A stretch of 64,000 nucleotides of DNA, taken from the NCBI RefSeq assembly GCF_019048525.1, contig NZ_CP077369.1, forward strand, positions 806,001 to 870,000, given 5' to 3'. Positions 1-64,000 of this stretch are shown piece by piece. The first letter of the stretch is position 1; each line of letters starts with the position of its first letter. The notes under the pieces were generated by a model. That model saw only the letters and a list, made by a program, of their open reading frames with translations. It was not told the DNA's origin and searched no databases. The translations under genes were made by a program, and so were the position numbers. Source of the stretch: Acinetobacter lwoffii. GTDB lineage: Bacteria > Pseudomonadota > Gammaproteobacteria > Pseudomonadales > Moraxellaceae.

Positions 1-685
1 AGAAGAAGATATGACCAAAAGCGGCTAACCAGACTTTATAGTTGGCCATCGCTTCCCAGTTCGGCGTGAAGAAAGCATTTAAACCATCGACTGCACCAGG
101 TAAACGTACTGCCTGAATCACTAGGATCGTGAATAAAATCACCAGCAATGGCATAAAGATTTTATTCGCCAGTTCTACCCCACGGCGTACTCCACCGTAA
201 AGAATCAGCATGACTGCTGCCCAAACGACCACCAGACCAAAGAACAGCACAGGTACAAAACCGAGCGTCAGACCCTCACCATTTTGTAGGTAAGTATTGA
301 AGAAGAAGCCTTGGGTATCTGTGCCCCACTGCTGTCCAAAGGAATAGAACATATAGCTGCCAGCCCAGGACAAGACGCTGGCATAGTAAATCCCGATCAC
401 CAGAGTGACCATGACCTGCCACCAACCCAAGGATTCGGCATTCATGAGTTTTTTATAGGCCATAGGCGGTGCTTTACGGAACTTGTGTCCGACCGCATAG
501 TCTAAAAACAATAAAGGTAAACCTGCTGCGAAAATCGCAATCAGATAGGGGATCAGGAATGCCCCGCCACCATTTTCATAGGCAACATAAGGGAAACGCC
601 AGATATTCCCCAAGCCAACGGCGGAACCAATCGCTGCAATAATGAATCCTGATCGTGCGGACCAATTCTCACGAGTTTCTGTCAT
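1..685 (-). CDS. Sodium:neurotransmitter symporter (SNF/NSS) family protein, partial
   Basis: This is the N-terminal 228 residues of a Na+-coupled transporter; the C-terminal half lies left of the window. The signature of the LeuT/NSS family is clear: GSAVGLGNIWRFPY at residues 20-33, followed by a Gly-rich ENGGGAFLIPY stretch. Together these form the unwound first helix that binds Na+ and substrate in family structures. Further hydrophobic segments follow near residues 42-62, 88-110 and 143-165. The start is an ATG with an AGGTG-type ribosome site a few bases upstream. The substrate cannot be read from sequence; bacterial members usually carry amino acids. Confidence 0.9.
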   Translation of the reverse strand, partial: MTETRENWSARSGFIIAAIGSAVGLGNIWRFPYVAYENGGGAFLIPYLIAIFAAGLPLLFLDYAVGHKFRKAPPMAYKKLMNAESLGWWQVMVTLVIGIYYASVLSWAGSYMFYSFGQQWGTDTQGFFFNTYLQNGEGLTLGFVPVLFFGLVVVWAAVMLILYGGVRRGVELANKIFMPLLVILFTILVIQAVRLPGAVDGLNAFFTPNWEAMANYKVWLAAFGHIFF

Positions 686-1276
686 AGAACACCTAAACTT
701 TTAACCCCTTTAGATGCTGCTTGTTATGGTTATGGCGCAAGCAAAAAAAGAAGCATTTTCAATAATTTTGGGTGTTTGAATTAGAGGGCACCTTGTGGGC
801 GTCGAATTCTAATGTACAAACAGGTCAGCAGGTCTTACATCTTGCTTAAAGTCTGATCGAAAAACTGACCTTGTAGATGATTTAACAATACTGACTTTTT
901 TAAATTTTTTCTGTAAATTCTGCTTAAAATATTCGTTATTTATAATCTATTCGAATTAAGCGTTCAATAATTCTGCAAAATAAGGCAGATTAAACAAGTT
1001 ATATATTGACAAACTTTTTGGAATATATTTTTCTTAAGTTTTACTACAGGGTCGCTGTTTCAAAAAATGTATTCCAAGACTCTGATCCAGCATCTGTTTT
1101 TAGATCATTATTTGAAGATGAAACGGCTCATACTAAGGCACATGACCAAGCCGTGATATGGGAAATCAAATTCTCTCATGGAATTTTGACCTCTTTAAAA
1201 ACCGGTTTAAATATCACAAGCAGATTTAAAAACCAGCCACCTGTGATATCGAAGCGATGAATTGAATATTCTGAAC
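686..1276. other. Intergenic region without convincing gene
   Basis: This 590-bp AT-rich stretch lies between the SNF transporter start and the aldehyde dehydrogenase stop. An 84-codon open frame (1006-1260, TTG start) has no recognisable domain or good ribosome site, so I do not call it. An imperfect inverted repeat (ATATCACAA near 1209 and CTGTGATAT near 1243) is visible near the dehydrogenase end and could be a hairpin or operator. Confidence 0.5.
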
Positions 1277-2782
1277 CTAGGCTTTAATCACCAGCATGCG
1301 CTCTTCCTGCATATCGCGAATGGCGGACTGAATTCCTTCACGACCCAGACCTGAATCTTTGACCCCGCCATAGGGCATGTTATCGACCCGGAAAGACGGA
1401 ATATCATTGATAATGACACCGCCGACATGCAGATGATCCCAGGCATACAGCATCTTGTTCAGATTCTGAGTATACACTCCAGCTTGCAAGCCAAAACGGC
1501 TGCGGTTGATACAGGCAATACCGGATTCGAAATCAGCATACGCTTCCAGAATTGCCACCGGGCCAAAGGCTTCATCACGGTAGATTTCCAGACTGTGGTC
1601 TACATTTTCCAGCAAGGTCGGTGCGAACATCACACCATTCAATTCGCCTCCAATCAGGATTTTCGCGTCTTTTTTCACGGCTTTATCCAGCCATTTTTTC
1701 AGGCGTTTGGCTTCATCTTCCTTGATCATCGGACCAACCAAGGTTGTGCTCAGATTCGGATCAGCGGCTTTAATCGTTTTCAGTTTCGCCAGCAGTTTGT
1801 CCTTCACTTCAGTATAAATCTGCTGATGCACCAAAATGCGTTGCACACTGATACACACCTGTCCGGCATGGTTATACGCCCCGCCAATTAGACGGTTAAT
1901 CAAGGCATCGTTAATTTCGGTATCTGGCTCAATCATGACAGCAGCATTGCCACCCAGCTCCAAGACCACTTTTTTACGACCGGCACGCGCTTTCATATCC
2001 CAGCCTACAGCATCGGAACCGGTAAAACTGAGTAATTTAAAACGCTCATCGGTGACCAGTAGATCAGCCAGCTCTCGCGGACAGGGCAATACCGAAAACG
2101 CACCTCGCGGTAAATCGGTTTCCGCCAGAATTTCAGCAATTTTTAAGGCAGAAATCGGGGTCAGGCTAGGCGGTTTCAGCACAAAGGGACAACCGGCTGC
2201 AATCGCAGGAGCAATTTTATGCGCGGTCAGATTTAAAGGAAAATTAAACGGACTGATCAAAGACACCGCACCAATCGGCACCTGTTTCACAATGCCCTGA
2301 TAGCCGGATGCTGCTGCAGTCACGGCCAAAGGCAGCATACGTCCCTGATCAATCTGGGTCACGGCATCTGCGGCAATCTGGAAAGTATTAATCAGACGTT
2401 CAACTTCGGCTTCGGCTGCTTTACGCGGCTTGCCCCCTTCTGCAATCAGAATTTCGGTCAATTCTTCATGAATCTCACGAAAACGGCGTACGCAATGCAG
2501 CAGAATTTTCTGTTTCTGAAACGGCTCCAAGGCAGCCATTTCGGCTTCAGCATCTACGGCAGACTGAATCGCCTGTTCCAGTGTGTTGGCATCTGCCAAA
2601 GCGACACGGGCATACAGTTCGTGGTTATATTTATGTTTGACCTCTAACCATTCACCCGTCTGAACGGCCTGACCGGCGACATATAATGCATACTCTTTCG
2701 TTTGTTGTGTGCTTCTCGCTACCATCTTATTGTCCTGCAAAATCCAAGGATATACATTTTTGAAATTCTCTATATCATGCAC
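1277..2782 (-). CDS. NAD(P)-dependent aldehyde dehydrogenase
   Basis: Oxidises an aldehyde to the acid in the cytoplasm; the substrate is unknown. The length of 501 aa is normal for the ALDH superfamily. The core residues are present: Asn180 in SPFNFP, the general base Glu275 in LELGG, and the catalytic Cys310 in GQVCISVQR. The start at 2782 has GGAG ten bases upstream. An internal ATG at 2725, with AGGA seven bases upstream, gives a protein starting MVARS; it is at least as likely and would remove 19 residues of non-family sequence. It is divergent from the outer-membrane protein gene to its right, with 77 bp between the longer start and that gene. Confidence 0.93.
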   Translation of the reverse strand: MHDIENFKNVYPWILQDNKMVARSTQQTKEYALYVAGQAVQTGEWLEVKHKYNHELYARVALADANTLEQAIQSAVDAEAEMAALEPFQKQKILLHCVRRFREIHEELTEILIAEGGKPRKAAEAEVERLINTFQIAADAVTQIDQGRMLPLAVTAAASGYQGIVKQVPIGAVSLISPFNFPLNLTAHKIAPAIAAGCPFVLKPPSLTPISALKIAEILAETDLPRGAFSVLPCPRELADLLVTDERFKLLSFTGSDAVGWDMKARAGRKKVVLELGGNAAVMIEPDTEINDALINRLIGGAYNHAGQVCISVQRILVHQQIYTEVKDKLLAKLKTIKAADPNLSTTLVGPMIKEDEAKRLKKWLDKAVKKDAKILIGGELNGVMFAPTLLENVDHSLEIYRDEAFGPVAILEAYADFESGIACINRSRFGLQAGVYTQNLNKMLYAWDHLHVGGVIINDIPSFRVDNMPYGGVKDSGLGREGIQSAIRDMQEERMLVIKA

Positions 2783-2859
2783 TTGCTACTCCATATTAAG
2801 AAGATGTTTTTAAGTAACCAGACACCTCCAATTTTAATAAAGCTTTAGGGAATAGAGCC

Positions 2860-3549
2860 ATGCGCGCAAAAATACTCACCACCTTATTATGTGGTTTTGG
2901 ACTCAGTACGCTCAGTCATGCAGATGTGATCGGCGTGAAAGCGGATCTCAGTTACTGGGATTTTGACGGCTATAGTCAGGATAACAATTTCAAGCATGAG
3001 CTGGATCGACAAGGTACAGCACAACTATCTCTCGCTGTAGAACATCCAGTGCCATTGTTGCCAAATGCCAAGATTAAATACGTCAATCTGGACAGCAATA
3101 GCGAACAGAGTTCTCTTATCAATGCCTCAGAAATTGAGCTGAACAATATTGACTATATTCTGTATTATGAATTGCTAGATACCATTGTGCATGCGGATAT
3201 AGGCGCAGGTTTAACCAATCTGGATGGTACGGTAAAAAACCTGACTGCCGGCGTTTTCACTCAATACGATCTGGATGAATATAGTCCACTGCTCTATGCA
3301 ACAGCCGGGGTTAAATTGCCCTTTACCGGACTGAGTGCCCAAGCAGAAGCGGTTTACAGTCACGGCAGTGATACCCGAAAGACCGATGTACAAGCCGAAC
3401 TGCAATATGATTTCATTGATAATCTGCTGGTCGATGTCGGTGCCAAAATCGGTTATCGCCTCATGCAGGTAGATTTTGAACAAGATCAACGTCCAGACTT
3501 ACAGCTGGAATTTAAAGGCCCTTATATCGGTCTAGATGTGCATTTTTAA
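2860..3549 (+). CDS. Outer-membrane beta-barrel protein (TIGR04219-like)
   Basis: A 229-aa secreted protein. The first 21 residues form a signal peptide that probably ends at the LSHA/D junction. The rest alternates hydrophobic and polar residues, typical of a small outer-membrane barrel, and ends in a phenylalanine (DVHF) as outer-membrane proteins do for BamA recognition. The pattern DVIGVKADLSYW after the signal resembles the TIGR04219 family of uncharacterised barrels. Function is unknown. It is a single gene, divergent from the aldehyde dehydrogenase. Confidence 0.8.
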   Translation: MRAKILTTLLCGFGLSTLSHADVIGVKADLSYWDFDGYSQDNNFKHELDRQGTAQLSLAVEHPVPLLPNAKIKYVNLDSNSEQSSLINASEIELNNIDYILYYELLDTIVHADIGAGLTNLDGTVKNLTAGVFTQYDLDEYSPLLYATAGVKLPFTGLSAQAEAVYSHGSDTRKTDVQAELQYDFIDNLLVDVGAKIGYRLMQVDFEQDQRPDLQLEFKGPYIGLDVHF

Positions 3550-3599
3550 TGCAATACAACTGGTTAAGCTTGCACAGCTCAATTTCTCTGCGCTGATGT

Positions 3600-3801
3600 A
3601 AGCCAAAGCGTACAGCAATAACCGCAATCTGCTGCTAGTGCGCCACCGGGATGTGTATTACTTTATAAACATAGAGAGCAGGATGCTCCGAAGACCTAAA
3701 AACAATAAGAACATCGCAACACCAGGACGTGAGGTACGACAGGAGTTATACCTAAATCACGAGATACGAAAAAGCCCCGACAGGATGTCGGGGCTTTTTT
3801 T
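3600..3801 (+). ncRNA. Candidate small RNA ending in a strong terminator
   Basis: A 370-bp gap separates the barrel protein from the DJ-1 gene. It ends in a very stable hairpin with eight Ts at 3771-3801, about 220 bp after the previous stop codon. Upstream lies a possible second hairpin (GGTACGACAGGAGTTATACC at 3734-3753). A distant terminator with structured DNA before it suggests a short independent transcript. A long 3' UTR of the barrel gene is the alternative. A 64-codon frame at 3638-3832 runs through the hairpin and is rejected. The 5' end is a guess. Confidence 0.3.
3770..3801 (+). terminator. Intrinsic terminator
   Basis: Perfect 11-bp stem AAAGCCCCGAC / GTCGGGGCTTT with loop AGGAT, followed by a T-run. 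Confidence 0.9.
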
Positions 3802-3916
3802 TCTGCCTATTATTTTATTTATCATTGCTTAACAGTTCCGAGCTAAAACTCCAACATTGTAAGAATCGCCTTGTTGTTAAGCTAAAAATCCTCACATTTT
3901 TTTGGGAACAGCAATC

Positions 3917-4468
3917 ATGGTAAAAAAGGTCCTCTTTATTACATCTAATCAAGGCATTGAACATGATGAACTCACTGAGCCTTTAAATTTTCTAAAGTCC
4001 AAAGGGTTTGAAGTGATTCATGCTGCCGAAAAAAATGAAGATGTCGCGACGGTCAAAGGTGATACCAAAGCTGCCACCCAATATACGCCGGATACCAGTC
4101 TTGAACACGTCGATCTGAATGATTATGATCTTTTGGTGATTCCCGGCGGTACAGTCAACGCGGATACCTTGAGAATCAATCAGGATGCGCAAAAAATCAT
4201 TCAGCATTTTGCCGACAATCACAAACCGATTGCCGCGATCTGTCATGGGCCATGGACTTTGATTGATGCACAGCGTATCAAAGACAAGAATCTGACTTCC
4301 TATAAGAGCATCAAGCTGGATCTGGAAAATGCCGGCGGGAAATGGGTCGATGAAGAAGTCCATCGCTGCAATACCGGTGACTGGGTACTGATTACTTCAC
4401 GCAATCCGGACGATTTACCGGCTTTCAATGAAGCGATTTTAAAAGAACTTGAAGGCGATGCTGCCTAA
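3917..4468 (+). CDS. DJ-1/PfpI family protein (YhbO/PfpI type)
   Basis: A cytosolic stress protein of the class-I glutamine-amidotransferase-like superfamily; relatives are reported as proteases, chaperones or deglycases. The nucleophile elbow is AICHGPW with Cys109 and His110, and an acidic residue near the N terminus (Glu18) is in the family position. Length is 183 aa. I choose the ATG at 3917, preceded by GGGAA, over an upstream in-frame TTG at 3902. It ends just before a shared bidirectional terminator. The true substrate is not deducible. Confidence 0.9.
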   Translation: MVKKVLFITSNQGIEHDELTEPLNFLKSKGFEVIHAAEKNEDVATVKGDTKAATQYTPDTSLEHVDLNDYDLLVIPGGTVNADTLRINQDAQKIIQHFADNHKPIAAICHGPWTLIDAQRIKDKNLTSYKSIKLDLENAGGKWVDEEVHRCNTGDWVLITSRNPDDLPAFNEAILKELEGDAA

Positions 4469-4478
4469 GCTCATACCA

Positions 4479-4513
4479 TAAAAAAAGAACCTCAGCATTG
4501 AGGTTCTTTTTTA
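4479..4513. terminator. Bidirectional terminator
   Basis: Stem AAGAACCTCA / TGAGGTTCTT flanked by A6 and T6, between the convergent DJ-1 and ankyrin genes. Confidence 0.9.
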
Positions 4514-4516
4514 TAT

Positions 4517-4840
4517 TCAGACACCACCGGCCAGACTTTTCAGATAAGCCACAACGTCTTTATTGCCGGCCATTTCTGCCAGTTCTAAAGCAGTATTTGG
4601 ACTACGATGCGCAATATCTGCGCCTTTGCTGACCAAGAGTTTGACCACTTCCAGATGATCATTTTCAGCAGCAGCCTGTAAGGCGCTATAGCCTTCTTCA
4701 TCGGCAGAATTGACGTCCAGACCTTCCTGTAAACCCTGTTCGACCTGTTCAACATCGCCTAAAGATGCCCAGTACACCAGTTCAGGAAGATGAAATTCTT
4801 CATCATCTTCAGGGATTGGGGAGATTGAATTGAGTTTCAT
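4517..4840 (-). CDS. Small ankyrin-repeat protein
   Basis: A 107-aa protein of about three ankyrin repeats: LVYWASLGDVEQVEQGLQEG, then EGYSALQAAAENDHLEVVKL, then a shorter NTALELAEMAGNKDVVAYL repeat. It has no signal peptide or membrane segment, so it is probably a cytosolic protein-binding scaffold. The partner is unknown. It is convergent with the DJ-1 gene and its upstream side borders the MITE at 4883. Confidence 0.85.
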   Translation of the reverse strand: MKLNSISPIPEDDEEFHLPELVYWASLGDVEQVEQGLQEGLDVNSADEEGYSALQAAAENDHLEVVKLLVSKGADIAHRSPNTALELAEMAGNKDVVAYLKSLAGGV

Positions 4841-4882
4841 AATGAGATCAAATTTATTATTTATTAATAAATATTTTACAAT

Positions 4883-4974
4883 AGACCTCTTGCGTTAGTC
4901 AAAATTTAATCAGTGATAAGCGTTGATTTTTAAATAAATATCAAAGTCTAAAATAATACTTTCGCAAGAGGTCT
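4883..4974. mobile_element. 92-bp MITE sharing terminal repeats with the nearby IS
   Basis: The left end reads AGACCTCTTGCG and the right end CGCAAGAGGTCT, a perfect 12-bp terminal inverted repeat. The core is AT-rich with no open frame. AAT flanks both sides (4880-4882 and 4975-4977), a 3-bp target duplication. The ends match those of the IS at 5643-6525, which also sits between AAT repeats, so the IS transposase probably mobilises this element in trans. It lies 20 bp past the stop of the disrupted HEPN gene. Confidence 0.8.
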
Positions 4975-5661
4975 AATGTCAAAAAGTTAATTTCTATTGT
5001 ATTTCATTATGAATATTATCTAATCTGACGGTCTGTTCTTTAATTTGGGACAGTCTTGTATAGTTACCTACAACTGCTAAACCTAAAATACTGATAATCA
5101 ACCAAGCAGTCCAATCTGCTAACTCCACTACATCGTTAGCTTCTATGTCAGACCAATATGCTCTATGTAAAGCTTTAGATCTTTTCTTATACATTTTTTT
5201 AATTTTAGATTTTACCTCTCTATAATTTTCAATATCATGGATTCGATAACCACCATATACCAATATACAGGCAAGACCTTTTGCATTTGATTCAGATATT
5301 TCATCTTGTGTAATAGAGAAGAAGCACTCAATACATGACCATAATTTAATAAATTTCATAGTATCATTATTATCTTTTGTAGCTTCACAAAACCAATATA
5401 CAGATTTAATAATCGCATCTTCTACTTCGGTTTTTAATTCTTTTTCTAAAATAGTAAAAAACTCATCAAAGAATAAATTGGTTTTAAAGTGTTTTAATAT
5501 TTCTAAATCAATTTCAGCATTGGAAAATTTAGGAAATGAATAAGAAAAACTTCCATATTGACTTTCGTTTGCCCACTGTAAACGAAGGTTACGAGATTTA
5601 TGGCTAGAAGAAGAATTTAAAGCTTGAATCCTATAATTTAATAGATCTCTTGCGAAAGTCA

Positions 5662-6085
5662 TTATTGCAAGTTTATCCGGTTTACGAGTGCAGCAATTAA
5701 GTTAATGCGTAAGCCGAATCTTTTCCGTCTATTTCGATAGCGTTCACTTAATATTCTAAATGTTTTCAATTGACTATTAATGTGTTCGATCACAACTCGT
5801 ATTTTTTCAATCATTTTATTGTACTTTTTCTCAACATCAAATAAGGGTAAATTCTTCTTTTTCTTTATTGGCATCAATAATTTAAAGCCATCTTGCTCTA
5901 ATCCGTAGTACCCTAGATCAGTCATAACATATTCACAATGTTTGAATTTCTTAACCGTTTTTCTTGCCAATTTAATGTCATGCTGACTGCCATTCGATAT
6001 ATCTAGCCCTATGATTTGTTTGCTGTTCGGATGATAGATCACTTGTACTTTTAGCGTATATTTCTTCTTTTTACCACTGTAGAAT
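5662..6085 (-). CDS. IS transposase, C-terminal frame (orfB), reached by -1 frameshift
   Basis: Continues the DDE_Tnp_4-like catalytic domain. The frame starts at the A9 slippery run and reads NQSKFYSGKKKKYTLKV. It has the second aspartate in MTDLGYYGL and the third acidic residue, Glu, in VVIEHINSQLKTF. The DDE triad is therefore complete only in the fusion product. The first methionine after the shift (at 6042) would make a truncated protein lacking the first Asp, so independent translation is unlikely to yield an active enzyme. Confidence 0.8.
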
Positions 6086-6484
6086 TTACTCTGATTTTTT
6101 TTTCGGACGTTCTATTGAACATTCTGTCGCATCAATAATTACCCAGTTAAAGTGTTCGTCTGCCGTGGTAATGCTTCGTTTTGGCAGAGTAAAACGTCTT
6201 GATTTCATCAATGCATCTTCAACCTTTTTAATGGTTCGATTCACATTACTTTCAGCGATATGGTAATTTGCCGCTAATTCCAGTTGAGTGCTGTAGTTCC
6301 GTAAGTAATTGAGAGTTAATAACAACTGATCCTCTATATCTAAAGTATGAGGACGACCTGATTTCTTTTTGAGTGATTCTGCTTTTTCTAAAACCTCTAC
6401 CATTTCAGTAAAAACATGTCGAGGTACGCCAACCAAGCGTTTGAATTCAGAATCTGAAAAACGATTTAATTTCTGATATCTCAT
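6086..6484 (-). CDS. IS transposase, N-terminal frame (orfA)
   Basis: 132 aa. It contains an HTH_Tnp_4-like DNA-binding domain (about residues 10-75, with DIEDQLLLTLNYLRNY and a helix-turn-helix around ELAANYHIAESNVNR) and the first catalytic aspartate in VIIDATECSIERP. It ends just after nine consecutive A. Ribosomal -1 slippage there would fuse it to the downstream frame through NQSKFYSGKKKKY, a typical DDE transposase passage. The start is ATG with no strong ribosome site. Confidence 0.85.
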   Translation of the reverse strand: MRYQKLNRFSDSEFKRLVGVPRHVFTEMVEVLEKAESLKKKSGRPHTLDIEDQLLLTLNYLRNYSTQLELAANYHIAESNVNRTIKKVEDALMKSRRFTLPKRSITTADEHFNWVIIDATECSIERPKKKSE

Positions 6485-7210
6485 GAAATTTATATTGAGG
6501 TGGTTTTTACTTTCGCAAGAGGTCTAATATTGATTTTTTATTTATAGTTTGCAAACAGATACTCAAAAAACTAGTAATTAGATTAGCTTTGTAATCAAAT
6601 TTATGTTCTACCTGCTTCTTACTTCCTTTTTCACTTCCACAAATCCATAGATAATCTTTCATCATCTCATAAAAATCAGCTTCTTCTTTTCCATAGGCTT
6701 TAAGAAATGTTGAAAAATCAGAAGAAATTATTTTATATTCTCCACAGTTTAATTGTTCTATGCCGTTAAGCTTTATACCTTCACAGCAGTTAATATTATT
6801 AAATACTCTTATTTCTTTCTTTGATAACTCATAGACATCATCTATCATATTTTCTGGAGATTTTTTATTTAGGATATAGTCAGCATATATTTTTTTAACA
6901 TTCGAGAAAATCTCAGAAAAAGTGATGTAATCTTCTAAATCATAATAAACAATCAATTCACTGGTGATGGACCTTAAAGTGTTTCTTGTATCAGTAGTAA
7001 TGAAAATTGTTTTTTCTTTTGATAAAGTCAGCTCTTGTCCAAAATAATCATCAAGATTTTTTTATATCATCAAAGCTATTTATCTTTACGAAAGCTTGCA
7101 ACTTAAACAATGAGTTAACCATTCTTTGCAATATTCTTTTAGCTTTACTTCTATTCATAAAATTTATTAAATTTAAAGTGTATATATCATTCTAAATAGT
7201 ATACCTCTTA

Positions 7211-7243
7211 TAAAAAAGCCCCCTTTCGGAGGCTTCTTTTTAA
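7211..7243 (-). terminator. Intrinsic terminator
   Basis: GC-rich hairpin AGCCCCCTTTCGGAGGCT (one bulged base) bordered by A6 and T5. It lies directly after the stop of the leftward transporter gene at 7255. Confidence 0.75.
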
Positions 7244-7254
7244 AACTCAAATTC

Positions 7255-8604
7255 TTAAGCTTTAGACACTGCTGGCTCGACTGAACCAATCTTTTCAGAT
7301 TCATCGTCATGCATGATCAAGGCAACCGCAATTGCAGTGATCAGCACCGGCAAACCGACTGCCATAAAGTTGAAGTAAGCAGGCAGGTTCATACCCAGTA
7401 AGCCACCAATCAGGATCGGCCCTACAATCGCACCCATACGACCAATCGCAGAAGACCAGCCAATACCTGTTGAACGTACTGCAAGCGGGTAGAACTGCGC
7501 CACATAGCTATACAGCAACATTTGTGAACCAATTGACGCTGCACCCGCCAGGAACACCAGGATGTAAAGCAAGAACTGGTTAGATGCAAAGCCCATTGAG
7601 CTCATTACAATCGCACCCATCATACCCAGAACCATCAGTACCGGTTTCAGGTGGAAACGATCCGCCAGAATACCACCACCTACAATACCTACAACCGCAC
7701 CCACGTTCATCACCATCATGAACATCAGGCTGTTGTCCATCGAGTAGCCCGCTGCCATCATCAACTTCGGTAACCAGCTGCTAAGTGCATACATAGTTAA
7801 CAGGCAAGTAAAGAATGCGACCCAGAACAGTAAAGTATTGACCGCACGACCACGACGGAACAAGCTGACCACGTTCGCTGCTTCAGGCACATTTTCCTGT
7901 GGCAAAGTAAGTACCGTGTTATCCGTTACTGTCAGATTTGGCGCCAGACGACGTACGATTTGGCGTGCTTCAGCCTGCTTGTTCTGCTTCACAATAAATG
8001 CCAGCGATTCAGGCAGGAATTTCCAGATTACCGGTAATAAAAATAATGGAATACCCGCGATAAAGAACATGATTTCCCAACCAAAACTTGGGGTAAACCA
8101 TGAACCCAATAACGCAGCCATTACACCACCAACGGCATAACCACTAAACATAGTGGTTACCAGGGTACTACGCATTTTTTGTGGAGCATATTCCGAAGTC
8201 AATGCCACCAGGTTTGGCATTACACCACCAATACCAAGACCGGCAAGGAAACGTAAAATACCGAATTCGGTTGGATTTGAGGCAAAGCCACCCGCAAAAG
8301 TTAAACCACTGAATAATACAATACAGATCATGATTACTTTCTTACGACCGATCTTGTCCGCCAGGGAACCAAAGATCATCGCACCAAACATCATGCCGGC
8401 CAGTGCGGTACTTGCAAGCATGCCCGCCTGCACTGCACTCAAGCCCCAGTCTTGCATCAATAATGGTAAAACTACACCATTGATTGCCAGATCGTAGCCA
8501 TCAAATAAGATAATGAGTAAACACCAAGCAACTACATTGAAGTGGAAAGGCGTGAATTTCGCATTATCGACTACAGAATTTACATCTATTTTTTCCGTTG
8601 TCAT
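7255..8604 (-). CDS. Aromatic acid:H+ symporter (AAHS) family MFS transporter
   Basis: An inner-membrane proton symporter of the BenK/PcaK/VanK/MucK type, with 12 predicted helices in 449 aa. The family hallmark DGYDLAINGVVLPLLM lies in helix 1, and the MFS loop GSLADKIGRKK follows helix 2. I choose the ATG at 8604 (protein MTTEKIDVN), which has GGGAG nine bases upstream; the open frame extends 21 codons further without a ribosome site. It is a close paralogue of the gene at 8963-10327 in the same orientation. The substrate (benzoate, protocatechuate, vanillate or other) cannot be told, and no catabolic genes lie nearby. Confidence 0.88.
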   Translation of the reverse strand: MTTEKIDVNSVVDNAKFTPFHFNVVAWCLLIILFDGYDLAINGVVLPLLMQDWGLSAVQAGMLASTALAGMMFGAMIFGSLADKIGRKKVIMICIVLFSGLTFAGGFASNPTEFGILRFLAGLGIGGVMPNLVALTSEYAPQKMRSTLVTTMFSGYAVGGVMAALLGSWFTPSFGWEIMFFIAGIPLFLLPVIWKFLPESLAFIVKQNKQAEARQIVRRLAPNLTVTDNTVLTLPQENVPEAANVVSLFRRGRAVNTLLFWVAFFTCLLTMYALSSWLPKLMMAAGYSMDNSLMFMMVMNVGAVVGIVGGGILADRFHLKPVLMVLGMMGAIVMSSMGFASNQFLLYILVFLAGAASIGSQMLLYSYVAQFYPLAVRSTGIGWSSAIGRMGAIVGPILIGGLLGMNLPAYFNFMAVGLPVLITAIAVALIMHDDESEKIGSVEPAVSKA

Positions 8605-8962
8605 CGTTCTCATCTCCCATGAGTACTTGTCCATAACATCTTGTTGAAGATTGAAGACAATCTTCAATTGTCAGGCAATATACGCAAGCGGGATTTAAGG
8701 CACAATAAGACTAATTGATATTCGGCTATGGACTCAGAAATGTCATTTATTTACGTGATATGTCACATTATTGATAATATAAGATTTTGAATAATTTATA
8801 TTTATTTTAAAATTGGCTTAATTTTCTAGCAATTTTAATTGCTTATTTTTTTGATCAATTGAATATTGCTTTAATTTGATATACCAGATAAGCAAAAACC
8901 CCTTTAAATAAAGAGGTTTTTGCAAATTCAGCAGGTGGCTTTATCGCAGCCATCATGCTGCA
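8605..8962. other. Intergenic region between the two AAHS transporters
   Basis: 358 bp, AT-rich. It holds the terminator of the upstream paralogue (8892-8922) and presumably the promoter of the downstream one. Beyond these I see nothing. Confidence 0.6.
8892..8922 (-). terminator. Intrinsic terminator of the second AAHS gene
   Basis: Hairpin GCAAAAACCCCTTTAAATAAAG / AGGTTTTTGC. On the minus strand it ends in a T5 run, 40 bp past the stop at 8963. Confidence 0.7.
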
Positions 8963-10327
8963 TCAGGTTTTAATCGACTTGAGTTTCTGTTCGGCACGCA
9001 AGGTTTCGGCATTTCTTTCTGCATTGAGGTCTTTACGCACAATCATGGAAACAGCAATTGCACCAATCAATGCCGGAATAGCCACCGCAATAAAGTTAAA
9101 CTTGTGCGGTAATTCCATGCCCAGCAGGAAACCAATAAAGATTGGGCCTACAATCGCACCGACACGTCCCACAGCCGATGCACAGCCAATCCCGGTCGAA
9201 CGAATCGACATTGGATAATACTGCGCCACAAAGCTGTAGAGCAAAATACTACTGCCAATTGCAGAAGCACCCGCGAGCGCCACCAGCAAGTAAATAACCG
9301 CTTGTGGTGAATTGAAGCCAAGGCCAACCAGTGATACCGCACCGAGCAGGAACATGCCGATAATAACCGGTTTCAAATGGAACCGGTCTGCCAGAATACC
9401 GCCACCAATGGTACCAATGACTGCACCAATATTCATGGCCATCAGGAACATCAAACTGTTGCCTAGCGAATATCCGGCTGCCATCATCAGTTTCGGCAAC
9501 CAGCTGCCCAAGGCATAAACCATCAACAGGCACATAAAGAAGCACGACCAGAACAGCAAGGTACTCATGCTACGGCCCTGCTTGAAGAGTGCTGCAATTG
9601 AGGCTTCTGAGGTTTGTACTTCATTCAGCACAAACTGGGTATCTGCATTCAGATTCTGTTCTGGACTGAGCTGTTGCACAATATGGCGGGCTTTTTCATT
9701 TTGCTGTTTTTTCACCAGAAAAGTTAAAGATTCTGGCAAATAAAACCATAAAATCGGCAAGATTAACAATGGAATACCGGCGATATAGAACATGATTTCC
9801 CAACCAAAACTTGGAGTAAACCAGGCCCCAAGCAAGGCTGCCATAATCCCGCCCACCGCATAACCACTAAACATGGTGGTCACCAAGGTACTGCGCATTT
9901 TTTGGGGCGCATATTCAGAGGTTAAAGCAACCAGATTAGGCAATACTCCACCAATTCCTAGACCTGCAATAAATCGCAAAATTCCGAATTCGGTTGGGTT
10001 CGAGGCGAAACCGCCCCAAAAAGTAAAACCACTGAATAAGGTGACACAAATCAGAATCACATTTTTTCGGCCAATTTTATCAGCCAGCATGCCAAACAGC
10101 ATGGCACCAAACATCATGCCGGCCAAAGCAGTACTGGCCAGCATGCCAGCCTGCACTGCAGACATATTCCATTCTTGCATTAGTAGTGGCAGGGCTACAC
10201 CGTTAATTGCCAAATCATAACCGTCAAAAATCACGATAAATACGCACCAAAGTACGACTTTTAAATGAAAGGGTTTAAACTTTGCAGTATCCACTACAGC
10301 ATTTACATTTACTGTATTTATAGTCAC
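8963..10327 (-). CDS. Aromatic acid:H+ symporter (AAHS) family MFS transporter, tandem paralogue
   Basis: 454 aa with the same architecture as its neighbour, and near-identical blocks such as QAGMLASTALAGMMFGAM and SEYAPQKMRSTLVTTMFSGY. DGYDLAINGVALPLLM marks the AAHS family. The start is a GTG at 10325-10327 (protein MTINTVNVN) with a strong AGGAGG six bases upstream, so the non-ATG start is convincing. The two genes arose by tandem duplication and have diverged mainly in the central loop (about residues 205-250). Each has its own terminator, so they are probably separate transcripts. Confidence 0.88.
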   Translation of the reverse strand: MTINTVNVNAVVDTAKFKPFHLKVVLWCVFIVIFDGYDLAINGVALPLLMQEWNMSAVQAGMLASTALAGMMFGAMLFGMLADKIGRKNVILICVTLFSGFTFWGGFASNPTEFGILRFIAGLGIGGVLPNLVALTSEYAPQKMRSTLVTTMFSGYAVGGIMAALLGAWFTPSFGWEIMFYIAGIPLLILPILWFYLPESLTFLVKKQQNEKARHIVQQLSPEQNLNADTQFVLNEVQTSEASIAALFKQGRSMSTLLFWSCFFMCLLMVYALGSWLPKLMMAAGYSLGNSLMFLMAMNIGAVIGTIGGGILADRFHLKPVIIGMFLLGAVSLVGLGFNSPQAVIYLLVALAGASAIGSSILLYSFVAQYYPMSIRSTGIGCASAVGRVGAIVGPIFIGFLLGMELPHKFNFIAVAIPALIGAIAVSMIVRKDLNAERNAETLRAEQKLKSIKT

Positions 10328-10554
10328 GCCTCACCTCCTGTGAGTTGTTATTCGTTGTTTTTAGCACGACACATGACACTAACTCTTATTTATTATTTTT
10401 AATGATTCTTATCGCCATGTTTTCGCAACAACTTAGTTCAACACAGCTATTTTTGAGACAGTATGCGACTAAAGTCTTAAGCATGATGCAAAAAACTAAA
10501 CCCATGGGTCTAGTTTTTAATCAATGATTAACAATTTCAGCCGGTTTTTGGTTT

Positions 10555-10597
10555 AAAAAACTCTTCCAGAGCCTTCAGACTCTGGAAGAGTTTTTAA
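10555..10597 (-). terminator. Intrinsic terminator
   Basis: Perfect long stem AAAACTCTTCCAGAG / CTCTGGAAGAGTTTT, with A/T runs on both sides. It serves the leftward lipoprotein gene ending at 10618. Confidence 0.85.
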
Positions 10598-10617
10598 ATT
10601 TCGAAAATAAAATGCAA

Positions 10618-11877
10618 TTAATACAATGGTTGAGGTAATTGGATCTGAATCATTTCATTATCATCTGCCAGATTTTGATTACGCCCACTGGAGCCAGGAA
10701 AATTATTGTCATTCAGGACGGTAATTAAATCAGGCCCTTCAATAATAATGTCCTCAATGGTCTGGAATGGAAAACCAAAGCGCTGACCGGTGGCAATATC
10801 TCCCGGACGTACCGGACCATAAAGTAAATCCGGATTGGCCACATCCATCAAATTGACCAGTTCTTCGCGCGTCACAGACTCACCGGACTGATTCAGTTTA
10901 ACCTTGATTAGTTTTTTATAACCGCCCAGATTATTTTCACTGTCATCGCGTTCAATGATCACCCCTTCTTGGGCATTAAAAAGCTGAAAATCACCAATAG
11001 CAGTAGCTTTAGAATCCAGCTCAAAATAATAGAAATTTCCGGTATAAATCTTATTTTCTATATCAAACTCTGAAATGATTAATTGTGGAGTCGTGGCATT
11101 TAATAAAGGTTTTTCGAGTAAAGGGTACAAATAGCGGCCATCAGGTGAAATTGCCATGCCTTCGAAGCCCCCACTTCGCTGTACGAGAGGTTCGATATAC
11201 GCTGTAGTTCCCTTATTTAGCTGATTTTGTGGAGATCTCAGTTCAGTTCCGGTCTCTAATGGATGTGTTAAAGCGATCGGCGGACTTTGCAAGATTCCCT
11301 CTGCATTAAAATGCAGTAAATAAGGCCCAAATTCATCTCCTATCCAGATATCCCCATTAGGTGCACGTTGCATAGATTCCGGATCAAAGTCAGCACCGGT
11401 CAATAAACGCTCTTGAGTATTCTCGTTAATAATCTCAAAAGGAATCAGTTTATTCGGATCACGAAGCTGAATATAAGCAAGATGTTCGACAGCTGCCGTG
11501 CCACCGGTTTTGGTTCTAAAATCACTAGAAAGATGATGCAAACGCAATAAATAATCAGAAGAATTATCCTGCGCGCCAAAGCCATTGTCCGACATCACCA
11601 GATAGGTTCCGTCCGGATTTTTTAATGCAGCAGAAAAACCTTGTACAGGCTGACCTGAAAATGGCGGAAAAATCCCATTTGCTCCACGTACATCTTTGCC
11701 GGAATCAGGCCCTTCTGCATAAGTCTCTACATCCAGTTTGGCAAAAGAGACTAAAGTCGGTTCACTGATATTTTCTATAGGCTGAACAACCTTATCATCC
11801 GAATCATTACATGCCGTCAGAGCCAATACGGAAATAGCCAGCATACTTAAGCAGATTTTTCTCATACGTCCATTCAT
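10618..11877 (-). CDS. Phytase-like esterase domain lipoprotein
   Basis: About 419 aa. The N terminus has basic residues, a hydrophobic stretch and the lipobox LALTAC, so it is a lipid-anchored envelope protein. The body matches the esterase-like-activity-of-phytase domain (PF13449 type): NPDGTYLVMSDNGFG, then PNGDIWIGDEFGPY, then GFEGMAISPDGRYLYPLLEKPL, and IIIEGPDLITVLNDNNFP near the end, a beta-propeller pattern. The start codon is uncertain: ATG 11877 is chosen over a TTG at 11889 and an ATG at 11865. The substrate is unknown; relatives act on phosphate esters. Confidence 0.82.
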   Translation of the reverse strand: MNGRMRKICLSMLAISVLALTACNDSDDKVVQPIENISEPTLVSFAKLDVETYAEGPDSGKDVRGANGIFPPFSGQPVQGFSAALKNPDGTYLVMSDNGFGAQDNSSDYLLRLHHLSSDFRTKTGGTAAVEHLAYIQLRDPNKLIPFEIINENTQERLLTGADFDPESMQRAPNGDIWIGDEFGPYLLHFNAEGILQSPPIALTHPLETGTELRSPQNQLNKGTTAYIEPLVQRSGGFEGMAISPDGRYLYPLLEKPLLNATTPQLIISEFDIENKIYTGNFYYFELDSKATAIGDFQLFNAQEGVIIERDDSENNLGGYKKLIKVKLNQSGESVTREELVNLMDVANPDLLYGPVRPGDIATGQRFGFPFQTIEDIIIEGPDLITVLNDNNFPGSSGRNQNLADDNEMIQIQLPQPLY

Positions 11878-11988
11878 CTTTTTTATCAAGTCAAAGCCTT
11901 ATTGAATGTGCTTTGCATGACAGGAACGTTGCGAGGAAATGAAGTTTTAACGACAGTTTTATAGAAACAATTCTTATTTTATCCACAT

Positions 11989-12022
11989 AAAAAAACACCC
12001 CCTGCGTTAGCAGAGGGTGTTT
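11989..12022 (-). terminator. rRNA operon terminator
   Basis: On the minus strand, stem AAACACCCTCTGC / GCAGGGGGTGTTT followed by a T-run, starting ten bases after the 5S gene. Confidence 0.9.
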
Positions 12023-12031
12023 CGAATAATG

Positions 12032-12146
12032 AGCTGGCGATGACTTACTCTCACATGGGTAACCCCACACTACCATCAGCGCTAAGAGGTTTCACTTCTG
12101 AGTTCGGGAAGGGATCAGGTGGTTCACTCTTGCTATGGTCGCCAGC
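12032..12146 (-). rRNA. rrf: 5S ribosomal RNA
   Basis: About 115 nt, starting GCTGGCGACCATAGC on the minus strand and closing with the complementary TCATCGCCAGC. It has the conserved CCGAACTCAGAAGTGAAAC loop. It is last in the operon, about 210 bp after 23S. Confidence 0.95.
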
Positions 12147-12342
12147 ACAACTGGTATGACTTTGCGCTTGGTCTTATTCGCTTTGCATTGCTGCTTTGCT
12201 TGCCGTTGCTTGGTCAAATGAGTTTAACAGATAATATCTGAGTCGAATTGTATGTTCTAGCGTTAGCTGAATCAAGTATTTCAAGACCGTTTGGTCTTTA
12301 ATGAATCAATCTCTGCTCACTGCTTGCGCAGTTCGTACAACA

Positions 12343-12359
12343 ACTGTTTGGGTGTTGTA

Positions 12360-12370
<11 letters not shown>
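12343..12370 (-). other. 3' arm of the 23S processing stem
   Basis: CAACTGTTTGGGTGTTGTATAGTCAAG is the complement of the segment at about 15247-15275 on the other side of 23S. The two form a long double-stranded stem of the kind cut by RNase III during 23S maturation. Confidence 0.65.
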
Positions 12371-15254
<2,884 letters not shown>

Positions 15255-15668
15255 TACAACCCCAAACAGTCGTTTATCCTTACAAGTAGGATAAGCAACA
15301 GAGCTTGTCTTGCGACTTACTCATACAGTTGGCGTTTCGTAGATTTAACTACTGTACAGCTTCAATTAGATTCATATACCAAAACGCTTGATTCAGTTAA
15401 TTTCGCTAGAACTCATTTCTTGTAGTTGCCTACTTGAAACGAGTTTGAACAAATTATTTCAACTCAAATATATTCTGTTAATGATTTTTCCAGCCTTCGT
15501 CAGGTCAGGAAACTGTGATAAATCACAGAGATTATCAAGTGCGCGTATCATAACGCTTGTACTTGCTAATCTCTAGGACCTAAACACTTGATCGCTTAAG
15601 GACTAAACTAACAATCAACTGATTGTCTATTTATTAGCTTTTGTCTTTATACATTCCGTAGGAATGTA
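15255..15668 (-). other. tRNA-Ala to 23S transcribed spacer
   Basis: Internal transcribed spacer of about 410 bp. It contains the 5' arm of the 23S processing stem (about 15247-15275) and a short perfect hairpin, ACATTCCGTAGGAATGT, at 15652-15668. No gene is seen; a 62-codon frame at 15388-15576 is spurious. Confidence 0.75.
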
Positions 15669-15744
15669 TGGTGGAGACTAGGAGAGTCGAACTCCTGACC
15701 TCCTGCGTGCAAAGCAGGCGCTCTACCAACTAAGCTAAGTCCCC
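15669..15744 (-). tRNA. alaT: tRNA-Ala (TGC anticodon)
   Basis: 76 nt with encoded CCA. The acceptor GGGGACT pairs with AGTCTCC, the anticodon loop CTTTGCACG gives TGC, and the T-loop is GTTCGACTC. It lies between 16S and 23S, as is usual. Confidence 0.95.
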
Positions 15745-15792
15745 AGCTTATCAATAAGTCAATGTCTCTGATTTTCCGTACTTCGTCAGTAG

Positions 15793-15869
<77 letters not shown>

Positions 15870-15882
15870 TCAGATACATCGT

Positions 15883-15915
15883 ATGAAGAACAACTTGTTG
15901 TGGATTCTTACCAAT
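15883..15915 (-). other. 3' arm of the 16S processing stem
   Basis: ATGAAGAACAACTTGTTGTGG and the following bases are complementary to 17588-17620 upstream of 16S (one inserted base and a few mismatches over about 32 bp). This is the classical RNase III stem enclosing pre-16S. Here its 3' arm ends about 13 bp before tRNA-Ile. Confidence 0.65.
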
Positions 15916-15929
15916 CGTCAATCTTTCGT

Positions 15930-17467
<1,538 letters not shown>

Positions 17468-17896
17468 AATACTATGTAGCACCTTAAAGGGTGCCAATCT
17501 TGGCTCATCAATTTTCTGACAAATATTTCTCAAATAAACTTCGAGTAATTTCTACCATCAATCAATGAAAATAATTTCGATCAATCAACCAGTAAAAATC
17601 CACACAAGTTGTTCTTCATAATCTCTTAATGATCTTTCCAACACCTCGTCAGTGCCAGAAGCTGGACTTCGATAAACTTAACAACTCCGCCATTCTGCTT
17701 CGTTCGTTTCCGTCTATCTCGTCGGTATGTGCTCATTATAGGGCAATTTCTTACACGTGCAAGCGCTTTTAACGCACAGGAATCACGAGTGTTTTATTTT
17801 TATGCACCAAATTGGTTCAATTCCATACAATTCATTACATAAGTACATATTTTTAAAACAGAAATATAAATTAAATATTTCTGCTTTATTCTATGC
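17468..17896 (-). promoter_or_regulatory. rRNA operon leader and promoter region
   Basis: A strong sigma-70 promoter is visible on the minus strand. TTGCAC (17757-17762) and TATAAT (17735-17740) are separated by 16 bp, about 270 bp before 16S. The leader contains the 5' arm of the 16S processing stem (17588-17620). The stretch 17763-17896 is AT-rich and could supply an UP element; it also holds the 3' end of ppiA transcription. Confidence 0.8.
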
Positions 17897-18469
17897 CTAG
17901 TTTTTCACGACTGGTGCTTTAATCGTCACACTGGTGATTTTTACAGGGTTCACCGGCACATTTTGATGCATTCCATAGTTTCGGGTCGGTACTTTAGCAA
18001 TCTGATCGACGATATCCATACCTTTAGTGACCTTACCAAATACCGCATAGCCGGCATTTCTAGCAGAACGATCCAGGAAATCATTATCGACCAGGTTCAC
18101 AAAGAATTGTGCTCGGGCAGAATCCGGCTGATTGGTACGCGCCATGGCTAAAGTACCGCGTTTATTTTGCAGACCATTCGATGATTCATTTTTAATGGGT
18201 GCTTGAGTATTGGCTTTTTCTTGCATGTTCACATCAAAGCCACCACCCTGCACCATAAAGCCTGGAATGACGCGGTGAAAAATCGTGTCCTTATAGAAGT
18301 TGCTCTTTACATAGCTTTCGAAGTTCTTTGCCGAGATTGGAGCTTTGTCATTGAAGAGTTCAATTTCAATATTTCCAGATGAAGTCTTCATCTCAATAAT
18401 CGTATTTGCAGCGAAGCTTGGTAGACTGACCGCAGCAAGTGCGATGACACATAATGATTTCTTTAACAT
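17897..18469 (-). CDS. ppiA: Periplasmic peptidyl-prolyl cis-trans isomerase (cyclophilin)
   Basis: 190 aa. Residues 1-20 are a signal peptide ending PSFAA, so the enzyme acts in the periplasm on proline bonds of folding exported proteins. Cyclophilin motifs are clear: [15 protein letters not shown] with the catalytic Arg, then [22 protein letters not shown], then [15 protein letters not shown]. The length is that of E. coli PpiA. It has its own promoter region and reads towards the rRNA promoter in the same direction. Confidence 0.93.
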
Positions 18470-18572
18470 TTATTAACTCATCTACTTAGAAGTAATGGTT
18501 GTGAATGACTATATATTAATCTTTTATAACTCATAATGCAGTGACCTGCCGACTAAAGACAAGAGAATAAGA

Positions 18573-19247
18573 ATGAAGCATGCATTATTACAGGAGCAAA
18601 ATATCCACCAGTTTCCACCTTGGCATTTGCAGGGTGAGGGTTTTATTCTGAATTATTGGCTGACCCCAAGCTTTATTGAGCAAGCGAAACAGTTCCGTAT
18701 TGCGCCTTCTCCGCTGGGTCGTATGGTCCAAGTCTTATTGGTGCGTTATCACACTTCGCCGATTGGCCCTTATGAAGAGTTACTGATTCTGGATCATCCT
18801 TTAATTAGTAAACGGCGCCTCAGCTCGATTCCTAAAATTTATGTGTCTACCCATGAGTCTGTGGTACACGGTCAGCATTTATGGGGCATTCCCAAAGAAC
18901 ATGCGCAATTTGAATGGCAGGAAAAGGATCAGGAAGTACTGTGTCAGATTCAACACCAGAACCAGCATATGACGATTCGGCTGAAGAAAACCAAATCTGC
19001 ACGCCAGTTCTATATTAATAGTCATCATATTCCAGCGTCTATGTTGAAAATCCAGCAAGCCTGGAAAGGCCAGCGTTTTCAGTTTAGTCCACAGTTTCGC
19101 GGTCACCTCTCCAAACTCTCGCAAGTAGAATGGCAAGATGCCGAGAATATATTTCCAGACTTTTCCAAAGCCAAATTGCTGCAAAGCTTTTATGTCCCCA
19201 AATTCAATCTGATCTTTCCTGAAGCGCAGATCAGCAGCAAAGTATAA
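18573..19247 (+). CDS. Acetoacetate decarboxylase-like (ADC fold) protein
   Basis: 224 aa, with no signal or membrane segment. The region PYEELLILDHPLISKRRLSS followed by IPKIYVSTHESVVHGQHLWGIPKE matches the acetoacetate decarboxylase-like fold, including the conserved Trp-Gly-x-Pro-Lys block. A catalytic lysine in the position known for true decarboxylases cannot be assigned with confidence. The enzymatic role is therefore open; relatives include lipocalin-like binding proteins. Divergent from ppiA. Confidence 0.65.
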   Translation: MKHALLQEQNIHQFPPWHLQGEGFILNYWLTPSFIEQAKQFRIAPSPLGRMVQVLLVRYHTSPIGPYEELLILDHPLISKRRLSSIPKIYVSTHESVVHGQHLWGIPKEHAQFEWQEKDQEVLCQIQHQNQHMTIRLKKTKSARQFYINSHHIPASMLKIQQAWKGQRFQFSPQFRGHLSKLSQVEWQDAENIFPDFSKAKLLQSFYVPKFNLIFPEAQISSKV

Positions 19248-19269
19248 GAACTGATAAAAACCTATCTAT

Positions 19270-19303
19270 AAAAAAAGGTGTTTCATGAGAAACACCTTTT
19301 TGC
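19270..19303. terminator. Bidirectional terminator
   Basis: Stem AAAAAGGTGTTTC / GAAACACCTTTTT with loop ATGA, between convergent genes. Confidence 0.9.
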
Positions 19304-19318
19304 ATTTATGCTTTCGAT

Positions 19319-20389
19319 TTAACTATTTTTGTCCCAGAATTTGCGGAAGTTCTTGCTGATCTCAATCACATATTTTTTGGCACGGCGGGAGATCGGGGTC
19401 AGGTTGATAAAACCATGGGCCTGATCGGTATATTCATCATAATGAACAGCTACACCATTCTGACGCAACTTGTGTGCATAGATTGAACCCTCATCATGCA
19501 GGACATCATGACGTGCTGTAATCACATAACTTGGCGGCAAGTTTTGCAATTCACCATAGGTCGGTGAAATCAGCGGATCATCCAGTTCAATCTGATGGGT
19601 TTGGGCATACATTAAGGTCACCAGATCAATATCCTGCTCTGAAAGTACCAGTCCATCTTTATAGGCATAGAAAGAAGGATGGCGGCTTTTAAAGTCGACC
19701 GCCGGATAAAGCAAAAGCTGCGCTCGTGCAGCATAAGATTTGCCTGCACTGCGCTGTGCCACGACAGTAGCCAGATTTCCACCCGCACTGTCCCCTGCCA
19801 CGGCAATCCGGTTTTTATAGACTTTTAGCTGCTTGCTATGCTGATGTGCCCACGCCAAGGCATCTTCACAGACTTGTACCATCTGCAAGGGGCTAAATTC
19901 TGGCGTCAGCGGATAAGCTACGCTTAGCACCTGTACTTTGGCATGTACTGCCAGCAAGCGACAGAATTCATCATGGCTGTCCAGACCGCCCACCATAAAT
20001 GCACCGCCATGATAAAAAATCACCATCGGCAACTTCTTTTGTGGAGCTGGATGATAATGCCGGGCAAAGATGCTGCCACTCTGTAGAGGAAGGCGGAGCT
20101 CTTCAACAAATTTGACCGCGGTCGGTCTAGCCCGGATGGCTTTCATACGTGCATCAAACAATGTGCGCGAATGAGCCAGATCCTCACTAATAAAACTGCT
20201 ATGCCCCTGTTTTATCTGGATGGCCATCAGGCATTTAACCAATGGATCTAAATCAGGATAAACATGAGGATAATCCAGAGCCTTGACCAATGCTTCCTGT
20301 GCAATGCCAGGTAAGCGGTCCAGCATACGCGCTGCCGTCCCTTGTCCCTTTTCCATCACACTTTTCAGAACCGGAGGATTCACAGTCAT
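19319..20389 (-). CDS. Alpha/beta hydrolase, hormone-sensitive-lipase type esterase
   Basis: 356 aa, cytosolic. The oxyanion-hole motif HGGA is at 127-130, the nucleophile Ser201 in AGDSAGGN, the acid Asp295 in ARHDVLHDE, and the base His325 in DQAHGF. This is the full HSL (esterase family IV) catalytic set. The N-terminal 100 residues form the cap typical of the family. It probably hydrolyses short-chain esters; the natural substrate is unknown. A single gene. Confidence 0.92.
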   Translation of the reverse strand: MTVNPPVLKSVMEKGQGTAARMLDRLPGIAQEALVKALDYPHVYPDLDPLVKCLMAIQIKQGHSSFISEDLAHSRTLFDARMKAIRARPTAVKFVEELRLPLQSGSIFARHYHPAPQKKLPMVIFYHGGAFMVGGLDSHDEFCRLLAVHAKVQVLSVAYPLTPEFSPLQMVQVCEDALAWAHQHSKQLKVYKNRIAVAGDSAGGNLATVVAQRSAGKSYAARAQLLLYPAVDFKSRHPSFYAYKDGLVLSEQDIDLVTLMYAQTHQIELDDPLISPTYGELQNLPPSYVITARHDVLHDEGSIYAHKLRQNGVAVHYDEYTDQAHGFINLTPISRRAKKYVIEISKNFRKFWDKNS

Positions 20390-20606
20390 TATTTTTAGTC
20401 CTTATTCTCTTAATTCTTCATAGTTTCTACACGATTAGTGTTTCAGTGACCATATTCTTATATAAGTCTTAATATCAATGTACATATAGCTTCTACTCGA
20501 TACGTTACCCTCATTTATAAAAGATATCATTGACCGTTTAAAGGTTATTTTTGACGTACTTTTGCGAGCTTAAGTATATTTTTTATTACAAATCGGGAGG
20601 ATGCCT

Positions 20607-21107
20607 ATGGCTAGAAAAATTATAGCTCTGTCTTTGGCGACTGCATTTTTAGCTGTAGGCTGCGTCGCATTTCCTGAAGATGGTGGCTATTATGACGGCC
20701 GCTATGATCAGCGTTATGACCGTCGCTATGAACTGGACCGGCATTATGAACAAGATCGTCGCTATGAGCGGCAACGCTGGGAATATGAACAGCAACACAA
20801 ACGTATTGAACTCGATCGACGTAAACAGGAATTACAACGTCGCAATTGGGAGCAGGATCGTAAAAGAAAGTTAGAGCTTGATCGACGTAAAAGCCAACTG
20901 GAACGGCAGCGCCATGAACAGCAACGTAAAAATATCATGACGCAACGGCAAAAACAGGCAGAAGCAGAACGCAAGCGTCGTCAGGATCTGGAGCGTAAAC
21001 GTGCAACAGATCAGCGCAGTAAAAAAGTCCAGCAAAATCGTTCTAATCAACGCTGGAATGACAACCGACGCCATCAGGAACAACGTTCACGGGATCGTCG
21101 TGACTAA
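20607..21107 (+). CDS. Arg/Gln/Glu-rich small lipoprotein
   Basis: 166 aa. The start is the ATG at 20607, six bases after GGGAGG, rather than the ATG at 20601 that abuts it. Residues 1-20 end in the lipobox LAVGC. A Tyr/Asp-rich stretch (YYDGRYDQRYDRRYE) follows, then about 120 residues of Arg, Gln, Glu and Lys in imperfect repeats of ELDRRKQELQRR type, which should form a long charged helix. I recognise no functional domain. The N-terminal anchor suggests an envelope-located rod or nucleic-acid/polyanion-binding protein. Confidence 0.75.
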   Translation: MARKIIALSLATAFLAVGCVAFPEDGGYYDGRYDQRYDRRYELDRHYEQDRRYERQRWEYEQQHKRIELDRRKQELQRRNWEQDRKRKLELDRRKSQLERQRHEQQRKNIMTQRQKQAEAERKRRQDLERKRATDQRSKKVQQNRSNQRWNDNRRHQEQRSRDRRD

Positions 21108-21129
21108 GACTTGAATCACCCTCTCTATT

Positions 21130-21153
21130 AAAAGCCCAGACTGGGCTTTTTTA
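21130..21153 (+). terminator. Intrinsic terminator
   Basis: Perfect stem AAAAGCCCAG / CTGGGCTTTT followed by T2, about 23 bp after the lipoprotein stop. Confidence 0.85.
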
Positions 21154-21417
21154 ATGAAAAAGGTAGCTGCCAGATAGACAAAGACCCTAAAGAAAATTTC
21201 TTTAGGGCCTTTGCAGAGGGTTATGTTAAACGAACTTCCACTTCGCTTATGCTTCTCAGCAATTCAACCAGAACATCCTGTTCTCTACACAAATTATCCT
21301 ATCGAATCAACTTGCTCTCATGAAGCGGACATTCACTATCCAAGCTGTAAGTTTTATCTTACAAACCGCTAAAATAGAGACGACTGATTCCAACAAATTC
21401 AAAAAAGGTAAATTCTG

Positions 21418-21452
21418 GACAAAAAAAGGCTTATCTAGAGAACAGGATAAGC
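21418..21452 (-). terminator. Minus-strand intrinsic terminator without a gene upstream
   Basis: On the minus strand, GGCTTATC ... GATAAGCC followed by seven T. No coding frame leads into it. Confidence 0.65.
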
Positions 21453-21587
21453 CACGAAAACACATTTCAAAATAAGAAGAAACTACAGCGATAGAATCTG
21501 GAATAAATATTAATCAAAAGTTCATCTATTGTGAAAGACTTTATTGCTTAGATATTAATCGTTTTTATGTCTAATAAATAAACAGGC

Positions 21588-21700
21588 AAAAAAAAGCTGA
21601 GTTTTGGGGATACTCAGCTTGAAAAAAGCAATTCTAAAATAGGGCAACAGCAACCCGGTTCGGCTCTCTCCTCTGAACAAGGTCGCTGTTAATAGAAGTA
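21588..21700 (-). ncRNA. Candidate small RNA
   Basis: Read on the minus strand, AACAGCGACC and GGGTTGCTGTT pair around the loop region TTGTTCAGAGGAGAGAGCCGAACC (21641-21691). About 30 bases later comes a textbook terminator: AAGCTGAGTATCCCCAAAAC and TCAGCTT plus eight T (21588-21620). A structured segment plus terminator with no coding frame is the pattern of a 100-nt regulatory RNA. The 5' end and promoter are not certain. Confidence 0.45.
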
Positions 21701-21972
21701 TGATGCAATTTTTTTACCAATACTTAAAACGGATTAAAATTATTAATTTGATTCAAAAATACGATTATTCATTTTTTATGTTTATATTCAAATACTTAAT
21801 TCTTAGATTTAGTCGCGAATTGAATCTATTCAGTTCAAAATTCGGATTCATCGCTGCTGATGTCCGTGTATTTTATTCTCATCCTATCCTGCTGTTGTGT
21901 TCTGAATAGCTTGTTCTGCTATCCGCTGGATTCAGTATTTTGTATAAATCTTAAATTTAATCTGGGTCGACG

Positions 21973-22000
21973 CTTGAATTTTTACACCCTGCCCCGATTT
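21973..22000 (+). promoter_or_regulatory. Sigma-32 (RpoH) type heat-shock promoter of grpE
   Basis: CTTGAA (21973-21978), 13-bp spacer, CCCCGATTT (21992-22000). This is close to the RpoH consensus CTTGAAA-N13-CCCCATNT and lies about 110 bp before grpE. Confidence 0.75.
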
Positions 22001-22109
22001 CTTTAGGTAATCAAGAACTTCACAACCATGGCAGTTCAGCATAAACGCAGTGAACACTGAGGCCTAAGGACTGTACATGTTTAAGAACCCATTTAAACGG
22101 AGTAAATCA

Positions 22110-22658
22110 ATGGCGACTGAGCAAAACGAGCAAGCTCAACAACTTGAGCAAGAGCAAGCGGAACAAGATACAGCGCAAACTCAAGCTGAAACCGAGCAGG
22201 CTGAAGTTTCCGTTGAGTTTTTACAAGAGCAGATTGCGCAGCTTGAAGGTGATTTAAAGTTAGAAAAAGCCCGTACCGCCAATGCAGTCTATGAAGCACA
22301 AAAAAGTGTTGAACGTATTCAGCGTGAATCTGAAAAGCATAAAGATACGGTTCTGGAAAAGTTCTCTAAAGAGCTTCTAGAAACAGTCGACAATCTGGAG
22401 CGTGCCATTGTGGCTGCAGGTGAAGAGCAAACACCATTGCGTGAAGGCGTTGAACTGACCCTTAAATCGTTATTGCATACCTTGGAGAAATTCGGGGTTG
22501 TGGCAGTAGACACCAACAACGGTTTCAATGCTGACCTGCACCAGGCAGTCGGGATTGATCCAAATGCCAAAGCCAATGAAATTGGGACTGTTTTGCAAAA
22601 GGGCTACACGCTCAACAGTCGCTTATTGCGTCCTGCTATGGTGATGGTCGGCGCTTAA
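22110..22658 (+). CDS. grpE: Nucleotide exchange factor GrpE
   Basis: About 182 aa. GrpE releases ADP from DnaK in the cytosolic Hsp70 cycle. An acidic, Gln/Glu-rich disordered N terminus (residues 1-40) leads into the long coiled-coil helix and then the C-terminal beta domain, with [15 protein letters not shown] and [16 protein letters not shown], both conserved in GrpE. I choose ATG 22110 (MATEQNEQ) with GGAG seven bases upstream; an in-frame ATG at 22077 lacks a site. It is followed by dnaK after 118 bp and preceded by a heat-shock promoter. Confidence 0.95.
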
Positions 22659-22701
22659 GCCAAATAATTTCGGGAGTTTGTGAAATTTTTCAAAAAATTT
22701 A

Positions 22702-22729
22702 CTTGAAAAAAATCGAACGGCTCTCATAT
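22702..22729 (+). promoter_or_regulatory. Possible second sigma-32 promoter directly before dnaK
   Basis: CTTGAAA (22702-22708), 13-bp spacer, TCTCATAT (22722-22729). The -35 is perfect and the -10 differs from CCCCATNT at two positions. It would allow dnaK expression separate from grpE. Confidence 0.5.
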
Positions 22730-22776
22730 CGGATAACAAGTGTAAATCACAAAAAAATTTTAGAGGAAACATCCAA

Positions 22777-24717
22777 ATGGCTAAAATCATTGGTATTGAC
22801 TTAGGTACTACAAACTCATGTGTTGCAGTACTTGAAGGCGACAAAGTTAAAGTAATCGAAAACGCTGAAGGCGCACGTACCACTCCATCTATTATTGCCT
22901 ATAAAGATGGCGAAATTCTGGTAGGTCAATCTGCAAAGCGTCAAGCAGTAACAAATCCGAAAAACACATTGTTCGCGATCAAACGTTTGATCGGTCGTCG
23001 TTATGAAGACCAAGCGGTACAAAAAGATATCGGTTTAGTTCCTTACAAAATCATCAAAGCAGACAACGGTGATGCTTGGGTTGATGTCAACGACAAAAAA
23101 TTGGCGCCACAACAGGTTTCTGCTGAAATCTTGAAAAAGATGAAGAAAACTGCTGAAGATTACCTGGGCGAAACCGTAACTGAAGCTGTTATTACTGTTC
23201 CTGCTTACTTCAACGATGCACAACGTCAAGCAACTAAAGATGCAGGTAAAATTGCAGGTTTAGAAGTTAAACGTATCATCAACGAGCCAACTGCTGCGGC
23301 ACTTGCGTTCGGTATGGACAAGAAAGAAGGCGACCGTAAAATCGCGGTTTACGACTTGGGTGGTGGTACTTTCGACGTTTCAATCATTGAAATTGCTGAC
23401 CTTGATGGTGACCAGCAAATCGAAGTATTGTCGACTAACGGTGATACGTTCCTAGGTGGTGAAGACTTCGATAACGCGTTAATCGAGTTCCTGGTTGAAG
23501 AGTTCAAGAAAGAACAAAACTTTAACCTGAAACAAGATCCACTGGCGTTACAGCGTTTAAAAGAAGCTGCGGAGAAAGCGAAAATCGAGCTTTCTTCTTC
23601 AAATGCAACTGAAATCAACCTTCCATACATCACTGCTGATGCGACTGGTCCTAAACACTTAGTGATCAACGTAACACGTGCAAAACTTGAAGGTCTGGTT
23701 GCTGACCTGGTTGCGCGTACCATTGAACCTTGCCGTATTGCGCTTAAAGATGCAGGTCTTTCGACTTCTGACATCTCTGACGTGATCCTGGTAGGTGGTC
23801 AGTCTCGTATGCCAATGGTTCAACAAAAGGTTCAAGAGTTCTTCGGTAAAGAGCCACGTAAAGACGTAAACCCTGATGAAGCAGTCGCAATGGGTGCTGC
23901 GATTCAAGGTGCGGTACTTTCAGGTGACAAAACTGACGTACTTCTACTTGACGTAACTCCGTTGACACTTGGTATTGAAACCATGGGCGGCGTGTTGACT
24001 GCAATCATCGAGAAAAACACCACGATTCCTGCGAAGAAATCTCAAGTGTTCTCAACCGCTGCGGACAACCAGCCTGCTGTAGACATTTCAGTTTACCAAG
24101 GTGAACGTAAAATGGCGCAGCAAAACAAATTGTTGGGTAACTTCCAGTTAGGCGACATCCCACCTGCGCCACGTGGTGTGCCACAAATTGAAGTATCTTT
24201 CGACATCAATGCTGATGGTATCTTGAAAGTATCTGCGAAAGACAAGAGCACTGGTAAAGAGCAATCGATCCAGATTAAAGCAAACTCAGGTTTGTCTGAT
24301 GCTGAAATCGAAGCAATGATCAAAGATGCTGAAGCGAATGCTGAAGAAGACCGTAAATTTGAAGAGCTTGCAAAAGCACGCAACGAAGCGGATGCTTTAG
24401 TTGCTTCTTCACAAAAAGCAGTGAAAGATCTTGGTGAACAAGTAACAGCTGAAGAAAAAACTGCTGTTGAAACGGCGGTTTCTGAGCTTGAAGCTGCAAC
24501 TAAAGAAAATGACGTTGAAGAAATCAAAGCGAAAACTGAAGCGCTGCAAAATATCATCATGCCAATTACACAACGTGCATATGAAGCTGCTCAAGGCCAA
24601 GGTGGTGCGCAAGGTTTTGACCCGAATGCATTCCAAGGCGGCGAAGGTCAATCTCAAAAAGCGGACGACGGCGTTGTAGATGCTGAGTTCACTGAAGTGA
24701 AAGATGACAAAAAATAA
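22777..24717 (+). CDS. dnaK: Molecular chaperone DnaK (Hsp70)
   Basis: 646 aa, full length. It starts with the ATPase signature [14 protein letters not shown], with [13 protein letters not shown] near residue 195 and [13 protein letters not shown] near 340. The hydrophobic interdomain linker [10 protein letters not shown] lies near 390, followed by the substrate-binding domain and an acidic, Gly/Gln-rich C-terminal tail ending in DDKK. The ribosome site AGAGGA precedes the ATG. It works with GrpE from the adjacent gene; dnaJ is not in the window directly downstream. Confidence 0.98.
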
Positions 24718-24732
24718 TTTGTCGCTTTAACT

Positions 24733-24763
24733 GAAAAAACCGCGCGAAAGCGCGGTTTTTTTA
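24733..24763 (+). terminator. dnaK terminator
   Basis: Stem AAAACCGCGC / GCGCGGTTTT with loop GAAA, then T-run. Confidence 0.92.
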
Positions 24764-24806
24764 TGTCTCGACTTAAAAGAATAAAATAAAAATTACTAAA
24801 ATTTGA

Positions 24807-25694
<888 letters not shown>

Positions 25695-25764
25695 TGCAAA
25701 TAAGCATGGGAAAGGCATTAAAATTAAGCTATATTTTTAAAAAATAGACATTTAAATAAAAAAT

Positions 25765-26673
25765 ATGCGTCTTCTGCTCTGTCTGCTCGTAGTGGGATTG
25801 ATCATGTCTGCCTATCTACATATGCAGGCCCAAACCCATCCTCAACTGCGCTATAACTCGCTGGCTGATCGCTTGACGCATCCTTTCGATACACGCTTAC
25901 GTTTCCGGATTGATCAGGTCGATTCAGGCTTTGGACTAAGTAAAGATCAGGTCATTCAACTGAGCAAGGAAGCGATCGAAATCTGGCATCAGGGAAGCAA
26001 TCGTGATGATTTGATGGTCTATGATGAAAATGCCAGGCTGAGTATTCACCTGATCTATGATCAACGCCAGCAAGACTATGATGCCTTGAAGAAAGTCGAA
26101 AAACAGTTGCTGGCAGATGACGCCAAGTATCAACGTCAGGTCAAAAATCTGGAAGCATCCCATCAGCATCTGGAAAGTCAGCAGCAACGCCTGATCCAGC
26201 AAAGAGATCAGATGAATAGTGAATTTCAGGCCTTACAGCAACGACGCCGTCAGCCAAATTTATCTGCTTATGAACATGAGCAGATTGAATATGAGGTTTT
26301 GGCTTTACAGCGCAAATCGGAAAGTTTTCAACGGGAACTTCAGTACCTGCAGGAACAGCAAAGTTCCTTTAATATGAATGTTTCCATACATCAACATGGT
26401 CTGCAAAACCATCAACAGAATATCATTCAAGCCCAACAGCGTTTCCCTGCCCGCGAATTTCATAAAGGCGTGTTTATGGGCAATCAAATTCAGATTTATC
26501 AGTTTGATGCAGAAGATGACCTCCGCCTGACTCTGGCACATGAACTCGGACATGCCTTGGGTCTGTATCACCATAATGACCCGGAAGCACTGATGTATCC
26601 GGTGCTGGGTAAACAGAATCTGCAACATTTTCAGCTACGACCTGCAGACAAGACCTTGCTTTATAACCGTTAA
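25765..26673 (+). CDS. Matrixin-like zinc metalloprotease with internal coiled coil
   Basis: 302 aa. An N-terminal hydrophobic segment (residues 2-20) is a signal or anchor, so it acts in the periplasm or at the membrane. The zinc site HELGHALGLYH is at 259-269, followed by a Met-turn (EALMYPV, Met277), the metzincin/M10 arrangement. Between residues about 115 and 225 lies a Gln/Glu/Arg-rich coiled coil inserted ahead of the catalytic helix. The substrate is unknown. The start ATG 25765 has no strong ribosome site. Confidence 0.78.
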   Translation: MRLLLCLLVVGLIMSAYLHMQAQTHPQLRYNSLADRLTHPFDTRLRFRIDQVDSGFGLSKDQVIQLSKEAIEIWHQGSNRDDLMVYDENARLSIHLIYDQRQQDYDALKKVEKQLLADDAKYQRQVKNLEASHQHLESQQQRLIQQRDQMNSEFQALQQRRRQPNLSAYEHEQIEYEVLALQRKSESFQRELQYLQEQQSSFNMNVSIHQHGLQNHQQNIIQAQQRFPAREFHKGVFMGNQIQIYQFDAEDDLRLTLAHELGHALGLYHHNDPEALMYPVLGKQNLQHFQLRPADKTLLYNR

Positions 26674-26790
26674 GTGATCAGCTCAAATCCCTTAATTAAA
26701 TTAAGTGTATAAGTATTATAAAAAACACTCTATTCTGATTTCATGTTATTGTGATTGGCTACATTGTTCAGGCCATCTTTGGAGATTCGT

Positions 26791-27156
26791 GTGAGTTACT
26801 ACCATATTTTAATTGAAGTAAATGACCACATTAGTACGATTGATGAAACCCGTGATATCGAGATCTTTGATATCGAGGACATCCAACCCTATCTTCATTC
26901 GATTTTGCTGCCTTATTTCAATGAACAACTGATTGAACTCGACGATGAAAATCTGGAATATAAAGATATTCTGCATCTGGAAATCAAACAGACTTTATTG
27001 CCGATCAATGACCTGATCGAAGAAGAACAGCGTCTGTTGCCAAGCGATACCGACATTACCATTAGCGCCTATGAAATTTTTAATAACCGCGAGTTGAGTC
27101 AGGATGTCACTACCGTGATCTTTGACCTGCTTGAAGCGGTAAAACTGGATAGCTAA
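26791..27156 (+). CDS. Hypothetical acidic protein
   Basis: 121 aa, not recognised. I choose the GTG at 26791 (protein MSYYHILIEV), which has GGAG six bases upstream, instead of a TTG at 26755 with no site. The protein is rich in Asp, Glu, Ile and Leu and has no signal peptide, cysteine or membrane segment. It looks like a compact cytosolic alpha/beta protein, perhaps a binding partner. It is followed by a terminator and faces erpA. Confidence 0.65.
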   Translation: MSYYHILIEVNDHISTIDETRDIEIFDIEDIQPYLHSILLPYFNEQLIELDDENLEYKDILHLEIKQTLLPINDLIEEEQRLLPSDTDITISAYEIFNNRELSQDVTTVIFDLLEAVKLDS

Positions 27157-27171
27157 ACGTTCTTCCAGATA

Positions 27172-27204
27172 TAAAAAAGTCCTCATTGAGAGGACTTTTT
27201 TTTG
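27172..27204. terminator. Bidirectional terminator
   Basis: Stem AAAAAGTCCTC / GAGGACTTTTT with loop ATTGA, between convergent genes. Confidence 0.9.
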
Positions 27205-27214
27205 GTGCATGGAT

Positions 27215-27550
27215 TTAGATCGAGAATGAAGATCCACAACCACAGGTCGTGGTCGCATTCGGGTTTTGTACCACAAAACGTGAACCTTCCAGACCTTCTA
27301 AATAATCTACCACCGAACCGACCAGATATTGATAACTTAATGAATCGACCAGGACTTTAACATCGCCATTAGCAAATTCTGCATCATCTTCATTCTGGCT
27401 TTCTGCAAAGTTAAAGCCATAAGAGAAACCTGAACAGCCGCCACCGGTCACATAGACACGGAGCATTAAGTCTTGGTTACCTTCACTGTCACGCAACTGG
27501 CGTACTTTATTTGCGGCATTGTCGGTGAGCACAAGCGCTTGGGCATTCAT
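27215..27550 (-). CDS. erpA: Iron-sulfur cluster insertion protein ErpA
   Basis: 111 aa, an A-type Fe-S carrier. The three cluster-binding cysteines are Cys39 (GGGCSGFSY), Cys103 and Cys105 ([10 protein letters not shown]). The length and the C-terminal SSFSI fit ErpA rather than IscA. It delivers clusters to apo-enzymes such as those of isoprenoid synthesis and respiration. The start ATG 27550 has a purine-rich site upstream (AGAGGA). A single gene convergent with the acidic hypothetical. Confidence 0.92.
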
Positions 27551-27671
27551 GGCGGATTCCTCTGTTGAATGGAATGTCTTTAAAAAGAAAAGACCATATT
27601 TAAGTATAGCACACTCAATATATGGTCAGTCTCTACAGATTAAAAGTCAAATCAGAGTAATTTTATCAGGA

Positions 27672-28682
27672 TTATTTGTAGTTCTCATCCTGTAAGGCAC
27701 ATTCAAAGTTTTTCGGATTCTGTTTGCAGCGGAATTGCCACAGCAATTTCATCATACGTTTGTCATAAACGCCGCGTTTGGTCAGGTCAATTCGGGAATC
27801 CCGCATCATTTTCTGGTAACCCGGTTTGTCTGCTGCAGGAATATCCATCCAGTATTTTGCTGGAATGTCCGCTTTCATTTTCCCCAAAATACCAAAGGCA
27901 CGTGGTAACTGACTTCTCACCCATTCACGTGATTTCTGTCCGTAACCTGCCGGAAATTTATCTGGACGGATAATGATATTACCAGTGATCTGCAACACCG
28001 GATAATTCACAATCGCGCCTTTGCTACCCAAGCCTTTATGTAATTCCAGCGGTTTAAATACTGCTGCTGGTGCACCAATAATATCCACTTGGCCATTGTT
28101 AAACTTGGCACCAAAATTGGTGACATCGGCACTCACCGCCTGTGCGCCGACCTGCTGTACCATGATTTTTTGTGCTTCATCATAATCAAGTACGGCAATT
28201 TTTTTACCAGCGGCTTTAGCAACGGTATTAATACTGCGGTCGTTCACCAGCAGGAAAGCATCACCCACAGGAATGACACCGACTACCTCATATTTACCTT
28301 GCAGCATATGTTTGGCAAAGGTCGGACTGGCCAGTCCCTGCATTACTTTAACTGCCAGATTCAGATCTGGAATCGCGCCAATAGCATCGAGTGAACCGGT
28401 AAAATTATTGAACTGACGGCCACGCATCCCGGTCACACTAATGCCGTCACATTTTCCAGCTTTAAAATCTTCTGCAACCACCGCTTCATTGGTATTCACC
28501 CGCAGTTCGACATCTGCACCCCAATTTTTGGCCGCCAACTGATAGTCTTTCATCACACTATAGACATCACCGTTTTTACCAACCAGATCAAATACGCAAA
28601 TCACCTGTTTAGCTTGCGCCAGACCTGAAACAGCCAGTGTCGCCGTAGCCAATGCCAGTGCTTTCCATCCTCTATGCATCAT
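27672..28682 (-). CDS. Putative periplasmic solute-binding protein (DUF6091-like), copy 1
   Basis: About 336 aa with a signal peptide ending LAQA. The mature protein begins KQVICVFDLVGKNGDVYSVM. A periplasmic-binding-like body follows, with two conserved cysteines near the end (RCKQNPKNFEC). I use ATG 28682 (six bases after AAGGA); two other ATGs lie within nine bases. It is one of three tandem paralogues in the same orientation, sharing VDICVFDLLGKSGES-type N termini and DLTKRGVYD-type C termini. No permease or ATPase gene is adjacent, so a transport role is only inferred. It is the most diverged copy. Confidence 0.75.
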   Translation of the reverse strand: MMHRGWKALALATATLAVSGLAQAKQVICVFDLVGKNGDVYSVMKDYQLAAKNWGADVELRVNTNEAVVAEDFKAGKCDGISVTGMRGRQFNNFTGSLDAIGAIPDLNLAVKVMQGLASPTFAKHMLQGKYEVVGVIPVGDAFLLVNDRSINTVAKAAGKKIAVLDYDEAQKIMVQQVGAQAVSADVTNFGAKFNNGQVDIIGAPAAVFKPLELHKGLGSKGAIVNYPVLQITGNIIIRPDKFPAGYGQKSREWVRSQLPRAFGILGKMKADIPAKYWMDIPAADKPGYQKMMRDSRIDLTKRGVYDKRMMKLLWQFRCKQNPKNFECALQDENYK

Positions 28683-28827
28683 CCTCATTTCCTTATCGCT
28701 TGTTTTTGTTATTGCACTTTTAGTCACATGTGATTGTTTTTTATATAAAACATGCGAATTTAATAGTTAATCAAGCTTAAGCTATTTTATTCGCTGCACA
28801 ATGGCAGATCTGACCTGGTTCAGCCAT

Positions 28828-28860
28828 AAAAAAAGCCTAGATCAATCTAAGCTTTTTTCT
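28828..28860 (-). terminator. Intrinsic terminator between solute-binding paralogues
   Basis: Stem AGCCTAGAT / ATCTAAGCT (one mismatch), bordered by A7 and T6. It ends the transcript of copy 2. Confidence 0.75.
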
Positions 28861-28872
28861 TTAAAAATCAGA

Positions 28873-29883
28873 TTATTCGCCAGCAATTGAACATTCAAAG
28901 TTGGCCTTATCGACAGAACAGCGTGCACGTTTTAAGACCGACATCATGCTGGCATCATAGATTCCGCGTTTGGTCATATCCATCCGGCCATCACGTAACA
29001 TTTTCTGATACTTGGTTTTATCTTCAGCACTCAGATTCATTTTATATTTCGACGGAATACCCGCTTCCAGACGGCTGATCATCCCCATGCTCTTTGGCAG
29101 GTTTTTGATAAACCAGTCACGCGATTTTTGTCCAAAACCTGCGGGGAATTTTTCCGGACGAATCACAAAATCAGAGGTGACATGCAGTACCGGGAAATTA
29201 AACATTGCGCCGTTATTACCCAGACCTTTATAGATTTCTAATGGCTTGTAGGCATAAGCAGGTGCACCGACCATATCCACCTGACCATTGTTAAATTTGG
29301 CGACAAAGTTAGAAACATCGGAGATCACTGCCTGCGCACCGACGCGCTGTACCATGATTTTCTGGGCATCGTCATAGCCGAGTACGGCGAATTTCTTCCC
29401 TGCGGCTTTTTCAATCGAATTGATATTCTTGTCACGAACAAAAATAAATGCTGAACCCAACGGTGAAATACCGGCAATTTCGTATTTTTTGCCGCCCATA
29501 TTACTGACCATTTTCGCTGCATTACGTTTGTCCAGAGCAAAACTGATCGCACGCTGGGCAATGGCATTACTTGGTGCACCGCCCAGTGCATCAATAGAAC
29601 CAGCAAATTTATTGTATTGACGGGCACGCATGGCTGTCATAAACACACCATCACATTTACCGGCCTTGAAGTCATTGTCGGCAACCGCTTCATCCTGACG
29701 GGCAATCAGATTGATTTCTGCGCCCCAGCCTTTTGCAGCCAGTGCCCATTCTTGCGCCATCTGGAAAGACTCACCGGATTTACCCAGTAAGTCAAACACA
29801 CAGATATCGACTTTTTCTGCATGCGCCGCACTTGCAAAACCAAATGCAGAGAATGCAGCCAATGATAAGAGTGTTTTTTTCAT
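28873..29883 (-). CDS. Putative periplasmic solute-binding protein (DUF6091-like), copy 2
   Basis: 336 aa. The signal peptide MKKTLLSLAAFSAFGFASAA ends at AHA. The mature part starts EKVDICVFDLLGKSGESFQM and ends RCSVDKANFECSIAGE, with the paired cysteines kept. Closest to copy 3 across the whole length (shared blocks EEWALAAKGWGAEI-type, NFVAKFNNGQVDMV, DMTKRGIYD). The start ATG 29883 follows AAAGGA. Its own promoter region and terminator suggest independent expression from copy 1. Confidence 0.78.
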   Translation of the reverse strand: MKKTLLSLAAFSAFGFASAAHAEKVDICVFDLLGKSGESFQMAQEWALAAKGWGAEINLIARQDEAVADNDFKAGKCDGVFMTAMRARQYNKFAGSIDALGGAPSNAIAQRAISFALDKRNAAKMVSNMGGKKYEIAGISPLGSAFIFVRDKNINSIEKAAGKKFAVLGYDDAQKIMVQRVGAQAVISDVSNFVAKFNNGQVDMVGAPAYAYKPLEIYKGLGNNGAMFNFPVLHVTSDFVIRPEKFPAGFGQKSRDWFIKNLPKSMGMISRLEAGIPSKYKMNLSAEDKTKYQKMLRDGRMDMTKRGIYDASMMSVLKRARCSVDKANFECSIAGE

Positions 29884-30137
29884 TGTAGTTATCCTTTGAA
29901 ATCTTGTTATTCGCTGAGTGTCCGTACACGGGACAAATATTAAGCAAGTTTAATTAAAAAAAATAGAGCATTTACTCCATTTAAAACCGGCATTTTGGCC
30001 TATAAAGATAAATCAGCAATAGTTGCCTAAGTTATTTTTAAATATATATTTAAATATCAATATCTTAATATTTAAAACTGCTTTCTTATAATTACATTTA
30101 CCCAGATATAGTTACAAAGATATACATGATTTCAGAT

Positions 30138-31142
30138 TTATTCGCCACCAATCGAACATTCAAAATTGGTTCTTTCTACCGTACAACGCGCGCGTTTCAA
30201 TACGTTCATCATGCCCTGATCATAAATCCCCTGTTTGGTTAAATCGATCCGCCCATCACGCAGAATCTTTTGGTAGGCCACACGATCTTCACGGCTTAGA
30301 TTCAGAATATATTTGCTTGGAATCTCAGCTTCCATGCGCTTGACCATGGCAAAGCTGCGCGGTAACTGTTTCACAAACCAGTTTCGGGATTGTGCGGCAA
30401 AGCTTGCCGGAAACTTTTCCTGACGAATAATCAGATCAGCAGTGACATTAATCACCGGAAAATTAATCATTGCGCCTTGACGGCCTAGTCCTTTCTGTAA
30501 TTCCAGCGGTTTAAATGCATAAGCCGGTGCAGCGACAATATCCACTTCGCCCTGATTAAACTTGCGAATAAAATTGGAAATTTCCGACATGACCGGTACT
30601 GCTTCAATCCGGTCGACCATGATTTTTTGCGCATAGTCATAATGCAGCACGGCAAATTTCTTGCCTTTGACCTGTTCCAGTTTATTTAGAATACGATCAC
30701 GAACAAAAATATAGGCTGGGCCAATCTGACCAATACCCGCCACTTCGAATTTTTCTTTGCCAATCTGGGTGATCAGGCGTTTGCTATTGCGTTTATCCAG
30801 TACATAGCTGATGGCTTTCATGGCAATGTCATTATTCGGCACGCCGCCAATTGCATCAATCGATCCAGCAAATTTGTTATAAGCCCGGGCACGCATTGAG
30901 GTCATATAGAAGGCATCACATTTTCCGGCTTTGACGTCCTGATCGACCTTGGCTTCATCCTGATAAGCGCTTAGCTGAATTTCGGCACCCCAGCCTTTTG
31001 CTGCCAGCGCCCATTCCTCCAGCAGTTTGTAAGACTCACCAGATTTCCCCAGTAAATCAAAAACACAGACATTCACTCTGGCTTGAGTTGAAGTCGACAC
31101 CAAAATGCCCAGTGCCGATAAAATTAAACATCCCTTTTTCAT
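30138..31142 (-). CDS. Putative periplasmic solute-binding protein (DUF6091-like), copy 3
   Basis: 334 aa. Signal peptide to about residue 22 (STQA), then RVNVCVFDLLGKSGESYKL, ending RCTVERTNFECSIGGE. It shares the family layout with copies 1 and 2. The 254-bp gap before copy 2 is AT-rich with no gene. Differences are concentrated in the middle of the protein, where ligand contact would be expected if this is a binding protein; that is inference. Confidence 0.78.
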   Translation of the reverse strand: MKKGCLILSALGILVSTSTQARVNVCVFDLLGKSGESYKLLEEWALAAKGWGAEIQLSAYQDEAKVDQDVKAGKCDAFYMTSMRARAYNKFAGSIDAIGGVPNNDIAMKAISYVLDKRNSKRLITQIGKEKFEVAGIGQIGPAYIFVRDRILNKLEQVKGKKFAVLHYDYAQKIMVDRIEAVPVMSEISNFIRKFNQGEVDIVAAPAYAFKPLELQKGLGRQGAMINFPVINVTADLIIRQEKFPASFAAQSRNWFVKQLPRSFAMVKRMEAEIPSKYILNLSREDRVAYQKILRDGRIDLTKQGIYDQGMMNVLKRARCTVERTNFECSIGGE

Positions 31143-31359
31143 TTTTATTTGACTCTATGATATTTTTTGCTCCATCAGCCTGAACTATAAACCACTGTTC
31201 ATGCATAAAATAGAGCTTTTACTCAACTTATGCGTCCACCCTAGATCAATTGACAGAGGTGAAAAGCACACTCATTTCAGCAAAAACGGTAAGATTTTTC
31301 ATTTTCACAGGGCTTTCCTTTAGAATAGGCGCATCTTATTTCTTAGCTTTGATTTCTCA

Positions 31360-33291
31360 ATGATTCAGTTAGACCAGTTATCTATACGTCGCGGTGGACG
31401 TGTTTTATTTCAAAAAGCGTCGATGCAGTTACACCCAGGATGGAAAATTGGCCTAACCGGTGTCAATGGTGCTGGAAAATCAACCCTGTTTTCAGCCTTG
31501 CTGGGCGGCATGGAATCGGACACCGGTTCGCTGACCCGACCTGCGGTATGGACCGTGGCACATATGGCTCAGGAAATCAAAGCACTGAATATGAAAGCCA
31601 TTGATTTCGTATTGTCGGGCGATGAAGAATACTGGGATATTCAGCAAAAACTCGATCAGCCGGATCAACTGGATGATGCAGAACTGGCACATTTATATGG
31701 CCGTTTTGATGAAATTTCAGGTTATTCGGCTCCTGCCAAAGCCTCGCAGCTGATGGCGGGTCTGGGCTTCTTTGAACATCAATCACAGCTGGATGTTTCA
31801 AGTTTTTCCGGTGGCTGGCGTATGCGTCTGAATCTGGCGCGTACCTTGATGAGCCGTTCAGATTTACTACTCCTCGATGAACCGACCAACCATCTGGACC
31901 TGGATGCGATTCTCTGGCTAGAAGACTGGCTCAAGGCTTATGAAGGTACGCTGGTGCTGATTTCGCATGACCGGGATTTCCTCGATGCGATTACCGATCA
32001 CATTTTACATATCGAAAATCAGGAACTGATTTTATATACCGGCAACTACTCGACTTTCGAGCGTACCCGTAGTGAACGTCTGGCACAGCAGCAACAGGCT
32101 TATGAAAAGCAGCTGGAAACCCGCGCACATCTGCAAAAATATATTGACCGTTTTAAAGCGCAAGCCACCAAAGCCAAACAGGCCCAAAGCCGGATCAAGC
32201 AACTGGAACGTATGCAGGAACTGTCTGCTGCGCATGTCGATACGCCATTTACTTTCAGTTTCCGTGAACCGACCAAAATGAGTTCGCCATTATTGCAACT
32301 AGAACATGCCGATATCGGTTATGGCGACAAGCTGATTGTGACCAATGTAAATTTGCAGATCACGCCAAACAGCCGGATCGGTTTGCTCGGTATGAATGGT
32401 GCCGGTAAATCAACGCTGATTAAATCCTTGGTCGGTGACTTAAAACTGATTCAGGGTCTGCGTAAAGATTCAGAGCTGCTTAATATCGGTTATTTTGCCC
32501 AGCATCAGATGGATGCACTGGATGGTAATGCCAGCCCAATGTTACAGCTGGCACGCATCGCAGATAAAAAAATCAGTGAAGCCAGTCTACGCTCCTTCTT
32601 GGGTAGTTTCGGTTTTAGTGGCGAACGTATGGATACGCCAAGCGAAAGCTTCTCAGGCGGTGAACGTGCACGTTTGGCCCTAGCACTGATTGTTTGGCAG
32701 CGTCCGAATGTACTGATTCTGGATGAGCCGACCAACCATTTAGACCTGGATATGCGTCATGCACTGACTATGGCTTTACAAGATTTTCAGGGCGCGGTAG
32801 TTCTAGTTTCGCATGAACGTCAGCTCATCGCCAGCGTCTGTGATGAACTGCTACTGGTACATAATGGTCAATGCCGTGAGTTTGATGGTGATCTTACTGC
32901 CTATGCTGACTGGTTACGCCAAGCCCGTATTGAGATGATTAAAAATGGGCAAAAGCCAGCAGAACCGGTGAAATCCCAAGTCGAAGTCAAACCGACTATT
33001 TCCAAACTGGACAAGGAAGCACAACGTAAGGAAGCTGCTCGCCAGCGGGAACTAAGTCGTCCGATTCGCAAGAATATTGAAAAATGCGAAGCACAGATGG
33101 CCAAACTACAGCCGCGACTGATTGAAATTGAAAACCTGCTGGGTGACAGTGCTTTATACGAAGCATCACGTAAAAATGATTTGCTGAAACTGATGAATGA
33201 GCAAACCGAGCTAAAAGCCAAACTGGAAACAGCCGAAGAGCAAATGCTAGAACTGATGATGGAACTGGAAAGTCTGGAACAGACGTTCTAA
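31360..33291 (+). CDS. yheS: ABC-F family ATPase YheS
   Basis: 643 aa, two ATPase cassettes with no membrane domain. Walker A motifs are at residues 34-42 (GVNGAGKST) and 344-352 (GMNGAGKST). The signature is SFSGGWRMRLNLA near 148-160 and SGGERARLALA in the second cassette, with LLLLDEPTNHLDLDA and VLILDEPTNHLDLDM Walker B motifs. The linker between cassettes (about 235-290) and a C-terminal coiled coil (about 550-643) are typical of YheS. ABC-F proteins act on the ribosome E site. No antibiotic-resistance-type linker extension is evident. Monocistronic. Confidence 0.93.
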   Translation: MIQLDQLSIRRGGRVLFQKASMQLHPGWKIGLTGVNGAGKSTLFSALLGGMESDTGSLTRPAVWTVAHMAQEIKALNMKAIDFVLSGDEEYWDIQQKLDQPDQLDDAELAHLYGRFDEISGYSAPAKASQLMAGLGFFEHQSQLDVSSFSGGWRMRLNLARTLMSRSDLLLLDEPTNHLDLDAILWLEDWLKAYEGTLVLISHDRDFLDAITDHILHIENQELILYTGNYSTFERTRSERLAQQQQAYEKQLETRAHLQKYIDRFKAQATKAKQAQSRIKQLERMQELSAAHVDTPFTFSFREPTKMSSPLLQLEHADIGYGDKLIVTNVNLQITPNSRIGLLGMNGAGKSTLIKSLVGDLKLIQGLRKDSELLNIGYFAQHQMDALDGNASPMLQLARIADKKISEASLRSFLGSFGFSGERMDTPSESFSGGERARLALALIVWQRPNVLILDEPTNHLDLDMRHALTMALQDFQGAVVLVSHERQLIASVCDELLLVHNGQCREFDGDLTAYADWLRQARIEMIKNGQKPAEPVKSQVEVKPTISKLDKEAQRKEAARQRELSRPIRKNIEKCEAQMAKLQPRLIEIENLLGDSALYEASRKNDLLKLMNEQTELKAKLETAEEQMLELMMELESLEQTF

Positions 33292-33632
33292 AGCTCTTTT
33301 AGTAAGATTTAAGATAAGAGATGAATGACCAACGTTGTTCATCTCTTTTTTATTCACTATTTTTAATGTTTTCTCTTCCATTTTCCCCCCTGTATTTTTT
33401 CATCTACGTCTAGATGTTTCTTTAATTCTGTTCTTTTCTATTCATTCGACACATAAGGTCATGAATTACACAAACCCTATATAAGTTTATTTTTTAAACA
33501 GTTGGATGCCTTATTTCATACATTAATTTACAGCGCGCTGTTTCATCCTAAGGCTCTAATACAAGTGTTTTTTAATTTTTGGCAGCCTTGATACGAGTCT
33601 GTTTAATGTTGAACTAGAAAGAGGAAATCCGC
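33292..33632 (+). other. Intergenic region between yheS and the alcohol dehydrogenase
   Basis: 340 bp. It holds a terminator (33317-33351: GAGATGAATGACCAACG / TTGTTCATCTC then T-run) and an AT-rich promoter region. Nothing else is seen. Confidence 0.65.
33317..33351 (+). terminator. yheS terminator
   Basis: Stem AGAGATGAA / TTCATCTCT followed by T5. Confidence 0.8.
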
Positions 33633-34796
33633 ATGCGTGCTCTTACCTATCATGGTGCTCGGGATGTACGAGTTGAATCCGTTCCAGATCCAGTGATTCA
33701 GGAACCAGATGACGTTATTTTAAGGGTGACAGCCACCGCCATCTGTGGCTCAGATCTGCATTTATACCGGGGGAAAATCCCGGCCACTGAAGACGGTGAT
33801 ATTTTCGGCCATGAATTTATGGGAATTGTAGAAGAAGTCGGCCCTGAAGTAACCGAAGTCAAAAAAGGTGACCGGGTGATTATTCCCTTTGTGATTGCAT
33901 GCGGTCACTGTTTTTTCTGTGAACATGAACTCATGGCTGCCTGTGAAAATACCAATACCGGCCGTGGTGCAATTCTCAACAAAAAACAGATCCCACCAGG
34001 GGCAGCTTTATTTGGCTTTAGCCATCTGTATGGTGGTATACCGGGTGGTCAGGCTGAATATGTACGGATCCCCAAAGGCAATGTCGGACCATTTAAGGTG
34101 CCGGGTTCCCTGCCTGATGAAAAAGTATTATTCCTGACTGATATTCTGCCAACCGCCTGGCAAGCAGTGAACAATGCCCAAGTTGGTCGAGGTTCCAGTG
34201 TGGCGATTTATGGTGCTGGCCCAGTCGGTCTGCTGGCTGCTGCCTGTGCGCGGATGCTCGGTGCCGAGCAGATTTTTATGGTCGATCACCATCCTTATCG
34301 TCTGAGTTTCGCACATCAAACCTATGGGGTGATTCCGGTCAATTTTGATGAAGTCGATGCCGCTGAATTTATCATTCAAAATACCACGGGTTATCGTGGA
34401 GTCGATGCCGTCATTGATGCGGTCGGTTTTGAAGCCAAAGGTAGCATGCTGGAAACCGTAATGACCAACCTGAAATTAGAAGGTTCGAGTGGTTCAGCGC
34501 TAAGACAATGTATTGCAGCGGTCCGTCGCGGCGGTGTGGTGAGTGTACCTGGAGTTTATGCCGGTCCAATTCATGGCTTCCTGTTTGGTGATGCCTTTGA
34601 CAAAGGTTTGACCTTTAAAATGGGACAAACCCATGTGCATAATTACTTGCCGCAGTTGCTAGAACATATTGAAAATGGAGATCTGTCTCCAGATCTGATT
34701 ATTACCCATCGCATGAAACTGGAAGATGCTGCGGAAGGTTACCGTATTTTTGATAAAAAGGAAGAAGACTGTCGTAAAGTCATTCTAACACCATAA
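33633..34796 (+). CDS. Zinc-dependent alcohol dehydrogenase (formaldehyde-dehydrogenase-like)
   Basis: 387 aa medium-chain dehydrogenase. Catalytic zinc ligands are Cys38, His60 and Glu61 (GHEF). The structural zinc cluster is Cys90, Cys93, Cys96, Cys104. The NAD-binding turn GAGPVG is at 194-199. The insertion around residues 105-130 and the length resemble glutathione-independent formaldehyde dehydrogenases and related enzymes; the substrate is unproven. Ribosome site AGAGGAAA precedes the ATG. A related 360-aa enzyme lies at 56927-58009. Single gene with its own terminator. Confidence 0.9.
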
Positions 34797-34803
34797 ATAT
34801 GAT

Positions 34804-34833
34804 TAAAAAAAAGCGCCGTCAGGCGCTTTTTTA
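34804..34833 (+). terminator. Intrinsic terminator
   Basis: Stem AAAAAAGCGCC / GGCGCTTTTTT with loop GTCA. Confidence 0.9.
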
Positions 34834-35925
34834 TTTTTCATCGTCATTTTATCAATCCTCTTTTTCTTGTTCCTAATCAATATCATTTCAGCGATTCCCT
34901 CCCTCTTTTCTATCGAGTAATAAAAGAAATGCCCGATTTTCAATAATGAAATCAAGAAATAACTCAAAAATGAGAAATAAAAAAGTTAAGCAAAAATCGA
35001 TAAAAGTATGATTTTAAATAAAAATGAAAGTTCACTTGATTATTAAATCAATTATGTAGTTTAGCTACATCTTGAGTTTTTAGTTAACAATATGTTCCAC
35101 GGTAATGATTAGAGAAACTACACTATATTTACAAGTATTTAATTTATAATAATTTTTTATTTTAAAGCCAATCCAAGGAATAGTCTGGTCATACTAGCAA
35201 TATATCGCCAAATCTAGCTTTAAATTTAAAATGCTATTTTAAATTTAAAAACACTTATCCACAAGATAATCGATTTCAAATTTGAATTTAAAATAAAGAA
35301 TTAATACGTGGATTAAAGCTTGCGGAAAAATACTATCTTATTCACATAAAAATTATGGGTAACTTTAGAGTTATCCACATCTCTGATCAGGCTTTCTAGA
35401 TGCTTGAAGCAATATTATTCACGTATTATTTAGCGTATTAGACCAAGTTTCTTATAAGCTATTTAAAATTTAAAATTTAGTTTTAGCAGCTTTTTATTTA
35501 TTTTTGAGATATTGGATCTTCTGAATAGGCGATTTATTATTTTTTAGTCGAATCCACCTAAAGTATTCGATCTGTTTTTATTACACGCATCTTTAAATAC
35601 CACTTTGACTGATCCAGTTTTCACCTAGTGTCGTTAACTGCATGCAAACTTCTCATCGTATAAAGAACGTCTTTCTACCTCACTTTCCTATTCAAAAATT
35701 ATTTTAGAAGTTCTGATGCAGATCATTTTTATAACGATAGATTCACTCCAGATTTCAGGTATTCTCCCGAGTTGGTAATCTCTATACATAAACCCTTTCT
35801 TAGAGTCGATTTGGCTTACTCAACTTGGCTTTTTAAAACCTAAATGAACCCGTTCCATATCTAAAAATCGGTCCAAAATTACTTTATTTTGCCTAGCTCA
35901 CAGGATATGAGTAAAAAAATTGGTC
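34834..35925. other. Gene-free AT-rich tract with DnaA boxes
   Basis: About 1.1 kb with no coding frame. Two perfect DnaA boxes (TTATCCACA at 35255-35263 and 35371-35379) lie among repeats of TTTAAATTTAAAA (35217-35245) and CAAATTTGAATTTAAA (35276-35291), with a further copy near 35463. The same combination recurs in oriC and at 62.4-62.8 kb. See findings. Confidence 0.6.
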
Positions 35926-35957
35926 TAAAAAAAGCGCCTCGAAAGGCGCTTTTTTAT
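35926..35957 (-). terminator. gyrB terminator
   Basis: Stem AAAAAAGCGCCT / AGGCGCTTTTTT around loop CGAA, 22 bp past the gyrB stop. Confidence 0.9.
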
Positions 35958-35978
35958 ATCTGATTTTATCCTGAAGGG

Positions 35979-38459
<2,481 letters not shown>

Positions 38460-38506
38460 CTAGTGAAAAATAGGTCTATCCAAAGATGGGTAAAACTCAA
38501 AAAATA

Positions 38507-39586
38507 TTATTGCACAACTTGAACTGTACCGTTTTCAACACTGAATAACTGATATGAGATAGACAAATCATGTAAGTGCTTTTGTACTGATTCATGGTCT
38601 AAGGTGGTAATAAAAACTTGACTACCAAGTTGGCTCAATCGCTCAATTAAACGTTGTTGTGCGGTTAAATCTAATTCTGCTGTCACATCATCTAATAATA
38701 CCACAGTTTCCTTATTACAAGAATGTAGCATTGCGATTTGCGACAGTTTTAGTGCGATCATCAGCAGCTTTTTCTGCCCGCGCGACAGGATCACATCAGC
38801 ATCCCCCATCGGGGTCTTTAAACGCAAATCTGCGCGATGTGGGCCATATTCGGTATAGCGTCGCTCACAGTCTTTTTCATGCTGGTTGGTCAGATCATTT
38901 AGCAGGCCGGTTTCACTATGAAAGCCCGGACTGTATTCCAGACTGACTTGCAATTCAGGTAATAACTGTTTCAGATCATCTTCAAAAAATGGCTTCCATT
39001 GTTCCACGATGCCGACACGTTGCGAGTGCAGGATTTCACCATATTCACTTAGCATCTGGTTCCACGGTTCTACATCAGACAGACTCAGAAAACGTTTGCT
39101 TTTGAGCAGACTGTTTCGCTGTTTCAGCGCACGAGAATAATATTGCCAGGCATGATAAAACTCTGGTTCCACGTGGAACATCAACCAGTCCAGCAATTGA
39201 CGCCGTGGCTTGGCACCATGATCGATGATATCGGTACTTTGTGGATCAATCAGCTGTAAGGGTAACAGTTTGGCCAGTTGTCCCTGAGTTGCGACCAGAT
39301 CACCATTCACCTTGATCAACTGCTCCCCGCTAGCCATTTTTTGCATGCCAATTTTTTCAGTCGCAGATTGTGCAAACACAATCGCATCCTGTGCGCCATG
39401 CTGGATATAATTTTTGGGAATATGGGTACGGAAAGAACGACCAGCAGCCAGCAAATGAATCGCCTCTAAAATCGAGGTTTTACCTGAACCATTTTGGCCA
39501 TAAAAAACATTAAACGGCTGCAATCCGTGGAGAGCAACCGTCTTTAAATTCCGCACACGCTCAATATGTAAACGCGTAATATGCAT
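38507..39586 (-). CDS. recF: DNA replication and repair protein RecF
   Basis: 359 aa SMC-like ATPase that loads RecA at gapped DNA. Walker A is [15 protein letters not shown] near residue 30, the signature is [14 protein letters not shown] near 270, and Walker B is [12 protein letters not shown] near 305. It lies between dnaN and gyrB, as usual. The gene carries a perfect parS-like palindrome at 39165-39180 inside its coding sequence. Start ATG 39586; it follows dnaN by 28 bp. Confidence 0.97.
39165..39180. promoter_or_regulatory. parS centromere-like site inside recF
   Basis: GGTTCCACGTGGAACA; its reverse complement TGTTCCACGTGGAACC matches the ParB-binding parS sequence reported for pseudomonads. 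The inner 14 bp are a perfect palindrome. It lies about 3.3 kb from oriC, where chromosomal parS sites cluster. parA and parB are not in the window. Confidence 0.8.
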
Positions 39587-39614
39587 GTCTTATATGAGTA
39601 TCAACAGCCGCGGC

Positions 39615-40763
39615 TTAAACACGCATCGGCATAACGACATAAGTCTGATCGGTATGCGCCGGGTCTTGTACCAAGACAGACTGGTTGGCTTCAGTCATGG
39701 TCATTGACACATCATCGCCATCCAGCACACCAAGTACTTCAATCAGATACTGCGCATTAAATGACATTTCTAGCGGTGAATCGGCATATTGAATCACCAG
39801 ATCTTCAATCGCTTCATCCTGCTCCGGGTTATTCGCACGAAGTTGCAAAGAATCGGCATTGAAGTTTAGAAACACACCACGCAGCTTTTCATTACTTAAA
39901 ATCGCTACACGTTGCAAAGATTGCTTGAACACATCATGCGCGATCATCACCACTTTGTCGCCACCACGTGGAATCACACGGCGATAATCCGGGAACTTAC
40001 CATCAATCAGCTTGGTAGTGAAACGTACGATAATATCCGCCTGCTCCTTGTCACGGCTTGACATATTGATGGTCACATTGAGCAGTTCACGACCAATCAA
40101 TAAAGATAATTGCTCATCTTCAACGCTGAGCAGACGCTGTAATTCTGCAACTGCCTTACGTGGCACAATCGCCTGAATCGGTTGTGTTGCAGTAGATTGA
40201 GCCACTGTTTCACACAGTGCCAAACGGTGGCCATCGGTGGTCACAGCACGCAACTGATTGGCATCAATTTCCAACAAAGTACCGGTCAGATAAAAACGTA
40301 CATCCTGAACTGCCATGGCAAAAGCAGTTTTTTCGAACAGGCGTTTAAGTTCACGCTGTGTCACCGTTACTTGCGTGCCTTGGGTGTTTTCAGTGTTCAG
40401 TAATGGATAATCATCAGCAGGCAATGTCCCCAATACAAAACGGCTGTTGCCCGATTTAAGGATACAGCGCTGATCTTCAGTAATATGTAAATCCACCAAT
40501 GCCGCTGAAGGAAGTGACTTACAGATATCAATCAGCTTACGTGCAGGAACTGTGGTCTCACCTTCCTGCAAACATGCACCTTCAGCCAGTGCTGTACTCG
40601 CCACCAGTTCGACTTCCAGGTCGGAACCGGTCACGGTCAATGCTTGCGCAGTCACCTGAATTTTCAGGTTAGACAGGATATTCAAGGTATGGCGACGTTC
40701 AACCGCTCCTACGACATGTGAGAGAACATTCAGTAAGCTTTCTTTCGCGATTTTTAAACGCAC
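39615..40763 (-). CDS. dnaN: DNA polymerase III sliding clamp, beta subunit
   Basis: 382 aa. Three repeated clamp domains, starting MRLKIAKESLLNVLSHVVGA and ending DQTYVVMPMRV, where the C-terminal MPMR(L/V) is conserved and lines the partner pocket. It tethers polymerase III to DNA. The length is slightly above E. coli DnaN (366 aa), as in other Acinetobacter. Gap of 109 bp after dnaA. Confidence 0.98.
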   Translation of the reverse strand: MRLKIAKESLLNVLSHVVGAVERRHTLNILSNLKIQVTAQALTVTGSDLEVELVASTALAEGACLQEGETTVPARKLIDICKSLPSAALVDLHITEDQRCILKSGNSRFVLGTLPADDYPLLNTENTQGTQVTVTQRELKRLFEKTAFAMAVQDVRFYLTGTLLEIDANQLRAVTTDGHRLALCETVAQSTATQPIQAIVPRKAVAELQRLLSVEDEQLSLLIGRELLNVTINMSSRDKEQADIIVRFTTKLIDGKFPDYRRVIPRGGDKVVMIAHDVFKQSLQRVAILSNEKLRGVFLNFNADSLQLRANNPEQDEAIEDLVIQYADSPLEMSFNAQYLIEVLGVLDGDDVSMTMTEANQSVLVQDPAHTDQTYVVMPMRV

Positions 40764-40872
40764 GGTGCATTCCTCTAAAGCTGAAGATTAATATAGAAAA
40801 AGTGATTTTTTTGACGGTTTACTATGCGGCAAAAGCAGCCGCATAGCAAGAATAGAATTTGAGCGATTTAGG

Positions 40873-42249
40873 TCAACTTTGCAATAGACGTTGCAGGTTT
40901 TTATAGTCTTCGTTAAAGATCGGATCTTCTTCCCGCAGGCTCTGTACTTTCTCGCAGGCATGCATCACGGTACTGTGATCACGCCCCCCAAAAGCCATGC
41001 CAATTTCCGGAAAACTGTCGCCTGTTAATTCACGTGCCAGACCCATCGCCAGCTGACGTGGGCGGGCATAAATCCGAGTGCGTTTTGGACCGACCAGTTC
41101 TTTCAATGGAATCCGGAAATATTCACTGACCACACGCTGAATGTTTTCAGTACTGATGGTACGGGCACGAATTGCCAGCACATCTTTTAAAGATTCACGC
41201 ACTACATCCAGATCAATTGGTGTGCCTTTAAAACGTGAAATCGCTACCACTTTATTCAGCGCACCTTCCAGCTCACGCACGTTAGCCACCACCTGCTGGG
41301 CAATAAACAGCGCACAGTTACGAGGTAAATCAACCTGATTGCTTTCGGCTTTTTTCAGCAAAATTTCAATTCGGGTTTCAATATCTGGTGGTTCAACCCC
41401 GACCGACAACCCCCAGGAAAAACGTGAAACCAGACGTGGATCGAGTTCGGTTAGCTCTTTAGGATAACGATCTGAAGTCAGAATGATCTGTTTGGACTCG
41501 TCCAGAAGTGCGTTAAAGGTGTAGAAAAACTCGACTAGACTGGCTTCTTTACCGGCCAGCAAGTGAATATCATCAACCAGTAATAAATCCAGAGAACGGC
41601 AGTTTTTCTTAAACTCTTCGACTTTGCCCTGCTGCAACGAACTGACAAAATCCTGCACAAAACTTTCTGCAGTCATGTACATGACTCGGGCATTCGGCTT
41701 GGCCTGCAACAATGCATTGCCCACAGCCTGCATCAAGTGGGTTTTACCCAGACCGGTCGGACCATATAAAAATAACGGGTTGTGCTGTGAAGCACCCAGC
41801 TGGGTCAGTACCTTGCGACAGGTTTCTGCCGCCATCTGGTTAGATCGGCCTTCCACAAACAGCGAGAAGGTAAACAATGGATTCAACTGACGTCTACGGC
41901 TATTTTTGCCGCTGTCTTCTTTTTCTTTCTTCGGTTTCGGCACCGGCATCGGTGTCGAAGTCAATGCCGCCGTCGTAGTCGCCGGTTGTTCACTGGCAGA
42001 TAAAATCGCCCCTGGACGTGAATCGACCAAAATTTCGACCTTGCGTACCCGTCCTTCAGACAATTGCTCTGCCAGAATCGTGATCAGTTCCAGATGATGT
42101 TCTTGAATGTAACGCGTCCAGTAAGGATTAGGTGCATACAAACGCAAGCTGTCTTCCAGCTCTTCTGCAACCAATGGGCGAATCCACATTGTAAAGACAT
42201 TTCCAGAGAGCTCTTGTCGCAGGCGATTTAAGCAGTCCGTCCAAAGCAT
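40873..42249 (-). CDS. dnaA: Chromosomal replication initiator DnaA
   Basis: 458 aa. Domain I (residues 1-80, with FTMWIRPL), a short variable domain II rich in Thr, Pro and Lys (85-118), the AAA+ domain with Walker A GPTGLGKT (163-170) and Walker B LLLVDDIHLL, and the C-terminal DNA-binding domain with the signature GGRDHSTVMHACEKV. It binds the boxes in the adjoining oriC and starts the dnaA-dnaN-recF-gyrB cluster, reading away from oriC. Confidence 0.98.
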   Translation of the reverse strand: MLWTDCLNRLRQELSGNVFTMWIRPLVAEELEDSLRLYAPNPYWTRYIQEHHLELITILAEQLSEGRVRKVEILVDSRPGAILSASEQPATTTAALTSTPMPVPKPKKEKEDSGKNSRRRQLNPLFTFSLFVEGRSNQMAAETCRKVLTQLGASQHNPLFLYGPTGLGKTHLMQAVGNALLQAKPNARVMYMTAESFVQDFVSSLQQGKVEEFKKNCRSLDLLLVDDIHLLAGKEASLVEFFYTFNALLDESKQIILTSDRYPKELTELDPRLVSRFSWGLSVGVEPPDIETRIEILLKKAESNQVDLPRNCALFIAQQVVANVRELEGALNKVVAISRFKGTPIDLDVVRESLKDVLAIRARTISTENIQRVVSEYFRIPLKELVGPKRTRIYARPRQLAMGLARELTGDSFPEIGMAFGGRDHSTVMHACEKVQSLREEDPIFNEDYKNLQRLLQS

Positions 42250-42840
42250 CTGAATCCCCTATTCATTCCATTGTTCATTCAAAAAAGATGACCGCGACCA
42301 AAAGCGGGTCGCCATTCTAACCAAGTTATCCACATCTGTCATGGCAATTTCCACAAAAACTGTGCAAAAAGAAATCACCATGCATAAAATTAAATTTAAA
42401 ACCCAGTGTGGATAAGTTTACCCGCAAGCTGTGGATAAAATATATCATAAAGTTATCCACAAAGTATAAAATTAATAGAAACAGTTTTATCCACAATATA
42501 AGTTAATGTTTAAATAAATAAAAAGTGGCTTATCCATAGAAAAAGCGCTCCCTAATAGTAATAAATTTAAATTTATAAATTTGAATTTATTTATAAGATC
42601 ACTGGTTTTTGTGGATAACTCAAAAAACTTCAAATTTAAATTCAAAACCGTAAGTTAAATTTAAACTCTGGATAACATGTGGATAACTTTGTTGATAGAG
42701 TTGTTAATAACTTATATATCTTTATATAACAATAACTTAATTTGTGATTAACTTAAGTTGAACTATTTTTTATTCAGTTCTCTGAACAACTAGGGTCTTT
42801 ATATTTTTTGATCTTATTTGAAAAGAAAACCGCTTTTGCA
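42250..42840. other. oriC: Chromosomal replication origin oriC
   Basis: The dnaA-rpmH gap contains seven perfect DnaA boxes (TTATCCACA or complement): 42326-42334(+), 42407-42415(-), 42430-42438(-), 42453-42461(+), 42487-42495(+), 42610-42618(-) and 42678-42686(-). One-mismatch boxes are at 42530 (TTATCCATA) and 42667 (TCTGGATAA). The stretch 42700-42770, with only A/T and few Cs or Gs (ATATCTTTATATAACAATAAC), is a likely unwinding element beside the last boxes. Palindromic AATTTAAATT-type repeats lie at 42390, 42562-42590, 42631 and 42655. Confidence 0.92.
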
Positions 42841-42869
42841 TTGACAGCTCAAGCAATGAGCACTAAAAT
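42841..42869 (+). promoter_or_regulatory. Promoter of rpmH-rnpA
   Basis: TTGACA (42841-42846), 17-bp spacer, TAAAAT (42864-42869). Near-consensus sigma-70, about 40 bp before the rpmH ATG. Confidence 0.85.
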
Positions 42870-42909
42870 CGCGGACCTTCATAGAAAGATCATTTTTTGG
42901 AGTTTCAAT

Positions 42910-43044
42910 ATGAAACGTACATTCCAACCGTCTGAATTAAAGCGTAAGCGTGTTCATGGTTTCCGTGCTCGTATGGCTACTAAAGCTGGTCGTCAAGTAT
43001 TAGCTCGCCGTCGTGCAAAAGGTCGTCATAGCTTAACTGTTTAA
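42910..43044 (+). CDS. rpmH: Ribosomal protein bL34
   Basis: 44 aa, [20 protein letters not shown] onwards to GRHSLTV, the highly conserved very basic L34. The open frame extends upstream to 42808, but the ATG at 42910 with GGAG eight bases before it is the known start, and the promoter at 42841-42869 lies inside the longer frame. Confidence 0.97.
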
Positions 43045-43073
43045 TCAGTTACGCTAAGACGATTTTGGGTGTT

Positions 43074-43466
43074 ATGACAAAACTTTATAGTTTTGGCACA
43101 GAGTTGCGATTACGCTGTGCTGCCGATTATAAAGGTGTCTTTGATGGTGCGCTTTTTAAAGTGCATCAACCCCATTTCTTATTTCTTGCAAAACATTCCG
43201 AACTGCCAAATAGCCGTTTGGGTTTAGTTGTTGCCAAGAAGAAAGTGCGACGTGCACACGAAAGAAATCGAGTAAAACGACTTGCTCGCGAAAGTTTTCG
43301 CCTGCATCAACAGCAATTAGATGACCTAGACATTGTAATCATGCCGAAAATGGGTGTTGAAGCAGTGCCTAATGCAGAATTGCACCAGCAATTACAATTT
43401 GCCTGGCAGAAACTTAACCGTCTCGCCAAAAAGCATTCAAAAATAGCCCCCTCCCCACAAAAGTAG
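43074..43466 (+). CDS. rnpA: Ribonuclease P protein component
   Basis: 130 aa basic protein that assists the RNase P RNA in trimming tRNA 5' ends. The hallmark is [21 protein letters not shown] (the RNR motif, around 58-77). I start at ATG 43074, 29 bases after rpmH; a TTG three codons upstream is the only alternative. Operon with rpmH and yidD. Confidence 0.95.
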
Positions 43467-43475
43467 AGTTGGCCA

Positions 43476-43796
43476 ATGGTACGTTTACTGCATTGGTTGA
43501 TCCGTTTCTATCAGATTGCGATTAGTCCTCTTCTTGGACCGCGCTGTCGTTATATTCCAACTTGTTCTCAATATTCCTTGGAAGCAGTCCAGATGCATGG
43601 CGCTGGGCGTGGAGTGTGGCTGGCTACTAAACGTATTTGCCGTTGTCATCCGTGGGGGGGCTCGGGATATGATCCTGTTCCCTCAAAAGCGATTCGTTTT
43701 ATTTCATTTCAGCAAATAGATTCTCAAACGCTTCACGTTGCTGTACCCTTTCGTGATCGTTTATTGAACCAAAATCACTCTCACCACTTGGGGTAA
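43476..43796 (+). CDS. yidD: Membrane protein insertion efficiency factor YidD
   Basis: 106 aa. Starts with an amphipathic segment ([20 protein letters not shown]), followed by the conserved [15 protein letters not shown] and [15 protein letters not shown] motifs with their three or four cysteines. It helps YidC insert proteins and lies 9 bp after rnpA and 5 bp before yidC. Confidence 0.95.
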
Positions 43797-43801
43797 TACA
43801 T

Positions 43802-45565
43802 ATGCAACAATGGGCCAGGATTGCAATTCTCGGAGCCATGTTTGTTGTCGCATATTTGCTCATTTTGGCGTGGCAAAAAGATTATGGAAATGCTGAAACA
43901 AAACCGCAGCAGGAAACTGCTGTTGTTTCGCATGACGTATCTGCAGATTTGCCAAATGGTCAGACGGCTACAGTTGCCTCTGATCTGCCACAAGCAAATG
44001 TGCCAGCACAGCAAGCCACGGATGCCACAGCACCTGTAAGTCAGCAGCTTATTTCAGTACAAACTGACCTTTATCATCTTTGGATCAATCCGAAGGGTGG
44101 TGATATTGTTCGTATTGAATTACTCAATCATGACAAGAACAAAGACAGCGATGAACCTTTCGTCATGCTGGAAAGCGATGCGAAACGTACTTATGTCGCC
44201 CAGTCTGGCCTGATCGGTCTGAATGGACCGGACAGCAGCCGTAACGGCCGTCCAATGTATGAGCTGGAAAAAACTGCTTATACCCTGGCAGATGCGAAAA
44301 CAGTCAAATCCAAAGATGGTGAAAACCTGAAAGTATTGTCTGTACCGCTAGTGTTTAAAACCGCTGACGGGATTGAGATCATTAAGACCTTCAATTTCAC
44401 TGAAGGTGAATATCCGGTCGTGGTAAATCACAAAGTGGTTAACCGCAGTGGCCAGACCTGGCAAGGCCAGATGTTCGGTCAGATCAAACGCGATAACTCG
44501 GAAGATCCAGGCAAGTCCGATCAAGGGATCTTCACGCTGGGAACATTCCTCGGCGGTGCATGGGGTACCCCGGACGAGCAGTACAACAAGCTTAAATTCG
44601 ACAACTTTGTTGAAGAAAAAGTCAGTACTGAAGCGACAGGTGGTTGGGTGGCAATGGTACAGCACTACTTTGTCAGTGCATGGGTTCCAGGTCAGCTGAA
44701 GTTGACTCAAGGCAATGGCGAAGCTTATAGCGCCAAGCTTGAATCACGTAAATCAACCGATAACATGAACATCATTGGTTTTACCTCACCGACCTTCAAT
44801 GTGCCTGCAGGTACAGTGGCTGAAATTGATGCGACTTTCTATTCAGGTCCAAAAATCCAGTCAGAACTGAAAGATTTGGCTGCGGGTTTAAACCAGACCG
44901 TTGATTATGGCTGGTTATGGCCAATTGCGAAATTACTGTTTGTCGGTCTTGAGTTCTTCCATGGTCTGGTGGGTAACTGGGGCTGGGCAATTATTCTGTT
45001 GACCATCCTGGTGAAACTGATCCTGTGGCCATTGTCGTCGAAGAGCTATCGCTCTATGGCGAAAATGCGGGTGATTGCGCCAGAAATGCAACGCATGAAA
45101 GAAGAGTTCGGTGAAGATCGCATGCGCTTCTCTCAAGAAATGATGGCATTGTACAAACGTGAACAGGTCAATCCGCTTGCCGGCTGTTTACCACTGTTAT
45201 TACAAATGCCGATTTTCCTGGCCTTGTACTGGGTATTGATGGAATCTGTGGAACTGCGTCATGCGCCATGGATGCTGTGGATTCAGGATTTGTCTTCAAT
45301 GGATCCTTGGTTCATTCTGCCGTTGTTGATGGGCTTGACGATGTATATCCAACAGTCGTTAAATCCACAACCGACGGATCCAATGCAGGCAAAAGTCTTC
45401 AAGTTTATGCCGATTATCTTTACCGTATTCTTGTTGTTCTTCCCGGCAGGCTTGGTTCTGTACTGGATCGTCAACAACTTGATCACGATTCTGCAACAAA
45501 CTTTGATTAACAAGTCTGTTACCAAAGATCGCGCGAAACGTGATGAGGTTACTCCAGTCAACTAA
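43802..45565 (+). CDS. yidC: Membrane protein insertase YidC
   Basis: 587 aa. One N-terminal transmembrane helix (residues 5-25), a large periplasmic beta domain (about 60-345), and the conserved five-helix insertase core. The core includes WGWAIILLTILVKLILWPLSSKSYRSMAKM and PLAGCLPLLLQMPIFLALYWVL. It inserts Sec-dependent and Sec-independent proteins into the inner membrane. Last member of the rpmH-rnpA-yidD-yidC operon; a terminator follows. Confidence 0.97.
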   Translation: MQQWARIAILGAMFVVAYLLILAWQKDYGNAETKPQQETAVVSHDVSADLPNGQTATVASDLPQANVPAQQATDATAPVSQQLISVQTDLYHLWINPKGGDIVRIELLNHDKNKDSDEPFVMLESDAKRTYVAQSGLIGLNGPDSSRNGRPMYELEKTAYTLADAKTVKSKDGENLKVLSVPLVFKTADGIEIIKTFNFTEGEYPVVVNHKVVNRSGQTWQGQMFGQIKRDNSEDPGKSDQGIFTLGTFLGGAWGTPDEQYNKLKFDNFVEEKVSTEATGGWVAMVQHYFVSAWVPGQLKLTQGNGEAYSAKLESRKSTDNMNIIGFTSPTFNVPAGTVAEIDATFYSGPKIQSELKDLAAGLNQTVDYGWLWPIAKLLFVGLEFFHGLVGNWGWAIILLTILVKLILWPLSSKSYRSMAKMRVIAPEMQRMKEEFGEDRMRFSQEMMALYKREQVNPLAGCLPLLLQMPIFLALYWVLMESVELRHAPWMLWIQDLSSMDPWFILPLLMGLTMYIQQSLNPQPTDPMQAKVFKFMPIIFTVFLLFFPAGLVLYWIVNNLITILQQTLINKSVTKDRAKRDEVTPVN

Positions 45566-45587
45566 GTTGTACGGATAGGCTGAATAA

Positions 45588-45625
45588 ATCCGCTTAAGAT
45601 GGTAATCTTAGGCGGATTTTTTTTG
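45588..45625 (+). terminator. yidC operon terminator
   Basis: Stem AATCCGC-TTAAGAT / ATCTTA-GGCGGATT, then T8. Confidence 0.85.
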
Positions 45626-45657
45626 GCTGTACTTTTGAGTCTTTGCAGGTGAATTTT

Positions 45658-47016
45658 ATGCTCAACCGAACCACAACTATTGCTGCGATTGCAACTCCAC
45701 CAGGACGTGGCGGCGTTGGGGTGATTCGCCTGTCAGGCCCGAAATCCTATGAAATTGCCCAGCAACTGACACAAAAAGAGCTGCCTAAAGCCCGTTTTGC
45801 CGGTTTCCGCCAGTTCTACGATGCAGCAGGTGAAGTCATGGATGAAGGACTGGCGATTTGCTTCCCGAATCCAAACTCGTTTACCGGTGAAGATGTAGTG
45901 GAGCTACAAGGTCATGGCGGTCCGGTGATTCAGAACGCCCTGCTTGGCCGTTTGCTGGAACTGGGCGCCACTGCAGCCAAAGCGGGTGAATTCTCGATGC
46001 GTGCCTTTGAAAATGGCAAGCTGGATCTGGTGCAGGCTGAAGCAATTGCCGACCTGATTGATGCAACTTCGCAAGCGGCTGCACGTTCTGCGGTGCGTTC
46101 ACTGCAAGGAGCTTTCTCGACCAAAGTCAATGCAGTCCTTGAGCAGCTGATTCATCTGCGTCTGCATGTGGAAGCCGCGATTGATTTTCCGGAAGAAGAA
46201 ATCGACTTTCTGGCAGATGGCAAGATTTTAAATCTGCTGGATGGCGTATCCAGTGCAGTCACTCAAGTCCAGCAATCCGCACGTCAAGGACAGCTTCTAC
46301 GTGAAGGCTTGCAAGTCGTAATTGCAGGTAAACCGAATGCCGGTAAATCCTCTCTACTGAATGCGCTGGCCGGAATTGAACGCGCGATTGTGACCGATAT
46401 TGCTGGCACCACCCGTGATGTGCTGCATGAGAAAATTACCTTAAATGGCTTACCGATTACCCTGACCGATACGGCTGGTCTGCGTGAAACCGGTGATATC
46501 GTGGAAAAGGAAGGGATTCGCCGCGCGATTAAGGAAATTGAACAGGCCGATTTATTACTCTTGGTCTATGACTTAAGCCAGGGCGAAGATCCGCTGCAAC
46601 TCGCCCAAGAATATTTTGCCGAACATATCGAGCCAAAACGTTTGATGCTAATTGGCAATAAATGCGACCTGACCGGTGCTGAAGCCGTGATTGGCGATTT
46701 AAATGGTTTCCGGCATATTGCAGTCTCTGCCAAGCAAGAAACTGGCGTTCAAGCGCTCATAGAGGCGATTACAGCGCATGCAGGCTTCCAGCCTGAGGAA
46801 GACACCTTTATCGCACGTACCCGTCATTTAGATGCAATGAAGCGCACTCAGCTCTATCTGGCTGAGGCGTGTGAACAACTGGTGGTGTATAACGCCGGTG
46901 AACTGGTAGCGGAGTCCTTACGTCTGGCGCAAAATGCATTGGGTGAGATCACTGGTGATTTCAGTGCAGATGACCTGCTGGGCAAGATCTTCGGTTCATT
47001 CTGTATTGGAAAGTAA
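45658..47016 (+). CDS. mnmE: tRNA U34 modification GTPase MnmE
   Basis: 452 aa. With MnmG it makes carboxymethylaminomethyl-uridine at the wobble position. The N-terminal folate-binding domain (TTTIAAIATPPGRGGVGVIR) is followed by a GTPase domain with G1 GKPNAGKSS (224-232), G3 DTAGL and G4 NKCD, and the C-terminal Cys449 in FCIGK, required for modification. I choose ATG 45658, with AGGTG six bases upstream, over 45643. Confidence 0.97.
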   Translation: MLNRTTTIAAIATPPGRGGVGVIRLSGPKSYEIAQQLTQKELPKARFAGFRQFYDAAGEVMDEGLAICFPNPNSFTGEDVVELQGHGGPVIQNALLGRLLELGATAAKAGEFSMRAFENGKLDLVQAEAIADLIDATSQAAARSAVRSLQGAFSTKVNAVLEQLIHLRLHVEAAIDFPEEEIDFLADGKILNLLDGVSSAVTQVQQSARQGQLLREGLQVVIAGKPNAGKSSLLNALAGIERAIVTDIAGTTRDVLHEKITLNGLPITLTDTAGLRETGDIVEKEGIRRAIKEIEQADLLLLVYDLSQGEDPLQLAQEYFAEHIEPKRLMLIGNKCDLTGAEAVIGDLNGFRHIAVSAKQETGVQALIEAITAHAGFQPEEDTFIARTRHLDAMKRTQLYLAEACEQLVVYNAGELVAESLRLAQNALGEITGDFSADDLLGKIFGSFCIGK

Positions 47017-47031
47017 TTATTTAATAAAACA

Positions 47032-47064
47032 TCAAAAAAGCCCTCAACTGAGGGCTTTTTTTAG
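47032..47064. terminator. Bidirectional terminator
   Basis: Stem AAAAAGCCCTCA / TGAGGGCTTTTT between convergent mnmE and the MFS gene; it slightly overlaps the MFS stop codon. Confidence 0.88.
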
Positions 47065-48239
47065 GCTGGTCGATGAGATTTTTGATACGCCCACCACAGC
47101 GCAAAACACAATAGACTGATCGCGATACAAAAGCTGATCACAGCGAAATCCAGCCCCCAGTGATCGGCCAGATAACCCACAGCAATGATAGGGACAATAG
47201 TGCCCAGATAGGCAATAAACAGATAGGTCGACATGACGGCTGCACGGTTGTCTAAGCTGGTCATTTGATGAATCAGTGCAAAAGCACCCATCAGGGCAAA
47301 CCCATGGCCAATTCCAAAGCAAATATCACTGATAAAAAATAGCAGGCTGATTTTCGAATACATGCATAGTGCTAAAATGATCAGGCTCAAGCACATCATC
47401 ATCAGGCCGATATTCAGACATTTAGACGCTGCGACCGCTTTGGCCATAAACTGCACGATCACTGAGACGACTAAAATACTGGTAATGGCCAGCCCACTGA
47501 CCAAAGGACCATGCCAAGGTAAAATATTGCGGACAAAGGATGGTGACAGGGACGCAAACAGGCTAAAGGCGGCAAAGGCACTAAAAGCTGTCACTGCAAT
47601 AATCATAAATACCAGATGAAATTGCGATTCAGGTCGTTGCAGTTTAGGCGCCATGCTAAAGGGCTGTGCCTCAAACTTGGGTGCTTTAATCCAGAATAGG
47701 CCAATCAAACACAGCACGGCACCCAGAATAATTGGCAAATATGGCATTACCAAAGGCGCAGCGGAAAACTGCGCAATCACGCCACCGACCAAGGGTCCTA
47801 AACCAAAACCCATTGCAGTAATGATTGAAATCAGTTGTGGTGCAGTGTGTTTATGGCTTTCTGGGATGGTATGCATTAAACCCATCATGGCAGAAGTGGT
47901 CATCAGGCCCGAGGCAATCCCAATAATAAAACGGCCAATCGAGAGGATCAGTGCATTCTGAGCAAAAACGGAAATGATGAGACCTAGCGTGATCAGGGCC
48001 AGGCCAATTTGCAGGGTTCGTAAAAACCCGATGCTGTTACTGGTTCTGCCCAAAAACAACAAGGTCGAGAGGCAGCCAAACATATAGGCGACAAAAATGT
48101 AGGTGATGTGGCTGGGCAGCAAATGCCAGAGCTGTTGATAAATCGGATAAAGCGGACTGGCCAAAGCGGTGCCAATCGTTCCCATCATTAAAGCCAAGCT
48201 GACCATCAAGAACGGTCGCCAGCTGGTTGTTATTGTCAT
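47061..48239 (-). CDS. MFS transporter, drug/metabolite efflux type
   Basis: About 392 aa with 12 predicted helices. The MFS loop after helix 2 is LFLGRTSNSIGF, weaker than the usual motif A. GPLVGGVIAQFSAAP matches the drug-antiporter motif C pattern (helix 5), suggesting export. I use ATG 48239 (MTITTSWRPFLM) since the longer frame starts from a TTG. Substrate unknown. Divergent from the dsbC-like gene with 345 bp between. Confidence 0.8.
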   Translation of the reverse strand: MTITTSWRPFLMVSLALMMGTIGTALASPLYPIYQQLWHLLPSHITYIFVAYMFGCLSTLLFLGRTSNSIGFLRTLQIGLALITLGLIISVFAQNALILSIGRFIIGIASGLMTTSAMMGLMHTIPESHKHTAPQLISIITAMGFGLGPLVGGVIAQFSAAPLVMPYLPIILGAVLCLIGLFWIKAPKFEAQPFSMAPKLQRPESQFHLVFMIIAVTAFSAFAAFSLFASLSPSFVRNILPWHGPLVSGLAITSILVVSVIVQFMAKAVAASKCLNIGLMMMCLSLIILALCMYSKISLLFFISDICFGIGHGFALMGAFALIHQMTSLDNRAAVMSTYLFIAYLGTIVPIIAVGYLADHWGLDFAVISFCIAISLLCFALWWAYQKSHRPA

Positions 48240-48584
48240 GAAAATGCCGTTATAGTGTTGATCCTTGGCCAATCCATGTCAGGGCGTAGCGAGGAAAATA
48301 GAAAGTGTCTGCAGTTTAGAATGGATACAGAAAATCGGTCAAGGTTGAATTAGTAAGATGTTTATCATTTAAAATATTTTAATTATATAAAACAATTATT
48401 TAATATGAATAATGATGTGGTTTTAGATATATTGGAGTTAAGTATAACTTTATATATTGTGTTCCACGTGAAACATGATGAGCTTATTTAACTGGGTATA
48501 AACAGTAACATAAATGTTTGAGAAATTTAAAAGCAGAGCGATTAGAATCGAAGCATATTCTTATCCAATTCATGTAGAACATTC
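48240..48584. other. Intergenic region holding a parS-like site
   Basis: 345 bp between divergent genes, AT-rich. It contains the near-parS palindrome at 48460-48475 and nothing else I can assign. Confidence 0.65.
48460..48475. promoter_or_regulatory. parS-like site
   Basis: TGTTCCACGTGAAACA differs from the universal parS TGTTTCACGTGAAACA by one base. It is intergenic, about 6 kb on the other side of oriC from the recF site. Confidence 0.75.
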
Positions 48585-49286
48585 ATGTTAAAAAAAACAC
48601 TGATCATTAGTTTAAGTACATTCATTTCAAGCTTTGCATTTGCCAATATTGATACGGTACAAGCTAATTTGGCAAAAAACAGTCCCAATTTAAAAATTGA
48701 AAATATTCAGACCACCGAGATGAAAGGTATCTATAGCGGTTCCATGCAGGGCCAAGTGGTTTATCTGAATGAAGATGCCAAGCATCTGATTGCTGGTCCG
48801 ATGCTGCGGATTCAGGATCAACATAATCTGACCCGTGATTTAATGCTGAAACAAAATAGTATCGACTGGAAAAAATTACCGCTTCAGGATGCTGTAAAAA
48901 GTGTAAGAGGTACGGGTAAACGTCAGATTGCCATCTTTTCTGACCCAAATTGCCCGTATTGTAAAAAGCTTGAGTTAGAGCTGAAAAAACTGAATGATTT
49001 GACGATTTATACCTTTATTCTTCCTTTAAAACCCCAGTCGGTGGCTCCTTCAAAACAGGTGTATTGCGAGTCTAATCCAGCTCAGGCATGGGAAGATCTG
49101 ATTGCTCAAGGGATTCAACCTAAATCGAAAAAAACTTGTGCCAATCCGATTGAACAGAATAAAAAACTGGCTCAGTCTATGGGCGTGAATGGGACACCTG
49201 CAATTATTTTTTCCAATGGTTTTAAAGTGATGGGTGCCTATCCGGCAGAGCAGATTGAGCAGATCTTTAAAGAATTCAATTTATAA
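48585..49286 (+). CDS. dsbC: DsbC-family thiol:disulfide isomerase
   Basis: 233 aa, periplasmic; signal peptide to about residue 20 (FAFA). The N-terminal dimerisation domain (25-95) is followed by a thioredoxin-like domain with active site CPYC at 123-126 (SDPNCPYCKK), a second cysteine pair Cys161/Cys185, and cis-Pro205 (NGTPAIIF). DsbC usually has CGYC; CPYC occurs in DsbG. The overall length and VRGTGKRQIAIFSDPNC block favour DsbC. Confidence in the exact subfamily is moderate. Confidence 0.85.
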   Translation: MLKKTLIISLSTFISSFAFANIDTVQANLAKNSPNLKIENIQTTEMKGIYSGSMQGQVVYLNEDAKHLIAGPMLRIQDQHNLTRDLMLKQNSIDWKKLPLQDAVKSVRGTGKRQIAIFSDPNCPYCKKLELELKKLNDLTIYTFILPLKPQSVAPSKQVYCESNPAQAWEDLIAQGIQPKSKKTCANPIEQNKKLAQSMGVNGTPAIIFSNGFKVMGAYPAEQIEQIFKEFNL

Positions 49287-49317
49287 AAAAATTAAATAAA
49301 GCTATCAGTCGCTCAAT

Positions 49318-49348
49318 ATAAAAAAGCACCTTTCCGGTGCTTTTTTAT
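49318..49348 (+). terminator. Intrinsic terminator
   Basis: Stem AAAAAAGCACC / GGTGCTTTTTT with loop TTTCC. Confidence 0.9.
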
Positions 49349-49386
49349 TCAGGTCGTCAAATCAACCTCAGAAACATCTGAATGGT

Positions 49387-49644
49387 TTAGACTGTACGGC
49401 GTTTGGTGACCATATTATAAATAAACAGAATAATCACAGCACCAATCACGGAAGCAATCAGACCTGCTGCGGAATCTGCCGAATACAGACCGAGCATACG
49501 GCCACCAAAAGTCGCCAATAAGGAGCCGGCAATACCCAGTAAGGTAGTCATAATAAAACCTGCCTTATCATTACCAGGATGAATGGCACGTGCAATCAGA
49601 CCTGCTACAAAACCAATGACGATCGCCACAATAATTGTCCACAT
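49387..49644 (-). CDS. GlsB/YeaQ/YmgE family small membrane protein
   Basis: 85 aa with three hydrophobic segments (MWTIIVAIVIGFVAGLIARA, then IMTTLLGIAGSLLATFGG, then GLIASVIGAVIILFIYNMV), the layout of transglycosylase-associated (Tag) stress membrane proteins. I choose ATG 49644, seven bases after AAGGAG; an ATG at 49650 sits too close to it. Role unknown; relatives are induced by envelope or pH stress. Confidence 0.88.
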   Translation of the reverse strand: MWTIIVAIVIGFVAGLIARAIHPGNDKAGFIMTTLLGIAGSLLATFGGRMLGLYSADSAAGLIASVIGAVIILFIYNMVTKRRTV

Positions 49645-49778
49645 ATGCATACTCCTTCTTATCATATCTTTGTTTTCACATCTGTTTAATCATCTTGAAA
49701 CAAAGTCAGGATCATAAAAAGTTGAATCCTGAAACGAGATGTTATTTTTTGTTCCCGGTTTTCTCTATATTTGAAGTA

Positions 49779-49808
49779 TAAAAAAAGTGGCTTATGCCAC
49801 TTTTTTTA
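49779..49808 (-). terminator. hpt terminator
   Basis: Stem AAAAAAGTGGC / GCCACTTTTTT with loop TTAT, nine bases after hpt. Confidence 0.9.
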
Positions 49809-49816
49809 ACCTGATT

Positions 49817-50344
49817 TTAAAGACCGATTTCACCAATAAATGGCAGGTGACGGTACTTCTGGTCATAGTCTAAGCCATAACCCACGATAAATTTATCTTC
49901 AACCTCAAAGCCCATAAATTCGACCTTCAAATCGATTTCACGACGCGATGGTTTACTTACCAAAGTACACAGTTGAATCGAATTGGGTTCACGGGTTTGC
50001 AGGATTTCAAGTACCTTGCTTAAAGTGTTGCCTGAATCAATAATATCTTCAACGACTAACACATCTTTACCACGGATTTCACCGTCTAAATCTTTCAGGA
50101 TTTTTACATCACGTGACGATACCGTGCCATCGCCATAACTGGACACAGTCATGAAATCCAATTCATGCGGTTTTGAAATCACACGACATAAATCAGCCAT
50201 AAAAATCACTGAACCACGTAATAAACCGATGAGCACAAGTTCTTTGTCACTATTGGCATAGTGTGCATTGATTTGAGCACCAAGCTCTTTGACTTTAGCT
50301 TGAATTTCTTCAGCGGAAATCATTACGCTCATTTGGACGGTCAT
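49817..50344 (-). CDS. hpt: Hypoxanthine phosphoribosyltransferase
   Basis: 175 aa. Salvages hypoxanthine (and guanine) with PRPP to IMP/GMP. The PRPP-binding motif is [14 protein letters not shown], and the C-terminal [20 protein letters not shown] contacts the base. I use ATG 50344, eight bases after AGGT; a longer frame from 50416 adds 24 implausible residues. It lies 124 bp downstream of a tiny gene and guaD on the same strand, consistent with a purine-salvage cluster. Confidence 0.94.
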
Positions 50345-50468
50345 GGGTAGATACCTAAAAAGTAAAAATAGCAAAATAAAAAAGGTGTTGACCTGCAACA
50401 CCTGAATACGTCGCAATTTTAATACATCCCTAGCAGAGATGCACCTGTTTTGCTGGCTGTAAATGTAA

Positions 50469-50576
50469 TCATTTTTTAGCCGCGGCTGAATCGCGTTTCA
50501 GTAAAAAAACACAGCCCAGCGCCATTGCAGACAGGAGCAAGTATTGACGATGGCGGGGTTTTGTCGCTTTATTCAC
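50469..50576 (-). CDS. Possible 35-aa single-helix membrane microprotein
   Basis: The GTG at 50576 overlaps the guaD stop codon (AGTGAATAA), a coupled-translation arrangement. The frame reads [18 protein letters not shown], then [17 protein letters not shown], then TGA. It has a basic head, one hydrophobic segment ([15 protein letters not shown]) and a basic tail, a typical inner-membrane microprotein profile. No family is recognised. The evidence is position plus composition only. Confidence 0.4.
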
Positions 50577-51897
50577 TGGCTGCTGCTTTGACATAGACGG
50601 CTACTCCATAGACATAGGTGGCTGCAATATTACGGTCATCGCCAAGCATGGTCAGTGCAAAAAATGCATCTTCAATATTTTTAGCTCTGCTCTGGCGTAA
50701 CTGCTGTAAGGCAGTGGCATTGAGATTCAGCACCACAAAGTCGGCTTCTTTGCCAATATTAAAGTTCCCTAGGCGATCATCCAGACTCAAGGCTTTGGCA
50801 CCGCCTAAAGTGGCATGATACAAGGCCTCAAAGGCGGAGAGTTTTTCGCCCTGCAACTGCTGCACCTTATAGGCTTCATTCAGGGTTTGCAGCTGATTAA
50901 ATGATGTTCCTGCTCCAATGTCTGTGCCTAAGCCGACTTTGACCCCTTTGTCCCAAGTTTTTTTCAGGGGAAATAAGCCACTGCCAAGGAATAGATTTGA
51001 GGTCGGACAGAAAGCAATGGCGGAGTCGGTCTGATGCATACAATCCCACTCCTCATCTTCCAGATGCACGCAATGCGCGAAGACGGATTTACTGCCGGTT
51101 AAACCATAATGATGATAAACATCCAAATAACTTTCACGTTCAGGAAAGAGTTCTTTTACCCAAGCAATTTCATTTTTATTTTCACTTAAATGGGTATGTA
51201 CATAGACATCCGGATATTCGGCTTTGAGCTGTCCGGCTTTTTGTAGTTGTTCAGGTGTTGAGGTTGGTGCAAAGCGTGGGGTAATCGCATACAGGTTCCG
51301 CCCCTGTCCGTGCCATTTTTCAATCAGCGCTTTAGAATCTGTATAAGCTGTTTCTGCTGTATCTGTTAGTGCTTCCGGAGCATGACGATCCATCAAGACT
51401 TTACCCGCGATCAGACGCATATTGCGCATGGTTGCCGCATTAAATAAAGCATCTACGGATTCAGGATGAACGGTACAAAAGACCAGTGCAGTGGTGGTGC
51501 CATTTTTAAGCAATTCCTGCACGAAAAATTCGGCAATTTTTTCGCTGTACGATGCATCTTGAAACTGGATTTCAGTGGGGAATGTATAGGTATTTAACCA
51601 TTCCAGCAGCTGTTCACCATAAGCCCCGACCATTTCCGTTTGCGGGAAATGAATATGGGTGTCGATAAAACCGGGAACAATCAGTTGATCTGGATAGTGC
51701 TGTAATTCAGCGTTGGTAGGAAGTCGTGACTGCCCTTCTTGCCAAGGACCAAACCACTGGATTTTACCTTCGTGAATGATGACTATACCATCTTCTACAT
51801 ATCGCACTTGGTCGTGTATATCACGTGCTTGGGCAACTGTATTCTGAATGTCGAGGAAGCGACCACGGATCGCTGTCGTTGCAATTACAGAAGACAT
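50569..51897 (-). CDS. guaD: Guanine deaminase
   Basis: 442 aa amidohydrolase that turns guanine into xanthine. Metal ligands are His81 and His83 (DTHIHF), His236 (HTHLSE), His275 (AHCVHL) and Asp326 (GTDIGAG). FPQTEM after the first His pair is characteristic of guanine deaminases. Next to hpt it forms a purine-salvage pair. Confidence 0.95.
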   Translation of the reverse strand: MSSVIATTAIRGRFLDIQNTVAQARDIHDQVRYVEDGIVIIHEGKIQWFGPWQEGQSRLPTNAELQHYPDQLIVPGFIDTHIHFPQTEMVGAYGEQLLEWLNTYTFPTEIQFQDASYSEKIAEFFVQELLKNGTTTALVFCTVHPESVDALFNAATMRNMRLIAGKVLMDRHAPEALTDTAETAYTDSKALIEKWHGQGRNLYAITPRFAPTSTPEQLQKAGQLKAEYPDVYVHTHLSENKNEIAWVKELFPERESYLDVYHHYGLTGSKSVFAHCVHLEDEEWDCMHQTDSAIAFCPTSNLFLGSGLFPLKKTWDKGVKVGLGTDIGAGTSFNQLQTLNEAYKVQQLQGEKLSAFEALYHATLGGAKALSLDDRLGNFNIGKEADFVVLNLNATALQQLRQSRAKNIEDAFFALTMLGDDRNIAATYVYGVAVYVKAAASE

Positions 51898-51995
51898 TTT
51901 AAACCTACGCTTTTAATTTTTTCGATTGATTGTAGCTGAAAAAATTGCCATGTTTGTATGAACATTCATATTTAAATAGCGATCCAGATTCTTCT

Positions 51996-52568
51996 ATGAC
52001 CCCATCCAATTATTATGATCAATTTCAACAGATCGTGTGTGCGCAGCCCACATTAATGCGCATCTTGCATCAGTTAGCACAATTACACTCTGACGCTTAT
52101 GTCGCAGCGGGTGTGTTACGTCATGTGATCTGGGCGCATTTACATGGATGGGAATATGAAATAAATCATACTGAGGTCGATGTGATTTTCTATGATGAAA
52201 ATGAGCAGGCTCGCGTTATAGAACAGCAACTTGCAGATCGGTTAAAAGAGTATTTTCCAGATATCCGTTGGGATGTGACCAATCAAGCCTTTGTACATGA
52301 GTGGTATCGTACCGATCAAAATGAAAATATTGAGCCTTTAACTTCAATTGATCATGCGCTGTCATTATGGCCAGAAACTGTCACGGCCTTGGCACTGCGC
52401 CTAAAAGATGATGAATTGGAGTTGATTGCTCCTTTCGGTTTAGCAGATTTATTTGAGTTAAAGCTGCGTTGGAATCCGAATTTAGTCAGTTATGCCGTGT
52501 TTGAACAACGCATGCTGAGCAAACAGTTTTTGCAAAAATGGCCCAAATTATCCCTGATAGAACAATAA
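51996..52568 (+). CDS. Nucleotidyltransferase-like protein (NTP_transf_6/DUF925 type)
   Basis: 190 aa. The pattern SDAYVAAGVLRHVIWAHLHG, then TEVDVIFYDENE, then SLWPETVTALALRLKDDELELIAPFGLADLFELKLRWN fits the DUF925 nucleotidyltransferase family, which has a divergent polymerase-beta fold. The usual catalytic Asp pair reads DVIFYD. The target is unknown. I choose ATG 51996 (MTPSNYYDQ) over the in-frame start at 51945. Divergent from guaD. Confidence 0.8.
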   Translation: MTPSNYYDQFQQIVCAQPTLMRILHQLAQLHSDAYVAAGVLRHVIWAHLHGWEYEINHTEVDVIFYDENEQARVIEQQLADRLKEYFPDIRWDVTNQAFVHEWYRTDQNENIEPLTSIDHALSLWPETVTALALRLKDDELELIAPFGLADLFELKLRWNPNLVSYAVFEQRMLSKQFLQKWPKLSLIEQ

Positions 52569-52597
52569 AAAAAGCCTGCTGATGCAGGCTTTTTTGA
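52566..52597. terminator. Bidirectional terminator
   Basis: Stem AAAAAAGCCTGC / GCAGGCTTTTTT with loop TGAT, between convergent genes. Confidence 0.9.
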
Positions 52598-52607
52598 TGA
52601 TTACTTT

Positions 52608-53573
52608 TTACAGGGTGGTTTCGTTATGCCTCTTACTATGACGAATCGACAAGATCGCGGTCACAGTGAGGACAATCACAATAAAGCTCAAAGAAATCCA
52701 GATCGGCATATGGAACACATCCAGCATCAGCATTTTAAAGCCGATAAAGACCAGAATGATCCCGAGACCATAAGGCAGATAATGCATTTTTGAGGCTGCG
52801 CCCGAGAGCAGGAAGAACATCGCGCGTAGGCCTAAAATCGCCATCAGGTTTGCGGTAAGGACAATAAAGGGATCGGTGGTGACGGCAAAAATAGCTGGAA
52901 TAGAATCGACGGCAAAGATCACATCAGAGGCTTCAACCAGGATCAGGACCAAGAACAACGGCGTTGCCCAGAGCAAACCATTCTGACGGACAAAGAATTT
53001 GTCGCCCTGAAGTTGCGGGGTAATACGCATATGTTTACGTAGCCATTTCAGAATCGCCATATCTTCAATATTGCTGTCTTCTTCATGCTGACCACGAAGG
53101 AATTTGAAGCCGGTATACACCAGGAACGCACCGAAGATATACAGAATCCAAGAGAATTCCTGTACAAACCAGGCGCCAATAAAAATAAAGATGGTTCTGA
53201 GTACAATCGCACCCAGTACGCCATATAACAGCAGCTTGCGTTGCAATGCGGGTGGAATGGCGAAGGCCGCGAAGATCATCAGCCAGACAAAGACGTTATC
53301 AATCGCTAGGGATTTTTCCAGCAGATAACCGGCAAAGTATTCCATAACCTTGGCATTAGCAATTGCCGTGCCTGCGGTCTGCTCCAGATACAGCCATAAG
53401 CCGCCACCAAATAAAGTCGCGACACTGACCCAGGCAATACTCCAGTAGGCAGCAGTTCGGACTTTAACTTCCTGACCATGCTGATGCTTAAAGCCGACAA
53501 AATCGATTACCAGCATGACTGCGACAATCGCGAAAAAGACGAGATACAGCCAGAGTGTACCAATGGTTTCCAT
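52608..53573 (-). CDS. alx: TerC/Alx family manganese exporter
   Basis: 321 aa with about nine transmembrane helices. The family core has conserved acidic membrane residues: LEKSLAIDNVFVWLMIF in the first half and VEASDVIFAVDSIPAIFAVT in the second, the two TerC repeats. Relatives (Alx, MntP-like, YceF-type) export Mn2+. I use ATG 53573 (METIGTLW). A manganese-type riboswitch lies directly upstream (53652-53814), with a terminator that ends 30 bp before the start codon, supporting the Mn role independently of the protein. Confidence 0.93.
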   Translation of the reverse strand: METIGTLWLYLVFFAIVAVMLVIDFVGFKHQHGQEVKVRTAAYWSIAWVSVATLFGGGLWLYLEQTAGTAIANAKVMEYFAGYLLEKSLAIDNVFVWLMIFAAFAIPPALQRKLLLYGVLGAIVLRTIFIFIGAWFVQEFSWILYIFGAFLVYTGFKFLRGQHEEDSNIEDMAILKWLRKHMRITPQLQGDKFFVRQNGLLWATPLFLVLILVEASDVIFAVDSIPAIFAVTTDPFIVLTANLMAILGLRAMFFLLSGAASKMHYLPYGLGIILVFIGFKMLMLDVFHMPIWISLSFIVIVLTVTAILSIRHSKRHNETTL

Positions 53574-53603
53574 GTGAATTCTCCACATCGGACAACTAGC
53601 CAT

Positions 53604-53660
53604 AAAAAAACCTTGACCAGTTGCCAGATGAAAAACATCTATAACAACATGATCAAGGTC
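53604..53660 (-). terminator. Attenuator terminator in the alx leader
   Basis: On the minus strand ACCTTGATCA (53660-53651) pairs over 10 bp with TGGTCAAGGT (53619-53610), then T7 (53610-53604). Its 5' arm overlaps the 3' strand of the riboswitch P1 stem, so the two structures exclude each other. Confidence 0.8.
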
Positions 53661-53814
53661 TTGCCTACATCTTACTGTTCCACTTTTTTATATAAAGTGT
53701 GACTTCAAGATGCTCAGATACCGACTTTTTGCAAAGTGTAATGACGATATTCTGACACGTTTAAAAATTGAAATTTCATTCTTAAACGCTTGGAGGAGGC
53801 TACTCCCCTTGTTC
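53652..53814 (-). promoter_or_regulatory. yybP-ykoY (Mn2+) riboswitch of alx
   Basis: Minus strand. The 5' P1 strand CAAGG (53811-53807) runs into the hallmark GGGGAGTAG (53808-53800). The 3' side has GATGTAGGCAAGACCTTG, with the conserved GGCAAGACC and the P1 partner CCTTG (53658-53654). These are the defining conserved blocks of the yybP-ykoY class, known to sense Mn2+ and to sit before TerC/Alx genes. When P1 forms it removes the arm of the terminator, predicting transcription on at high Mn2+. Confidence 0.85.
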
Positions 53815-53904
53815 AAACTAAATTTTATTTGAGCGGTAGCTCAATGTGCAGCAAGCATGACAGATTTTTGCTAAGACTACAATTTCATTTACAAAAATCA
53901 TGCT

Positions 53905-55098
53905 TCAAGGCGCTTTCTTACCTAAGAAATCCGGACGCTGAATCAGGTATAAGCTGATCAGAAAACCCAAGCTGGCCAAGATTGCTCCTACCCAGCCAAT
54001 ACTATGTAATCCGATATGTGCCGTTACCAGACCGCCGAGTAAGGCACCGCCACCAATCCCGACATTGTACAGACCTGAAAAAATTGCCATGGCGACATCG
54101 GTTGCATCAGAAGCCAGATTTAAGGTCTTGGCTTGTAGAGCCAGACTAAACCCAATAATGCTGATGCCCCAGATTAACGCCAAGCTATTAAGCTGAAATA
54201 CACCTTGAGACAGTGGCAGCAATAACAGCAGCGAGATCCCTAGCCCGAGTGTAAATAGCGGAATGGTGAGTCGGGGAAAATGCGGTGCAAAGCGGCCAAA
54301 TACATAAGACCCGATCAGGCCCGCACCGCCATAAATCAGCAATAAGCTGGTGGTCTGTGCAGAGCTGAATTGCGCAATATTCAGCGCAAAGGGTTCAATA
54401 TAACTATAGGCGGTAAATTGCGCACTAATCACAAGCACGGTAAGCGCAAAGACCAGCATCAGGCTGGGACGTTTTAGCAAGCTTTTTAAACTGCTGAGTG
54501 AACCTGAATTAACACTTGGCAATAAAGGCAAGGTTTTGGCCAGCAGTACGCAGACCACGCTTGCCACAACTGCGATCAAGGCAAAACTATTGCGCCAGCC
54601 ATAGGCCTCCCCGATCATCCGGCCAAAGGGAATTCCCAAGACCATCGCCATGGCGGTACCGGTAGCCAATAAGCCCAATGCCTGAAATTTTTTGCCCTTT
54701 GGCGCAACCCGCACAGCAAGTGACGCCGTAATTGACCAGAACAGCGCATGCGCCACGGCAATACCAATCCGGCTCAGCACCAGAATGCTAAAGCTCCAGG
54801 CAAAATAGGACAGCACATGACTGAAAATAAACACCGCAAATAAAACCATCAGCAGAAAGCGCCGTTCAATATTTTTGGTCAGTAACATCATTGGCAAAGA
54901 AAGCAGCGCCACGACCCAGGCATAAATTGTCAGCATCCACCCGACCTGGGTCGGTGACATGGCAAAACTGGTACCAATATCACTTAATAGCGCCACCGGG
55001 ATAAATTCGGTGGTATTGAAAATAAAGGCAGCAGAGGCTAAAGCAATCACACAAACCCATTGACGTGTCACCGAAGAGGTGGAAGAAGAGCTAGACAT
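53905..55098 (-). CDS. sotB: Sugar efflux transporter SotB-like MFS protein
   Basis: About 397 aa, 12 helices. Strong resemblance to E. coli Sot[21 protein letters not shown] near the N terminus, [42 protein letters not shown], and [23 protein letters not shown]. SotB exports sugars and some drugs. I choose ATG 55098 ([10 protein letters not shown]); the longer frame begins at a TTG. It lies upstream of the alx riboswitch on the same strand. Confidence 0.9.
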
Positions 55099-55253
55099 AC
55101 ATATCTGATAAAAAGAACCGGCCGGCAGTTTAAACCTGTTGAGCAAAATGCGGTATTGGTCAGAAGGACAGATTCACAATCCTTTAAAAGAAATCTAACA
55201 ATAGAGCAGGGAAAAATATGTCAGTCTGGCTTAAAAACAAGGAGAGGATCGGC

Positions 55254-55532
55254 ATGTTGATCGAGCATCAGCAACAGGACACTGGAGGTTTATGGTTTGT
55301 AGAGCCAAATGAAAAACGTCTGGCAGAAATGAGTTATTCCAGAGTAAATGAAGATCAATTAGTGATTGAACACACCTGGGTCGATGACAGTCTACGCGGC
55401 CAGCACGTCGGGTATTATCTGGTCGAGGCCGCTGTGAATTTTGCCCGTGAACACGGCATCAGGATTATTCCAAAATGCCCTTTTGCCAAATCCGTGTTCG
55501 AGCGAGAGCCTCGCTTTAATGATGTTTTATAA
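55254..55532 (+). CDS. Small GNAT-like N-acetyltransferase (PF14542 type), copy 1
   Basis: 92 aa. WVDDSLRGQHVGYYLVEAAV is the acetyl-CoA-binding stretch of the short GCN5-related family (YjdJ-like), and RIIPKCPFAKSVFER is its usual end. I use ATG 55254, with purine-rich AGGAGAGGA upstream. It is followed after 31 bp by a paralogue in the same orientation, so the two are co-transcribed. The acceptor is unknown. Confidence 0.82.
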   Translation: MLIEHQQQDTGGLWFVEPNEKRLAEMSYSRVNEDQLVIEHTWVDDSLRGQHVGYYLVEAAVNFAREHGIRIIPKCPFAKSVFEREPRFNDVL

Positions 55533-55563
55533 TTTTAAAATGACAACAAAGGTTTAGATTTGT

Positions 55564-55854
55564 ATGGAAATTAAATATCAAGATTCAAAATGTGGTGGTG
55601 TATTTTTTATGGAAGATCAAGGACGCCGCCTGGCGGAGATTACTTATCAATGGCGGGGCGATGCCGTCATCATTGCCGATCATACCTGGGTCGATGATTC
55701 CCTGCGTGGCCAAGGTATTGCCCGAAAAATGCTGGATGTACTGGTTGATTTTGCCCGTGAAAAAAGTTTAACCATCATCCCGCAATGTTCCTATGTGGAT
55801 GTCATGTTTAAACGTGACCGAAGTCTGGCAGATGTCGCAGCAACGGCTATTTAA
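55564..55854 (+). CDS. Small GNAT-like N-acetyltransferase (PF14542 type), copy 2
   Basis: 96 aa. ADHTWVDDSLRGQGIARKML and LTIIPQCSYVDVMFKRD show the same fold as copy 1; the identical HTWVDDSLRGQ block marks a tandem duplication. The reading frame's last 8 bp overlap the stop of the convergent membrane protein gene. Confidence 0.82.
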   Translation: MEIKYQDSKCGGVFFMEDQGRRLAEITYQWRGDAVIIADHTWVDDSLRGQGIARKMLDVLVDFAREKSLTIIPQCSYVDVMFKRDRSLADVAATAI

Positions 55855-56194
55855 CTACCCAAGAGGATTTCCCGAAAGATAAATGCAGTTTTTCTTTCAA
55901 GGCAGGAATCAATATAACCTGTAACAGGGTATATAAACCGAAACCTGCCATCACCCCGGTCATCGCCCAGAAAATTTCTTCAAACTGTTGCAGCATCACT
56001 AAAATTGCCATGATCAGCAGGTAACTGGCATGAAAATAAATACGATGCCCAACAAATTTCAAGATCGTCCAGCTAATAAAAATTGAACTGATCAGCAAAT
56101 TGGTTTGAGCACTGAATTGCCAGTTATTTAAAGTGATCATCAGGACAAAACACACACATAACAAGGCGAGGGTTAAAATCAGATCTTTTAACAT
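55847..56194 (-). CDS. Small membrane protein of unknown function
   Basis: 115 aa with about four hydrophobic segments (LILTLALLCVCFVLMITL, LLISSIFISWTILKFV, SYLLIMAILVMLQQF, MTGVMAGFGLYTLLQVIL). Not recognised. It overlaps the 3' end of the convergent acetyltransferase by 8 bp. The start ATG at 56194 has AGGTGA-like bases upstream only on a weak match. Confidence 0.65.
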   Translation of the reverse strand: MLKDLILTLALLCVCFVLMITLNNWQFSAQTNLLISSIFISWTILKFVGHRIYFHASYLLIMAILVMLQQFEEIFWAMTGVMAGFGLYTLLQVILIPALKEKLHLSFGKSSWVVK

Positions 56195-56390
56195 CAGGTG
56201 ATCCTCATGCTTACGGTAGGTGTATGAAAATATTCGTTTAATAATTTAGGGACTATTGTTAAAAGTTTAATCCAGAAATGCAAACTGAAAACCGTGTAAG
56301 CAAAAACGGATGTTTGCTCAAAAAATAGTCGACTTAATTTAAAATTATTGATTAAATTGTATTTTTAATTCTTCCCTCTAGGGAGATGGC

Positions 56391-56864
56391 ATGATGCTAC
56401 AGCTTTGCTATGCTAGTGAACGCATAGAATCTGAACAAGAGTTGTTACAAGATTTGAGCGATATTTTAGCCACTGCCCGGAAGTTCAATCTTCAGCATCA
56501 GATTCATGGGGTGTTGTATTATTCCCATGGCAAATTTTTCCAGTGCCTTGAAGGTCAGGCTGAAGTAGTGGAAAGTTTATTTCAGAGCATTTGTCGGGAT
56601 CCCCGCCATCACAATATCTTGCGTTTTGCAGATGCGATGGTAGAGCATTCCCATTTCTCGGAATGGTCAATGAAATATGTGCATAAACACAGTGAAATTT
56701 CTTCTTTATTTTCACGTTTAGGTTTGAAGCAATTTGATCCGCATGCCTTACAGCAGTCAGGAATTGCCGAATTCCTCAAAGTACTGTATCGCCTGGAAGA
56801 AAATCAGGCCAGTTTGGCATCGCCAAAAGGTTATAAGCAGCGTGGTTATGTCCCCTATTTTTGA
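56391..56864 (+). CDS. BLUF-domain blue-light sensor
   Basis: 157 aa consisting of one BLUF domain plus a C-terminal tail and no attached enzymatic domain, like BlsA of A. baumannii. FAD-site residues are visible: Tyr7 (LCYAS), Asn33 (ARKFNLQHQIHG), Gln51 (GKFFQCLEG), and Trp92/Met94 (FSEWSMKY). It binds FAD and probably acts by partner binding in response to blue light or temperature. Start ATG 56391 or the adjacent 56394; GGGAG lies 7 bp upstream. Confidence 0.9.
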   Translation: MMLQLCYASERIESEQELLQDLSDILATARKFNLQHQIHGVLYYSHGKFFQCLEGQAEVVESLFQSICRDPRHHNILRFADAMVEHSHFSEWSMKYVHKHSEISSLFSRLGLKQFDPHALQQSGIAEFLKVLYRLEENQASLASPKGYKQRGYVPYF

Positions 56865-56885
56865 TCTGATGGATCAAAGCTGAAA

Positions 56886-56915
56886 ATAAAAAAGTCCGCA
56901 TGGCGGACTTTTTTG
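56886..56915. terminator. Bidirectional terminator
   Basis: Stem AAAAAAGTCCGC / GCGGACTTTTTT, between convergent genes. Confidence 0.9.
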
Positions 56916-56926
56916 TCTGATGTGGA

Positions 56927-58009
56927 TTAGGTCATGTCAATCATGACTTTTAAGGCCTTTTCATCAGAGGCATGTTTAAAGACATCATAGGCTTTTTCAA
57001 AATCGGAAAATTTAAAATGATGGGTCGCCAGTTTTTCTAGGGGCAATTTGCCGGAACAGCAGGTTTTCAGCAACATCCCTGTGGTATTGGCATTCACCAG
57101 GCCGGTGGTGATGGTCAGGTTTTTAATCCAGAGTTTGTTCAGTTCAAAACTCACCGGTTTACCATGTACGCCGACGTTGGCAATATGCCCGCCCTCCTTC
57201 ACGACATGCTGGCAAATATTCCAGGTAGGCTCCACCCCCACTGCTTCAATGGCACAGTCGACCCCGCGTCCATCGGTAATCTCTAGAATCTTTTGAATGG
57301 CATCTTCTTTGGCAGAGTTGATGATATGCGTCGCGCCGACAGTCTTGGCAAATTCCAGCCGATTATCATCCATATCCACCATAATAATATTGGCGGGTGA
57401 ATAAAACTGTGCGGTGAGCAGACAACTCATGCCGATTGGCCCTGCCCCGACAATCGCGACATTGTCGCCTGGTTTGACATCGCCATATTGCACCCCAATT
57501 TCATGTGAAGTTGGCAGGATATCTGAGAGGAATACGGCCACATCTTGATTCAGGCCATCGGGTAAATGATAGAGTGAGGTATCGGCAAAGGGCGTGCGTA
57601 CATATTCGGCATGGGTGCCATCAATCATATAACCCATGATCCAGCCGCCTTCATTGCGACAATGGGCATAGAGCTGTTTCTGGCAGTTTTCACAGGTTCC
57701 GCAGCGGCTGACACAGGAAATAATCACCCGGTCGCCCTTTTTAAAGTTTTGCACGGCGGAACCAACTTCTTCCACAATGCCAATACCTTCGTGACCTAAA
57801 ATACGTCCCTTAAAGCTGCCCTCTTTACGCGTAGCCTCCTGCTCAATTTCCGGGTTTTTACCTTTCCAGATACCCAAGTCGGTACCGCAGATGGTAACTT
57901 TTTCCAGTTTAATGATGGCATCGCTGGGATGCAAAATGGTGGGAACTGGGCGGTCTTCAAAGCGGATATCATTTGCGCCGTAATAGACCATCGCTTTCAT
58001 CGTTGTCAT
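56927..58009 (-). CDS. Zinc-dependent medium-chain alcohol dehydrogenase
   Basis: 360 aa. Catalytic zinc ligands are Cys41, His73 and Glu74 (GHEG); structural zinc ligands are Cys103, Cys106, Cys109 and Cys117; GAGPIG at 188-193 binds NAD(P). GGAG lies seven bases before the ATG at 58009. It resembles 2,3-butanediol/sorbitol-type dehydrogenases in layout; the real substrate is unknown. It is related to the 387-aa enzyme at 33.6 kb but clearly distinct. Confidence 0.9.
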   Translation of the reverse strand: MTTMKAMVYYGANDIRFEDRPVPTILHPSDAIIKLEKVTICGTDLGIWKGKNPEIEQEATRKEGSFKGRILGHEGIGIVEEVGSAVQNFKKGDRVIISCVSRCGTCENCQKQLYAHCRNEGGWIMGYMIDGTHAEYVRTPFADTSLYHLPDGLNQDVAVFLSDILPTSHEIGVQYGDVKPGDNVAIVGAGPIGMSCLLTAQFYSPANIIMVDMDDNRLEFAKTVGATHIINSAKEDAIQKILEITDGRGVDCAIEAVGVEPTWNICQHVVKEGGHIANVGVHGKPVSFELNKLWIKNLTITTGLVNANTTGMLLKTCCSGKLPLEKLATHHFKFSDFEKAYDVFKHASDEKALKVMIDMT

Positions 58010-58367
58010 GACACATCTCCTAATGGAATGAGGAATGAGAATGACCTGACTCAGCGAGAATAATGAACGCCTCGATTGCTTTTATATAGTGACAGCGATG
58101 GGCTGATTTATGATCTGGCTTTCAGGCCTATAGATACCTGTGTTCTTCTCGATTGTGCCTTGAGTGATATGGCGCTGCAATGAGTCTTGTGTACAGATTG
58201 CAACAAAAGATCATCAGGGAGGGTTCAGAGATAAATCTGCTCTTTGGGTCAATGTTTAAATCATAGGATTGCAGGATCAGAACAACGGTTCACTTTTTCT
58301 CAATCAACGTTTTAATATGCTAAAAAAAGCCCGCTAGGCGGGCTTCTTCACTTCACTTAAATCTGTT
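58010..58367. other. Intergenic region
   Basis: 358 bp with the mpl terminator at 58321-58347 and otherwise only the upstream region of the dehydrogenase. Nothing else is seen. Confidence 0.6.
58321..58347 (-). terminator. mpl terminator
   Basis: Stem AAGCCCGC / GCGGGCTT with loop TAG; on the minus strand followed by a T-run. Confidence 0.85.
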
Positions 58368-59732
58368 TTATGCTTGTAAAACAGTAATCAGCTTCTGATG
58401 CAAACCACCAAAACCACCATTCGACATAATTACTACGGCATCGCCCTCGCCTGCCTCTGCTACCACGGTCTGAATGATGTCATCCAGTGTGCGTGCAACT
58501 TTGGCCTTGTTTGGCGCAGCCTCAATGACCGGTTGCAGATCCCAGTCCAGTCCTTCCGGTTGATACCAGATCACTTCATCGGCCAGACGTGCTGAATGAG
58601 CCAAGCCATCTTTATGACTGCCCATGCGCATGGTATTGGAACGTGGTTCAATAATTGCCCAGAGTTTGCGTTCCCCTAGACGTTTGCGCGCACCTTCTAA
58701 GGTCGTATCAATCGCCGTCGGATGATGGGCGAAATCATCATAAACCTCGATACCACGGACTGTGCCTAACAGTTCCATACGGCGTTTCACCCCACCAAAA
58801 TTCGATAGTGCTTCACAGGCAGTTTCAATCGATACGCCGACATGTTCAGCGGCAGCAATCGTGGCCAAGGCATTGGCCACCGAATGCTGTCCAGTCATAT
58901 TCCATTGTACTTCGCCTTTGACCACGCCCTGTTGCAGCACTTTGAAATGTGAACCATCTGCTGACAATTGTTCTGCATACAGCTTAGCTTTTTCATTGGC
59001 ATCCAGACTGGTGCGTACTACAGGTGTCCAGCAGCCCTGCTCCAGCACTTCATCAATATTGCTTTCAGTAATCGGCGCGATAATCCGGCCTTCACTTGGA
59101 ATGGTACGAACTAGATGATGGAACTGCTTTTGAATTGCGGCTAGATCATCGAAGATATCGGCATGGTCAAATTCCAGGTTATTTAAAATTGCGGTTTTTG
59201 GATGGTAATGCACGAACTTGGAACGCTTGTCGAAGAAAGCAGAATCGTATTCATCGGCTTCGACACAGAAATATTTCCCACCACCGAGACGCGCACTTTC
59301 CGAAAAGCCCAATGGCACACCGCCAATCAGAAAACCTGGCTCCAGACCGGCTTGATCCAGTACCCAAGCCAGCATCGTGGTGGTCGTGGTTTTACCATGT
59401 GTTCCGGCGACACCCAGCACGTGTTTACCTTGCAGAACATGATCAGCCAGGAACTGCGGACCTGAAATATAAGGCAGACCTGCATTCAGCATATATTCGA
59501 CTGCATCAATACCACGCTTCATGGCATTGCCGACGATCACCAGATCCGGATGAGGCTGTAAATGACTGCGGTCATAACCCTGCATTAAAGTGATGCCCGC
59601 ATTTTCAAGTTGGGTCGACATGGGTGGATACACATTCAGGTCTGAACCTGTTACCTGGTGGCCCAGATCGCGTGCAAGTAGCGCTAACGAGCCCATAAAG
59701 GTGCCACAAATACCCAAAATATGCAGATGCAT
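58368..59732 (-). CDS. mpl: UDP-MurNAc:L-Ala-gamma-D-Glu-meso-DAP ligase Mpl
   Basis: 454 aa, cytosolic murein-recycling ligase that joins the recovered tripeptide to UDP-MurNAc. It begins MHLHILGICGTFMGSLALLA, has the Mur-ligase P-loop GTHGKTTTT at 110-118, and the C-terminal FGGLHQKL. The N-terminal GICGTFMG, instead of the GIGGxGM of MurC, fits Mpl. Single gene. Confidence 0.95.
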   Translation of the reverse strand: MHLHILGICGTFMGSLALLARDLGHQVTGSDLNVYPPMSTQLENAGITLMQGYDRSHLQPHPDLVIVGNAMKRGIDAVEYMLNAGLPYISGPQFLADHVLQGKHVLGVAGTHGKTTTTTMLAWVLDQAGLEPGFLIGGVPLGFSESARLGGGKYFCVEADEYDSAFFDKRSKFVHYHPKTAILNNLEFDHADIFDDLAAIQKQFHHLVRTIPSEGRIIAPITESNIDEVLEQGCWTPVVRTSLDANEKAKLYAEQLSADGSHFKVLQQGVVKGEVQWNMTGQHSVANALATIAAAEHVGVSIETACEALSNFGGVKRRMELLGTVRGIEVYDDFAHHPTAIDTTLEGARKRLGERKLWAIIEPRSNTMRMGSHKDGLAHSARLADEVIWYQPEGLDWDLQPVIEAAPNKAKVARTLDDIIQTVVAEAGEGDAVVIMSNGGFGGLHQKLITVLQA

Positions 59733-59968
59733 CTACTTTACTCCGTTCCTGTCTGACCCATCACTTTATATTGGTGCTGTTGTCATGATTTATTCAATTT
59801 GCAAGCAACGATAGCAAGGCTTTAGCTGAAAAGATAGTGAAAATTCTGGCCTTGTTGTGGGATTTTTTAAATCCTGTTTCACGGATAAATTCAAAGAAAA
59901 TTTCAAAGCGATGCAATATCTTTTCGCCAAATAAACCGTAAAATAAGTTCGACTTTTTTGCAGAGTGC

Positions 59969-60316
59969 ATGCAAATGCTGCCGGCTTTATTTCTTCTGGT
60001 AATTGCCAACTGTTTTATGACCCTGGCCTGGTATGGGCATTTAAAATTTTTGCCGCATGATGCACCGCTCTGGCAAGCGATTTTGTTCAGCTGGGCCATT
60101 GCCCTGTTTGAATATAGTCTGATGATTCCAGCGACCAAATTACTGGCGCAGCAAGGCCTGGCAGTCGGTCAAATGAAAATCACCCAGGAAGTCGTGACCT
60201 TACTAGTCTTTGTTCCTTTTATGATTTTTATGTTTAAACAGCCCTTTAAACTGGATTATCTCTGGGCTGCTTTATGTCTGTGTGGATGTGTCTATTTTGT
60301 ATTCCGCAGTTCTTAA
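59969..60316 (+). CDS. DUF486 (DMT-superfamily) small membrane protein
   Basis: 115 aa with four helices. It contains NCFMTLAWYGHLKF, WAIALFEYSLMIPATKLLAQQ and QMKITQEVVTLLVFVPFMI, all characteristic of the DUF486 family, half-size relatives of drug/metabolite transporters. Function unknown. Start ATG 59969 (a second ATG is two codons on). Confidence 0.88.
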   Translation: MQMLPALFLLVIANCFMTLAWYGHLKFLPHDAPLWQAILFSWAIALFEYSLMIPATKLLAQQGLAVGQMKITQEVVTLLVFVPFMIFMFKQPFKLDYLWAALCLCGCVYFVFRSS

Positions 60317-60515
60317 ATAGTTGTAACTGCAGATACTCCCCTATTTTTATTACAGTTTTTGAAAATTCGATAAAAAAACAAGAAAAATCGAGCCTTGCTT
60401 TGACCGTTAAATTTTATGAAGCTGAATTTTCAGTCTATAATACGCACTCCTATTCAAGCTTGGCTCTCTCGTCGAGATTTATCTTTATCTCACTTTAATC
60501 TCTGGAAAATTTGCA

Positions 60516-61028
60516 ATGAATGCGGCTGCTGCACAAGATACTCCTCTCGTAGGTATTATCATGGGTTCTCAATCAGATTGGGCAACTCTCGAACACACTG
60601 CCAATATGCTCAAGCAGCTTGGTGTCCCATTTGAAGCCGAAGTTGTTTCTGCACACCGTACCCCAGACCGCCTGTTTGAATATGCCGAGCAAGCGCGTGA
60701 TCGTGGTATTCATGTAATTATTGCCGGTGCAGGTGGCGCAGCGCATTTACCGGGTATGTGTGCAGCGAAAACTGATCTTCCAGTTTTGGGTGTACCGGTG
60801 AAATCTTCGATTTTAAACGGTGTTGATTCATTGCTGTCTATTGTGCAAATGCCAGCCGGTATTGCGGTGGGTACCTTGGCCATCGGTCCTGCCGGTGCCA
60901 CCAATGCTGCCATTATGGCCGCGCAAATTCTGGGTTTGACCCGTCCAGAAATCGCAAAAAATGTTGCAGATTTCCGTGCAGCGCAAACAGATAAAGTGGC
61001 AAGTAACAATATTCCAGGCCAAGCTTAA
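60516..61028 (+). CDS. purE: N5-carboxyaminoimidazole ribonucleotide mutase PurE
   Basis: 170 aa. Converts N5-CAIR to CAIR in purine synthesis. [10 protein letters not shown] (13-22) binds phosphate, SAHRTP (45-50) carries the catalytic His, and [12 protein letters not shown] (70-81) completes the site. It pairs with purK 15 bp downstream. Confidence 0.97.
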
Positions 61029-61043
61029 GTCGAGACACAGATT

Positions 61044-62165
61044 ATGGATAAAACCATCGGTATTTTTGGTGGCGGTCAGCTGGGTCGTATGATGGCGCAA
61101 GCGGCACTTCCATTAAATATTCAATGTACATTTTTTGAAGCCAGCACAGACTGTCCTTCTGCTGCTTTGGGTCCGGTGATTTCGAGCCAGGCTGAAAATG
61201 GTCTGCAAGACTTTATTAATAGTGCAGATGTATTTAGCCTTGAGTTTGAAAATACGCCACTTACAGATGTTGATGTACTGACGCAAAGCAAGCAACTGCA
61301 TCCGCCGCGTCAGGCTTTGGCGATTGCCCAGCATCGTCTGTCTGAAAAAGCCTTGTTTGATGAACTGGCTATTCCGGTTGCACCGTACAAAGCGGTCACT
61401 TCACTGGAAAGCTTAGAGGCTGCTGTAGCTGAACTGGGCTTGCCGATCGTACTGAAAACCTCGCGTGGCGGTTATGATGGTAAAGGCCAATTCGTTTTAC
61501 GTTCGACCGATCAGATGGATCAGGCCTGGGCAGAATTGGGCCCTGCAGGTGAGCTGATTGCAGAAAGCTTTGTCACCTTCTCGCGTGAAGTTTCAATCAT
61601 TGCAGTACGCGGCCAAGATGGTGATGTTAAAACCTGGCCATTGGCGGAAAATCATCATCATGACGGCATTCTGTCGCACTCGATTGTGCCAGCACCGGAC
61701 AGTACTGACTTGCAGCCGGTAGCACAAGAATACATCACTCGCCTGCTGAATCATCTGAACTATGTCGGTGTGCTGACCCTTGAGTTGTTTGTGACAGACA
61801 ATGGCCTATATGCCAACGAGATGGCACCACGTGTGCATAACTCGGGTCACTGGTCGATTGAAGGTGCAGTATGTTCGCAGTTTGAAAACCATGTGCGTGC
61901 CGTGGCAGGTTTACCTTTAGGTTCAACTGAAGTGATCCGCCCAACTGTCTTGGTGAACATCATTGGTCAGCATCCGAAATCTGCAGATGTACTTGCTCTG
62001 GAAGGTGCACATTTGCATCTTTACAATAAGTCAGAGCGCGAAGGCCGCAAGATTGGTCACATTACCCTGATGCCAAATGACAGCGCGCAATTGTCTGTAC
62101 TTTGCCGCCAACTGGCGAAAATTTTACCGAATCCATTGGCATTGAGCGAAGATATGACCATCTAG
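61044..62165 (+). CDS. purK: N5-carboxyaminoimidazole ribonucleotide synthase PurK
   Basis: 373 aa ATP-grasp enzyme that carboxylates AIR using ATP and bicarbonate, feeding PurE. IGIFGGGQLGRMMAQAA opens the N-terminal domain; LKTSRGGYDGKGQFV is the ATP-binding loop; YANEMAPRVHNSGHWSIEGA is the conserved catalytic block. Slightly longer than the E. coli enzyme (355 aa). Operon with purE. Confidence 0.97.
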   Translation: MDKTIGIFGGGQLGRMMAQAALPLNIQCTFFEASTDCPSAALGPVISSQAENGLQDFINSADVFSLEFENTPLTDVDVLTQSKQLHPPRQALAIAQHRLSEKALFDELAIPVAPYKAVTSLESLEAAVAELGLPIVLKTSRGGYDGKGQFVLRSTDQMDQAWAELGPAGELIAESFVTFSREVSIIAVRGQDGDVKTWPLAENHHHDGILSHSIVPAPDSTDLQPVAQEYITRLLNHLNYVGVLTLELFVTDNGLYANEMAPRVHNSGHWSIEGAVCSQFENHVRAVAGLPLGSTEVIRPTVLVNIIGQHPKSADVLALEGAHLHLYNKSEREGRKIGHITLMPNDSAQLSVLCRQLAKILPNPLALSEDMTI

Positions 62166-62179
62166 GCTTTAACTTGCTG

Positions 62180-62214
62180 ATAAAAAAAGCGATCACTTCG
62201 GTGATCGCTTTTTT
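62180..62214 (+). terminator. purEK terminator
   Basis: Stem AAAAAAGCGATCAC / GTGATCGCTTTTTT with loop TTCG. Confidence 0.92.
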
Positions 62215-62379
62215 ATTTGTCTGCTTTCAGGCATGATTGCGCCTCTTCAAAAATACCTGCCATTGGTCGGATCAGTTTTTAAATCAATTGCTTATAAACT
62301 GATCAATTGAGTATAAATATACCAATTCAATAAAATCTTATTTACCGCTGAATTTTGTCATATTCATTTGTGGATAAGC

Positions 62380-62800
62380 CTAAAATCAAAGTTTGAATTT
62401 AAAACTGGAAAGTGGTTTTGAATTTAAATTCATAAAAACAAATTCGAATTTAAATCGGACTTTGAATTTAAACTTGCGCTTTTAAATTCAAAAAAATATG
62501 AATTCAAATTTAAAACTGGATAAATAAATTCAAAGTTTTGAATTTAAAAATATTAGCCCATTATTTAAATGAATTTAAAAGAAAAACTAGTGTAATTAGA
62601 GCATGTTGATGATCGAGAGTCGCTTTTCCTGAAACAAGTTATCCCCAGTAATTTTTAAATTTAAAACTGATTGCAAGTGTTTTGAATTTGAATTTAAAAA
62701 TCCCGCTGATTTGAATTTAAATCAGGCTTGTGGATAACTCATGTTTAAATTTAAAGATTACAAAATGAATTTAAAAGTGTAGGAATTATGGATTTAAATT
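62380..62800. repeat. Dense GAATTTAAA repeat tract with DnaA boxes
   Basis: In about 420 bp, the 9-mer GAATTTAAA or its complement occurs around ten times (for example 62395, 62420, 62445, 62464, 62539, 62571, 62690, 62713, 62767, and TTTAAATTC near 62480). Looser variants such as AAATTTAAA lie near 62506, 62657 and 62746. Perfect DnaA boxes flank and interrupt it (TGTGGATAA at 62369-62377 and 62729-62737), plus a degenerate TTATCCCCA near 62639. Copies occur in both orientations with irregular spacing, so this is not a CRISPR or a simple tandem repeat. No gene. Confidence 0.8.
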
Positions 62801-62878
62801 TACGCATTGGCGCTTTAATTTTCATCATGAGCTGCTAAGGTAGAAACATAATTCAAAATCTAAATACTCAAGGGTCTT

Positions 62879-64000
62879 ATGCAACGGCTTGCACTTTTTA
62901 TTGGTTCTGTGGTCTTGGCTGCTTCACAGGCACAGGCTGAACTTATTATTAATGGTCAACGTGTCACGCCGACTGATTTGACCTCTAGTTCAAATATCCC
63001 GAATTATGCCTCCCAAAATAATTTTCAAAACTGTCTCGCCAATTTGCGCAGTCAAGCTGTTGCTAGAGGTGTAAGCGGCAGTACCTATGATCGTTATACC
63101 CAAAACTTAAGCCCTGATTATTCAGTGATTGAACGCCTGAATTACCAGCCTGAATTTTCTACCCCAATTTGGGATTATCTGTCTGGTTTGGTGGATGAAG
63201 AACGGGTTCAGCTCGGCCGGCAAAAATTACAGCAACATCGTGAGGTGCTCAATCGTGTTGCTGCCACCTATGGTATACCTGCAGAAACGGTAGTTGCGGT
63301 ATGGGGTGTCGAAAGTAATTTTGGTGATATTTCGGGGAAATATCCTTTATTACAGGCTTTAGGAACTTTGAGCTGTGAAGGTCGTCGCCAGAGTTATTTC
63401 CGTGGTGAGTTTTTTACCACTATGAAACTGTTACAGCGTGGCGATGTGCGTGAAGAACAATTAAAGGGTTCCTGGGCAGGCGCATTTGGTCATACCCAGT
63501 TTATGCCATCGACTTATGATGAGCTTGCAGTTGATTTTGATGGTGATGGCCGACGTGATCTAGTTTCGAGCATTCCGGATGCACTCGCATCAACTGCCAA
63601 CTTTTTAAGCAAGCGCGGCTGGCAGAGCGGACAACCTTGGGGTTTTGAAGTCAAGATCCCTCAAGGCATGTCGGTTTCCGATGAAGGCCGAAGAAATAAA
63701 AAATCCTTGAGGAGTTGGATTAATCAAGGTGTAGTTCGTGCCGATGGTTCGGCATTGGTTCAAGGAAATTTATCGCAATCTTCTCAGGCCGGATTGCTTG
63801 CACCTGCAGGCCCGAGTGGTCCAGTATTTTTGGTATTTAAAAACTTTGATGCCATTTATAGCTATAACGCGGCAGAAAGTTATGCCTTGGCGATTGCGCA
63901 TTTATCCGATCGCCTGCAAGGTAAAGGTAGCTTTACGGCCACATGGCCTACTGATGATCCGGGAACTTCTCGTGCAGAACGTCGTGAGATCCAGCAATTT
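62879..64000 (+). CDS. Lytic murein transglycosylase, MltB family, partial
   Basis: The first 374 residues; the C terminus lies past the window. Signal peptide to about residue 20 (SQAQA), so the enzyme is periplasmic; no lipobox cysteine is seen. The catalytic Glu145 lies in AVWGVESNFGD, with GRRQSYFRGEFF and WAGAFGHTQFMPSTYDELAVDFDGDGRRDL, all hallmarks of the MltB (SLT_2) group that cleaves peptidoglycan to 1,6-anhydroMurNAc. ATG 62879 follows AGGG by four bases. Confidence 0.93.
   Translation, partial: MQRLALFIGSVVLAASQAQAELIINGQRVTPTDLTSSSNIPNYASQNNFQNCLANLRSQAVARGVSGSTYDRYTQNLSPDYSVIERLNYQPEFSTPIWDYLSGLVDEERVQLGRQKLQQHREVLNRVAATYGIPAETVVAVWGVESNFGDISGKYPLLQALGTLSCEGRRQSYFRGEFFTTMKLLQRGDVREEQLKGSWAGAFGHTQFMPSTYDELAVDFDGDGRRDLVSSIPDALASTANFLSKRGWQSGQPWGFEVKIPQGMSVSDEGRRNKKSLRSWINQGVVRADGSALVQGNLSQSSQAGLLAPAGPSGPVFLVFKNFDAIYSYNAAESYALAIAHLSDRLQGKGSFTATWPTDDPGTSRAERREIQQF

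Follow-up and report, generated by a model that had tools for sequence, protein, structure and literature searches.

Between purK and a gene for an MltB-family lytic transglycosylase, the chromosome of Acinetobacter lwoffii carries a gene-free stretch crowded with copies of one short motif and with DnaA boxes. What is such a tract for? We analysed it within 64,000 nucleotides of DNA (the window), on which an earlier note had offered several ideas, among them a DnaA titration site like datA and a second unwinding region.

A palindromic motif is clustered between purK and mltB

The stretch from 62369 to 62800 contains 11 copies of the 9-mer GAATTTAAA, 9 on the forward strand and 2 on the reverse strand, in line with the "about ten copies on both strands" first described, and it is indeed free of genes, as it falls between the end of purK (62165) and the start of the mltB-like gene (62879; Table 1). 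The product of the latter has its best matches in A. lwoffii, at 98-99% amino-acid identity. In 5000 dinucleotide shuffles the tract held a mean of 0.11 copies of GAATTTAAA and a maximum of 3. Genome-wide, the 9-mer occurs 149 times in 3.47 Mb (76 forward, 73 reverse), and the binomial probability of finding 11 of these inside 432 bp is 1.5e-27; because the reversed control 9-mer has 119 genome copies, GAATTTAAA is clustered more than it is enriched across the genome. GAATTTAAA is a portion of a 12-bp palindrome, TTTRAATTYAAA, and this 12-mer is the better description of the motif. Nine full copies, starting at 62392, 62417, 62461, 62481, 62537, 62654, 62687, 62710 and 62744, are present in the tract, compared with 0.023 expected from shuffles, and the genome has 25, compared with 6 for the reversed pattern. 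Counted genome-wide, therefore, the motif is strongly concentrated at this place, whether as the 9-mer (11 of 149) or as the 12-mer (9 of 25).

Table 1. Positions of the tract, its flanking genes and the origin-side loci in the window
Feature	Position	Strand	Remarks
Third origin-side locus, beyond the gyrB end	35219..35379		three full AamA sites: 35219, 35238, 35281
dnaA	40873..42249	-	
oriC, upstream of dnaA	42326..42686		seven perfect and two one-mismatch DnaA boxes
purK, left flank	61044..62165	+	
purK-mltB intergenic region, containing the tract	62166..62878		713 bp, 28% GC, non-coding
Terminator-like hairpin 3' of purK, between purK and the tract	62183..62214	+	
Perfect DnaA box TTATCCACA	62369..62377	-	
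AamA-site array	62392..62755		nine full TTTRAATTYAAA sites, one-mismatch copies in between
One-mismatch DnaA box TTATCCCCA	62639..62647	+	in the gap between the array halves
Perfect DnaA box	62729..62737	-	6 bp from the AamA site at 62744
MltB-family lytic transglycosylase gene, right flank	62879..64000	+	continues beyond the window edge

Across 71 tracts (62392-62755 of the window and its relatives), an asymmetric form of the motif, TTTGAATTTAAA, occurs 284 times in the same orientation and 134 times in reverse, an excess that may come from strand composition skew. An apparent strand bias of GAATTTAAA along the chromosome was dropped, as it was seen among 100 of the 149 places listed, with reverse-strand copies seemingly under-listed. 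Comparison of the tract region with curated RNA families gave five matches with E values of 1 or less, each scoring far below its gathering threshold and four of them to the purK terminator hairpin; with no match near threshold, a known RNA or riboswitch was rejected.

The palindrome is the proposed target of the methyltransferase AamA

TTTRAATTYAAA is the proposed target of AamA, an orphan adenine methyltransferase, in the methylome of A. baumannii ATCC 17978 (PMC10483419). Six main target forms were methylated there at 59 of 66 (89%) and 41 of 66 (62%) copies in two runs, and an aamA mutant had zero methylated target copies, indicating that methylation needs aamA (PMC10483419). The mutant grows slowly, and complementation rescued neither growth nor dnaA expression (PMC10483419). 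Methylation of the same or a similar motif has also been described in other A. baumannii strains, where it was only partial (PMC10287943), in A. baumannii again (PMC13227989), and in Acinetobacter NCu2D-2 as well as, as cited there, A. equi (PMC5270691). Methylation of this or similar motifs is thus documented in print for relatives of our host, whose own sites are putative targets.

We assigned the host aamA to a gene for a 430-aa D12-class methyltransferase that has ribD on one side and ribE on the other, with nrdR adjoining ribD. A. nosocomialis has the same block, followed two genes further on by a holC-like gene, and holC and nrdR are the named neighbours of the ATCC 17978 methyltransferase genes (PMC10483419). 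The names ribD, ribE, nrdR and holC come from inspection of the translations by eye, the assignment is based on gene neighbourhood rather than on alignment with A1S_0222, and 430 aa is no obvious fit to the "relatively short" AamA of PMC10483419. Because the gene beside nrdR, ribD and ribE matches the published neighbourhood, we set aside three other candidates: a further D12 gene (291 aa, in a prophage-like setting) and two PF01555 matches, whose open frames span 695 and 625 aa. A relative was found in all 49 further genomes searched, which came from a sample of 50 of the 80 mltB loci described below. Of 119 genomes drawn from across the family, 43 matched. Among the rows listed, all 26 from the same genus were matches, and the 20 listed non-matching rows (of 76) included none from that genus. 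Unlike the statement in PMC10483419 that aamA is missing in some Acinetobacter species and was possibly acquired horizontally, no genome of the genus among those examined lacked it. Since AamA is present in every Acinetobacter genome tested, its presence or absence is uninformative as a test of co-occurrence with the tract.

The tract lies 20 kb from oriC

The tract had been described as far from oriC. We take the region upstream of dnaA as oriC, because it has seven perfect DnaA boxes and because the minimum of the cumulative GC skew, taken over 380 kb, falls within the dnaA region at C1:848404 (window 42404); the window thus includes oriC, at a distance of 20 kb from the tract. It contains one full AamA site, at 42635. 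The earlier note also overlooked a third locus of like make-up at 35.2 kb, about 7 kb from oriC on the side opposite the tract, where 35219-35379 contains, besides its AamA sites, perfect DnaA boxes at 35255 and 35371 and a one-mismatch box at 35338. Together, the tract, oriC and the third locus contain 13 of the 25 AamA sites of the genome, within 27.5 kb around oriC, and 11 of its 55 perfect DnaA boxes.

Parts of this layout recur in relatives. At least one full AamA site was found in the oriC region of 30 of 30 genomes, and the distance from the mltB start to dnaA is 19.5-26.1 kb in 10 of 11 genomes (host included) and 54.6 kb in one, the ten relatives being the long-contig ones of the 30 genomes, with both genes assumed to be on the same contig. 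Two genomes (G041 and G042) have single AamA sites at a distance from dnaA similar to that of the third locus. At an origin-distant place (C1:3077463; L170 1964-1986), a lone AamA site lies 2 bp from a perfect DnaA box.

The tract is conserved and its AamA sites are under purifying selection

At 71 of 80 mltB loci, at least three full AamA sites are present within 900 bp upstream of mltB, and 69 of these 71 array-bearing loci also have a perfect DnaA box. At one further locus, L064, about 1.1 kb of DNA lies between the last of eleven sites and the other ten, which are further upstream; once it is counted, 72 of 80 loci have the tract, and the retention in relatives on which its special status had been made to depend is borne out. 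A gap of about 1.1 kb upstream of mltB divides the array in two strains, L056 and L064, and is probably an insertion in both. The eight tract-less loci (L076, L081, L082, L084, L085, L086, L087 and L089) all have an mltB with at most 73% identity to that of the host, as do some carriers. AamA is present in all eight tract-less genomes, and since 8 of 80 loci do without the tract despite this, it is not needed genus-wide.

To compare AamA sites with their surroundings we used 16 disjoint close pairs of tracts from 37 pairs found. AamA-site positions differ at 27 of 2022 (1.3%) and A/T positions outside the sites at 553 of 4979 (11.1%), so that the sites must be held by selection, and base composition is excluded as the reason. 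The AamA sites of the tract are therefore under strong purifying selection, a claim that rests on this close-pair test, as a column-identity test is open to inflation from repeat-to-repeat alignment.

Genomes without the tract (n=8) have a mean of 5.1 full AamA sites upstream of dnaA, compared with 3.0 in genomes with it (n=20), among non-independent lineages and with 2 of the 30 genomes left out (L145, cut flank; L148, borderline). Upstream of mltB in A. apis (L085 2618-2792), there are six DnaA-like boxes with a TATCCAC core, in both orientations, and zero AamA sites; the other seven tract-less loci have no such box cluster. The boxes of A. apis and the difference at oriC suggest that DnaA binding is central at this locus and that AamA sites can move between oriC and the side locus.

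AamA sites occur at preferred distances from DnaA boxes

The 71 tract-bearing sequences, window included, contain 142 perfect DnaA boxes, compared with 0.4 expected from shuffles. The other 10 sequences contain 0 perfect boxes; when up to one mismatch is allowed they contain 10, compared with 2.4 expected, and for A. apis 7 near boxes are listed. In the window, a perfect box marks the left edge of the tract (62369-62377), as originally described, and the second is not at the right edge but 63 bp inside it. The IHF consensus is not enriched in the 71 tracts (17 matches against 13.1, sd 3.1), for a consensus that could miss weak sites; by the same consensus the window has one match, at 62282, left of the array.

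We measured the spacing between boxes and sites in 41 lineages, each with one hand-picked representative (81 boxes, 383 sites). The nearest AamA site 5' of a box was 0-6 bp away in 26 cases (null 13.5) and 12-16 bp away in 18 (null 7.7), and never 7-11 bp (null 8.4) or 17-20 bp away (null 5.3). On the 3' side, the nearest site was 15-20 bp away in 21 cases (null 8.1) and never 0-4 bp away (null 10.2). All of these classes, which were chosen post hoc after inspection of the data, lie outside the range of 500 random placements, except the 17-20 bp gap. The pattern was unchanged when the first member of each lineage, and then 200 random picks, were used instead: the favoured classes had 24-27, 14-18 and 20-24 cases, and the 0-4 bp class at most one. 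AamA sites are thus located at preferred distances from DnaA boxes, which, because lineages may share positions by descent, is to be read as a conserved arrangement and not as a count of independent events. The best period on the 5' side is 11.7, not 10.5. At oriC (31 sequences, distances up to 45 bp), 5'-side distances are 14-16 bp in 15 of 30 cases, and 3'-side distances are 5-6 or 28-29 bp in 22 of 37. Between AamA sites there is no clear helical period (power 1.43 at 10.7 compared with a mean of 0.94), and we make no claim of site-to-site phasing from this weak signal. The irregular spacing reported earlier consequently holds from site to site, whereas AamA sites and DnaA boxes are placed non-randomly with respect to each other.

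The tract probably corresponds to the densest AamA region of A. baumannii

A. nosocomialis is a close relative of A. baumannii, and in its complete genome 15 of 40 AamA sites (30 strands) are in the tract and 4 are at the dnaA region, every other cluster having at most four close sites. Two AamA regions are the densest in ATCC 17978: one at rnpA/dnaA with 9 methylated sites (region 2), and one in which 29 methylated sites were counted in one run and 28 in the other (region 1; PMC10483419). The A. nosocomialis counts fit these figures, and region 1 is most likely the purK-mltB tract. The target in ATCC 17978, TTTRAATTYAAA, is identical to the motif of the tract; its sites are treated in PMC10483419 mainly as gene-regulatory, whereas we read the tract as replication-linked, and the words oriC, purK and mltB do not occur in the main text of that paper. 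Both the host and A. nosocomialis also have a four-site AamA cluster inside a gene that by eye is methyltransferase-like (L156 2421-2957; L158 1781-2074), which may be region 12 (smtA) of PMC10483419.

The tract as a candidate control site for replication initiation

The description of the tract as a conserved, origin-proximal array of AamA targets combined with DnaA boxes is well supported. Its methylation sites, its DnaA boxes and its retention in most relatives together argue that it probably serves as a control site for the start of chromosome copying. More specifically, we propose, with moderate confidence, an origin-proximal site of initiation control that is bound by DnaA and methylated by AamA, and whose state is reset with each round of replication. 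DnaA would bind the boxes and form an oligomer across the adjoining, spacing-constrained sites, so that the tract would hold DnaA, or promote its inactivation, outside oriC. Because it is only 20 kb from oriC, the tract would be duplicated almost at once after initiation and pass from the fully methylated to the hemimethylated state. Hemimethylation would then alter the binding of DnaA, or of a methylation-reading protein, to the tract, and this altered binding would help to block immediate re-initiation until AamA restored methylation. We infer DnaA binding, sensitivity to methylation and an effect on initiation from the composition, position and conservation of the tract.

SeqA was found in 0 of 59 Acinetobacter genomes, with a positive E. 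coli control, and so no known reader of hemimethylation is at hand. A broader proposal, which we advance tentatively, is that Acinetobacter has a replication licensing of its own, in which AamA targets at oriC and in origin-side DnaA-box arrays allow hemimethylation to time initiation without SeqA. Hemimethylated composite elements would be read directly by DnaA oligomers or by some other reader, and where the purK-mltB tract is missing, sites are on average denser at oriC (5.1 against 3.0), as if the load had moved from oriC to the side locus.

The main rival to initiation control is control of mltB: the tract would be a methylation-controlled promoter region in which AamA sites overlap regulator sites and tune a cell-wall enzyme, the boxes coupling it to replication. 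The tract does lie directly upstream of mltB, several clades (L045, L039, L056 and L064) have a full site about 25 bp before the start codon, and the aamA mutant shows a 1.6-fold change in mltA that is restored by complementation (PMC10483419), the published mltA being, we infer, the mltB-like gene described here. However, about nine to fifteen sites in 400-650 bp (host, A. nosocomialis) are far above what a promoter needs, all 30 genomes compared have the same sites and boxes at oriC, these recur on the gyrB side, and ten of the eleven sites of L064 are about 1.1 kb removed from mltB. We therefore regard mltB control as rather unlikely, though a serious competitor. More doubtful is that the array serves a nucleoid or segregation protein as its binding platform, the DnaA boxes being secondary; such a protein would read AamA methylation and act as an organiser of the centromere or SeqA type. 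A dense origin-side array that is retained while its spacing varies between clades is what such a protein might use, and methylated sites are concentrated there in print if the identity of the region holds (PMC10483419), but the tracts have a strong excess of DnaA boxes, A. apis has DnaA-like boxes without AamA sites, and SeqA itself is absent.

It is very improbable that the tract is a replication origin or, as once suggested, a second unwinding region. It is AT-rich, has DnaA boxes, shares its motif with oriC, and lies where skew is weak (0.005 per base between oriC and the tract, compared with 0.02 beyond the tract), but the 380-kb skew minimum is 20 kb away in the dnaA region, which has seven perfect boxes to the two of the tract, and with no skew switch at the tract we rejected it as the true oriC. 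A neutral expansion of an AT-rich repeat, or a mobile-element leftover, is scarcely credible in spite of low GC and of copy number and arrangement that vary between clades, given that the sites differ eight-fold less than neighbouring A/T positions, which contradicts neutrality, and that 72 of 80 loci carry the tract.

Comparison with known systems

The datA locus of E. coli (94.7 min) is farther from oriC, by the familiar map position of that origin, than the tract is from its own (20 kb). Both are clusters of DnaA boxes outside oriC, the tract having two perfect boxes and a one-mismatch box, and datA is a non-coding locus that works with an IHF site (PMC5295017, PMC5742627). The earlier idea of a datA-like DnaA site fits the enrichment and conservation of the boxes, but it missed the AamA methylation target, which is the main feature of the tract; the available text of PMC5295017 and PMC5742627 does not describe datA as a methylation array. 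We do not file the tract as a datA, because a role for IHF is unsupported (the tracts are not enriched for the consensus) and promotion of DnaA-ATP hydrolysis, another mark of datA, is a biochemical trait. The oriC-proximal DnaA-box clusters of B. subtilis, likewise near but outside oriC, are thought to lower free DnaA, and removing six of them leads to early initiation (PMC5295017, PMC5742627), although PMC5295017 in one passage describes them as having no significant part in initiation. In contrast to the tract, they are not described as carrying an adenine methylation array in the available text of these two papers.

Like Dam, GATC and SeqA at E. coli oriC (PMC5295017), the AamA system combines an adenine methyltransferase with targets clustered at the origin. 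The AamA target, however, is long and rare (25 sites in the host genome), its largest cluster is 20 kb from oriC, and SeqA is lacking, for which reason we do not file it as a SeqA system. The gammaBOriS motif of Acinetobacter oriC, TAAATTTAAATTTA, overlaps the AamA palindrome and is a genus mark of predicted origins, but its annotation is that of a DnaA trio rather than of a methylation site (PMC7174414). Our best estimate is that the tract would act in the manner of datA and of the DnaA-box clusters of B. subtilis, with a further input from its methylation state.

Significance

The AamA methylome (PMC10483419) and predictions of Acinetobacter origins (PMC7174414) have already been published. 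In a literature search that excluded supplements and most subscription papers, we found nothing linking the purK-mltB tract, DnaA boxes and AamA sites, and no account of how SeqA-less Acinetobacter limits replication to once per cycle. The tract is a concrete, deletable candidate for such a limit. It could also explain why AamA is retained throughout the genus and why the aamA mutant grows slowly, a phenotype so far read mainly as one of gene regulation and drug tolerance.
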